33,696 nucleotides of DNA from an uncultured Paracoccaceae bacterium (GTDB taxonomy: Bacteria; Pseudomonadota; Alphaproteobacteria; Rhodobacterales; Rhodobacteraceae): positions 1 to 33,696 of the forward strand of contig CALKJA010000047.1 of assembly GCA_937995865.1 (NCBI GenBank), in the 5' to 3' direction. The translations under genes were made by a program, and so were the position numbers. Shown one piece after another: positions 1 through 33,696 of the stretch. How positions within the stretch are numbered: position 1 is the first letter of the stretch; each line of letters starts with the position of its first letter. The notes under the pieces are model-generated. The model had not been told where the DNA came from and searched no databases. It saw only the letters and a program-made list of their open reading frames with translations.

Positions 1-147
1 TTTGAGAGGCCGGACGGGAGCATAGGCAAAAGTCCTGGCGCCGGAACATGCCTTTTCGCATCCGGTGATCGGGCTATGAATGCGTTGATCGGATCCGGCC
101 TGGGTATCGTATGCCCGAAAATGCTTGAAGTTCTAAAGGAGACCTAA
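1..147 (+). CDS. Partial open frame entering from left edge (possible host gene 3' end)
   Basis: Frame 1 is open from base 1 to a TAA at 145-147 and gives a 48-residue C-terminal fragment ending KMLEVLKET. It converges on the integrase, and the two stop codons overlap. This is the place where a host gene or attL would be expected for an integrase-proximal prophage end. I do not recognise the protein. It could equally be a chance open frame in moderately GC-rich DNA. No tRNA was seen here. Confidence 0.3.
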   Translation, partial: FERPDGSIGKSPGAGTCLFASGDRAMNALIGSGLGIVCPKMLEVLKET

Positions 148-1352
148 GCCTGCCGCCCGCGCAGATCAACAACACTGGCTGACTGCCCGATAACGAACTG
201 GCACCATTTCTCAGCAAGCACCCGGCGTAGGTCCAGCAGATCCGAACGTGCATAGGCGCGTTCAACCTTGCCGCCAACAACATGGCCTAGCGCTGTTTCG
301 ATCACGTCAAAGGTTGCTGCCTCGGTGTCCTGTACCCAAGACCTAAAGCTGGTGCGGAATCCGTGCGGCCTGCCTTCCTCGCCTAGGCGCACCAACGTCT
401 TTGCAATGCCCCCGTCTGATATCCCCGCACGTTTGTAGCTGGCCGAGAACACAAAGTCCCGCTGTCGTGATATCAGGTGCGCTTTGTGAGCCACCCTAAG
501 CGCTTCCTGCGTCATTGGCACCCTGAAGTCACCCACGCGCCCCTTGCGGCCCTTCATGCGCTCGCTGGGTACTGTCCACACATCCCCATCGAACTCTTCT
601 ATCTTTGCAAGCCTGCAGCCGTTTGACCGAACCGCCGTCAATATCATGAACTGCAGGCAGGCACCGGTGACGCCCTCATGCTCCAGCCTGGCGTAGAGAG
701 CAGGGATATCCTGCCAGGGTGTTGCAGCGATGTTCTTTGTCTGGTGAACATGCTCGCCCAGCATGTACTTGGCAGCGTCGGCAATGGCCGGGTCAACCGC
801 ATAGCCGCCATATGCCGCCTGCTGTAGTATGATCCGCGTCCGCGTCAGGCACTTGACCGCTGTGACGTGCTTGGTGCGCCAGATCGGCTTGATGGCCTTG
901 TGAATGTCCCGTGCGGTGATCTGTGACGCTCTCTTGCGCCCAATGGCGGGTATCATGTGGGTTTCGATAGGTGACATCCAGCGGCCCCGTGTGCCGTCGC
1001 CTCTCAACCCGGCTTTCTTTGCCTCAAATGCGGTGGTGGCCATTTCTGCGAATGTGGGGTCTGTCCGGTCGCGGACTTCGTCGCTGTCTGCGCGTTCCCG
1101 GTTGCGTTCCTCTATGGGGTCTTTGCCCATGGCACGCATGGTGGCCCATTTGTCACGCTCTTGTCGTGCGATTGACAGGGTGATGTGGGGCAGGCCGCCC
1201 AAGCCCATCTGGCGGCGCTGTCCTCTGATCTGATATCGGTATATCCAGTTGCCGCCGGTTTCTGTTTTGATCAGGAAAAGCCCGCCGCCGTCTGATAACT
1301 TGCCGGGCTTGGCGTTCTTGACCTGAATCGCTGTTAGGGTGTTGCGGGGCAT
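144..1352 (-). CDS. int: Tyrosine-type phage integrase (P4-like, DUF4102 N-terminus)
   Basis: A 402-residue tyrosine recombinase that would carry out site-specific insertion and excision of the phage. The N-terminus has the DUF4102-like pattern of P4-family integrases (LSDGGGLFL, then WIYRYQIRGQRRQMGLGG). The catalytic set is visible: Arg in LTAVRS (about residue 242), a Lys in ERMKGRK, HGFR (about 330-333), GH (about 357) and the nucleophile Tyr in ERAYAR (about 367). The box I context reads RSNGCRL where most relatives have RSGE, a small deviation. It is the last gene of the leftward operon. The start is 9 bp after the stop of the preceding small gene, with a weak ribosome site. Confidence 0.93.
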   Translation of the reverse strand: MPRNTLTAIQVKNAKPGKLSDGGGLFLIKTETGGNWIYRYQIRGQRRQMGLGGLPHITLSIARQERDKWATMRAMGKDPIEERNRERADSDEVRDRTDPTFAEMATTAFEAKKAGLRGDGTRGRWMSPIETHMIPAIGRKRASQITARDIHKAIKPIWRTKHVTAVKCLTRTRIILQQAAYGGYAVDPAIADAAKYMLGEHVHQTKNIAATPWQDIPALYARLEHEGVTGACLQFMILTAVRSNGCRLAKIEEFDGDVWTVPSERMKGRKGRVGDFRVPMTQEALRVAHKAHLISRQRDFVFSASYKRAGISDGGIAKTLVRLGEEGRPHGFRTSFRSWVQDTEAATFDVIETALGHVVGGKVERAYARSDLLDLRRVLAEKWCQFVIGQSASVVDLRGRQA

Positions 1353-1361
1353 TTGGCCACG

Positions 1362-1550
1362 TTAATCGGGCCAGTTCACAAACTCAACCAGGCCCATACA
1401 CCACTCTACAGCTTCACGGCTCTCATCGGGAAAGTCTCGCATGAATGCGTCAACATCACCACCATAACCCCAGACGGTACTGGCTGTCATACGCGTTTCG
1501 CCTAATGTGACATCGCCAAAGCAGCGGCCATGATCGCTTACAAGCTTCAT
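1362..1550 (-). CDS. Small hypothetical protein
   Basis: A 62-residue acidic protein (FMRDFPDESREAVEWCMGL) with no family I recognise. It begins at ATG after a GAGAGAG ribosome site and sits directly upstream of the integrase in the leftward operon, separated by 9 bp. The tight spacing and good ribosome site support it as a real gene. No membrane segment or metal-binding pattern is visible. Confidence 0.6.
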   Translation of the reverse strand: MKLVSDHGRCFGDVTLGETRMTASTVWGYGGDVDAFMRDFPDESREAVEWCMGLVEFVNWPD

Positions 1551-1590
1551 TCACTCTCTCCATTCATCCATAACATGCAGGTTGCGGGGG

Positions 1591-1860
1591 TCATTCGGGG
1601 CTCTCTAACAGGGACTTTTCCCATTTCTTACACAAAGTCCAAGCTGTTTTGTAATCTACGCTCATTGCTATGCCGATCTGTCGGGCGCTGGTGGTCCCAA
1701 CAAGGCTTTCAAAGATTTGCCGCTTCTCAAGAGGCAGCTTTGTGCATCGCCAAAATCCGCCGCTGATTTCACTGTACTGATGATAGCACTTGACGCACTT
1801 GTACACCCCCCTTGTGGTAATATCATACCTCTCAGGGCATCCGCATTTTGGGCAAGTCAT
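1591..1860 (-). CDS. Zinc-ribbon protein resembling IS1595-type transposase N-terminus
   Basis: An 89-residue protein. I chose the internal ATG because it overlaps the upstream stop as ATGA; the ORF track starts six codons earlier. Residues 3-28 form a Cys4 zinc ribbon (CPKCGC then YKCVKCYHQYS). This is followed by an HTH-like part (LPLEKRQIFESLVGTTSARQIGIAMSVDYKTAWTLCKKWEKSL). The combination strongly resembles the N-terminal domain of IS1595/ISXO2-type transposases, but the DDE catalytic domain is absent. It is probably a stand-alone DNA-binding protein of the phage, not a transposase. Confidence 0.65.
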   Translation of the reverse strand: MTCPKCGCPERYDITTRGVYKCVKCYHQYSEISGGFWRCTKLPLEKRQIFESLVGTTSARQIGIAMSVDYKTAWTLCKKWEKSLLESPE

Positions 1861-2441
1861 AGCGTACCCGTCAGGCATATGTGCGCGGACATTACATGTT
1901 CTCGTTTTTCGCCCATTTTTGCAGCAATGGAGTTCCAGGATTGACCGCCTTGCCTCATGCTTTGAACAAGTTTAGCCCTATCCACACCGAACGATTCCAG
2001 TTTTTTCATTCTTCGTTCTCCTTTCCTGATTTGCGTTGCTGTTGGCAGGTTGTATTTCTTCATCACCTCATAGACCGTAGTGGGCGCGCACCCTACATCC
2101 TCCGCAATCACATCAACCTTTTTGCCATCGGCAACTGCCTTAATGATCGCATCCCAGAGCTTCTGGCGGGTGTGATATGTGGCGTTTCCGCCTGCGCTTG
2201 AGTGACTGCCGCCATACCTTGCAAAGCACTGTATATCTCGGATCAAAAGTGTCAAAAAATCCTTGGACCAATATGCGCTACGCTGACACCAGTGGCAAAG
2301 TGCGATGCCCCCGCCACTAAAACGCGGCACTTCAGGGCGCGTTAGCATATTGCGCACACGGGTGTAGCGCGGGTCCATCCTCAGGAAAGACCCGTCGCAC
2401 CCACCGCCGCAGCGGCAGCATATGCCGTCTTGACTAAGCAC
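1857..2441 (-). CDS. Zinc-finger and HTH DNA-binding protein, unknown role
   Basis: A 194-residue protein starting at GTG and overlapping the end of the preceding gene by 8 bases. The N-terminal part has CCRCGGGC, and about 35 residues later LCHWC, suggesting a Cys4 zinc site of HNH-free treble-clef type. The middle has a resolvase-like helix-turn-helix (KKVDVIAEDVGCAPTTVYEVMKKYNLPT), followed by a basic linker (IRKGERRMKK) and a second possible HTH (GGQSWNSIAAKMG). It is followed, with an ATGA overlap, by the zinc-ribbon/HTH gene, so the two may act together as regulators. Function is unknown. Confidence 0.6.
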   Translation of the reverse strand: MLSQDGICCRCGGGCDGSFLRMDPRYTRVRNMLTRPEVPRFSGGGIALCHWCQRSAYWSKDFLTLLIRDIQCFARYGGSHSSAGGNATYHTRQKLWDAIIKAVADGKKVDVIAEDVGCAPTTVYEVMKKYNLPTATQIRKGERRMKKLESFGVDRAKLVQSMRQGGQSWNSIAAKMGEKREHVMSAHICLTGTL

Positions 2442-2697
2442 TTAGCTTGAGCGGATCGCTCAAAACGCCCGCTTCATCAATAGTCGTAGCCTTTTTAGCC
2501 ATTGATGCGGCATGCTTTTGTACGTCCATTTCCATACGAACAGTTTCAACAACGCCAGACGCCAGTTTTGAAACCGCGTTTGCTCTGGTGGGGTTGCTAG
2601 TTCCATTGCGTAGCGCATCCATTTCATCAAACAGAGCGTCACGCAATCCGGCGCTGGTGCGGTTGATATGGTCAATTTCTTGTTTATCTTTTGTCAT
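2434..2697 (-). CDS. Small helical hypothetical phage protein
   Basis: An 87-residue, charged, mostly helical protein (DALFDEMDALRNGTSNPTRANAVSKLASGVVETVRMEMDVQKHA). I recall similar short proteins next to DNA-binding genes in phages of alphaproteobacteria, but cannot name a function. The ATG at MTKDKQ is preferred because GGAAGCG lies about 7 bases upstream. The longer ORF-track start has no ribosome site. The ATG also overlaps the stop of a doubtful upstream ORF as ATGA. Confidence 0.6.
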   Translation of the reverse strand: MTKDKQEIDHINRTSAGLRDALFDEMDALRNGTSNPTRANAVSKLASGVVETVRMEMDVQKHAASMAKKATTIDEAGVLSDPLKLSA

Positions 2698-2921
2698 TTT
2701 TTTCGCTTCCATTTTGGCCCGTTGAAAAAACACCTGTCAGTTGGGCGAGGTCTGCGGTGCATTCTTTTGCCCCATTCTATACCCCACTTTTGCTTGGGTA
2801 TCCACGCCCCCATGCGTCCAACGGTGGACACTAAAGGGCGAACGGGCCTTGTTTCATTGATCGTTAAAGTGCCCATGTTTACGTATATGGACACTAAGGC
2901 GGTGCGCTCCATCGGCACCAA
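2694..2921 (-). CDS. Doubtful 75-residue ORF
   Basis: An ORF with a TTG start, no convincing ribosome site and an odd composition (MHRRPRPTDRCFFNGPKWKRKK at its end). In its favour, its stop overlaps the next start as ATGA, as is usual in this operon. Against it, the DNA here contains several short direct repeats and looks more like a regulatory spacer. It may be noncoding. Confidence 0.2.
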   Translation of the reverse strand: MVPMERTALVSIYVNMGTLTINETRPVRPLVSTVGRMGAWIPKQKWGIEWGKRMHRRPRPTDRCFFNGPKWKRKK

Positions 2922-3006
2922 TTATTTGCAGTTTAGCATTGTTTTATTGGGGTTCGAGTGTTTGGTGCTTTCCACATGCCCCACTTTAAACCCCAGTCGG
3001 TTTTGT
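2734..3006. other. Intergenic stretch with short repeats, probably regulatory
   Basis: About 270 bases between two leftward genes without a convincing CDS. On the plus strand it carries two copies of TGGACACTAA (near 2826 and 2888), a GTCCA-ACGG-TGGAC dyad at about 2817-2830, and similar CCCCACTTT stretches near 2783 and 2980. The purpose is not known; an operator or internal promoter region for the int-proximal genes is possible. Confidence 0.3.
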
Positions 3007-3210
3007 TTATCCCAGAATTTTCTGCCGCTTCAGGTCGGCAATCTCATCAACTGTGAAGTCTGCCTTGCGCAGCGCAATGAGGTCATCAACGGATATCTTT
3101 GCGGTAAGTTCATGGCCGACAATCCCTATCCAGTTGCCTACAATGCTGCCGTCATCCAGCGTTATGTTGCCGCTGGCATCTTCATAGTTCAGTGAAATCT
3201 TTCTCATCAT
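3007..3210 (-). CDS. Small hypothetical protein
   Basis: A 67-residue protein (MMRKISLNYEDASGNITLDDGSIVGNWIG) with an N-terminal half that reads like a small beta-sheet and a C-terminal half that is helical (ISVDDLIALRKADFTVDEIADLKRQKIL). It overlaps the upstream HTH gene at an ATGATGA junction, which supports translation and coupling. No family recognised. Confidence 0.6.
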   Translation of the reverse strand: MMRKISLNYEDASGNITLDDGSIVGNWIGIVGHELTAKISVDDLIALRKADFTVDEIADLKRQKILG

Positions 3211-3398
3211 TCCGTTCCTTCTTGCTGCGGACGCCCAAACAGGAACGCCTCTACCTCGGCCCGCTCAACATGCGATGAACGCGGCCCCATTATGTAAATT
3301 GCGAAATTTCCAAGCCTAGATTGGCTGTACGCCCACTGACGGGAGTACCCGAATACCTTCTGGAAATCGCACATGCGGACAGTTACGGATTCTTGCAT
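3207..3398 (-). CDS. Putative excisionase-like small HTH protein
   Basis: A 63-residue protein starting at the ATG that overlaps the upstream stop as TGATG. The sequence (VRMCDFQKVFGYSRQWAYSQSRLGNFAIYIMGPRSSHVERAEVEAFLFGRP) follows the layout of AlpA/MerR-like winged helix proteins: an HTH whose second helix is YSRQWAYSQ, a short wing, and a closing helix like the RADLEAFL of HTH_17 proteins. Its size and place in the integrase operon fit a directionality factor. The family assignment is by pattern only. Confidence 0.5.
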   Translation of the reverse strand: MQESVTVRMCDFQKVFGYSRQWAYSQSRLGNFAIYIMGPRSSHVERAEVEAFLFGRPQQEGTE

Positions 3399-3883
3399 CA
3401 GAAATCCCACCGCAGGCCAAACGAAACCAGATAGTCATAGCCCGCGTGCTTTTGATCACCGGGAAACAACTGCACAAACACAGGCACATCGTCATGCGTG
3501 AACTCAAGCCCCGCAAGGCCGATCCAATCACTACCCTTGATGCTGACGACCTCGTGACGCCCCGTGCCGGGATAGTGCGCGACACCTGCGAAGGGTGCAG
3601 CATTGAAGCCACCGGCAGACAGGCTGACGAACTCGGACTTGACGGTAAACGCCCATGACGTGTTGCCCAGGCTGTTGTCATAGACGCCGCCCCGTACAGT
3701 GACGGGCTCGCAATCCCATGACGCGAAGACACCAAGGTTTGATTCATTGAAATCTATTGTTGCGCCAACGTGGTTTGACCCAATCAGGATAGCGCCGCCG
3801 TCTGGTATCAGGTCACATGACCCGTCAAAGGCAACAGCGGGACTGGCAATGGCAAGCAGGGCGGCTGTGATGAGGTGTTTCAT
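3398..3883 (-). CDS. Exported beta-rich protein, probable outer-membrane moron
   Basis: A 161-residue protein with a clear signal peptide (MKHLITAALLAIASPAVA, cleavage after AVA) behind a strong GAGGAAGG ribosome site. The mature part alternates hydrophobic and polar residues and ends in SFGLRWDF, a terminal aromatic of the kind that marks outer-membrane beta-barrels. Two cysteines near the mature N-terminus may pair. It probably sits in or at the host outer membrane and changes the lysogen surface. I cannot name a family. It lies in the leftward operon, downstream of a second, larger barrel protein and a weak hairpin. Confidence 0.65.
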   Translation of the reverse strand: MKHLITAALLAIASPAVAFDGSCDLIPDGGAILIGSNHVGATIDFNESNLGVFASWDCEPVTVRGGVYDNSLGNTSWAFTVKSEFVSLSAGGFNAAPFAGVAHYPGTGRHEVVSIKGSDWIGLAGLEFTHDDVPVFVQLFPGDQKHAGYDYLVSFGLRWDF

Positions 3884-3903
3884 TGTATCCTTCCTCTGTT
3901 CTT

Positions 3904-3928
3904 ACAAACGACCCGCCTCAACGGGTCG
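3904..3928 (-). terminator. Weak hairpin between two envelope genes
   Basis: Read on the minus strand, CGACCCG and CGGGTCG form a perfect 7-bp stem with a 6-base loop, followed by TTTGT. It lies between the two exported-protein genes and could attenuate transcription towards the integrase. Confidence 0.4.
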
Positions 3929-3936
3929 CGCTAAGA

Positions 3937-4716
3937 TCAGAAGTTGAACCCGATACGAATTGCCGCTGTCTCAGTTGTGGTTTCACCGAAATCACCAGAG
4001 GTGACTTTCGCACCCACAGTCCAACGCGGTGACAGCCGGTAATCGATCCCGCCGCCGTAGACTGAACCGTCCAGATCGTCGTAGCGACCGGCCCCGACAA
4101 AGCCGTAAGCAAGCACATCACCCACGGCCAAGCCTGCGGACAGTTCTGCTGTTGACAGTGTGCCATCCGTTGAGACTTCCCCTCCGATCACGGCAGAACC
4201 GAACTGCTGACGATACCCGGCAAACACGCCAGCACCGTCGGTCTCGGAAATCGTTTCGCTGATCGTATCAATCAGGGTTGTGTTGGTCGGCTTGATCACC
4301 GCAGGGGCGTCCATCACGCGGTCGGTGGTGTAGACAAAGCTTTCCGCGCCGCCCAGCCACACACCGTCATAGTCAGGCTGGTTGTAGCGATACTGCGTGG
4401 TATACTGCCCCCATGGCTTGTTGTTGTGCTCCAGCGCCTGGACCTCAGGGCTGTTGTTCCATGTGTATTCGTCAACCACACACTTGTTGTTGTTGTGCCT
4501 GTCGCGGCTACCGCCCTTGACACATTCATAGACGTAGATATCGTCAATATCGGTTGTCTCTGTAGTCTGGCCATAGCTGATCCCGGCATAGGGTCCGGTC
4601 CATGTCGCAAATGACTGCGCGACAGGGCTTACCTGTTCAATCGGATCGGCCAAGCCGCCCGCCTGCAGTGCGCTGGTCAGTGCCAGTGTGATTGCTGTTG
4701 TTGTAAGTAGTTTCAT
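3937..4716 (-). CDS. Outer-membrane beta-barrel-like exported protein (moron)
   Basis: A 259-residue protein with a signal peptide (MKLLTTTAITLALTSALQAGG) behind AGGAACGAG. The mature part opens with WTGPYAGISYGQTTE, typical of Omp25/OmpW-like porin barrels of alphaproteobacteria. It continues with glycine-rich, beta-strand-like repeats (GVFAGYRQQFGSAVIGGEVS, AYGFVGAGRYDDLDGSVYGGGIDYRLSPRWTVGAKV) and ends in AAIRIGFNF with a terminal Phe. The middle (about 60-140) holds a cysteine pair and an Asn/Tyr-rich stretch, probably an extracellular loop. A role in altering the lysogen surface, for example superinfection exclusion, is inferred from position only. Confidence 0.72.
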   Translation of the reverse strand: MKLLTTTAITLALTSALQAGGLADPIEQVSPVAQSFATWTGPYAGISYGQTTETTDIDDIYVYECVKGGSRDRHNNNKCVVDEYTWNNSPEVQALEHNNKPWGQYTTQYRYNQPDYDGVWLGGAESFVYTTDRVMDAPAVIKPTNTTLIDTISETISETDGAGVFAGYRQQFGSAVIGGEVSTDGTLSTAELSAGLAVGDVLAYGFVGAGRYDDLDGSVYGGGIDYRLSPRWTVGAKVTSGDFGETTTETAAIRIGFNF

Positions 4717-4726
4717 TTACTCGTTC

Positions 4727-4843
4727 CTATTTTGCTGAGTGAAAAACGATCACGGCAACCACGATGGCAGCGGTGATTTTGATGGCGGCGATAACCATGC
4801 GGTCCTGCATGTCACGGCGCTTGATGGCTTCGTATTCGGTCAT
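4727..4843 (-). CDS. 38-residue single-pass membrane protein
   Basis: Too short for the ORF track. The ATG (MTEYEAIKRRDMQDRM) overlaps the stop of the upstream gene as ATGA, and the frame runs 38 codons to TAG. A short charged N-terminus is followed by one hydrophobic helix (VIAAIKITAAIVVAVIVFHSAK). Coupling and a clean transmembrane segment support a real gene. Function unknown. Confidence 0.6.
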   Translation of the reverse strand: MTEYEAIKRRDMQDRMVIAAIKITAAIVVAVIVFHSAK

Positions 4844-5127
4844 TGCGCTGCCCTCTGAATTTCGCGGGCAATCATCACCGGGTCAGTCCCGTGGGCCGTC
4901 AGTTCATTGGGCTGTACCCAAGACCTCGGAGCATCCGTCAGGACGTAGTGACCCGACGCCTGCTTGCGAAACCAGCGCAGGTCATCCAGCCTGTGCGCGT
5001 TGTGATCGTTGGACGAATAGACAGCGCCTGATCTGCGAATGACTTGCGCAATGCTGGCATAGATGCCGGTCGCGCTTGTGGCGTCCTGCAAGATCATCGA
5101 CACCGGTGTGTTTTCGGGCGGGGTCAT
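4840..5127 (-). CDS. Hypothetical protein
   Basis: A 95-residue soluble protein (MTPPENTPVSMILQDATSATGIYASIAQVIRRSGAVYSSNDHNAHRLDDLRWFRKQASGHYVLTDAPRSW). The start overlaps the upstream stop as ATGA, and its own stop overlaps the next small gene in the same way. I recognise no domain. The RSGAVYSSNDHNAHRLDDLRWF stretch looks like a compact folded core, not random sequence. Confidence 0.6.
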   Translation of the reverse strand: MTPPENTPVSMILQDATSATGIYASIAQVIRRSGAVYSSNDHNAHRLDDLRWFRKQASGHYVLTDAPRSWVQPNELTAHGTDPVMIAREIQRAAQ

Positions 5128-5294
5128 GTGTCGCTACCCCACCGCTCCAACGCAAGGCCGACAGGCACGCTTACAGGCCAAGTTGCAATTATGATTGCGA
5201 TGATCAGGGCTGGCGCGCGCGTCTCAACGCGAGACACGGCTATAAGCGTAGCCAGCATTCCGGCGAAGTAGAGGTAGATGCAAAGCCAGATCAT
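5124..5294 (-). CDS. 56-residue protein with two membrane helices
   Basis: The start is set at the ATG overlapping the upstream TGA; the longer ORF-track start is unsupported. Two hydrophobic segments are visible, LCIYLYFAGMLATLIAV and LIIAIIIATWPVSVPVGLAL, joined by a short polar turn (SRVETRAPA), with a charged C-terminus. It probably inserts in the inner membrane. Function unknown. It is coupled on both sides by ATGA overlaps. Confidence 0.6.
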   Translation of the reverse strand: MIWLCIYLYFAGMLATLIAVSRVETRAPALIIAIIIATWPVSVPVGLALERWGSDT

Positions 5295-5497
5295 TCCATA
5301 AACCCCTCTGGCCGCGCCACCGGACGCATTGCATAGGGCTGCACAACGGGTGTGCATGTCGCCCAGGAAAGTTCATCGTCAAATTCTTTATGAACGGCGA
5401 CTATTGCCTCGCCGCACTCCGCTTCCGTTGCATCGAAGGCAACGCAGCCGTGTGTGCCGTCAGACAACATCACGCAAATTGTCATTGCTGTGATCAT
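5291..5497 (-). CDS. 68-residue small protein with possible export signal
   Basis: The ATG (MITAMTICVMLSDGTHGC) overlaps the upstream stop as TGATG. The short hydrophobic start may be a weak signal or anchor, followed by a Cys-containing acidic body (VAFDATEAECGEAIVAVHKEFDDELSWATCTPVVQPY). The three later cysteines suggest a periplasmic disulfide-bonded protein. No known family seen. Confidence 0.5.
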   Translation of the reverse strand: MITAMTICVMLSDGTHGCVAFDATEAECGEAIVAVHKEFDDELSWATCTPVVQPYAMRPVARPEGFME

Positions 5498-5799
5498 CAC
5501 ACGCACTCCCATCCGAATGTCTCAGAACGAACGTGCGCGGCGTCCTCGGCAGCATGACGGGCCATTTCGGCCTGCTGTGCATCAAGAAGCCCTTCAACCT
5601 TGCTGGTCACGTCTTCCCGGGGGCCGTGGATGCTCAGGCATTCAACCTTGAACTCGTATGCATCGCCCATCTGTTCGCGCAGGTAGGCAAGCAGCGTCCC
5701 GGCTTGGTCCATGCTGGACGGGATTTCCTCGCCCATCGTGTCAAGCATCCAGTCGCCGCGATCAATCTCACGGTAGAAAATGATGTAATCATCCTTCAT
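5497..5799 (-). CDS. Hypothetical acidic helical protein
   Basis: A 100-residue protein starting MKDDYIIFYREIDRGDWMLDTMGEEIPSSMDQAGTLLAYLREQMG. The ATG overlaps the stop of the first gene of the leftward operon (ATGA), which decides the start over the longer ORF-track version. The C-terminal half is a long helix rich in Ala and Glu (GLLDAQQAEMARHAAEDAAHVRSE). No family recognised. It probably has a cytoplasmic role. Confidence 0.58.
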   Translation of the reverse strand: MKDDYIIFYREIDRGDWMLDTMGEEIPSSMDQAGTLLAYLREQMGDAYEFKVECLSIHGPREDVTSKVEGLLDAQQAEMARHAAEDAAHVRSETFGWECV

Positions 5800-6011
5800 G
5801 ACATCACCAGAACAAGCAGGGCGATGAACGCGACAACCCAAGACGCACGGATCATGCGGCGGCGGCGGTAGGCCGCGTCTAGCTCGTCATTCTCAACGGG
5901 AACGAGAACTTCGGCGACCCAGCTTTCTGCGATCCAGCTTTCCGCATTGGCAACGAAGTCAGGCTCAATCGGCGCGTAGTCAGTGGGGAAGGGGATTACT
6001 TGGGCGTTCAT
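5796..6011 (-). CDS. Small tail-anchored membrane protein, first gene of leftward operon
   Basis: A 71-residue protein starting at MNAQVIPFPTDYAP behind GGAGAT at 6-base spacing. A polar, acidic N-terminal region (repeated AESW) is followed by RRRRMIR and one C-terminal hydrophobic helix (WVVAFIALLVLVMS), so the bulk should face the cytoplasm. It is the promoter-proximal gene of the leftward operon and directly follows operators O1 and O2, so it should be under repressor control. Function unknown. Confidence 0.6.
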   Translation of the reverse strand: MNAQVIPFPTDYAPIEPDFVANAESWIAESWVAEVLVPVENDELDAAYRRRRMIRASWVVAFIALLVLVMS

Positions 6012-6044
6012 CGGTATCTCCAATCATCTGGTGTTGGAGATAGG

Positions 6045-6071
6045 TGTATATCCGCTATAGAGGATGGTCAA
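6045..6071 (-). promoter_or_regulatory. Leftward early promoter (pL-like)
   Basis: On the minus strand a -35 TTGACC (6066-6071) lies 15 bp from a -10 TATACA (6045-6050), ahead of the GGAGAT-ATG of the first leftward gene. Operator O1 fills the whole spacer and touches both hexamers, so a bound repressor should exclude polymerase. The spacer is shorter than usual, so the exact -10 register is uncertain. Confidence 0.5.
6048..6067. promoter_or_regulatory. Operator O1
   Basis: ATATCC-GCTATAGA-GGATGG, an imperfect inverted repeat with the same 6-8-6 geometry as three other sites in the immunity region. It lies inside the leftward promoter. Confidence 0.65.
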
Positions 6072-6076
6072 GAGAA

Positions 6077-6096
6077 ATATCCGCAAAAGAGGATAT
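6077..6096. promoter_or_regulatory. Operator O2
   Basis: ATATCC-GCAAAAGA-GGATAT, with perfect outer arms. It sits 29 bp from O1, centre to centre, and just upstream of the leftward -35 element. The spacing puts the two sites nearly on the same helix face, which would suit cooperative binding. Confidence 0.68.
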
Positions 6097-6194
6097 TTTA
6101 TTCCCGCCTTACTTATGGCACACTAATACCTAAGGTTGAGCAAGTTGGTTAATTTAGATTCGGGGTAATGGTTTTGGTTGTCAGTGAGTATGTC

Positions 6195-6219
6195 AAAAAA
6201 ATGGGGTCGCTTACCCCAC
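6195..6219 (-). terminator. Rho-independent terminator of the repressor gene
   Basis: On the minus strand TGGGGT-AAGCG-ACCCCA is followed by seven T residues. It lies about 30 bases beyond the repressor stop and before the leftward promoter, so it separates repressor transcription from the leftward operon. Confidence 0.85.
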
Positions 6220-6246
6220 GCCAGCAATCAGATCTGATGTATAAGC

Positions 6247-6552
6247 TCAAGATTCTGCTTGCGCGCTCAGTAAGCTGAGTATGCTTTCAGCCTTATGGGG
6301 GTTTTCATCAAGCGCTGTGATGATCGCCTCCTGGAGCGGCGTAACGTTTATGCCGTGTATTATGTAAAGAGGGCTTACAGGCACCGCGCGACAGACTGCA
6401 ATCAACTTTGTTATCGTCGGGTCTTTGCCCTCTGAAAGAATTGAATGCACATACCCAGCGCCGTTGCCACTATCCAGTGCAACTTGGCGCTTTGACTTGC
6501 CAGAATCCTCGATAGAGGTCGCAAGTCTACTTTTCCAGTCTTCGTTCAACAT
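6247..6552 (-). CDS. CI-like phage repressor, short form without protease domain
   Basis: The start at MLNEDWKSRL is preferred over the ORF-track start because operators O3 and O4 lie in the extension. This gives 101 residues. An HTH_3-type domain fills about residues 5-65 (ATSIEDSGKSKRQVALDSGNGAGYVHSILSEGKDPTITKLIAVCRAV). A short helical tail (LQEAIITALDENPHKAESILSLLSAQ) probably allows oligomerisation. There is no LexA/CI S24 peptidase domain, so induction by RecA-stimulated self-cleavage is not expected. It is divergent from the Cro-like gene and has its own terminator. It should hold both early promoters off through the four operators. Confidence 0.75.
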   Translation of the reverse strand: MLNEDWKSRLATSIEDSGKSKRQVALDSGNGAGYVHSILSEGKDPTITKLIAVCRAVPVSPLYIIHGINVTPLQEAIITALDENPHKAESILSLLSAQAES

Positions 6553-6559
6553 GGAGTGA

Positions 6560-6579
6560 CTATCCGCCATCGCGGATAA
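6560..6579. promoter_or_regulatory. Operator O4
   Basis: CTATCC-GCCATCGC-GGATAA, 6-8-6 geometry, whose core TATCCGC-CATC-GCGGATA is a perfect 7-bp inverted repeat. It lies just upstream of the preferred repressor start and could give autoregulation. Confidence 0.55.
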
Positions 6580-6605
6580 ATCTGCACGTCCTTTATAAAG
6601 AACAC

Positions 6606-6633
6606 TTGCGCTATCCGCTAAAGAGGATATAAA
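6606..6633 (+). promoter_or_regulatory. Rightward early promoter (pR-like)
   Basis: A -35 TTGCGC (6606-6611) lies 16 bp from a -10 TATAAA (6628-6633), directly before the Cro-like gene. O3 occupies the spacer and part of the -10. The expected transcription start is about base 6640. Confidence 0.55.
6611..6630. promoter_or_regulatory. Operator O3
   Basis: CTATCC-GCTAAAGA-GGATAT, differing from O2 by a few bases and with the same 6-8-6 spacing. It overlaps the rightward promoter. Confidence 0.68.
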
Positions 6634-6640
6634 TGGCTGC

Positions 6641-6907
6641 ATGGAAATCATGAAATCAAATCTTCTCGTTGAAGTTGAGGCGTTCCTATCCGAAACCGGA
6701 ATGGGCGCGAGTTATTTTGGCAAGCGGTCAACTGGAAACAGCGAATTGGTATCCCGACTGCGGGACGGTAAGCGCGTGTGGCCAGAAACTGAAGCACGGG
6801 TTCGATCCTTTATCAAAGAGCGTAATTCTACGCTCTCTAAAAAGGTTGGGGACGGCGTTAACCTTTTGCAAGGGTCAGGAAAACCTGACCATGGGGTTAG
6901 CCAATGA
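6641..6907 (+). CDS. Cro-like early regulator
   Basis: An 88-residue protein (or 85 from the second ATG, MKSNLL). The core, LLVEVEAFLSETGMGASYFGKRSTGNSELVSRLRDGKRVWPETEARVRSFI, matches a small HTH family I recall from phages and prophages of alphaproteobacteria, where it sits opposite a CI-type gene. It is the first gene of the rightward operon, and O3 overlaps its promoter. No Shine-Dalgarno sequence fits the first ATG, and the predicted transcript starts almost at that codon, so translation may be leaderless or nearly so. It should antagonise the repressor. Confidence 0.65.
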   Translation: MEIMKSNLLVEVEAFLSETGMGASYFGKRSTGNSELVSRLRDGKRVWPETEARVRSFIKERNSTLSKKVGDGVNLLQGSGKPDHGVSQ

Positions 6908-7089
6908 CCTGTGCTGTCCCCGGATGCCGCAACACGGCCACAAAAACCACAGGTGTTTGCAGGACGCACGTTCACGCGGAGGGCTTTTGCGAATGCCTCA
7001 AGTGCGCGGGCGACACGATCCGCAAGTCTGACCTTGCTTCTCGCGCCCCTGTGTCGCTGCCTGAACTGCCTTGGGAGAAGCGCGTATGA
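6904..7089 (+). CDS. Small cysteine-rich, probable zinc-binding protein
   Basis: A 61-residue protein whose start overlaps the Cro-like stop (ATGA). Cys and His are clustered (CAVPGCRNTATKTTGVCRTHVHAEGFCECLKCAG), which suggests one or two zinc sites. The C-terminal tail (RAPVSLPELPWEKRV) is proline-rich. Probably a small nucleic-acid-binding or adaptor protein; no family recognised. Confidence 0.58.
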   Translation: MTCAVPGCRNTATKTTGVCRTHVHAEGFCECLKCAGDTIRKSDLASRAPVSLPELPWEKRV

Positions 7090-7283
7090 TACCGCAAGTA
7101 CTTACAACAACCCAAATACACGCCCTGTCTTCTGTGCAAGCCAACCCCGGTGACACGCAGGTCAACCGCGTGCCGCACATCAACCTGCTTGAGTGTGAGC
7201 GCAAGGGATGGATCCGACAGGACAACTACCTCGGCTACCACATGACGCCTGATGGTGAAGCTGTATGGCGGGCAAGACGATGA
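7086..7283 (+). CDS. Small winged-helix-like protein
   Basis: A 65-residue protein from the ATG that overlaps the previous stop. The pattern LLECERKGWIRQDNYLGYHMTPDGEAVWRAR looks like the recognition helix plus wing of a minimal winged-helix domain (compare L..KGWI....YxLTxxGxAV). A DNA-binding role is inferred from this pattern only. Confidence 0.52.
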   Translation: MIPQVLTTTQIHALSSVQANPGDTQVNRVPHINLLECERKGWIRQDNYLGYHMTPDGEAVWRARR

Positions 7284-7510
7284 CCAACACACCGAACGCA
7301 CCTGCGCATGTCCTCCCGAGTGCGCAGGCAACTACCCCGGCGGGTTCGCCTGTCGGGGGCTTTTGCTGCCCTATCAGCAAGCTACGCGCTGAAGTGGACG
7401 CGGCAGAGGCCAAGTGGCGGCTAACTAACGGCACATCAGGCGGGCGGGCTAACTACCGGGCTTACGTGCGCGCTAAGGCGTGTCTGGTGGCTGCAGAGGT
7501 GGCGGGATGA
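7280..7510 (+). CDS. Hypothetical protein carrying an internal terminator-like hairpin
   Basis: A 76-residue protein starting at MTNTPNAPAH, with ATGA overlaps to both neighbours. The C-terminal half is a helical region (KLRAEVDAAEAKWRLTNGTSGGRANYRAYVRAKACLVAAEVAG) that looks like a small coiled structural unit. The N-terminal part is low complexity and is encoded by a strong UUCG hairpin with a short T run, so the DNA here may serve more as a signal than as code. No family recognised. Confidence 0.5.
   Translation: MTNTPNAPAHVLPSAQATTPAGSPVGGFCCPISKLRAEVDAAEAKWRLTNGTSGGRANYRAYVRAKACLVAAEVAG
7335..7364 (+). terminator. Intragenic UUCG hairpin, terminator or attenuator candidate
   Basis: CCCCGGCGGG-TTCG-CCTGTCGGGG forms a 10-bp stem with two G-U pairs and a very stable UUCG tetraloop, followed by GCTTTT. 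It lies inside a coding frame early in the rightward operon, so it could be a transcription attenuator. Confidence 0.5.
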
Positions 7511-7830
7511 GAGCGGCGAAATCAGACGCCAACCAGCCTGAGATTGTCGAGGCACTACGTAAGGCGGGTGCAACCGTTACATCGCTTCACCGCGTTGGTA
7601 TGGGGTGCCCTGACCTCATGGTAGGGTATCGGGGCGTGAACCACCTGATTGAGGTCAAGGACGGCTCTAAGCCCCCATCAGCACGCAAGCTAACGCCTCC
7701 GCAGGTCATTTGGCATGATCGGTGGGCGGGCAGTGCAGTCGTTGTGACAAGCATTGAGGGAGCATTGGCCGCTATCGGTATTGGCCCTCATGCGTCAGTG
7801 AAAATACCCCTCATAGGGGAGATATCATGA
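7507..7830 (+). CDS. VRR-NUC domain nuclease
   Basis: A 107-residue protein from the ATG overlapping the previous stop. It has the compact PD-(D/E)xK core of VRR-NUC proteins: HRVGMGCPDLMVGYRGVNHLIEVKDGSKPPSARKLTPPQVIWHDRW, where the Asp of PDLM and the EVK form the active site and the QxxW stretch follows. Phage VRR-NUC proteins are taken to be structure-specific nucleases in replication or repair. It lies in the early operon ahead of the replication genes. Confidence in the family is good; the substrate is unknown. Confidence 0.82.
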   Translation: MRAAKSDANQPEIVEALRKAGATVTSLHRVGMGCPDLMVGYRGVNHLIEVKDGSKPPSARKLTPPQVIWHDRWAGSAVVVTSIEGALAAIGIGPHASVKIPLIGEIS

Positions 7831-7952
7831 GCCTTATTTGCTTGCTAAATAACGGTGATTTGGCTATGAAAAGAAGCGACCCGCAAGCTGCGTCAACAGC
7901 AAACGGGTCTAATCATAACCGCATCTGTGAAGGAGACGCGCATGACTGTTAA
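7827..7952 (+). CDS. Possible 41-residue leader-type protein
   Basis: Too short for the ORF track. The ATG at 7827 overlaps the VRR-NUC stop and has GGGGAG at 6-base spacing. The frame (MSLICLLNNGDLAMKRSDPQAASTANGS) runs 41 codons and ends 11 bases inside the next gene. Composition is unremarkable. It may act mainly to couple translation to the next gene. Confidence 0.4.
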   Translation: MSLICLLNNGDLAMKRSDPQAASTANGSNHNRICEGDAHDC

Positions 7953-8130
7953 CAGTCGTTATACGGACTCAGAGTCCGAAATCAATACTAAAAATTCAGA
8001 ACCCTGGCGGCCAATCGGCCAGCTTGTTAAATCGCTCCGCCAAAAATCAGTCGCCGCTATGAATAACGGCCTGTTTGAGGTCGCCGAGGAATACCACGCT
8101 CAGTCCATCGAAGCGGAGGTGGGAGAATGA
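7942..8130 (+). CDS. Small hypothetical protein
   Basis: A 62-residue protein from the ATG behind AAGGAG at 6-base spacing (MTVNSRYTDSESEINTKNSEPWRPIGQLVKSLRQKS). The helical C-terminal half ends FEVAEEYHAQSIEAEVGE. The stop overlaps the start of the replication-initiator-like gene as ATGA. Function unknown. Confidence 0.6.
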   Translation: MTVNSRYTDSESEINTKNSEPWRPIGQLVKSLRQKSVAAMNNGLFEVAEEYHAQSIEAEVGE

Positions 8131-8543
8131 GCGGCTGGTTTGCAGTAAAGCGCGGCATGACAGAGCACGACGTAATGCGCGGTGATTTCGCCCGCGTTGG
8201 GTGGTTCTTATGGATGATCGATAACGCTGTCTGGAGGGACACCCAGATCGACTTGGGGGGACGCCCTCATACAGTTCCTCGAGGCTCTCTTTGCTATTCG
8301 CAGAGGTTCATGGCCCAGAAGTTTTCTATATCCACGAAAGCTTTAAGAACCTTTCTTTCTGACCTTGAGCGACACAAAATCATAGAAACTGAGGTGGTTT
8401 CTACCGGGATCGGAACGAAAACAAAACGGACACAAGTAACCCTTTGTAATTACGACAAATATCAAGATTTCGGAAACAAGAGGGAAACAAGAGGGAAACA
8501 AAGAAGAACAAGGAAACAATATTCCCGTAGGGACGACCGATAA
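8127..8543 (+). CDS. Replication initiator-like protein, N-terminal part (frame-disrupted)
   Basis: The first 115 or so residues form a winged-helix domain of the phage replisome-organiser/O-like kind: MIDNAVWRDTQIDLGGRPHTVPRGSLCYSQRFMAQKFSISTKALRTFLSDLERHKIIETE, then TQVTLCNYDKYQDFG. It should bind the phage origin. After YQDFG the frame becomes an Arg-rich tail of rare AGA/AGG codons and stops at 8543. The expected C-terminal part is open in the +1 frame from 8449 to 8859. The change of frame falls in two copies of the 11-mer GGAAACAAGAG plus a partial third. Either the gene is broken, or the two parts are joined by slippage or frameshifting. Confidence 0.7.
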   Translation: MSGWFAVKRGMTEHDVMRGDFARVGWFLWMIDNAVWRDTQIDLGGRPHTVPRGSLCYSQRFMAQKFSISTKALRTFLSDLERHKIIETEVVSTGIGTKTKRTQVTLCNYDKYQDFGNKRETRGKQRRTRKQYSRRDDR

Positions 8544-8859
8544 ATCGGCGTCTGGTAACTTGGTTGATATCAGCTCTCCGGAAGCGGCTGTCTGGGCGAT
8601 AGGCAAAGCTTACCTAACGCCGATGATAGGCAAGGCTAAGGCCGGACAGATGGTCGGTAAGTTCCTCAAGCAATCTGGGGGTGATCCTGTTCCAGTTATG
8701 TCAGCAATTGAAGCGGCAAGAAAATCTGGAACCCAAGACCCAATCCCGTACATCACGGAAGCGCTCAACAGTGCGAAGTCAGGCAAGTCAAAGTTTGTTA
8801 GCTTTGAAGAGCAAGACCGCATCCGTGCCCAGCGAGCGCTGGACTTTTACCTGTCATGA
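8449..8859 (+). pseudogene. Replication initiator-like protein, C-terminal part in +1 frame
   Basis: Open from 8449 with no ATG or ribosome site near its beginning; the ORF track starts at an unlikely TTG (8560). The translated part reads KQEGNKEEQGNNIPVGTTDKSASG, a natural linker, then SSPEAAVWAIGKAYLTPMIGKAKAGQMVGKFLKQSGGDPVPVMSAIEAARKSGTQDPIPYITEALNSAK. That second stretch resembles the C-terminal domain that follows the winged helix in related phage replication proteins. It overlaps the N-terminal frame by 95 bases. Adding one more 11-bp repeat unit would fuse the two into about 247 residues. Confidence 0.65.
8472..8503 (+). repeat. 11-bp tandem repeat at the frame switch
   Basis: GGAAACAAGAG occurs twice head to tail (8472-8482, 8483-8493) and continues into GGAAACAAAG. 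Because 11 is not a multiple of 3, gain of one copy shifts reading exactly into the frame of the C-terminal part. Confidence 0.85.
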
Positions 8860-8871
8860 TTGGAGCAAGAT

Positions 8872-9213
8872 ATGAAATCGGCAAGCGAGATACTGCAGGA
8901 CGCAGGCATATCTGTTCGCAGGCAGTCGGGAAACCAAAGGGCGTTATGCCCGGAGTGCAGCCATGCGAGGCGCAAGAAAACGGACCCCTGTTTGAGCGTT
9001 TCGTTTTTACCGGACGGTGTGGTTTGGAATTGCTGGCACTGCGGCCATTCAGGGGGGCAGATCTATGGCAGTAGATCCCATGACTTGGCTAACGACATCT
9101 CGAAACCTAGACGCCGATCTTTTGGAATTCATGGGCATCAAGAGGGTAGAGCACGGCAAACTGGGAACGGCTCTAGCATTTCCGTACATCAGAGACGGCA
9201 AGCCTTACGCTGA
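8872..9213 (+). CDS. Primase zinc-binding domain, separated from its TOPRIM-helicase
   Basis: The start MKSASEILQDAGISV follows GGAG. Residues 21-62 (RALCPECSHARRKKTDPCLSVSFLPDGVVWNCWHCGHSGG) are the Cys4 zinc ribbon that opens T7 gp4-type primases and reads the template for primer synthesis. After GHSGG the frame passes a G6 run and becomes arginine-rich nonsense that overlaps the helicase frame by about 150 bases. With five G residues the frame would continue as GHSGGRSMAVDPMTW into the helicase, giving about 531 residues, close to T7 gp4 length. The domain is either lost by frameshift or made as a short separate protein. Confidence 0.7.
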   Translation: MKSASEILQDAGISVRRQSGNQRALCPECSHARRKKTDPCLSVSFLPDGVVWNCWHCGHSGGQIYGSRSHDLANDISKPRRRSFGIHGHQEGRARQTGNGSSISVHQRRQALR

Positions 9214-10468
9214 CAAGTTCAGGGGCAAGGACAAGACGTGGTCAAGCACTTCCGGTGTGACAAGAGGGCTTTATAATTCAGACGTCCTGAGCCAAATGCC
9301 AGCCCTTCCAGTTGTGATAACCGAAGGTGAAATAGACTGCCTTTCTGTAATGCAAGCAGGGTTTGAGCGGGCGGTGTCTCTTCCTGATGGATGGACAGAA
9401 CAGGGCAACAAGACTGAAGCGCTTGTGGAATCTCAGGCTGCGCTTATGGCCGCGCCCTTTGTCATAGTGGCAGGTGATAACGATGCCGCTGGGGAGAGTT
9501 TGCCAAGAACAGTTGCGAACCTTCTAGATGGTCAGGACGTGAGGTATGCCGAGTGGCCCGAAGGGTGCAAAGACGCTAACGACGTGCTTTGCAAGCTGGG
9601 TGAGGGTGAGGTGGCTGCGTGCCTGAACCGCGCATCTCGTATCGATCCGCCCGGCGGGTTTATAACGGGCTTTTCGAACTTGCCGCCGTTGTCGCGTCGT
9701 CGCGTTTTATCGGCTCCGCACCCACTGGTAAGAAATAGGCTCGCATTTGAACTTGGAGCAATGTCGGTAGGCACAGGTACGCCTGGGGCGGGAAAGTCAA
9801 CATTCTCAACATGGGTTTGGGATGCAGTGACGAGACATGAGCGTGTTAGAGTTGGGCTTCTTAGCTTCGAGACGCACCCGCATAGAACCAGAGACCATTT
9901 GTCTAGGCTGGCCACTGGTAGGCCGTTCGACCTGCTTTCTAGAGACGAAAGAGAATCGCTACTGGCAGACCTAGATACTCGGTTTCGGCTTGTGCATAGA
10001 ACATACGACAAGACGCTGCACACTATTGGTTGGCTGGAAAAAATGGTTCGCACATTGGCCGTTCGTGATGGGTGCAAATTGATATGCATCGACCCATGGA
10101 ATGAGCTGGAGCATTTGCCAGAGCCGGGCGAGAGCTTGACCAACTACATCAACTTTGCGCTTCAGCAAATTAGGCAATGGGCTGAAAAGCTTGAGGTCCA
10201 TATTTGCGTCATTGCGCACCCAAAGAAGATGGATTTTGGCCGAGAGCCGCGCGCGCCTATGGGATACGACATCGCAGACAGCGCAGCGTTTTTCAATAAG
10301 CCCTCTTTGGGCTTCACGGTCCATAGCGCCAAGACAGAAGCTGGCACGCCATTTGTTGAAATATACACATGGAAAGTGAGGGACGCGCAACTTTACGAAA
10401 TCAACAAAGGCCGAAGTGAGGCCAGCTTTGATGAGCAGACAATGGGTTACGAAGACTTGGAAATCTGA
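9065..10468 (+). CDS. Bifunctional TOPRIM primase / DnaB-type replicative helicase
   Basis: 467 residues from the ATG of MAVDPMTWL, preceded by AGGGGGG at 7-base spacing. The TOPRIM fold is clear: VVITEGEIDCLSV (about 83-95) and VIVAGDNDAAG (about 133-143), with KDAND following as in T7 gp4. The RecA-like helicase core has Walker A GTGTPGAGKST (about 236-246), Walker B LICIDPWNEL and the sensor-like VHICVIAHPKKMD. It unwinds the phage fork and may also prime. Without the zinc domain it corresponds to the short, helicase-only T7 gp4B form. The upstream zinc domain lies in a different frame across a G6 run. Confidence 0.9.
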   Translation: MAVDPMTWLTTSRNLDADLLEFMGIKRVEHGKLGTALAFPYIRDGKPYADKFRGKDKTWSSTSGVTRGLYNSDVLSQMPALPVVITEGEIDCLSVMQAGFERAVSLPDGWTEQGNKTEALVESQAALMAAPFVIVAGDNDAAGESLPRTVANLLDGQDVRYAEWPEGCKDANDVLCKLGEGEVAACLNRASRIDPPGGFITGFSNLPPLSRRRVLSAPHPLVRNRLAFELGAMSVGTGTPGAGKSTFSTWVWDAVTRHERVRVGLLSFETHPHRTRDHLSRLATGRPFDLLSRDERESLLADLDTRFRLVHRTYDKTLHTIGWLEKMVRTLAVRDGCKLICIDPWNELEHLPEPGESLTNYINFALQQIRQWAEKLEVHICVIAHPKKMDFGREPRAPMGYDIADSAAFFNKPSLGFTVHSAKTEAGTPFVEIYTWKVRDAQLYEINKGRSEASFDEQTMGYEDLEI

Positions 10469-10512
10469 CCCTGGAAATCAACCACAGCAAGCCAAATAGG
10501 AGCTTATTCAAA

Positions 10513-10914
10513 ATGCTAAACGCAGTAATCGCAGGAAACATCGGCAAGGACGCAGAGACGCGTAACGCTGGCCAATCAACAGTGACCGGGTTCAACGTTG
10601 CCGTAGAGCAGCGCGACAAGAACGGAAAAAAGACGACTTGGGTTCGTTGCTCAATGTGGGGAAAGCGCGGCGATACACTACGCCAGTATCTCACGAAGGG
10701 CAGCAAGGTCTGCGTATCTGGCGAACTTTCCACAAGTGAGTACGAGGGCAAGACTAACCTTGAGCTAAACGTTTCTGACGTTTCCCTAATGGGCGGCGGC
10801 AAATCATCAGGCGGCAACCAAGAACCTGAGCGCGGCAACGGATACGGGGCAGGCGGACGCCCAGGCGGCGACATGGACGACGAGATTCCATTCGCGCCCG
10901 AAACCCGCGCTTAA
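10513..10914 (+). CDS. ssb: Single-stranded DNA-binding protein
   Basis: A 133-residue OB-fold SSB. The N-terminal core (MLNAVIAGNIGKDAETRNAGQSTVTGFNVAVEQRDKNGKKTTWVRCSMWGKRGDTLRQYLTKGSKVCVSGEL) is typical. A Gly-rich linker then leads to the acidic DDEIPF motif, which docks partner proteins. In most SSBs this motif is the very end, whereas here six more residues (APETRA) follow. It protects single-stranded DNA during phage replication and works with the ERF protein encoded next. AGGAG lies upstream of the ATG. Confidence 0.95.
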   Translation: MLNAVIAGNIGKDAETRNAGQSTVTGFNVAVEQRDKNGKKTTWVRCSMWGKRGDTLRQYLTKGSKVCVSGELSTSEYEGKTNLELNVSDVSLMGGGKSSGGNQEPERGNGYGAGGRPGGDMDDEIPFAPETRA

Positions 10915-10920
10915 CGCAAA

Positions 10921-10950
10921 GAGGGCCTGACACTTCACTGCCCGGCCCTC
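10921..10950. other. Hairpin between ssb and ERF gene
   Basis: GAGGGCC and GGCCCTC form a perfect 7-bp stem with a 16-base loop just after the ssb stop. No T run follows, so it is more likely an RNA-stability or processing element than a terminator. Confidence 0.45.
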
Positions 10951-10980
10951 AATCACCAACCAGATGAAAGGATCTGAAAG

Positions 10981-11703
10981 ATGACAATACTAAATAAATC
11001 AGAAATTGCCGCACGAGGTCAATCCATGGGGAACCTATACGGCGCATTGGCTGCGGCCCAAGGCAAGTTCCCTGAGATAAGCAAAAACAAAACCGGTCAC
11101 GGCTACAAGTACGCCGACATAGCGGACATCTTGCGCGCAGTAAGGCCTATCCTGTCTGCACACGAATTGGCAATCTTCCAAAGCATTGAGGGCGATAAGA
11201 TTGTCACGATGTTGGCTCACTCAACCGGGGCAACCTTGCGTTCTGAATACCCCCTTGTCCAAGACGGCACCGGACGGATGAATAACATTCAGAGAATGGG
11301 CGCGGCTCTGACTTATGCTCGTAGGTATTCCTTGACGGCTTTGCTGGGTGTTGCGGCGGACGAAGACGTTGACGCCAGCGAGGTTTCTGTTTCAGGGGGG
11401 CAATCACAGGGGAAGTCCATGGGGGCGGCTTTAAAAGACGCTTGGAAAGATGGAGTTCTTGACAGCTTGCCGGACGACGCCACAGACCGCGATAAGGCTG
11501 TCGCATTCTCTGAGCAGCTTATTGCTGACATGGAGAAGGCAAAAACAGGAAAGTCTATCAACGGCGTTTGGATTAAGCGCCAAGACATAATTGATGCCTT
11601 AGACCGAAAGCACAATGACCTCTACCAGAATGTTTTTGATTGTTTTCATTCATGCATGGCGAATGTTTCTGAAGGCGAAGCGTCAAAGGTCGCGGCGCAG
11701 TGA
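10981..11703 (+). CDS. erf: ERF-family single-strand annealing recombinase
   Basis: A 240-residue ERF superfamily protein. The diagnostic stretch is present: LYGALAAAQGKFPEISKNKTGHGYKYADIADILRAVRPILSAHELAIFQ, then GRMNNIQRMGAALTYARRYSLTALLGVAADEDVDA, the Arg/Tyr-rich core of ERF proteins. It anneals complementary single strands in phage recombination and repair. The C-terminal 100 residues are less conserved and probably contact SSB or the nuclease. NinB and Ref-like genes follow, making a recombination cassette. The ATG follows AAAGGATCTGAAAG. Confidence 0.93.
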   Translation: MTILNKSEIAARGQSMGNLYGALAAAQGKFPEISKNKTGHGYKYADIADILRAVRPILSAHELAIFQSIEGDKIVTMLAHSTGATLRSEYPLVQDGTGRMNNIQRMGAALTYARRYSLTALLGVAADEDVDASEVSVSGGQSQGKSMGAALKDAWKDGVLDSLPDDATDRDKAVAFSEQLIADMEKAKTGKSINGVWIKRQDIIDALDRKHNDLYQNVFDCFHSCMANVSEGEASKVAAQ

Positions 11704-12137
11704 GACCGCAAAAGTTCCACTTGATCGGCGACAGCCAAAGAGCGGCGGCAACTGCTGCCATATCTGCAGCTAAGGCTGGTCAGGTGGTGACTATATGCGA
11801 CCGCAACCGCACGACAGAACAGAACGCGCTGCTTCACAAATGGTTTGGACAGATAGCCACACAGAAGGGTGACGAAACCATGTTGGACGTTAAGGGATAC
11901 TGCAACCTGACCTATGGTCGCCCGATTAAGGTCAGGGATGATCCAGAGTGGAACTCAGTGTTTGGGTATCTGTTCGATCACCTGAATCACGAAAAAAAAC
12001 TGAAGGCCATTCGAGTCCTAGATGTGCCGTTTACTCGCAACATGAACGTTTCTCAGTTGTCGGAGTACATGGACGCAATGAGTCGAGACTACCGGCAAGA
12101 AGGGTTTGTGCTGGCGCAACCGGAGGAGCGGAATTGA
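11700..12137 (+). CDS. ninB: NinB-like recombination protein
   Basis: 145 residues from a GTG overlapping the ERF stop (GTGA). The NinB/Orf pattern is visible: ICDRNRTTEQNALLHKWFGQIATQ near the start and the conserved MNVSQLSEYMDAMSRDY near the end. NinB (lambda Orf) binds single-stranded DNA and helps load recombinases onto SSB-coated DNA. That fits its place between ERF and the Ref-like nuclease. Confidence 0.88.
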   Translation: MRPQKFHLIGDSQRAAATAAISAAKAGQVVTICDRNRTTEQNALLHKWFGQIATQKGDETMLDVKGYCNLTYGRPIKVRDDPEWNSVFGYLFDHLNHEKKLKAIRVLDVPFTRNMNVSQLSEYMDAMSRDYRQEGFVLAQPEERN

Positions 12138-12481
12138 ACCTCACAGGCCAATCCATCTACGCAAAGGACCCAGACTACCGGACAAGCCGCAACAGCGGTG
12201 ATGACCCGGAGTATCTGGCCAAGGTCCGTTCACTGCCATGCTGCATTTGCTACGAATACGGCATGAAGCAGGAAAGTCGGACGACAGCACATCACGTCAT
12301 CATGGGGCGCGGTGGGTCACGCAGAACACCGGATAAAATGGCGATCCCGTTGTGCGACGGGCACCACCAGGGAGACCGCGACACAAGCAAAATAGCAATT
12401 CACAGACAGCCTAAGGCGTGGCGAGAGGCCTACGGCCCTGACACGGACTGGATTGGCTGGACACAGGAGCGATGCGTATGA
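12134..12481 (+). CDS. Ref-like HNH nuclease (recombination enhancement)
   Basis: The start is set at a TTG that overlaps the NinB stop (TTGA) and has GGAGG 8 bases upstream; the longer ORF-track version lacks support. The 115 residues read YLAKVRSLPCCICYEYG, TTAHHVIMGRGGSRRTPDKMAIPLCDGHHQG and KAWREAYGPDTDWI. This is the layout of the Ref/DUF968 family: a CxxC pair, an HH catalytic region and an LCxxHH-type motif. P1 Ref is a RecA-dependent nuclease, and phage relatives sit with NinB. Family confidence is good; activity is inferred. Confidence 0.8.
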   Translation: MNLTGQSIYAKDPDYRTSRNSGDDPEYLAKVRSLPCCICYEYGMKQESRTTAHHVIMGRGGSRRTPDKMAIPLCDGHHQGDRDTSKIAIHRQPKAWREAYGPDTDWIGWTQERCV

Positions 12482-12660
12482 ATGAATCTTATAAAAGGGA
12501 TGTTGAGGCGTTGCGCCTGCTGCATCGCGATTGGGACGAAAAAACGAAAGGTGATCAGCAGGCCATTCACCACACGTTCATGTACACGATTAGCGCAGCT
12601 GTTGAGGCTGGCGTCGTTGCCTTTCCAGATAAAGCCGATGGAGAGGGAGAGTCGTCGTGA
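12478..12660 (+). CDS. Small helical hypothetical protein
   Basis: A 60-residue protein from the ATG overlapping the Ref-like stop, with GGAG 8 bases upstream. The sequence (MNESYKRDVEALRLLHRDWDEKTKGDQQAIHHTFMYTISAAVEAGVVAFP) is helical. Its stop overlaps a GTG of the next gene. No family recognised. Confidence 0.58.
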   Translation: MNESYKRDVEALRLLHRDWDEKTKGDQQAIHHTFMYTISAAVEAGVVAFPDKADGEGESS

Positions 12661-13004
12661 GCATCCTGACCACCACCTACGCGCCGGGCACACTCACGGA
12701 ACAGCAGATTGGCGAGATATGGAAGGCCAAGGCCAAGGTGGCTGGCAATCGTCGGGGCGCGCCAAGCTTAGCGCCATCAAATAGCGGCACCAAGAAGGCA
12801 GACCGCGCAATGGTGAATGGAGGATTTGCGCGAATAATGAACGCCCTCAAGGACGGACCCAAGACGCCAAGCGAGATAGCGGGTCTAGCGGGTTTAGCGC
12901 CAGTAACAACGCAGCAGTATTTGTATGACATGCGGCTTAAGGGGCTGACGGAAATAGAAGGCGGCGTTGGCAGGTCGAAGATATGGCGGTTGGTAGCCAA
13001 ATGA
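12657..13004 (+). CDS. Winged-helix DNA-binding protein
   Basis: 115 residues from a GTG (GTGA overlap). The N-terminal part carries a short motif found in small phage regulators (LTEQQIGEIWKAKAKVAGNRRGAPSLAP). The C-terminal part, GGFARIMNALKDGPKTPSEIAGLAGLAPVTTQQYLYDMRLKGLTEIEGGVGRSKIWRL, is a clear winged helix with recognition helix VTTQQYLYDMRLKGL and a wing. It is probably a regulator in the early operon; the target is unknown. Confidence 0.7.
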   Translation: MSILTTTYAPGTLTEQQIGEIWKAKAKVAGNRRGAPSLAPSNSGTKKADRAMVNGGFARIMNALKDGPKTPSEIAGLAGLAPVTTQQYLYDMRLKGLTEIEGGVGRSKIWRLVAK

Positions 13005-13177
13005 ACCTCACACCCATGGATTCAGTCAGGGCCGCAATCATCAACGCAATGCTTGAAGATATGACCGTGATTGATCTTTGGATGTGCGCCGAACACGCCG
13101 AGACATCGGAAGACTTCGACACGGCAGTAAATGAATTGGCGCAGGCAGTGCCATCAGAAACAACAGGGCAGGGGTGA
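13001..13177 (+). CDS. Small hypothetical acidic protein
   Basis: 58 residues from the ATG overlapping the previous stop (MNLTPMDSVRAAIINAMLEDMTVIDLWMCAEHAETSEDFDTAVNELAQAVPS). Acidic and helical, with no recognised domain. It is coupled to the upstream winged-helix gene and separated by one base from the next start. Confidence 0.58.
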   Translation: MNLTPMDSVRAAIINAMLEDMTVIDLWMCAEHAETSEDFDTAVNELAQAVPSETTGQG

Positions 13178-13178
13178 T

Positions 13179-13358
13179 ATGGCAGGCTTTGACTTTACGC
13201 AGCTGGGTGAATTCGAGATTGAATATGGGGAAACCGCGAACCCCGAAATATTCGTGACTGAGCACGAGACGCACTCATTGCTGTTGGGGCCGGACGGGGA
13301 GCCGCTGCAGTACGAAACACACCCAATCGGGTTTATTCTGAAGCACAGGCAGGGGTAA
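13179..13358 (+). CDS. Small hypothetical acidic protein
   Basis: 59 residues from the ATG after GGGGTGAT (MAGFDFTQLGEFEIEYGETANPEIFVTEHETHSLLLGPDGEPLQYETHPIGF). The strongly acidic, beta-rich sequence is not one I recognise; a DNA-mimic or anti-host role is possible but purely speculative. The ORF-track start is longer but overlaps the previous gene. Confidence 0.55.
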   Translation: MAGFDFTQLGEFEIEYGETANPEIFVTEHETHSLLLGPDGEPLQYETHPIGFILKHRQG

Positions 13359-13388
13359 GAGCAGATGACCAAGACCAGCAGAAGCAGC
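13355..13388 (+). repeat. Direct repeat copy 1 over start region
   Basis: GTAAGAGCAGATGACCAAGACCAGCAGAA resembles GTAAGAGAAGATGGCCAAGACCAGTAGAA at 13646-13680. The repeat spans the ribosome site and first codons of two adjacent genes. Confidence 0.7.
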
Positions 13389-13649
13389 GGACCAATGATT
13401 GATCCCAGCACGCCACCAATGGACATAAATACAGCCCCTAGAGATGGGACAGAGATTCTTTTGTTTGGCCGTACTGAGTGGGAGGATTATGGCGACAAGA
13501 ATGACCCGCCAGTATGGGTTGTGGGGTATTTCGACGATGAAAATTCAAATGGCTGGGTGGCGACTACCGCCAATCCATACCAAGACGATGTACACGCGAC
13601 TCATTGGTATCCACTGCCCGCCGCGCCAACTACAATAAAGGGTGTGTAA
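13365..13649 (+). CDS. DUF551-like protein
   Basis: A 94-residue protein with a basic start (MTKTSRSSG) and a body with the DUF551-type pattern: INTAPRDGTEILLFGR, WVVGYFDDENSNGW and the closing THWYPLPAAP (compare HWMPLPEPP). Such small proteins are common in phage early regions, with unknown function. Its first 11 codons and ribosome site are nearly repeated at the start of the next gene. Confidence 0.62.
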   Translation: MTKTSRSSGPMIDPSTPPMDINTAPRDGTEILLFGRTEWEDYGDKNDPPVWVVGYFDDENSNGWVATTANPYQDDVHATHWYPLPAAPTTIKGV

Positions 13650-13680
13650 GAGAAGATGGCCAAGACCAGTAGAACAGCAC
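13645..13680 (+). repeat. Direct repeat copy 2 over start region
   Basis: Second copy of the start-region repeat, with about three mismatches over 29 bases to copy 1. The two copies bracket the DUF551-like gene. Confidence 0.7.
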
Positions 13681-14186
13681 GGAAGAGCCGTAGGAAGTCC
13701 GTCAGCGTGGCACCTATGCCATTTGGCGGGGACCATGGCCCGGGGACAAGAGCTGCCACTGTCGGTACGCTCCTAGAGCCTGTGGTGGACGATATGGGAC
13801 GCAACCCTAACCACATGGGCAGGCGACGGCGCAAAATCATCATAGATGACATGCTCAAGCGTCAAACAATTACCATGCGCCAGCACCAAGCAGCAGAGGC
13901 TATCCAATTGGCCTACCTTGGGGTGCAGCGACTATCCAGCGGTGGTCCGCTACAGGAGCAGGTGCAGTCGTCGCCCAAGCCAGACGCCGCCGTTGCCATT
14001 CAGGTCGGCGCAAACTCACGTTTCGTTAGGGTCATGAAGGCAGTCAAGTCATCTGACCGTGAATTGATCGAGGCCGTGTGCTTTCACAACAAGCCGCTGC
14101 GGTCAGCTATTCGAGGCGGGTATGTGCGAGGGTATACGCGTTTTCGTGAAGCGCTAGATTTAGTGGCTGACCACATGAACTATTGA
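13656..14186 (+). CDS. Putative late-transcription regulator / antiterminator
   Basis: A 176-residue protein, basic at the N-terminus (MAKTSRTARKSRRKS). The central helix (KRQTITMRQHQAAEAIQLAYLGVQRLSSGGPLQEQV) and the C-terminal HTH-like region (SDRELIEAVCFHNKPLRSAIRGGYVRGYTRFREALDLVADHM) recall the DUF6456-type regulators of alphaproteobacteria. It is the last gene of the early operon. A promoter-like sequence and a hairpin terminator follow at once, the place where lambda-type phages encode Q. The role as late activator or antiterminator is inferred from position. Confidence 0.5.
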   Translation: MAKTSRTARKSRRKSVSVAPMPFGGDHGPGTRAATVGTLLEPVVDDMGRNPNHMGRRRRKIIIDDMLKRQTITMRQHQAAEAIQLAYLGVQRLSSGGPLQEQVQSSPKPDAAVAIQVGANSRFVRVMKAVKSSDRELIEAVCFHNKPLRSAIRGGYVRGYTRFREALDLVADHMNY

Positions 14187-14216
14187 CGGGAAATAAAAAG
14201 CGGTATATTTGTACAA
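14183..14216 (+). promoter_or_regulatory. Possible late promoter
   Basis: TTGACG (14183-14188) overlaps the end of the regulator gene. It is followed by an A-rich spacer and by TATATT (15-bp spacing) or, farther on, TACAAT. Either -10 is imperfectly spaced, so the site may need the phage regulator. Confidence 0.4.
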
Positions 14217-14225
14217 TACGGGCGA

Positions 14226-14261
14226 GGCGCGGTGACGAAAAATCACGCGCCTTGTTTGTTT
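14226..14261 (+). terminator. Early-operon terminator (tR'-like)
   Basis: GGCGCGGTGA-CGAAAAA-TCACGCGCC forms a 9-10 bp stem with one bulged base, followed by TTGTTTGTTT. It stands between the early operon and the structural genes and just after the possible late promoter. Confidence 0.68.
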
Positions 14262-14271
14262 CACAGTTCAT

Positions 14272-14556
14272 TCAATCAGCAATGACGCAGCTAACGTTAG
14301 AGATATGATTGCCTGCGTTGTCTAGCCTGACTTGAGTAGCAAGGTTATTTGCGATTGTGTTCTGCACTGAAACCAGAACGCCCGATTCAGTATAGCCAGC
14401 GCATGTTATCCATGTGCCTGCATTTGTGTCGGATATGTTGACCAGAAGATAGTTGCCTGATCGGCTAGGTATAAGGCTGTCGATAGTAAGCGTATCCCAT
14501 TCATGCGCTGTTGCAGATTGGGATATGATGGGCAGGCATAGCGCTAATCGCTTCAT
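14272..14556 (-). CDS. Small exported protein, antisense moron
   Basis: A 94-residue protein from the ATG of MKRLALCLPIISQSATAHEWD, with AGG 7 bases upstream. The signal peptide is short (cleavage about ATA-HE). The mature part is beta-rich (YLLVNISDTNAGTWITCAGYTESGVLVSVQNTIANNLATQVRLDNAGNHISNVSCVIAD) with two cysteines that may pair. It is the only minus-strand gene right of the immunity region and lies between the terminator and the HNH gene, so it is a likely moron. No family recognised, and its promoter is not evident. Confidence 0.6.
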   Translation of the reverse strand: MKRLALCLPIISQSATAHEWDTLTIDSLIPSRSGNYLLVNISDTNAGTWITCAGYTESGVLVSVQNTIANNLATQVRLDNAGNHISNVSCVIAD

Positions 14557-14577
14557 GTTCAAACCTCGGTGGTGTTG

Positions 14578-14877
14578 ATGGGCGGATGGGATCACAGCCT
14601 AAGCAGGCACGAAAGAGGCTACGGCTATCAGTGGGTCAAGACAAGGGCCAGGGTTCTGCAGCGTGATGGGTATCTATGCCAGCCCTGCCTAAAGACAGGT
14701 AGGCCAACGCCAGCCACAGAGGTGGACCACATCACACCAAAGGCACAAGACGGAACAGACGATTACGACAACCTGCAATCTATATGCACTGACTGCCATA
14801 AGGTGAAGACCAAGGCAGAGACATCAGGGCGCAAGGATAGACTGCAATATGACGCACAAGGATATCCGATATGGTAA
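14578..14877 (+). CDS. HNH endonuclease of the packaging module
   Basis: 99 residues from the ATG of MGGWDHSLSRHERGYGYQWVKTRARVLQRDGYLCQPC. Two zinc CxxC pairs (CQPC and CTDC) bracket the HNH core ATEVDHITPKAQDGTDDYDNLQSICTDCHKVKT. HNH proteins next to the terminase of HK97-like phages stimulate cutting of cos or pac DNA by the large terminase. The ORF track starts three codons earlier at GTG; no ribosome site decides between them. Confidence 0.9.
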   Translation: MGGWDHSLSRHERGYGYQWVKTRARVLQRDGYLCQPCLKTGRPTPATEVDHITPKAQDGTDDYDNLQSICTDCHKVKTKAETSGRKDRLQYDAQGYPIW

Positions 14878-15038
14878 CGAACACGACTGAACGCAATCAC
14901 GCTTACGATGTTAGCCCCAAGGACGCTGCTATTGCAGTAGAGCAATTCCTTAATGACTGCGGGTATGTGATGGATGGGTTGAAGATGATCGAAGCCGCTG
15001 GCGGTAAGTTGGGCCGGTATAGCTTTGATGATCTATGA
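14871..15038 (+). CDS. 55-residue hypothetical protein
   Basis: Too short for the ORF track. The ATG overlaps the HNH stop (ATGGTAA), and 55 codons run to TGA: MVTNTTERNHAYDVSPKDAAIAVEQFLNDCGYVMDGLKMIEAAGGKLGRYSFDDL. The well-formed helical sequence and the overlap support a real gene of the packaging module. Function unknown. Confidence 0.6.
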   Translation: MVTNTTERNHAYDVSPKDAAIAVEQFLNDCGYVMDGLKMIEAAGGKLGRYSFDDL

Positions 15039-15136
15039 TGTGGGGGGGGTATGCAAATCTTTGCACCCTCTGAACTCGGGACCGGCGGGGGTAACCACTT
15101 TTTCACATCCACAGTTGAAACATTAGGAAAGATTTG
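15039..15136 (+). other. Spacer before terminase, possible cos/packaging site
   Basis: About 95 noncoding bases between the HNH and small terminase genes. It holds a G8 run, the perfect hairpin arms TGCAAA-TC-TTTGCA (15053-15066) within GGGTA...CCC, and GGGACCGGCGGGGG. G-rich sequences directly ahead of P27-type terminase genes are where cos sites are usually found. Assignment is by position. Confidence 0.35.
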
Positions 15137-15535
15137 ATGGCTAACGCGCAACTTCCTATGGCAAAGGCCAAGATACTTGGGGCAGATAAAAAGAACCCGC
15201 AGCGATATCGTGGCCAAGGGGTGACGCCCAAGAGTGGCCGTAGCGTCGGGCCTGCTCCTGAATGGATGAGCGACAGCGCAAAGGAAGCTTGGGCAGATTT
15301 GGTTGATGAGGTTGGCGCTTGGGTAACTTACGAGCATCGCTTTGCCGTTGAAAACGCAGCCCTGATACGCGGGCAGATCAGGGATATGGTTTCGACTGGC
15401 GATCCTATTGCTGCCTCATTGTTTTCTGCGGCTAGCACGGCTGTCAGCAAGCTGGCGGCATCACCCGTTGATGAAAGTAAAGTTCCAGCGCCCGAAGACG
15501 GCGACGTAGACCCGACTGATGAGTTCCTCAATTGA
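15137..15535 (+). CDS. terS: Terminase small subunit (P27 family)
   Basis: A 132-residue P27-like small terminase. After a short basic leader it reads SVGPAPEWMSDSAKEAWADLVDEVGAWVTYEHRFAVENAALIRGQIRDMV, the typical P27 helical core. It recognises the packaging site and hands DNA to the large subunit. The ATG follows AGGAAAG. The acidic C-terminus (APEDGDVDPTDEFLN) overlaps the TerL start by 17 bases. Confidence 0.85.
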   Translation: MANAQLPMAKAKILGADKKNPQRYRGQGVTPKSGRSVGPAPEWMSDSAKEAWADLVDEVGAWVTYEHRFAVENAALIRGQIRDMVSTGDPIAASLFSAASTAVSKLAASPVDESKVPAPEDGDVDPTDEFLN

Positions 15536-17294
15536 CGATCCCGTCACCGCTTATGCGAAGGCGGTAGAGGCGGGCGATATAATTGCGGGACCGCATGTAA
15601 GGGCGGCGGCAAGGCGACACTTGGATGATCTTGACTGGGCTGGTGACCGGGGTTTTGTTTTTGATGCTGACGCGGCGGATCGGTTTTATCGGTTTTGCAG
15701 CACGGTCTTGAGGTTGTCGGAAGGCCAGTTTGACGGGGTGCCGTTTGAGCTTGAGCCTTCACAGAAGTTTATCTGCGGATCGCTGTTTGGGTGGAAGTCA
15801 AAGGCAACCGGGAAGCGTCGGTTCCGCAGGGCGTATATTGAGCAGGGCAAGGGCAACGGCAAGTCACCCATGGTTGGTGCGATTGGCCTTTACGGCATGG
15901 TTTCGGACGGTGAATCCGGCGCGCAAATATACGCGGCTGGGGCTACCAAGGATCAGGCGGGAATTCTCTTCAGAGACGCTGTGGGCATGATTAACAAGGC
16001 CCCATCTCTAGACAAGGTTATAAGGCGGTCAGGCGGGCCGGGACGGGAGTACAACTTGGCCCACATGAAGAGCGGTTCGTTCTTTAGGCCAGTTTCTAGG
16101 GAAACAAAGAAGACAGGTTCCGGCCCCCGCCCGCACTTCGCGCTTTGTGATGAGGTCCACGAACACCCAGACGGTGGCGTTATCGAGACGCTAGAGCGTG
16201 GCTTTAAGTTTCGTGAGCAACCTTTGTTGATCATGATCACGAACAGCGGCTCTGACAGGCAGTCGATTTGCTGGCAAGAAAGAAAGCACGCGGTCAATGT
16301 TGCGGCGCAAGACGTAGAAGATGATACGACCTTTAGCTATGTTTGCGCGCTGGACGATGAGGACGAGCCCTTTGAAGACCCGTCTTGCTGGATAAAGGCC
16401 AACCCGCTTTTGGGAGTCACGATCACAGAGGACTACCTGGCTATTCAGGTGAAGCAGGCTAAAGATATTGCGGCCAAGGCGAACGGAATTAGGCGCTTGC
16501 ATTTCTGCGAATGGACCGATGCCGAAAGCGCATGGATCAGCCGCAAGATGTGGGAAAGCGTAGAAGACCACACGTTAGAAATTGAGCAATTTAAGGATAA
16601 GCGCGCATTTGCCGGATTGGACCTATCAGCGAAAACCGACCTTACGGCCAAGGCTTTGGTTTTTGAAGACGGCTTCGCAGATGATGGGCAGCCAAAGTTT
16701 GCCGCCTTTGTCCACGGGTACACGCCATCCGATACCCTTAAAGCAAGGGCAGAAAAGGACGGCGCGCCATATGATTTGTGGGTTGACGCGGGGTTCCTGA
16801 CGGCAACACCGGGCAAAAAGACGCGACTGGACTTTGTTGCGCAGGATTTGATTGACGATTCAGAGGCTTTTGATCTTGAATTCGTTGCATATGACAACTT
16901 TTTGATAGCCGATTTCGAGGCTGTTTGCGGCGACATGGGCGCAAGCTTCCCTATGCTGGACCACCCACAGGGATGGACGAAGCGCAAAAGGCAGTCACCA
17001 GACGGCACGGAAATAACGCTTTGGATGCCGGGTTCGGTAGACGAGCTTGAAACTTTGATTATGGAGGGCCGTTTGCGGGTTCATGTAAACCCTGCATTGC
17101 GGTCTGCGGTTGCCTCGGCGACCTTTGATACATCACCCGCAGACTTGCGGCGCTTTACGAAGCACAAGGCAACAGGACGGATCGATATGGCGGTTGCTTT
17201 GGCTATGGCAGTGGGCGCGGCTACTTCGCGGGATTATGGCGAGGCGCTTACATCCCCTTGGGATGATGACGATTTTGAATTGGCGGTTGGCTAA
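15519..17294 (+). CDS. terL: Terminase large subunit
   Basis: A 591-residue packaging motor and nuclease of the HK97/P27 type. The ATPase has Walker A EQGKGNGKSPM (about residues 108-118) and Walker B HFALCDEVHEH, with the coupling segment LLIMITNSGSD. The RNase H-like nuclease shows AFAGLDLSAKTDLTA, EFVAYDNF and late Asp IDMAVALAMAVGAA. It pumps DNA into the procapsid and cuts it. It overlaps the portal start (TAATG). Confidence 0.96.
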   Translation: MSSSIDDPVTAYAKAVEAGDIIAGPHVRAAARRHLDDLDWAGDRGFVFDADAADRFYRFCSTVLRLSEGQFDGVPFELEPSQKFICGSLFGWKSKATGKRRFRRAYIEQGKGNGKSPMVGAIGLYGMVSDGESGAQIYAAGATKDQAGILFRDAVGMINKAPSLDKVIRRSGGPGREYNLAHMKSGSFFRPVSRETKKTGSGPRPHFALCDEVHEHPDGGVIETLERGFKFREQPLLIMITNSGSDRQSICWQERKHAVNVAAQDVEDDTTFSYVCALDDEDEPFEDPSCWIKANPLLGVTITEDYLAIQVKQAKDIAAKANGIRRLHFCEWTDAESAWISRKMWESVEDHTLEIEQFKDKRAFAGLDLSAKTDLTAKALVFEDGFADDGQPKFAAFVHGYTPSDTLKARAEKDGAPYDLWVDAGFLTATPGKKTRLDFVAQDLIDDSEAFDLEFVAYDNFLIADFEAVCGDMGASFPMLDHPQGWTKRKRQSPDGTEITLWMPGSVDELETLIMEGRLRVHVNPALRSAVASATFDTSPADLRRFTKHKATGRIDMAVALAMAVGAATSRDYGEALTSPWDDDDFELAVG

Positions 17295-18529
17295 TGTTTG
17301 GTTTCGGCAGGAAAAAAACAGAGTCTAGAAGTTCGCTTAACCAGTCTCAGGGGCGTTCTTTCCTTGAAATTGTTGGCCTTAGTTCCGAGGCCGAAGTTTC
17401 TATGGAAGACGCTCTTGGGGTTCCTGCTGTGTGGGCGGCGGTCAACTTCATTGCGGGCACGATGGCAGGCCTGCCATTGAGCGTTTACCAGACGAACGCG
17501 CAGGGCGTTAAAGCTAAGGTAAGGTCTACAGCGGCAAACCCGGTTGTTGATATGCTTCACCGCACTGCAAATGATGATCTTTCATCGTATCAGTGGCGCT
17601 TTGACATGTTCGTTGGTGTTCTGACTGAAGGCCGCGATGTGACATACATCGAAAGGGACAGCGCGAAACGGCCAATAAATCTTATGCCGCTGCCGGGTGC
17701 GAAAGCCAAGATGCTGCCAAATGGCCGCAAGCAATATGAATACAGGGCCAACGGCGTTACAAAGATATATGACCAGGCGGAAGTCTTGGACATGACCTTT
17801 ATGCTGCGGTCTGATCGGGTTTCGCATAGGTCACCATTGCGCCAATGCGCTATCGCAATCGGAAAGGCATACAACGCCAATAAGTACGGCTCAAAGCTTT
17901 TCGCCAGTAATGGCTTGCCTGCGTTTGTTCTGGAAGGGCCGTTTAATTCTGAGAAATCGGCACTACGGGCTTCCGAGAACGTGGCGGACGCAACGAAGGA
18001 AGCGGCGCGGCGCGGCGCGAACGTCTTGGCTATCCCCATTGGCCACCAGCTTAAGGCCTTGAGCCACGATCCTGACAAGATGCAACTGGTTGAGGCGCAG
18101 AACTTTGCCGTTGTTGAGATCGCCCGGATATTTTCTTTACCGCCCACATTTTTGCAGGACTTGTCGCGGGCAACATTCAGCAATTCAGAACAACAGGATT
18201 TGCACCTCGTAAAGCACACGTTGAAGCGGTGGGTTGAGCAGTTCGAAGCCGAATTGAACCTGAAACTGTTTGGCCGCAATGCAAACCGATTTGCTGAGTT
18301 CAATTTGGACGGACTTTTGCGTGGCGACTACAAAACACGGATGGAGGGCAATAGCACGGCCATCCAGACCGGCCAGTTAACCCCGAACGAAGCCCGCAGC
18401 ATGGACAACCGACCACCTCTAAGCGGTGGCGATGCCTTGTTGATTCAGGGTGCTACAGTGCCTTTGGATGGCCATACAGACGCAGAAGAACCCGCACCAG
18501 AAAGCGAGATTGACAATGACACAACGTGA
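17294..18529 (+). CDS. Portal protein (HK97 family)
   Basis: A 411-residue portal that forms the dodecameric DNA gate of the head. Typical motifs are ALGVPAVWAAVNFIAGTMAGLPLSVY near the start, VTYIERD, RSPLRQCAIAIGKAYNANKYGSKLFASNGLPAFVL in the stem and clip region, and IARIFSLPPTFLQDLSRATFSNSEQQDLHLVKHTLKRWVEQFEAELN. Length is normal for the family. It lies between TerL and the protease, the usual HK97 order. Confidence 0.95.
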   Translation: MFGFGRKKTESRSSLNQSQGRSFLEIVGLSSEAEVSMEDALGVPAVWAAVNFIAGTMAGLPLSVYQTNAQGVKAKVRSTAANPVVDMLHRTANDDLSSYQWRFDMFVGVLTEGRDVTYIERDSAKRPINLMPLPGAKAKMLPNGRKQYEYRANGVTKIYDQAEVLDMTFMLRSDRVSHRSPLRQCAIAIGKAYNANKYGSKLFASNGLPAFVLEGPFNSEKSALRASENVADATKEAARRGANVLAIPIGHQLKALSHDPDKMQLVEAQNFAVVEIARIFSLPPTFLQDLSRATFSNSEQQDLHLVKHTLKRWVEQFEAELNLKLFGRNANRFAEFNLDGLLRGDYKTRMEGNSTAIQTGQLTPNEARSMDNRPPLSGGDALLIQGATVPLDGHTDAEEPAPESEIDNDTT

Positions 18530-19073
18530 AATTCGCGCAGGTATTCCAGCGGAGGTCAGGGCCGATGCTGATGGTATTAAAGTCGAAGGCTACGCCGCTG
18601 TGTTTGGTGAACGAACGAATATCGGCGATATGTTCGAGGAAGTGATCGAGCGCGGGGCATTCACTGACGCAATTGGGCGTGATGACGTGGTTTTCCTTGT
18701 GAATCATGAGGGTTTACCATTGGCTCGCACGCGGTCTGGCACGCTTAGGCTTACCGAGGACGAGCGTGGGCTTAAGATTGAAACATCTTTGGACCCGGAA
18801 GATCCTGATGTTAAGTCGATTGCGGGCAAGATGAAGCGTGGCGATCTGGACAAAATGTCATTCGCTTTTTATCCAGATGTGCAGGAATGGGATGAAAGTG
18901 GCGATCTGCCCTTACGGACAATTAAGCGCGCGTCCCTTTATGACGTAAGCGTGGTGACAACCCCAGCATATGACGGCACGGAAATTGCCTTGCGGAGCTT
19001 GGAGGCATCGCGCCCACAGCAGATTTCCGCGACAGAATTTCGAGCGCAGCAGAAGGCGCGCTTGATGCGATAA
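18516..19073 (+). CDS. Prohead protease (HK97 family, S78)
   Basis: 185 residues from the ATG inside the end of the portal gene (MTQREIRAGIPAEVRADADGIKVEGYAAVFGERTNIGDMFEEVIERGAFTDA). The catalytic His lies in FLVNHEG (about 64) and the Ser in KMSFAF (about 115), both in family positions. It cleaves the N-terminal delta domain of the capsid protein during head maturation. The ORF-track start is earlier, but the family begins here. Confidence 0.93.
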   Translation: MTQREIRAGIPAEVRADADGIKVEGYAAVFGERTNIGDMFEEVIERGAFTDAIGRDDVVFLVNHEGLPLARTRSGTLRLTEDERGLKIETSLDPEDPDVKSIAGKMKRGDLDKMSFAFYPDVQEWDESGDLPLRTIKRASLYDVSVVTTPAYDGTEIALRSLEASRPQQISATEFRAQQKARLMR

Positions 19074-19089
19074 CGGCGGTTCCCGCTGT

Positions 19090-19113
19090 TTGCCCATCCC
19101 GGCCCTTGGGCAA
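19090..19113 (+). other. Hairpin in capsid-gene leader
   Basis: TTGCCCA and TGGGCAA form a perfect 7-bp stem over a 10-base loop, upstream of the GAAGGA ribosome site of the capsid gene. A 5' RNA-stabilising element is plausible. Confidence 0.4.
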
Positions 19114-19167
19114 GGCCAGTTTGAACGCTGCGAGGCTGTTCGACATCCCATAGAAGGAACGTCACAA

Positions 19168-20445
19168 ATGACGACCATTACAGAAATGCGGGAACAGGCA
19201 GCAAATGTTGTTGCTGAAGCCCGCTCACTGCTTGATGCGATTAGCGACAAGTCCACACCAGAGCAGCGCACAGAGGCCGAACAAGCCGTTGACAAGGCGC
19301 TTGACGAGGCCGCAACGCTTGAGGCGCGCGCTGAGCGCCTAACCAAGCTTGAGGACGCGGAAAAGCGCGCTGAACAGGTCGCAGAGGCTGCAGAGCGTCG
19401 GGCGCGTGACGAAAAACGCCCACAGTATGATGCTGCAGACTCCGCCAACGGCGGTATGGACTATCGCACAGCGTTCCATGGTTGGCTTCGGTCAAAAACG
19501 GAAGATGGCGAACCACTGACAGCCGAGGCACGTTCTGTTCTTCGCGCTGGCTTTGGTAAGCTTGAGGCCCGTGCGCAGACTACAGCAAACGCTGCTGGCG
19601 GTTATTCGATCCCCGAAGAAATGATGGGTGAGATTACACGCTCCATGCTGGCCTTTGGACCTATGTATGATCCCGGCGTGACGCGCGAAATCGTGACATC
19701 AGGCGGCAACCCTATGCCATGGCCAACTGTTGATGACACGGCCAGTACAGCAAGCGCGCACACTGAAGGCGCAACGCTGACAGACGATGGTGGCAAGGAT
19801 GTGACATTCGGCACAAAGCAGCTTGATGCTTTTGCGTTTGACACTGAATGGCTGCGTATCTCGAAAGAGCTTATGGACGACAGCTTCTTGGCTGTCGAAG
19901 CGCTGATTGGGTCTCTTCTGGGCGAGCGCCTTGGCCGCATTGCGAACCTTCAGTTGACAACCGGTAGCGGTTCATCTACTCCCAACGGCATCGTGACGGC
20001 ATCCGGGCTTGGCGTTACGGCGGCGGGCGCTGCGGCGGTGACTGCAGACGAAGTGATCGACCTGCAGCATTCTGTTGACCCGGCCTACCGTGGCGCGCCT
20101 GGCGTTGCATACATGATGAACGACAGCACACTGAAAGCTGTTCGGAAGCTCAAAGACGGGGATGGAAACTATCTGTGGCAGATGGGCAATATCCAGGGTG
20201 GCATCCCAGCGACTTTGAACGGTAGCCGCCTCATCATCAACCAGCAGGTTCCTGATCTGGGAACTGGCAACAAGTTCATGCTGTTCGGTGACATGCAGAA
20301 GTACTTCGTCCGCAAGGTTGGTCAGCCTCTTATCGGCGCAATCTCTGACAAGGACTTTTGGCCTGGTGTTGGCGTTGCGGGCTACATTCGCTTTGACGGT
20401 GAATTGTCTGACGTCGCCGCAGTCAAGCACCTCATCAACGCTTAA
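19168..20445 (+). CDS. Major capsid protein (HK97 fold)
   Basis: 425 residues from MTTITEMREQ behind AGAAGGA; the earlier ORF-track start is unsupported. Residues 1-100 are a charged coiled coil (delta/scaffold domain), expected to be removed by the protease. The HK97-type core follows: AQTTANAAGGYSIPEEMMGEITRSM, then FAFDTEWLRISKELMDDSFLAVEALIGSLLGERLGRIANLQLTTGSG and DLQHSVDPAYRGAPGVAYMMNDSTLKAVRKLKDGDGNYLWQ. It forms the shell. Confidence 0.96.
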   Translation: MTTITEMREQAANVVAEARSLLDAISDKSTPEQRTEAEQAVDKALDEAATLEARAERLTKLEDAEKRAEQVAEAAERRARDEKRPQYDAADSANGGMDYRTAFHGWLRSKTEDGEPLTAEARSVLRAGFGKLEARAQTTANAAGGYSIPEEMMGEITRSMLAFGPMYDPGVTREIVTSGGNPMPWPTVDDTASTASAHTEGATLTDDGGKDVTFGTKQLDAFAFDTEWLRISKELMDDSFLAVEALIGSLLGERLGRIANLQLTTGSGSSTPNGIVTASGLGVTAAGAAAVTADEVIDLQHSVDPAYRGAPGVAYMMNDSTLKAVRKLKDGDGNYLWQMGNIQGGIPATLNGSRLIINQQVPDLGTGNKFMLFGDMQKYFVRKVGQPLIGAISDKDFWPGVGVAGYIRFDGELSDVAAVKHLINA

Positions 20446-20455
20446 TCGTTTCTCA

Positions 20456-20479
20456 GGGCGGCAGGTTTTCTTGCCGCCT
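20456..20479 (+). terminator. Hairpin after capsid gene
   Basis: GGCGGCA and TGCCGCC make a perfect 7-bp stem with an 8-base loop right after the capsid stop. The following T run is poor, so partial termination or 3'-end protection of the capsid mRNA is more likely than full termination. Confidence 0.5.
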
Positions 20480-20504
20480 CATTGAACCGATAAGGGGAAA
20501 AGAC

Positions 20505-20690
20505 ATGAAGATTAAACTTGAGGTAGCGCGAGCGTCTATTGATGGCCCGCAGGATCGGTTTGACGTTATCGACGTGCCCGAAGATGAGGCGCGCCGTATG
20601 ATTGAAGCAGGCCAGGCTACGCTTGTCCGTGACGGGAAGGCCAAGGAAAAAGCTGTGAAGCGCAACAAGCAAGAGATCGCTGTTAAGTGA
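20505..20690 (+). CDS. Small post-capsid hypothetical protein
   Basis: A 61-residue protein (MKIKLEVARASIDGPQDRFDVIDVPEDEARRMIEAGQATLVRDGKAKEKAVKR) with a good AAGGGGAAAAG site. Small proteins like this (DVxxxEAxRMIEAGQA) are regularly found between capsid and connector genes in HK97-like phages of alphaproteobacteria. The role is unknown. Its end overlaps the connector GTG. Confidence 0.72.
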   Translation: MKIKLEVARASIDGPQDRFDVIDVPEDEARRMIEAGQATLVRDGKAKEKAVKRNKQEIAVK

Positions 20691-21274
20691 CCTATCGCAG
20701 CGGCGATCACATTGTTAGCCGTGTCACTGCGGCGACAGGTTATCCTGTGTCTTTGGCTGACATGAAGGACCACTTGCGGGTTGATGGGGCGGACGAAGAC
20801 AGCCTGATTGAATCGTATATTTCCGCTTGTGCTGGCATGATTGGTCCTGAAGGTGAGTTGGGCTTTGCCTTACTTACAGAAACATGGTCGGAGTCGTTTC
20901 AAAGCCCGAACAAGGACGTGTATCTGCGCGTCTTGCCGGTCACCGGGTTGGTTTCTGTCACATATTACGACTTGGATAACGCAGAACAAACGGCATCACT
21001 GCCTGATTTCGAGCTTTATAAGTCAGGGGATTGGGCGTTCGTGCGGTCGGACAACTGGCCCGGTACATACGATAGACCAGACGCCATCACAGTCACTTAC
21101 CAGGCCGGGTTTGGCGCGGAGCCTGACGTGCCTGACGAAATAAAGCAGGCAATCAAGCTGATAGTCGCGCACTGGTATCAAAACCGTGAAAGCTCATCTG
21201 AGAAGAACCTTAAGGAAATACCAATCGCGGCAAGTCATTTGCTGGGGCTGCGCCGCGTGGGGTGGTACGGATGA
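20687..21274 (+). CDS. Head-tail connector (HK97 gp6-like)
   Basis: 195 residues from a GTG (GTGA overlap). The start PVSLADMKDHLRVDGADEDSLIESYISACAGMIGP and the end DVPDEIKQAIKLIVAHWYQNRESSSEKNLKEIPIAASHLLGLRRVGWYG are diagnostic for the gp6-like adaptor family. It forms the ring beneath the portal. The WYG ending is usual. Confidence 0.93.
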   Translation: MTYRSGDHIVSRVTAATGYPVSLADMKDHLRVDGADEDSLIESYISACAGMIGPEGELGFALLTETWSESFQSPNKDVYLRVLPVTGLVSVTYYDLDNAEQTASLPDFELYKSGDWAFVRSDNWPGTYDRPDAITVTYQAGFGAEPDVPDEIKQAIKLIVAHWYQNRESSSEKNLKEIPIAASHLLGLRRVGWYG

Positions 21275-21741
21275 ACGACCAAGACAGGCTTTTCAAGTTC
21301 AAGATGGACCGGCAGGGGTTTGGCAATTTGGCAATTGGCAGTGCGTCAGTTGGGACCTCTACGCCGCTTGTTGTGGATATCCCCGCGCCCGGTGCGGGCT
21401 GGGTTATCGTGCCGTTCAACTTCCATATTCAGGCGCAAGCTGTTGGCTGCCGTTTTCTGAGTTCCTTGCTGGCCAACCCGGTGATAGAAGATCTTGATGC
21501 CAGAACGGTTCGGATCGCGCGCACTGATGATCAGGGTGTCGAAGCTTTTGGGACCGATACGCCCATGCGCCACAACAGTGAATTTGACAGATCTAACGAT
21601 CTTGTGGCTGAGGTGCAGGCAATCTCCGGTTCAAGTCTTGAAAACAAGGGCCTTCGGATGACCTTTAACGGCATAAACTCTACTTACGAGATGCAATATG
21701 CATACTGCGTTTACAAAATCATTGGGGTGATGGATGACTGA
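21271..21741 (+). CDS. Structural protein of unknown role between connector and spike-base genes
   Basis: 156 residues from the ATG overlapping the connector stop. Beta-rich sequence (VGTSTPLVVDIPAPGAGWVIVPFNFHIQAQAVGCRFLSSLLAN, TYEMQYAYCVYKIIG) with no family I can name. Its place beside the spike-base-like gene suggests a head decoration or connector-associated protein. Confidence 0.65.
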   Translation: MNDQDRLFKFKMDRQGFGNLAIGSASVGTSTPLVVDIPAPGAGWVIVPFNFHIQAQAVGCRFLSSLLANPVIEDLDARTVRIARTDDQGVEAFGTDTPMRHNSEFDRSNDLVAEVQAISGSSLENKGLRMTFNGINSTYEMQYAYCVYKIIGVMDD

Positions 21742-21985
21742 TTTTTTTGAAGGATACGACAGCGGCATTTCTGGCCCTGCAACCCGGCACTTCGCCATTA
21801 CCCCTGCTGATGCGGACTTGGCTATCGTGCCTCGTGCGCTTTGGGTTGATGCTGACGGCACGCTCGTTATCCGCGATGCTTTGGGTGCTGACATCACTTA
21901 TAACGTGATAGCGGGCGTGATACTCCCATTCAGGGGCATTCAGATCAGGGCTGCGTCAACCGCCACTGTGGTCGGATGGTACTAA
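21734..21985 (+). CDS. Spike-base-like / head decoration protein
   Basis: An 83-residue protein: MTDFFEGYDSGISGPATRHFAITPADADLAIVPRALWVDADGTLVIRDALGADITYNVIAGVILPFRGIQIRAASTATVVGWY. The pattern S.PATR..AITP.D..DL....RAL.V...G.......G......NV.AG...P.R...... matches the small spike-base family I recall from Rhodobacter gene transfer agent and roseobacter phages (Rcc01079-like). It probably forms the base of a head spike or a decoration. Assigned by memory of the pattern. Confidence 0.68.
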   Translation: MTDFFEGYDSGISGPATRHFAITPADADLAIVPRALWVDADGTLVIRDALGADITYNVIAGVILPFRGIQIRAASTATVVGWY

Positions 21986-21986
21986 C

Positions 21987-22328
21987 GTGCCAACGGCAGG
22001 CGCGCTTGATCAGCGGATAACGTTTCGCGAATACACCGAAGTGCGGGATGATCTTGGCGGCGTAACGCAGACATGGGCGGACTTTGCAGCAGTTCCGACT
22101 GTTTGGGCAAGCGTGAACCCTAGCCGGGGGCGCGAAGCTTTTGAGCATGACCGGGAAAACGCGACCGCAAGTTACAAGTTCATTGTCCGCTATCGTGATG
22201 ATGTAGACGAACGTCACGCAATTTTGTGGAAAGGCGTTCTCTACAATATCCGGTCCGTCAACATCGCTTCGCAGCGCGATCTCTATCTTGAAATTCATGC
22301 GGAACGTGGCGTTGGGGGTGCAGGCTGA
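21987..22328 (+). CDS. Head-tail adaptor / head closure protein
   Basis: 113 residues from a GTG one base after the previous stop. The family pattern is clear: AGALDQRITFREYTEVRDDLGGVTQTWADFAAVPTVWASVNPSRGREAFEHDRENATASYKFIVRYRDDVDERHAILWKGVLYNIRSVN. This is the SPP1 gp16/HK97 head-closure adaptor family that plugs the connector and joins the tail. Confidence 0.9.
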   Translation: MPTAGALDQRITFREYTEVRDDLGGVTQTWADFAAVPTVWASVNPSRGREAFEHDRENATASYKFIVRYRDDVDERHAILWKGVLYNIRSVNIASQRDLYLEIHAERGVGGAG

Positions 22329-22741
22329 TGGACAATGGTAACGGCCTGGACGTTCAGGGTCTTGATGATGTTGAACGGGTCTTGGGTGAAATGGCCCCGC
22401 GTGAAGCGTTTAACCTAACCCGCTCAACGGTTCATGTCGTAGCTGGTGAAATCGCAAAAGACGCCCGCCGGGATATGCCGGTTGATGAGGGTGACCTAAA
22501 AGCTGGAACGAAGCACAAGCGCGAAAGGCCGCGTGGTGACAGTGTTGAATCGACAGTCAGATCACGCGAGTTTTATTGGCGGTTTCTGGAATACGGCGAC
22601 GGCCCAGACGGCGAAGAGCACGCGATGTTTGGCAAGGCTGTCAACAAATTTGCCGCCAACCGCGAAACCATACTGACGCAGTTGTTTGTAAAAAAGCTTG
22701 AGCAGCGCCTTGCGCGCTTGGCGAGGCAGCAAGGCGGATGA
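22328..22741 (+). CDS. HK97 gp10-like tail completion protein
   Basis: 137 residues overlapping both neighbours. The conserved part is LDDVERVLGEMAPREAFNLTRSTVHVVAGEIAKDARRDMPVDEGDLKAGTKHKRERPRG, followed by FYWRFLEYGDGPDGEEHAMFGKAVNKF, typical of gp10/HK97-type proteins. It acts at the head-tail joint or tail completion step. Confidence 0.88.
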   Translation: MDNGNGLDVQGLDDVERVLGEMAPREAFNLTRSTVHVVAGEIAKDARRDMPVDEGDLKAGTKHKRERPRGDSVESTVRSREFYWRFLEYGDGPDGEEHAMFGKAVNKFAANRETILTQLFVKKLEQRLARLARQQGG

Positions 22742-23139
22742 ATATCGATACTGAGATGCCAAGGGGCCTTGTGGCTGTGCTGGATGCCGCGCAAGCGTCT
22801 CTGGGTGTAACCGGGATATACGACAGGAAGCCACAGGATGGGCCGGGGTCTACAGCGTTTCCTTACGTGGTTTATTCTGTGTTTCCAACCATGCTGGACA
22901 CCAGCACTGAGTTTGGTTTCCGGGTTTTGATCCGCATTAAGGTTTACGACCAAGGTGGAAGCAAGACCCGCGCGCTTGGTGTGCTGGGCGGCGTCTATGA
23001 TCTGTTGCACCGGCAAAACCTGAGCGTGTCGGGGTTCAACGTCTATGACCTTTATCAGTCAGAATCAGATTGCACAGTAAGTGCAGACGGAAACGTGCGC
23101 GGACTTAGCGAATACGTGGCTTACGCAGAAGCCGAATAA
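22738..23139 (+). CDS. DUF3168-type tail terminator protein
   Basis: 133 residues with ATGA overlap to the previous gene. The pattern GVTGIYDRKPQDGPGSTAFPYVVYSVFPTMLDTSTEFGFRVLIRIKVYDQGGSKTRALGVLGGVYDLLHRQNL is that of DUF3168 proteins, which cap the tail tube and bind the head connector. Position before the tube protein agrees. Confidence 0.9.
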   Translation: MNIDTEMPRGLVAVLDAAQASLGVTGIYDRKPQDGPGSTAFPYVVYSVFPTMLDTSTEFGFRVLIRIKVYDQGGSKTRALGVLGGVYDLLHRQNLSVSGFNVYDLYQSESDCTVSADGNVRGLSEYVAYAEAE

Positions 23140-23180
23140 GGCGGGTTTTCCGCGCAATTTCTCAGTAAATGGAGGCCGAT

Positions 23181-23582
23181 ATGGCTAAGCAAGCAGGGCG
23201 TCTATTCGTCCTTAAAAAGAACAATGTGACAATTGGTGGAGGGCTTGAGCATGGCCTAACCGTAAACGGTGAACCTATCGACGTACAGTCGAAAGAGGAT
23301 CTTGGGTTTGTGACATACTTGGCGGATACGCTGGTTGGCCGGTCTTGTGTTGTTACGATCAGCGGCCTGGATAGCGACAAGGTTCTTCGCGGGCTGGCGC
23401 TGGATACTGACCCGGCATCCGTGTTTCTTACGGACATCACGCTTGAATACGGTGACGGTGATGTGCTGAGCGGTGATTTCGTCATGACGGGCTTTGGCAA
23501 CACCGGCAGCAATGACGCTGGTCTGCAGTTCTCGGCCACATTCACCAGTGACGGTCAATGGACCTACACGCCTGGGGTTTAA
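23181..23582 (+). CDS. Major tail tube protein (TP901-1 family)
   Basis: 133 residues from the ATG behind GGAGG (MAKQAGRLFVLKKNNVTIGGGLEHGLTVNGEPIDVQSKEDLGFVTYLADTLVGRSCVVTISGLDSD). This matches the phage major tail protein 2 family. It is beta-rich and forms the hexameric rings of the tail tube. The ORF-track start is four codons earlier, before the ribosome site. Confidence 0.93.
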   Translation: MAKQAGRLFVLKKNNVTIGGGLEHGLTVNGEPIDVQSKEDLGFVTYLADTLVGRSCVVTISGLDSDKVLRGLALDTDPASVFLTDITLEYGDGDVLSGDFVMTGFGNTGSNDAGLQFSATFTSDGQWTYTPGV

Positions 23583-23585
23583 TGA

Positions 23586-23987
23586 ATGGAGTCTTTTGAG
23601 CGCGTAGAACTTGATTGGAAAGGCGAAACCTATGCGGTTGAGCCTGACAGGGTCATGGGTCTTGTTCTCTCTATTGAGCAGGCATTGACCCAAGGACATC
23701 AACAGCAAGCAATGTCAGTTCTGTTCCGGGCTGAAGGCCCCCCGCACGGCGTTCTAGCGGCTGGGTATGGCGCTGCGTTGCGCTACGCAGGGGTCAAGGT
23801 AAGAGACGATGAGGTTTATCTTTATTTTCAGTCTGGTCTTGCTGAAGGTGATGCGTCTCGTATTGAAATGGTGCAGGCCGCTACGATGGGTTTGATTGCC
23901 ATTATGTCGCCGCCTATGGGGCGTGTGTTCGATCTGGCCGCTGATTTGCCCGGCGGCGATATAAAAAAAAAGAAGAACTCGGCCTAG
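23586..23987 (+). CDS. Tail assembly chaperone, short form (gpG-like)
   Basis: 133 residues made by normal translation (FERVELDWKGETYAVEPDRVMGLVLSIEQALT). It ends just after the poly-A run in IKKKKNSA. Together with the -1 extension it forms the G/GT pair that chaperones the tape measure and recruits tube subunits. Confidence 0.85.
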   Translation: MESFERVELDWKGETYAVEPDRVMGLVLSIEQALTQGHQQQAMSVLFRAEGPPHGVLAAGYGAALRYAGVKVRDDEVYLYFQSGLAEGDASRIEMVQAATMGLIAIMSPPMGRVFDLAADLPGGDIKKKKNSA

Positions 23988-24184
23988 TCCGGGGGCTTCA
24001 TAAGATTGCCGTAGGGTCCAAGCTTGTGTCAGCAAGTGAGTTCTGGCGGATGACCCCTTGGCAGGTTTGGTGGGTCATAGAAGACAATATGCCTGACGAA
24101 TTACCTAGTATGATGATGCAGTCTGACATTGATGAAATCACATTGATGATCGAACGCGCCAAGAAGGAAGAGCAATATGGCTAG
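23586..24184 (+). CDS. Tail assembly chaperone, -1 frameshift product (gpGT-like)
   Basis: The same start as the short form. At 23966-23972 the zero frame reads A AAA AAG, the classic slippery heptamer, inside an A9 run. After a -1 step the frame continues LGLVRGLHKIAVGSKLVSASEFWRMTPWQVWWVIEDNMPDELPSMMMQSDIDEITLMIERAKKEEQYG to TAG at 24182-24184. FWRMTPWQVWW is typical of T domains. The product is about 199 residues. Its end overlaps the tape measure start by 8 bases. Confidence 0.85.
23963..23972 (+). promoter_or_regulatory. Programmed -1 frameshift site A AAA AAG
   Basis: A9 followed by G; the zero frame reads ATA AAA AAA AAG. The heptamer A AAA AAG is identical to that of E. coli dnaX. 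CGGGGGC lies about 20 bases on and could form a stimulatory structure. Confidence 0.85.
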
Positions 24185-25841
24185 CGTTGTTGGTGATATC
24201 GTTGTCAGGGTCGGAGCGAACGTCCGTGACTTCAGAAATGGGATGCGCGATGTAGGGCGCGAGGGTGCCCGAATGGGTGAAAACGTCGCGAAGGCAAGTG
24301 CTGTTGTTGTTGCGGCCATGACGGCTATTACAGCCTCTGTACTCGCGATGGCAAAGGAAGCGGCGGAAGCTGGCACGGAAATAAAAAATCTATCTGACGT
24401 TGCTGGTGTTGGAACAACAGAGTTTCAGAAGATGGCTGCGGCAACCGCGTCTGTTGGTGTTGAGCAGGATAAGCTTTCTGACATTCTGAAGGATGTTAAC
24501 GATAAATTCGGTGACTATATGGCTACGGGCGCTGGCCCCTTGGCCGATTTCTTTGAGAACATCGCGCCACTTGTAGGTGTGACAGCGGATCAGTTTGCCC
24601 GGCTTTCTGGACCGGAGGCCTTGCAGCTTTATGTCACGTCTCTTGAGGAGGCCAGCGTGTCTCAACAAGAGATGACGTTTTATATGGAGGCGCTTGCGTC
24701 GGACGCAACAAGCCTTATTCCGCTGCTGGCGAACGGCGGCGCGGCTATGAGGGACCTTGGCGACGAGGCAGAGCGTGCGGGGCGTGTGCTGAGTGAAGAT
24801 GCGATTGACGGCGCAGTAGAGCTTAATAGGGAGTTAAAAGCACTTACTGAGACTATGAGGATGCAGGCAACAGCCGCAGTTCTGGAGCACAAGGAAGAAC
24901 TGTTAATCCTCGTATCGTTCATATCTGATAAAGTGCTGCCCGCCTTGTCATGGATGGTTGGGATACTTGTTAAATCTGCTGAGGGCTGGGCTGCTTTGGG
25001 TCGGGCCGCACGTGATGCCGTGCAGCCCCTAACTGACGCGATTGCGCTGATGGAGCGATCCGGCACACCTGAATATGGGGCTGCGGGGACTGGTGCGCCA
25101 AATCCGTTTGAGGGTCCTAACGCAATAACATCTGACGAGTTTTTTGGTAGTGCCGCTCCTGCCGCCAGCGTGGAAGAGCGGCAAGAAGATCTGGAGTCGT
25201 ATCTTGACGATCTACCGCCCGCACCAACTCCTAAAGTGTATAGCGGTAGGTCGGGGCAGGGTGGCCCTGATGCGGACCAAATCCTTGAAGGCCTTGTTGC
25301 CGCGCGGCAGGCTGCAAACGAAGAGATTGAGGAAGAGGAAGAGCGCCACGCGGGGCGGGTGTTCGAAATCAAGGAAGAAAGTCTTGAGGAAATTGCCGAA
25401 GCCGAAGCCAAAGCGGCGCAGGCTCGGTATCAAGCCTATTCACAGGCTTTCAACGATGTGGCCAGCTTGGCCAATTCCGAGAACGACAAGCTGGCAAAGA
25501 TAGGCCAAGCGGCGGCGCAAATACAAATTGTCCGCGAGGGTGTCCAGTCTGCTTCAAGCGCATGGCAAAAGGGTATGCAGATCGGCGGACCACCACTCGC
25601 AGCAGCTTTTGCGGCGGCATCTGCGGCCAAAACAGCGGCCTTGCTTTCACAGGTCGGCGGTAGTGGCGGCGGGGGCGGCGGTTCATCGTTTGGCACTTCG
25701 GCGAGCGAAGGGCCTCTGGCGGTTACGCTGCAGGGCGTCAGTCCTGATGAGTTAATCTCAGGTGCCAGCGTAAGCGATCTGTTTGAAAGATTGAGTGAAG
25801 AGGCAGGCGACCGTGGCATTACGTTTGTAGGGGCATCCTGA
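24177..25841 (+). CDS. Tape measure protein
   Basis: A 554-residue protein starting MASVVGDIVVRVGANVRDFRNGMRDVGREGARMG, a typical tape measure opening. Long helical stretches and two hydrophobic regions follow (ASAVVVAAMTAITASVLAMA near 50 and LILVSFISDKVLPALSWMVGILV near 250). The linker (about 300-370) is Pro/Gly-rich, then comes a charged coiled coil (NEEIEEEEERHAGRVFEIKEESLEEIAEAEAKAAQARY) and a Gly-rich C-terminus. At about 1.5 angstrom per residue it predicts a tail near 80 nm. It sets tail length and is ejected with the DNA. Confidence 0.93.
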   Translation: MASVVGDIVVRVGANVRDFRNGMRDVGREGARMGENVAKASAVVVAAMTAITASVLAMAKEAAEAGTEIKNLSDVAGVGTTEFQKMAAATASVGVEQDKLSDILKDVNDKFGDYMATGAGPLADFFENIAPLVGVTADQFARLSGPEALQLYVTSLEEASVSQQEMTFYMEALASDATSLIPLLANGGAAMRDLGDEAERAGRVLSEDAIDGAVELNRELKALTETMRMQATAAVLEHKEELLILVSFISDKVLPALSWMVGILVKSAEGWAALGRAARDAVQPLTDAIALMERSGTPEYGAAGTGAPNPFEGPNAITSDEFFGSAAPAASVEERQEDLESYLDDLPPAPTPKVYSGRSGQGGPDADQILEGLVAARQAANEEIEEEEERHAGRVFEIKEESLEEIAEAEAKAAQARYQAYSQAFNDVASLANSENDKLAKIGQAAAQIQIVREGVQSASSAWQKGMQIGGPPLAAAFAAASAAKTAALLSQVGGSGGGGGGSSFGTSASEGPLAVTLQGVSPDELISGASVSDLFERLSEEAGDRGITFVGAS

Positions 25842-26671
25842 TGGGGCTGAATATCACGCAATTGCGCCTTAGTCAGATGGCCGCAGAGGGTTACGAGAAC
25901 AACCCACTGGCAACGGCTTACGATTATACCTCTGATGCTACGCTGTCATCAAATACGACAGACCTTGCTGATGGTGACATTGCGAACTTGAATGACCCCG
26001 GCACGTTTAGCTTTTGGTCGCCTGATACATCGGGCATCACATCGCTGACCCTGACTGCAGTCTTGGCCGCGTCTCAGGTGGTGAATTTCATCGGCCTTGT
26101 TGCCCATAATCTCGGCGACACGCTGCCAGCGATTACGTTTGCTTACAGTGATGACGGCGGCGCAACTTGGTTCGACATCGATACTGTCACTGTAGTGGAC
26201 GATTCAAACATCGGACTTTACTTTCAAGATGTGGCGGCAGGCAGGTTTCGCCTGACGTTCGCAATATCTGATGGCGATGCTATCTCAATAGGCGCACTGG
26301 CCATAAGTGACATGCTTGCCTTTCCGTCGCGCATTTATAGTGGATACACGCCATCGCTGCAAGCGACTGCGGTTGAGTTGCAATCAAACGTGACCGAGGG
26401 CGGTAACTACATCGGTTCTTCCTTTGTTCGTCGCGGCCAGATGGGGTCTGTTGCGCTTGAGCATCTTTCCAGTGACTTCATTAGGGGTGACCGATTTCGT
26501 GCATTCCAGACCCGGTTCAATAATGGTCTACCGATGTTCTGGGCGTGGCGGCCTCTCAAGTATGAAGATCTGAAATATGCTTGGCGTTCGGGTGATGTGA
26601 TTACACCAACGAATATGGGCATACTGGACCTGATGGCGTTCACGATGAAGTTCCGGGCATACGATGGCTGA
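25841..26671 (+). CDS. Distal tail-type protein
   Basis: 276 residues overlapping the tape measure stop (TGATG). The first 170 residues are a beta-sandwich-like region (SDATLSSNTTDLADGDIANLNDPGTFSFWSP, GATWFDIDTVTVV). The rest resembles distal tail proteins (SFVRRGQMGSVALEHLSSDFIRGDRFRAFQTRFNNGLPMFWAWRPLKYEDLKYAWRSGDVITPTNMGILDLMAFTMKFRAYDG). It probably links tube and hub. Family assigned by position and overall look. Confidence 0.68.
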   Translation: MGLNITQLRLSQMAAEGYENNPLATAYDYTSDATLSSNTTDLADGDIANLNDPGTFSFWSPDTSGITSLTLTAVLAASQVVNFIGLVAHNLGDTLPAITFAYSDDGGATWFDIDTVTVVDDSNIGLYFQDVAAGRFRLTFAISDGDAISIGALAISDMLAFPSRIYSGYTPSLQATAVELQSNVTEGGNYIGSSFVRRGQMGSVALEHLSSDFIRGDRFRAFQTRFNNGLPMFWAWRPLKYEDLKYAWRSGDVITPTNMGILDLMAFTMKFRAYDG

Positions 26672-28256
26672 GATTATTCAAATCGTTGAGTTCGATATGG
26701 ACTTTTGCGCGCTGTCATACGGGACAGGGGCTTGTAATGCTGTTCTAGGTTCAACCGGGCAGGCCAAGTGCTTCAACACGTTCAAGACTTGCCAGGATAA
26801 AGCTAATTATGACAAGGGTTCTCTGACGCTTCGCTTTGGCAAGAACGTTGACGGGATGCCCAAGGGCGTTACGATCTTTCCTGCCCTCACGTCTGTGTCA
26901 ATCAATCCGCTCAAGATCAACCTTTCTGCGCTTGACGGTGACCTAAGCCCATTGGGGCGTAGCGAGCGCGTCACGATCAAGATGAAGGATTTTCTCTATT
27001 CTGATGTGCTGACTGACAAGTATAGGGCCGAGCGCATTTCTGGGGCCGCACAGCAAAGCGGCATTGGCTACAATCCGCACGACCAAGGCACGTTCTTTTC
27101 GCGTTTGGCTTCGCGCAATCCGTTTTACTTTGGTCGTGCGATCCGGGTTTTGCAGGGCGATCCCGGGCAGGCGCTGTCCGCGATGGACACCCGGCATTAC
27201 GTTGTCGAGGAATTTTCAAGCCCTGATGTGAATGGCAACGTTACGATTGTTGCGCGCGATTTGTTTTCTGCGACAAGAAATGAAAGCGCGCTTTGTCCGC
27301 AGTATTCGGGGGCCGTGTCCGGTGAAAGTGACAATCCTTTTGAACTTGAACCGGCAGGCATAGGAGCAACTCTACCCGCGTCAGGGAAGTGCTTGATCAA
27401 AGGTAAGATAACAGACTTCACAAGATTGGGTGATGTTATAACTCTATCTGATCCGCCAGATGGGTCATTAACGGGCGCTTCATTTCAGCCGGTTTATGTG
27501 GTTGAGAATGAAGCTGTTAACGATGTTCTCTATGATTTAATTGTCAACTTTCTTGGTGCTGACGCATCGCTGATAGATAGTTCGGCGTGGCAGTCAGAAT
27601 ACGACAATTACGGCGCTGGCATGACGTTAGACGCGCAACTGACAGAGCCCGAGAACGCCTTGGATCTTATATCAGAAATTTGTCAGCTTGGCGTCGTTGT
27701 TTGGATGGACACCAGATCGCAGAAAATAGAGTACAGGCATGTTAGAGCGCCTTCTGAAATTGAAGTTTCTGAAATAAATGATGATCGGAATATTCTTGAA
27801 AGGTCCATCAAGACAACAGACCGACATGACTTGCGCGTGTCTCAGGTTGCTTTTTATCATGACATCATTGACCCGAAGGCAAGCGCGTCCTCCAATGACA
27901 ACTTTGATAAGCTATTACTGACAGTAGATCTGGATTCGGAAAGCACAAACCAATACAATAAGTCAAATGTGAAGACGTTTTACACGCGCTGGATTGGCGC
28001 GGATGATACCGCACTTACAGCCATTGCTGCGCGCCTTTTGGATCGAAATAACGAAATTCCCACGGACATGACGTTTGATATAGATATAAAAGATAGGGCG
28101 CTTGTGCCTGTCATGGGGTTTATCGACGTAACCAGCCGTGTGTTTAGTGATTTCGACGGCGCGTCCCAAACAATCCGAATGCAGGTTAAAGAAGTAAACG
28201 AAATTATGCCGGGTATTCGTGCGCGAATTACAGCCCAGAGCATAGGCGAGGGATAG
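26664..28256 (+). CDS. Tail hub / baseplate protein with N-terminal Cys4 site
   Basis: A 530-residue central tail tip protein. The N-terminus has four cysteines, C15-x8-C24-x11-C36-x6-C43 (CALSYGTGACNAVLGSTGQAKCFNTFKTC). The x8 and x6 spacings equal those I recall for the iron-sulfur ligands of lambda gpL. The middle has hub-like segments (VTIKMKDFLYSDVLTDKYRAERISGA, TFFSRLASRNPFYFGRAIRVLQGD, HYVVEEFSSPDVNGNVTIVARD). The C-terminal half (ENALDLISEICQLGVVVWMDTRSQKIEYRHVRAP) is like phage hub proteins that form the ring around the tip. Hub role likely, cluster inferred. Confidence 0.72.
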   Translation: MAEIIQIVEFDMDFCALSYGTGACNAVLGSTGQAKCFNTFKTCQDKANYDKGSLTLRFGKNVDGMPKGVTIFPALTSVSINPLKINLSALDGDLSPLGRSERVTIKMKDFLYSDVLTDKYRAERISGAAQQSGIGYNPHDQGTFFSRLASRNPFYFGRAIRVLQGDPGQALSAMDTRHYVVEEFSSPDVNGNVTIVARDLFSATRNESALCPQYSGAVSGESDNPFELEPAGIGATLPASGKCLIKGKITDFTRLGDVITLSDPPDGSLTGASFQPVYVVENEAVNDVLYDLIVNFLGADASLIDSSAWQSEYDNYGAGMTLDAQLTEPENALDLISEICQLGVVVWMDTRSQKIEYRHVRAPSEIEVSEINDDRNILERSIKTTDRHDLRVSQVAFYHDIIDPKASASSNDNFDKLLLTVDLDSESTNQYNKSNVKTFYTRWIGADDTALTAIAARLLDRNNEIPTDMTFDIDIKDRALVPVMGFIDVTSRVFSDFDGASQTIRMQVKEVNEIMPGIRARITAQSIGEG

Positions 28257-28259
28257 AAA

Positions 28260-29456
28260 ATGCCGACACTTTGCACCGTATCAGGTGATCTATATGACCT
28301 TGCGGGCAATCTCTTGCCCAATCAGGCGCTTTCCCTGACGCGGGTTGATGTGCTTGGCCAAGACGGCTCTACGGTCATCCCCAAGAACTACGAGGTTATT
28401 TCGGATGGTTCGGGGGCTGTCAGCTTTGATGTGTTCCCCGGTAACTACACTGGTGTTGTGTCCATCAATCGGCGTGTTGAGAAGTTCGCTTTGGCGGTCC
28501 CTGAGGCCGCAACGGCAAACTTGCATGACATCATTGACCAAGCGGCGGTGCCGATCACACCTAGCGATGTGCTCGTTGCTCAAGCTGCCGCCGCAGATGC
28601 TTTGGGCTACAGGGACGAGGCCGAGGCGTTCAAGGACCAAGCACTTGTTCAGACGATATCGTCTGACCCAGATATCCGAAACGATTCAACACAACTAGCC
28701 TCGCGAGGTACGATTGAGGGCAACCTATATCTGACCGGGAATGCGGCTGTAATAGATACAGCGGTTGATGATGATCTGGACAATGCCATTGAAGGCGGGG
28801 TCTATACGCTGACTGGCAGCTACCAGAATGGGCCGTCCGGCGCGGCGGCGGCAACAATCACCGGTGTGATGACGGTTATTCGCAGGGACAGAAACTCAGG
28901 GCCACGTGTCGTACAGTCAGTAATTACGGGCGGGTCAATCTTTTCAGAAAGACGCCGAGTAGGGACGGGCAATCCGGTAGTGTGGGGAGAATGGGAAAAC
29001 CCATTTGAAAGCGTTTACTTTGTCGCGGCCTCAAGTTCTCAAACCCTAAGCGAAAACGATGGAACTGTTTCTGTTGAAATAGCAGGGCCTATAGCCGTTC
29101 CTGCGGGGGATTATCTGGTTGAAGTGCCGGTGCAAGTCTTCTTGTTTTCGGGCGGAACGGCTGGAGAGCCTATTTACGGCGACATATCTCTGGCCATAAC
29201 CAACGATGCTGACGATCAAAGTCTGTCAACACTCAGTTCGGCGTTGATCAGAAACGACCGTGCTTATTTTTCGGACAGCTTGAATGATGACCAAACTATT
29301 CGTGAAATAGTCGCAACGCGATCCCTGACACTATCCGTCACGACTGACATTGATTTTACCATAAACCTTGATACCAGGGCGCAGACGGACACAGCGCAAG
29401 ATATTCAATATACAACACGGTTCATAAAGCTCACAAAAATTGTAGAGCTTGCCTAG
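28260..29456 (+). CDS. Tail fibre / tip attachment protein
   Basis: 398 residues. The first 80 form a small beta domain of the kind that opens tail fibres (CTVSGDLYDLAGNLLPNQALSLTRVDVLGQDGSTVIPKNYEVISDGSGAVSFDVFPGNYTGVVSINRR). An Ala-rich helical linker follows (SDVLVAQAAAADALGYRDEAEAFKDQA). The rest is beta-rich with a fibre-shaft-like segment (GGVYTLTGSYQNGPSGAAAATITGVMTVIRRDRNSGPRVVQSVITGGSIFSERRRVG) and a probable receptor-binding end. It follows the hub gene by 3 bases. Confidence 0.75.
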   Translation: MPTLCTVSGDLYDLAGNLLPNQALSLTRVDVLGQDGSTVIPKNYEVISDGSGAVSFDVFPGNYTGVVSINRRVEKFALAVPEAATANLHDIIDQAAVPITPSDVLVAQAAAADALGYRDEAEAFKDQALVQTISSDPDIRNDSTQLASRGTIEGNLYLTGNAAVIDTAVDDDLDNAIEGGVYTLTGSYQNGPSGAAAATITGVMTVIRRDRNSGPRVVQSVITGGSIFSERRRVGTGNPVVWGEWENPFESVYFVAASSSQTLSENDGTVSVEIAGPIAVPAGDYLVEVPVQVFLFSGGTAGEPIYGDISLAITNDADDQSLSTLSSALIRNDRAYFSDSLNDDQTIREIVATRSLTLSVTTDIDFTINLDTRAQTDTAQDIQYTTRFIKLTKIVELA

Positions 29457-29511
29457 ACAATTGACACCACAACCATAACGCAACCATGGTCTTCTTTTGA
29501 GAGGGCCGCAC

Positions 29512-29754
29512 ATGAAAGACATGAATATGACCGAACGTGAACTGATCGACCAAGTGCAGGAATGCATCGCTGGCGGCAAGCTGGGGCTGCGCGAGTTGCA
29601 AAAGATCAACGCAAAGGCAGGCCGTGACGAGGCGTCCAATGCCTGTATGAAGCATCGTCATCAGTTGGGGGTACTGCACTCTGAAATGACTGAGTCATTG
29701 CATAAGTTCTACCCTGACTTTGCAAGCGATGTGCAGCGGTCGGGCGAACGTTGA
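29512..29754 (+). CDS. Small hypothetical helical protein
   Basis: 80 residues from the ATG after GAGAGGGCCGCAC (MKDMNMTERELIDQVQECIAGGKLGLRELQKINAKAGRDEASNACMKHRHQLGVLHSEMTESLHKFYPDF). Soluble, helical, no family recognised. Its stop overlaps a TTG start of the next gene. It opens the small-protein run before the lysis genes. Confidence 0.6.
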   Translation: MKDMNMTERELIDQVQECIAGGKLGLRELQKINAKAGRDEASNACMKHRHQLGVLHSEMTESLHKFYPDFASDVQRSGER

Positions 29755-30215
29755 TAGACTGGCAAAATCTTGTCGTATGGCCGTGGCTCTTGGCGGGCGC
29801 GGCCATATGCAGCGTTTGGAATTGGCGCGCAGGCGCGGCGTTCGCGTCGTGCGTCCTGCTGGTTAAGCTCATCCAGCAAATGCATCATGAATCTGAGCAG
29901 ATCATGTTTTTCAGTATATACAGCGTAATAGGTGTTTTGGTGTTTTTTAAGTGGGACAAACACGCCGGGGTTGTGTTATGTTTAGCGGGAATGGTTTATA
30001 TCCCGCACATGGCGGGCTTCATTATGCAATTCCCCAAAATCGTCCTGATTGAGGTATTGCTATTCTTGGGGATGGCGGTCTGTGCTTACAATGGCCCAAG
30101 TGGCGGAATACTGGCCCGCCTTGCTCATTCTGACAGCACTGGATCTGGCCGTCTTGCTCGTGGGGGGCAAGTATCTCATCCCCAAGGCCATGGCCGCACT
30201 CAGGCGCGCGACTAA
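29751..30215 (+). CDS. Polytopic small membrane protein
   Basis: 154 residues from a TTG (TTGA overlap). About four hydrophobic segments are visible (WPWLLAGAAICSVW, MFFSIYSVIGVLVFF, VVLCLAGMVYIPHMAGFIM, VLIEVLLFLGMAVCAY). The last 40 residues are polar and low in character (GRLARGGQVSHPQGHGRTQARD) and overlap another membrane ORF in a different frame. It could be a holin-related or superinfection-exclusion protein. Function not known. Confidence 0.58.
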   Translation: MIDWQNLVVWPWLLAGAAICSVWNWRAGAAFASCVLLVKLIQQMHHESEQIMFFSIYSVIGVLVFFKWDKHAGVVLCLAGMVYIPHMAGFIMQFPKIVLIEVLLFLGMAVCAYNGPSGGILARLAHSDSTGSGRLARGGQVSHPQGHGRTQARD

Positions 30216-30228
30216 GCGAGAAGAGTGA
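30091..30228 (+). CDS. 45-residue single-pass membrane protein, overlapping
   Basis: Too short for the ORF track. The ATG at 30091 lies inside the end of the previous gene (+1 frame): MAQVAEYWPALLILTALDLAVLLVGGKYLIPKAMAALRRATKREE. One good hydrophobic helix and a basic end look like a real protein. The ribosome site is weak. It overlaps by 125 bases, so either two genes share the DNA or one tail is not functional. Confidence 0.5.
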   Translation: MAQVAEYWPALLILTALDLAVLLVGGKYLIPKAMAALRRATKREE

Positions 30229-30254
30229 TCTTCGCTCTAAAGGAATAACAAGAA

Positions 30255-30485
30255 ATGACAGATAGATCACCATTCCCCGGTAACCGGTTCTCTAATGATG
30301 ACCTATCGCCAGAGGAGCGCGCCCAGCACCGCGAAATGTACCACAAGCTTTCTGATGCATGGCCAACGGTTGAGGCCATGTCGAACATCTTCAAGGGCGG
30401 CAAGGCCGTGCGGAACCTTGTAGCAACTGGTGTTGTAATTGGCAGCGCAATAGCGTTTGCCGTAAAACAAGGATTCTTCGGATGA
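30255..30485 (+). CDS. Small tail-anchored membrane protein
   Basis: 76 residues behind AAAGGAATAAC (MTDRSPFPGNRFSNDDLSPEERAQHREMYHKLSDAWPTVEAMSNIFKGGKAVRNLVATGVVIGSAIAFAVKQGFFG). A polar helical N-terminus and one C-terminal hydrophobic helix. It resembles small pre-lysis membrane proteins of roseobacter phages. Possibly an antiholin or holin partner; unproven. Confidence 0.6.
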   Translation: MTDRSPFPGNRFSNDDLSPEERAQHREMYHKLSDAWPTVEAMSNIFKGGKAVRNLVATGVVIGSAIAFAVKQGFFG

Positions 30486-30949
30486 CAAGCCCAACGGGCT
30501 TTCTAGCCCTATCAATCAGCGGTCTGTTTGCATTCGCGCTTACATGGACCGGGCAGGAAATAGCGGAGGACTTTTCGAAGCCTTCAGCTTCGCTCCAGCC
30601 GGCCATCGCTATCAACGAAATCCAGATCTTCGCAGATGGATCGGTTATCTATGACGGGAAAATCCTGACAGAAGAGGTCTGGCAGGCATGGTCCGGTACC
30701 GTGTTCTTTGAGGACACTGACGAAGTGCATTGCAAAGGCGGGGATCTGGCCAGGTATATCGATGACTTCCGATACACCGACTGGGACGCTGACTACATGG
30801 TTGGCGCAAGCTGCGTAGACGGCCTGCAAGAGGGTATGCGATGGGTGTTCACATGGACCCCCGTAGGGCCTGACTATGCGCCTGTGCGCTATCCTGAAAA
30901 AGGCTATGGTGTGGTTTTGCCAGCATCTGTAACTGAATTGGATAAATGA
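30482..30949 (+). CDS. Membrane-anchored periplasmic protein
   Basis: 155 residues overlapping the previous stop (ATGA). One N-terminal hydrophobic helix (FLALSISGLFAFALTWTGQEIAE) is followed by a periplasmic domain with two cysteines (EVHCKGGD and GASCVDG) that may pair. The domain has IQIFADGSVIYDGKILTEEVWQAWSGTVFFED and VFTWTPVGPDYAPVRYP. No family recognised. It sits directly before the endolysin, so a lysis- or entry-related role is possible. Confidence 0.6.
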   Translation: MTSPTGFLALSISGLFAFALTWTGQEIAEDFSKPSASLQPAIAINEIQIFADGSVIYDGKILTEEVWQAWSGTVFFEDTDEVHCKGGDLARYIDDFRYTDWDADYMVGASCVDGLQEGMRWVFTWTPVGPDYAPVRYPEKGYGVVLPASVTELDK

Positions 30950-31521
30950 TGACAAAAGCAATGATTCCCGCCCACAAAGATACCATAATGGTTCACTGCC
31001 TTGACACGCCAGCAAGCTGGGCAAAGACCAAGAGCATTGCTCAGATCGTTAAGGAAGTGACTAGATGGCATGTGAAGGAGCGCGGTTGGTCTGGCGTTGC
31101 CTACGCTATCATAATTGGTCCAGATGGTTCCCTCGGAAAGGGGCGGGATCTGGACGGCGACGGCGATGTGTGGGACGAAACCGGTGCTGGTGCAAAAGGC
31201 TGGAACAAGAACGTTATCCACTTGGCGTTAACAGGTGGTAAAGGTGGTTCTGCCGACGACGAGTTCAACGTCCACTACACGCCTGAGCAAGACGTGGCGC
31301 TGCGCAAGCAGATAGCAGACATACAGACGATTGCAGGCCGCAAAATGCGCGTCATGGGGCACAACCAAGTGTCGGCGAAGGGCTGCCCGTGCTTTGACGT
31401 TCCGTCATGGCTTGCCCGTGCCAAGGCGCCCACAGCCACACCGCCAGCGGCCCGCGCTGTCAACCCGTTGGCTGCGCTTATCCAGGCAATCCTATCAGCA
31501 TTCAAAAGGAACAGATCATGA
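30946..31521 (+). CDS. Endolysin, N-acetylmuramoyl-L-alanine amidase type
   Basis: 191 residues. The amidase_2/PGRP-like core has the zinc ligands: His in IMVHCLDTP, His in NVIHLALTGG, and in MGHNQVSAKGCPCFDVP the His plus Cys. The substrate region is RWHVKERGWSGVAYAIIIGPDGSLGKGRDLDGDGDVWDETGAGAKGWN. It cuts the amide between muramic acid and the stem peptide. The C-terminal NPLAALIQAILSAFKRNRS is an amphipathic or membrane-seeking helix. No signal peptide, so a holin is needed. Holin and spanins follow. Confidence 0.88.
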   Translation: MMTKAMIPAHKDTIMVHCLDTPASWAKTKSIAQIVKEVTRWHVKERGWSGVAYAIIIGPDGSLGKGRDLDGDGDVWDETGAGAKGWNKNVIHLALTGGKGGSADDEFNVHYTPEQDVALRKQIADIQTIAGRKMRVMGHNQVSAKGCPCFDVPSWLARAKAPTATPPAARAVNPLAALIQAILSAFKRNRS

Positions 31522-31697
31522 AGGGCTACCGCACGCTTCTTGTGAACATACTGGCGCTTGTGTTGCCAGTTTTGGAAATGACCGAAATCACATCTGTCGT
31601 ACCTACTGAATTCCTGCCTTACTACGCGATCCTTCTGGCAACGGCCAACGTGATCTTGCGGTTGATGACGACAACGCCGGTAGGGCAGAAAGAATGA
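31518..31697 (+). CDS. Holin-like membrane protein
   Basis: 59 residues from the ATG overlapping the amidase stop (MKGYRTLLVNILALVLPVLEMTEITSVVPTEFLPYYAILLATANVILRLMTTTPVGQKE). Two hydrophobic segments (TLLVNILALVLPVLEM and LPYYAILLATANVILRLM) with short charged ends are typical of small class II holins. Located between endolysin and spanins, as expected. Confidence 0.72.
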   Translation: MKGYRTLLVNILALVLPVLEMTEITSVVPTEFLPYYAILLATANVILRLMTTTPVGQKE

Positions 31698-31900
31698 CCC
31701 GAATTGCCGCCGTTCTATTCCTTGTCGTGATCCTGATTGGCGGCGGCTTCTACGTAGGCCAGCGCTGGGACAGTGAGCAAGAAGCCCGCGACAAATCCGA
31801 TACAATTGAAAGGCTGAAAGATGCTGAAAAAAGCGAGGGTGATCCCACTGACGATGACGCTTGGGTGCGCGACTTTGTTGACTGGCTGTCTACGGACTGA
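31694..31900 (+). CDS. Inner-membrane spanin (Rz-like)
   Basis: 68 residues overlapping the holin stop (ATGA). An N-terminal membrane helix (MTRIAAVLFLVVILIGGGFYVGQRWDS) is followed by a charged helical periplasmic part (EQEARDKSDTIERLKDAEKSEGDPTDDDAWVRDFVDWLS). The topology fits an i-spanin. It is shorter than most Rz proteins. The partner o-spanin gene starts inside it. Confidence 0.7.
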   Translation: MTRIAAVLFLVVILIGGGFYVGQRWDSEQEARDKSDTIERLKDAEKSEGDPTDDDAWVRDFVDWLSTD

Positions 31901-32036
31901 CGAACCCGTTGTGCTTGAGGAAATGCGCGCCCCGTTGGGCGTTCTGGGGCAAGAGGTCATCAAGCAGGAAGATGCAGCCCTGACGGCAGCATATCGCGAC
32001 GTTGCAGCCATTTGGAAAGCCGGAGTAGGTGAATGA
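31821..32036 (+). CDS. Outer-membrane spanin lipoprotein (Rz1-like)
   Basis: 71 residues in another frame, overlapping the i-spanin by 80 bases. The lipobox is clear: MLKKARVIPLTMTLGCATLLTGC, with LLTGC giving the lipidated Cys. The mature part (LRTDEPVVLEEMRAPLGVLGQEVIKQEDAALTAAYRDVAAIWKAGVGE) is helical. It should span the periplasm with the i-spanin and disrupt the outer membrane. Confidence 0.75.
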   Translation: MLKKARVIPLTMTLGCATLLTGCLRTDEPVVLEEMRAPLGVLGQEVIKQEDAALTAAYRDVAAIWKAGVGE

Positions 32037-33541
32037 ATAATCTTGGTTTCGGTATCCGGTTGCGGTCGCAGATTGCGGGCTTGGGCCTTTCAATACCTGA
32101 CATCACGACCCTAAACGGCTATATCGCACACTACACAAGCGCTGGTTTCGTTGATGATGGGACGGGCAATGCAGAGCGCTGGGACGCTGCAAATTCTTCT
32201 GGGCTGAACTTAACGCAGACGAATGCGGCGGATCGCGTGGCTATCAGCGGCGACACTCTTGATTGGGGCCTCACCGGGCTGAACTCGCAGCGCTACGTTA
32301 CGCCTACGTGGCCATCAATCCCGAAAACTATTGCTGTAGTTTACCAGATGACCAATGGCGCAACTGTATGGCCTGAGTTCCATGACTGGGTAGGCGGAAA
32401 CGGATTGTCCGTTGCAGAGCGCGCAAACCGAATTTGCACAGATGACGGAACAAACACGTTCTTTACTGAGCAATCTGGCGCGGCCACACTTTATAGAAAC
32501 ACCGTTCAAACGTCTGAGTTCTTGCCAACGCCAGAACGTATCGTTGTATTTTTCACAAATCCGGCTGGCATTCCATTTAAAGCATTCGGCAATAACGAGG
32601 TGTCAAACCGCAATCTTGTGGGCGAAACACCAGCGCTATTTGTGTTTTCAGAGGTCTTGACGGAAGCGGAAATGCAGACCGTTGTAGACATATCTGTACG
32701 TGATCACGGTGTTGTTTTGGGTGCCATAGACACACCACTTGCCGACCGGGTGGATGCTATATCGTCATACGCAAGCGTGTACGACCTTGTGAACGATACG
32801 TCCCTTTATACAAAAGGCACGGCGACAGATCGTTATAATATGGCCAGCACCGCGAAGACAACCGGCGCAATACTCGTTTATGACAAGATGACTGACCCTA
32901 ACGACACAACGAATTGGGGCACCCTGGTTACCGGTGCCAGCAACATGAGCGGCATTGGCGCAGCGGGCGGCACGCGTTACCTGCAGGTCGGACAGCAATA
33001 TCCATTGGGTGATTTGCTAAGAATATCCATGATCGCCAGCAGCAACACAGCCGCAACCATGATCGGGGTCTGGCTTCAAGAGAATGAGCCTGAAAGCTAC
33101 CCAACGCTTGCGGCCAATTTCTATGATAGCATTGGTATGCTGGGCACGGAGGGGTCAAATCCATCTGGTGCGGAAAGCGACCTCAATTCCAATTTCACCA
33201 CGCGCGAAGACGCCCTTATTCTCGCACAGCACATTGAGGCAGGTGCAAACTACAATACCGCGCCAGCAGGCGGCGTATCCCTCGTGGACCTCATGGGGAC
33301 AGGTTCTTATGTATGCCCAACTGTCAACGGCATCGATTTGACCGTAACGCACAGCACTGACCTTGTGACAAGGTATCCCGGCCTGTCTATAAAGGGCGGC
33401 TCTCTGTCTGGCACGGCTTGCGCAGTTGGTATTTACGAAAACGGGACAGGTGGAAAGATTGCTATAGTTGTTGGCGATGGCCCCGATAGCGACACCCGCT
33501 GGGAAGACGTGGAATGGGCTATCTTGAAATATGGTGGCTGA
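32033..33541 (+). CDS. Lectin-like plus PBP-type serine hydrolase (D,D-peptidase-like) fusion
   Basis: 502 residues overlapping the o-spanin stop (ATGA). The N-terminal half (about 20-230) resembles the LamG/concanavalin-like domains of phage tip proteins (ITTLNGYIAHYTSAGFVDDGTGNAERWDAAN, TIAVVYQM, LVGETPALFVFSEVLTEAEMQ). From about 235 it is an S11-like serine hydrolase: SxxK in MASTAKTTGAI (S272, K275), SxN in IASSNTA (S336-N338), KxG in SIKGGSL (K454-G456). The linking signatures also fit (YPLGDLLRISMIASSNTAATMIGVWL; MLGTEGSNPSGAESDLNSNFTTREDALILAQHI). No signal peptide. It could be a virion protein that modifies peptidoglycan. Confidence 0.82.
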   Translation: MNNLGFGIRLRSQIAGLGLSIPDITTLNGYIAHYTSAGFVDDGTGNAERWDAANSSGLNLTQTNAADRVAISGDTLDWGLTGLNSQRYVTPTWPSIPKTIAVVYQMTNGATVWPEFHDWVGGNGLSVAERANRICTDDGTNTFFTEQSGAATLYRNTVQTSEFLPTPERIVVFFTNPAGIPFKAFGNNEVSNRNLVGETPALFVFSEVLTEAEMQTVVDISVRDHGVVLGAIDTPLADRVDAISSYASVYDLVNDTSLYTKGTATDRYNMASTAKTTGAILVYDKMTDPNDTTNWGTLVTGASNMSGIGAAGGTRYLQVGQQYPLGDLLRISMIASSNTAATMIGVWLQENEPESYPTLAANFYDSIGMLGTEGSNPSGAESDLNSNFTTREDALILAQHIEAGANYNTAPAGGVSLVDLMGTGSYVCPTVNGIDLTVTHSTDLVTRYPGLSIKGGSLSGTACAVGIYENGTGGKIAIVVGDGPDSDTRWEDVEWAILKYGG

Positions 33542-33563
33542 CACTTACCACCACCCACAAAGC

Positions 33564-33600
33564 AAAGCCCCCGTCCGAGAAATCAGGCGGGGGCTTTTTT
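33564..33600 (+). terminator. Strong rho-independent terminator after last late gene
   Basis: AAAGCCCCCG and CGGGGGCTTT make a perfect 10-bp stem with a 14-base loop and run into TTTTTT. It ends the late operon 20 bases past the hydrolase stop. No ORF is seen in the remaining 96 bases of the window. Confidence 0.93.
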
Positions 33601-33696
33601 GTTTGGCGGCCCGTTAGCCGGACTCGGTTTGGACCCAAGCCACACACAACCCCGAAGACTTATAAAGCGCCACGGGCCAACGGCGCTGTCTGGGTG

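Follow-up and report, generated by a model that had tools for sequence, protein, structure and literature searches.

How does the replication initiator of a prophage come to be spread over two reading frames that overlap at an 11-bp tandem repeat? The locus lies in a stretch of 33,696 nucleotides from an uncultured Paracoccaceae bacterium (contig CALKJA010000047.1), the whole of which is referred to here as the window.

One initiator gene in two frames

The frame of position 8127 reaches its first stop at 8541-8543 and, in the translation of the window, encodes a product of 138 amino acids. In the +1 frame, a stop at 8437-8439 leaves the sequence open from 8440 up to the following stop at 8857-8859. 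The overlap of the two frames recorded in a first-pass annotation is real, but it measures 104 nt and not 95, the second frame being open from 8440 and not 8449. The same annotation had taken the two ORFs for halves of one replication-initiator-like protein, and this was confirmed by comparison with known families and with intact relatives. The N-terminal part (8127-8543, forward strand), which comprises a winged helix and the start of a linker, matches PHROG 2514 ('DnaD-like helicase loader') with an E-value of 1.5e-12 over profile positions 2-130 of 270. A single ORF of Pseudohalocynthiibacter aestuariivivens BS-W9 (G036, loci L019/L027) covers both halves, with 53% identity between the N halves and 47% identity (E-value 5e-16) between its C half and the C-terminal part of the window gene (8440-8859, forward strand, +1 frame), which alone had no family match. 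L028 and L017 are likewise fused, and the linker is in frame in every one of more than 40 homologues from viral contigs and genomes, most of them found with the N half alone. Alignment to intact homologues, a check named in advance, returned single ORFs in all relatives and never separate genes. Homology in frame 0 stops at the array, the last 13 or so codons of 8127-8543 being out-of-frame nonsense, and the homology of the +1-frame part to intact relatives starts near 8503. As judged from sequence, positions 8127-8859 are one gene, cut in two by a frame break, for a prophage replication initiator made up of a winged helix, a disordered linker and a helical C-terminal domain. A separate downstream gene with its own start was also considered and was rejected, its start being unconvincing by eye and the relatives fused.

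The repeat at the break, GGAAACAAGAG (8472-8501), was described at first as two copies plus a partial third, and TRF indeed gives 2.7 copies with a period of 11, a 100% match and a score of 60, the highest of any tandem repeat in the window. The spacing from KYQ to EEQ.NNIPVG is 48 nt in G036 and L028, the two nearest relatives, and 37 nt in the window. The window gene is therefore short by 11 nt, exactly one repeat unit, and one extra copy would restore the frame, as had been predicted. The first-pass annotation had also offered two ways in which the split could be functional. According to one of them, ribosomes pass from the first ORF into the second by a programmed +1 frameshift, in keeping with their long overlap and with the rare AGA/AGG codons of frame 0. 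However, the split occurs in no relative, the shortfall equals a repeat unit, frame-0 homology ends at the array and not at a slippery site, and the AGA/AGG codons merely reflect A/G-rich repeat DNA that is being read out of frame; we find such slippage barely credible. According to the other, a reversible change in unit number toggles the initiator and hence prophage replication. Perfect tandem copies of a unit whose length is not divisible by three would suit this phase variation, but no out-of-frame allele exists among the more than 40 other homologous linkers, a search of the window's own genome found no second copy, and the array appears to have another role at the DNA level. The array is also short, and with only 2.7 units slippage should be rare. 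A phase switch is very unlikely, and an initiator broken by mutation or by assembly error is the more likely explanation.

The annotation had named fresh inactivation and assembly error as well; both still stand. We give about an even chance to a real loss of one unit, which would make the window copy a slippage loss-of-function allele of a resident prophage. A little short of even, in our estimate, is the chance that the prophage carries an in-frame array of which one unit collapsed in the draft, the gene being unbroken in the organism. The repeat is short and perfect, the draft consists of 219 contigs and is 87% complete, no other gene among those checked is broken, and the C-terminal part, at its 47% identity to G036, is undecayed. 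Yet assembly kept the frame in L010, L046, L030 and phage pCB2047-A, whose arrays are equally perfect. Current assemblers usually cope with an array of about 41 bp, which speaks against a collapse. An exact-DNA scan of IMG/VR gave no match to the array DNA, so that this collection holds no close relative for direct unit counting; a nucleotide search against cultured phages gave no match, and neither did the same-genus genome G231. The choice between artefact and real loss touches the break only; the reading of the repeat as part of a replication origin, developed below, stands either way.

The initiator is followed by a zinc-ribbon ORF and then by a Toprim/RecA primase-helicase, neighbours that mark a prophage replication module. 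The integrase, repressor-like regulator, terminase, portal, capsid, tape measure, tail fibre protein and endolysin look intact, and a search for a circular contig or att repeats, signs of an excised, active phage, found no shared ends. The DnaG-type zinc-ribbon ORF (8872-9213) overlaps the primase-helicase ORF (9065-10468) by 149 nt; the latter, in the +1 frame, has an ATG of its own and a Shine-Dalgarno-like stretch rich in G. All six related loci viewed (L019, L028, L051, L052, L053 and L054) show this frame relation and overlap too, and the pair is predicted to be a split gp4-like primase, made via an internal start or a frameshift. One of these loci, L028 (PUMX01000379.1, 3528 bases), is filed under a Candidatus Hydrogenedentota MAG although its replication module is much like those of rhodobacteral phages, and is possibly a misbinned phage contig. 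At the end of the window contig, the last ORF (32033-33541, 502 aa) had no PHROG match; its C-terminal part resembles by eye a serine hydrolase or D-Ala-D-Ala carboxypeptidase, and it may be a moron or a virion-associated enzyme.

An 11-bp period at a constant place in the linker

The first-pass annotation was right about the size of the break but missed a probable function of the repeat itself, as origin iterons, in nearly all relatives. Nearly all of them carry a tandem array at the same place in the linker, mostly with an 11-bp period, while the unit sequence differs from gene to gene (AAACCAAAAGA, GCTAACACAGG, GGCACAGCAAG, CAACACAGGAG, CCGGACAGAAA, CGGGGACGCGA and others). The best 24-nt self-match at lag 11 averaged 17.9 in the linkers of 41 homologues, compared to 13.2 after synonymous shuffling, 10.7 after shuffling of codon order and 9.6 in the N-domain. 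Lags 10 and 13 remained at background level, and 9 of 42 sequences matched themselves best at lag 12 (the period is 12 in L012, L045, L048 and L050, and L023 has no clear period). The window linker scored 20/24, and none of the shuffles, whether of codon order or of synonymous codons, came up to this value. A period that persists despite sequence change and is not divisible by three indicates selection at the DNA level, and its retention across differing units points to binding sites one helical turn apart. Alternatively, the repeats could lack any DNA function and merely encode a protein linker of low complexity in which Q, N, T and K abound. The linkers are indeed hydrophilic and of low complexity, and their predicted structure has low confidence (pLDDT under 50 at residues 116-155). 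However, repeated residues cannot yield a period of 11, and synonymous shuffles keep the protein yet lose much of the signal (13.2 against 17.9). The ATA codon constraint and the co-variation with the recognition helix, both given below, also argue against this alternative, which we consider unlikely.

In the window, the core GGAAACAA occurs at 8472, 8483, 8494 and 8512. The first three cores form the main array (8472-8501, forward strand), one unit below the number expected from relatives. Upstream, iteron-like copies with cores near 8417 and 8428 lie inside the wing codons (8416-8435, forward strand) in 11-bp phase with the main array: the repeat-pair spacing is 55, or 5 x 11, and core matches fall at -49 and -38. 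They are followed by a conserved, AT-rich and codon-constrained element of 30 bp that encodes VTLCNYDKYQ (8436-8465, forward strand; consensus aTAAc.aT.TGtAATTAcGA.AAATAtCAg), which we propose as a putative unwinding or binding element. Behind the array, the A-rich tract AAGAAGAACAAGGAAACAATA (8502-8522, forward strand), near-identical in the DNA of G036, L028 and L032, contains the fourth core. AT content is 0.70 both at 8436-8465 and at 8496-8525. The short inverted repeat TCCCGTAGGGA (8522-8532, forward strand), weak and not significant alone, sits where other homologues have longer hairpins.

The same layout recurs in the homologues. When each gene was searched for its own core, 58 iteron cores were found in wing codons compared to 18.9 expected, and they recur at about -73, -61 and -49. 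Over 41 homologues, an AT excess flanks the main array on both sides (-45 to 0 and +60 to +105). The segment encoding ITICNYDKYQ, between the two iteron clusters, exceeds the gene mean in AT by 0.26, and the A-rich tract behind the array (+60 to +105) by 0.14. Codon choice is constrained as well: the isoleucine at -10, whose codon lies outside the conserved-peptide pattern used to search for homologues, is encoded by ATA in 32 of the 33 genes that have it, compared to 115 of 546 isoleucines elsewhere (p about 1e-19), and in GC-rich genes the figures are 16/16 against 24/236. In many homologues an inverted repeat stands behind the array, with a mean stem of 5.7 against 4.5 expected and up to 10 bp in L017. 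Hairpins in the coding sequence were observed in L017, L029, L038, L002, L008 and L009 at about +85 to +132 after KYQ, often with loops of the form C-TAAC-G or C-TATC-G; their place is near constant and their structure kept, while their sequence is variable. They may serve the origin as a site for priming or assembly.

Co-variation with the recognition segment and extent of the family

Along most of the gene, the DNA of L030 matches that of L051 at 93-100% identity, but the codons of the recognition helix and wing differ, and every iteron differs in step with them (AACACAGG against GGCACAGC). Across 33 homologues, which are not phylogenetically independent, iteron similarity tracked the similarity of the recognition segment when the rest of the N domain was controlled for (partial Mantel p = 0.0005); wing codons and iteron copies overlap, so the two are partly entangled. 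As modelled by AF2 (mean pLDDT 67.7), the G036 protein has a winged helix with a recognition helix at 72-84 and a wing at 88-108, a linker at 116-155 where the iteron DNA is located, and a C domain of four helices. From the co-variation and the L030/L051 pair we infer, indirectly, that the winged helix would bind the iterons. A PDB sequence search returned nothing meaningful, and Foldseek retrieved generic winged-helix proteins only, none with an E-value below 0.001. The entry 4pt7 ('Structure of initiator', Foldseek rank 17) was too weak to use.

The DnaD-like N-terminal winged helix is present in the PHROG 2514 matches (1.5e-12 for the window, 9.9e-16 for G036) and in the model of the G036 protein. 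Pfam gave no match to a C-terminal DnaD domain (DnaB_2) in either G036 L027 or the C part of the window gene, so 'DnaD-like' is used here as the PHROG name only, and the window initiator appears to share only its N domain with DnaD-like loaders. C domains vary among relatives: that of phi575 is Pfam DnaB_2, and that of L006 is weakly DnaT-like. Twelve initiator genes came from cultured phages, and in eight of these the linker contains an 11-bp array that is significant (pCB2047-A, phi575, PVL, Pascal, 000TH010, Shewanella 3/49, HSA84 and Palmer). The array of A403 was borderline, and A006, A500 and Vibrio 1.189.O had no significant 11-bp array. The DnaD-like phage loaders of PHROG 2514, 186 and 7498, for example those of the Staphylococcus phages PVL and phi575, resemble the window gene in the winged helix, the NY..YQ motif and the 11-bp linker arrays; phi575 differs in its DnaB_2 domain, which in the window clade is replaced by another helical C domain without family match. 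Separately, OP712483.1 (Pseudomonas phage PSV3, 8631 bases) may be a mislabelled or chimeric record, since its initiator has exactly the identity, E-value and bit score obtained for several Staphylococcus phages.

We think it likely that one origin design is concealed in the coding sequence of a whole superfamily of phage initiators, a large one that combines a winged helix and the NY..YQ motif with varied C domains and has hosts in Pseudomonadota, Bacillota and Bacteroidota. The linker would hold the 11-bp iterons, and the wing that reads them would carry more copies in its own codons; an AT-rich element under codon constraint would lie between the two, with A-rich DNA, and in many cases a hairpin, following the iterons. 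The iterons would evolve as a unit with the recognition helix and the wing, and the 11-bp spacing would lock iteron number to the reading frame.

A putative origin inside its own initiator gene

Very probably, then, the repeat represents the iterons of a phage replication origin located inside its own initiator gene, and the window copy is one iteron short. The sequence features of such an arrangement, direct repeats within the gene and AT-rich DNA adjoining them, are both found here. The DNA of the wing and linker would double as the origin, its 11-bp iterons flanked by AT-rich elements for unwinding and in many cases by an inverted repeat. The winged helix of the initiator would bind the iterons, the bound initiator would melt the AT-rich DNA, and the C-terminal domain would recruit the helicase, so that the phage primase-helicase is loaded, in the manner of lambda O together with P and of SPP1 gp38 (PMC7466680, PMC6022878, PMC6316719). 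As the C domain of the window clade has no Pfam match, helicase recruitment rests on the PHROG naming and on gene order. The window copy as assembled, with three iteron cores in its main array and not the four or so usual in relatives, would have lost function: since 11 is not a multiple of three, the missing unit would shift the frame, give the N half a nonsense tail and remove the C-terminal domain.

What appears as a frameshift oddity thereby becomes an origin prediction from sequence alone, for many temperate phages. The origin reading would also explain the repetitive, Q/N/T-rich linkers of DnaD-like initiators, and the L030/L051 pair, together with the co-variation of iterons and recognition segment, offers a direct route to the DNA-recognition code of the winged helix. 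Caution is advisable with 'frameshifted' initiators in draft genomes, where origin iterons may have collapsed. Our literature searches turned up the lambda/Stx and SPP1 cases, but no account of iterons for DnaD-like initiators or of such an 11-bp phage iteron; a prior description in reviews (e.g. Weigel and Seitz 2006) is possible.

Origins inside initiator genes are known from other phages. In lambda (gene O with ori-lambda) and the Stx phages, the origin lies in the middle of the initiator gene and its iterons adjoin an AT-rich tract; the phages differ in their number of iterons, four versus six, which changes protein length (PMC7466680, PMC6022878). Loss of lambda ITN4, the 24-bp ori98 deletion, abolishes complementation by O (PMC6022878). 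The lambda iterons are 18-19 bp long with internal symmetry, whereas those of the window are 11-bp direct repeats of about one helical turn, so that, unlike in lambda, single-unit changes break the frame. The window initiator also belongs to a different family and has extra iteron copies in its wing codons. In SPP1, the replisome organizer encoded by gene 38 binds direct repeats in its own gene (oriL) beside an AT-rich unwinding element (PMC6316719). The likeness to gene 38 is one of origin layout. SPP1 has a second origin and a separate gp39 loader and gp40 helicase, whereas the window encodes a fusion of helicase and Toprim primase.
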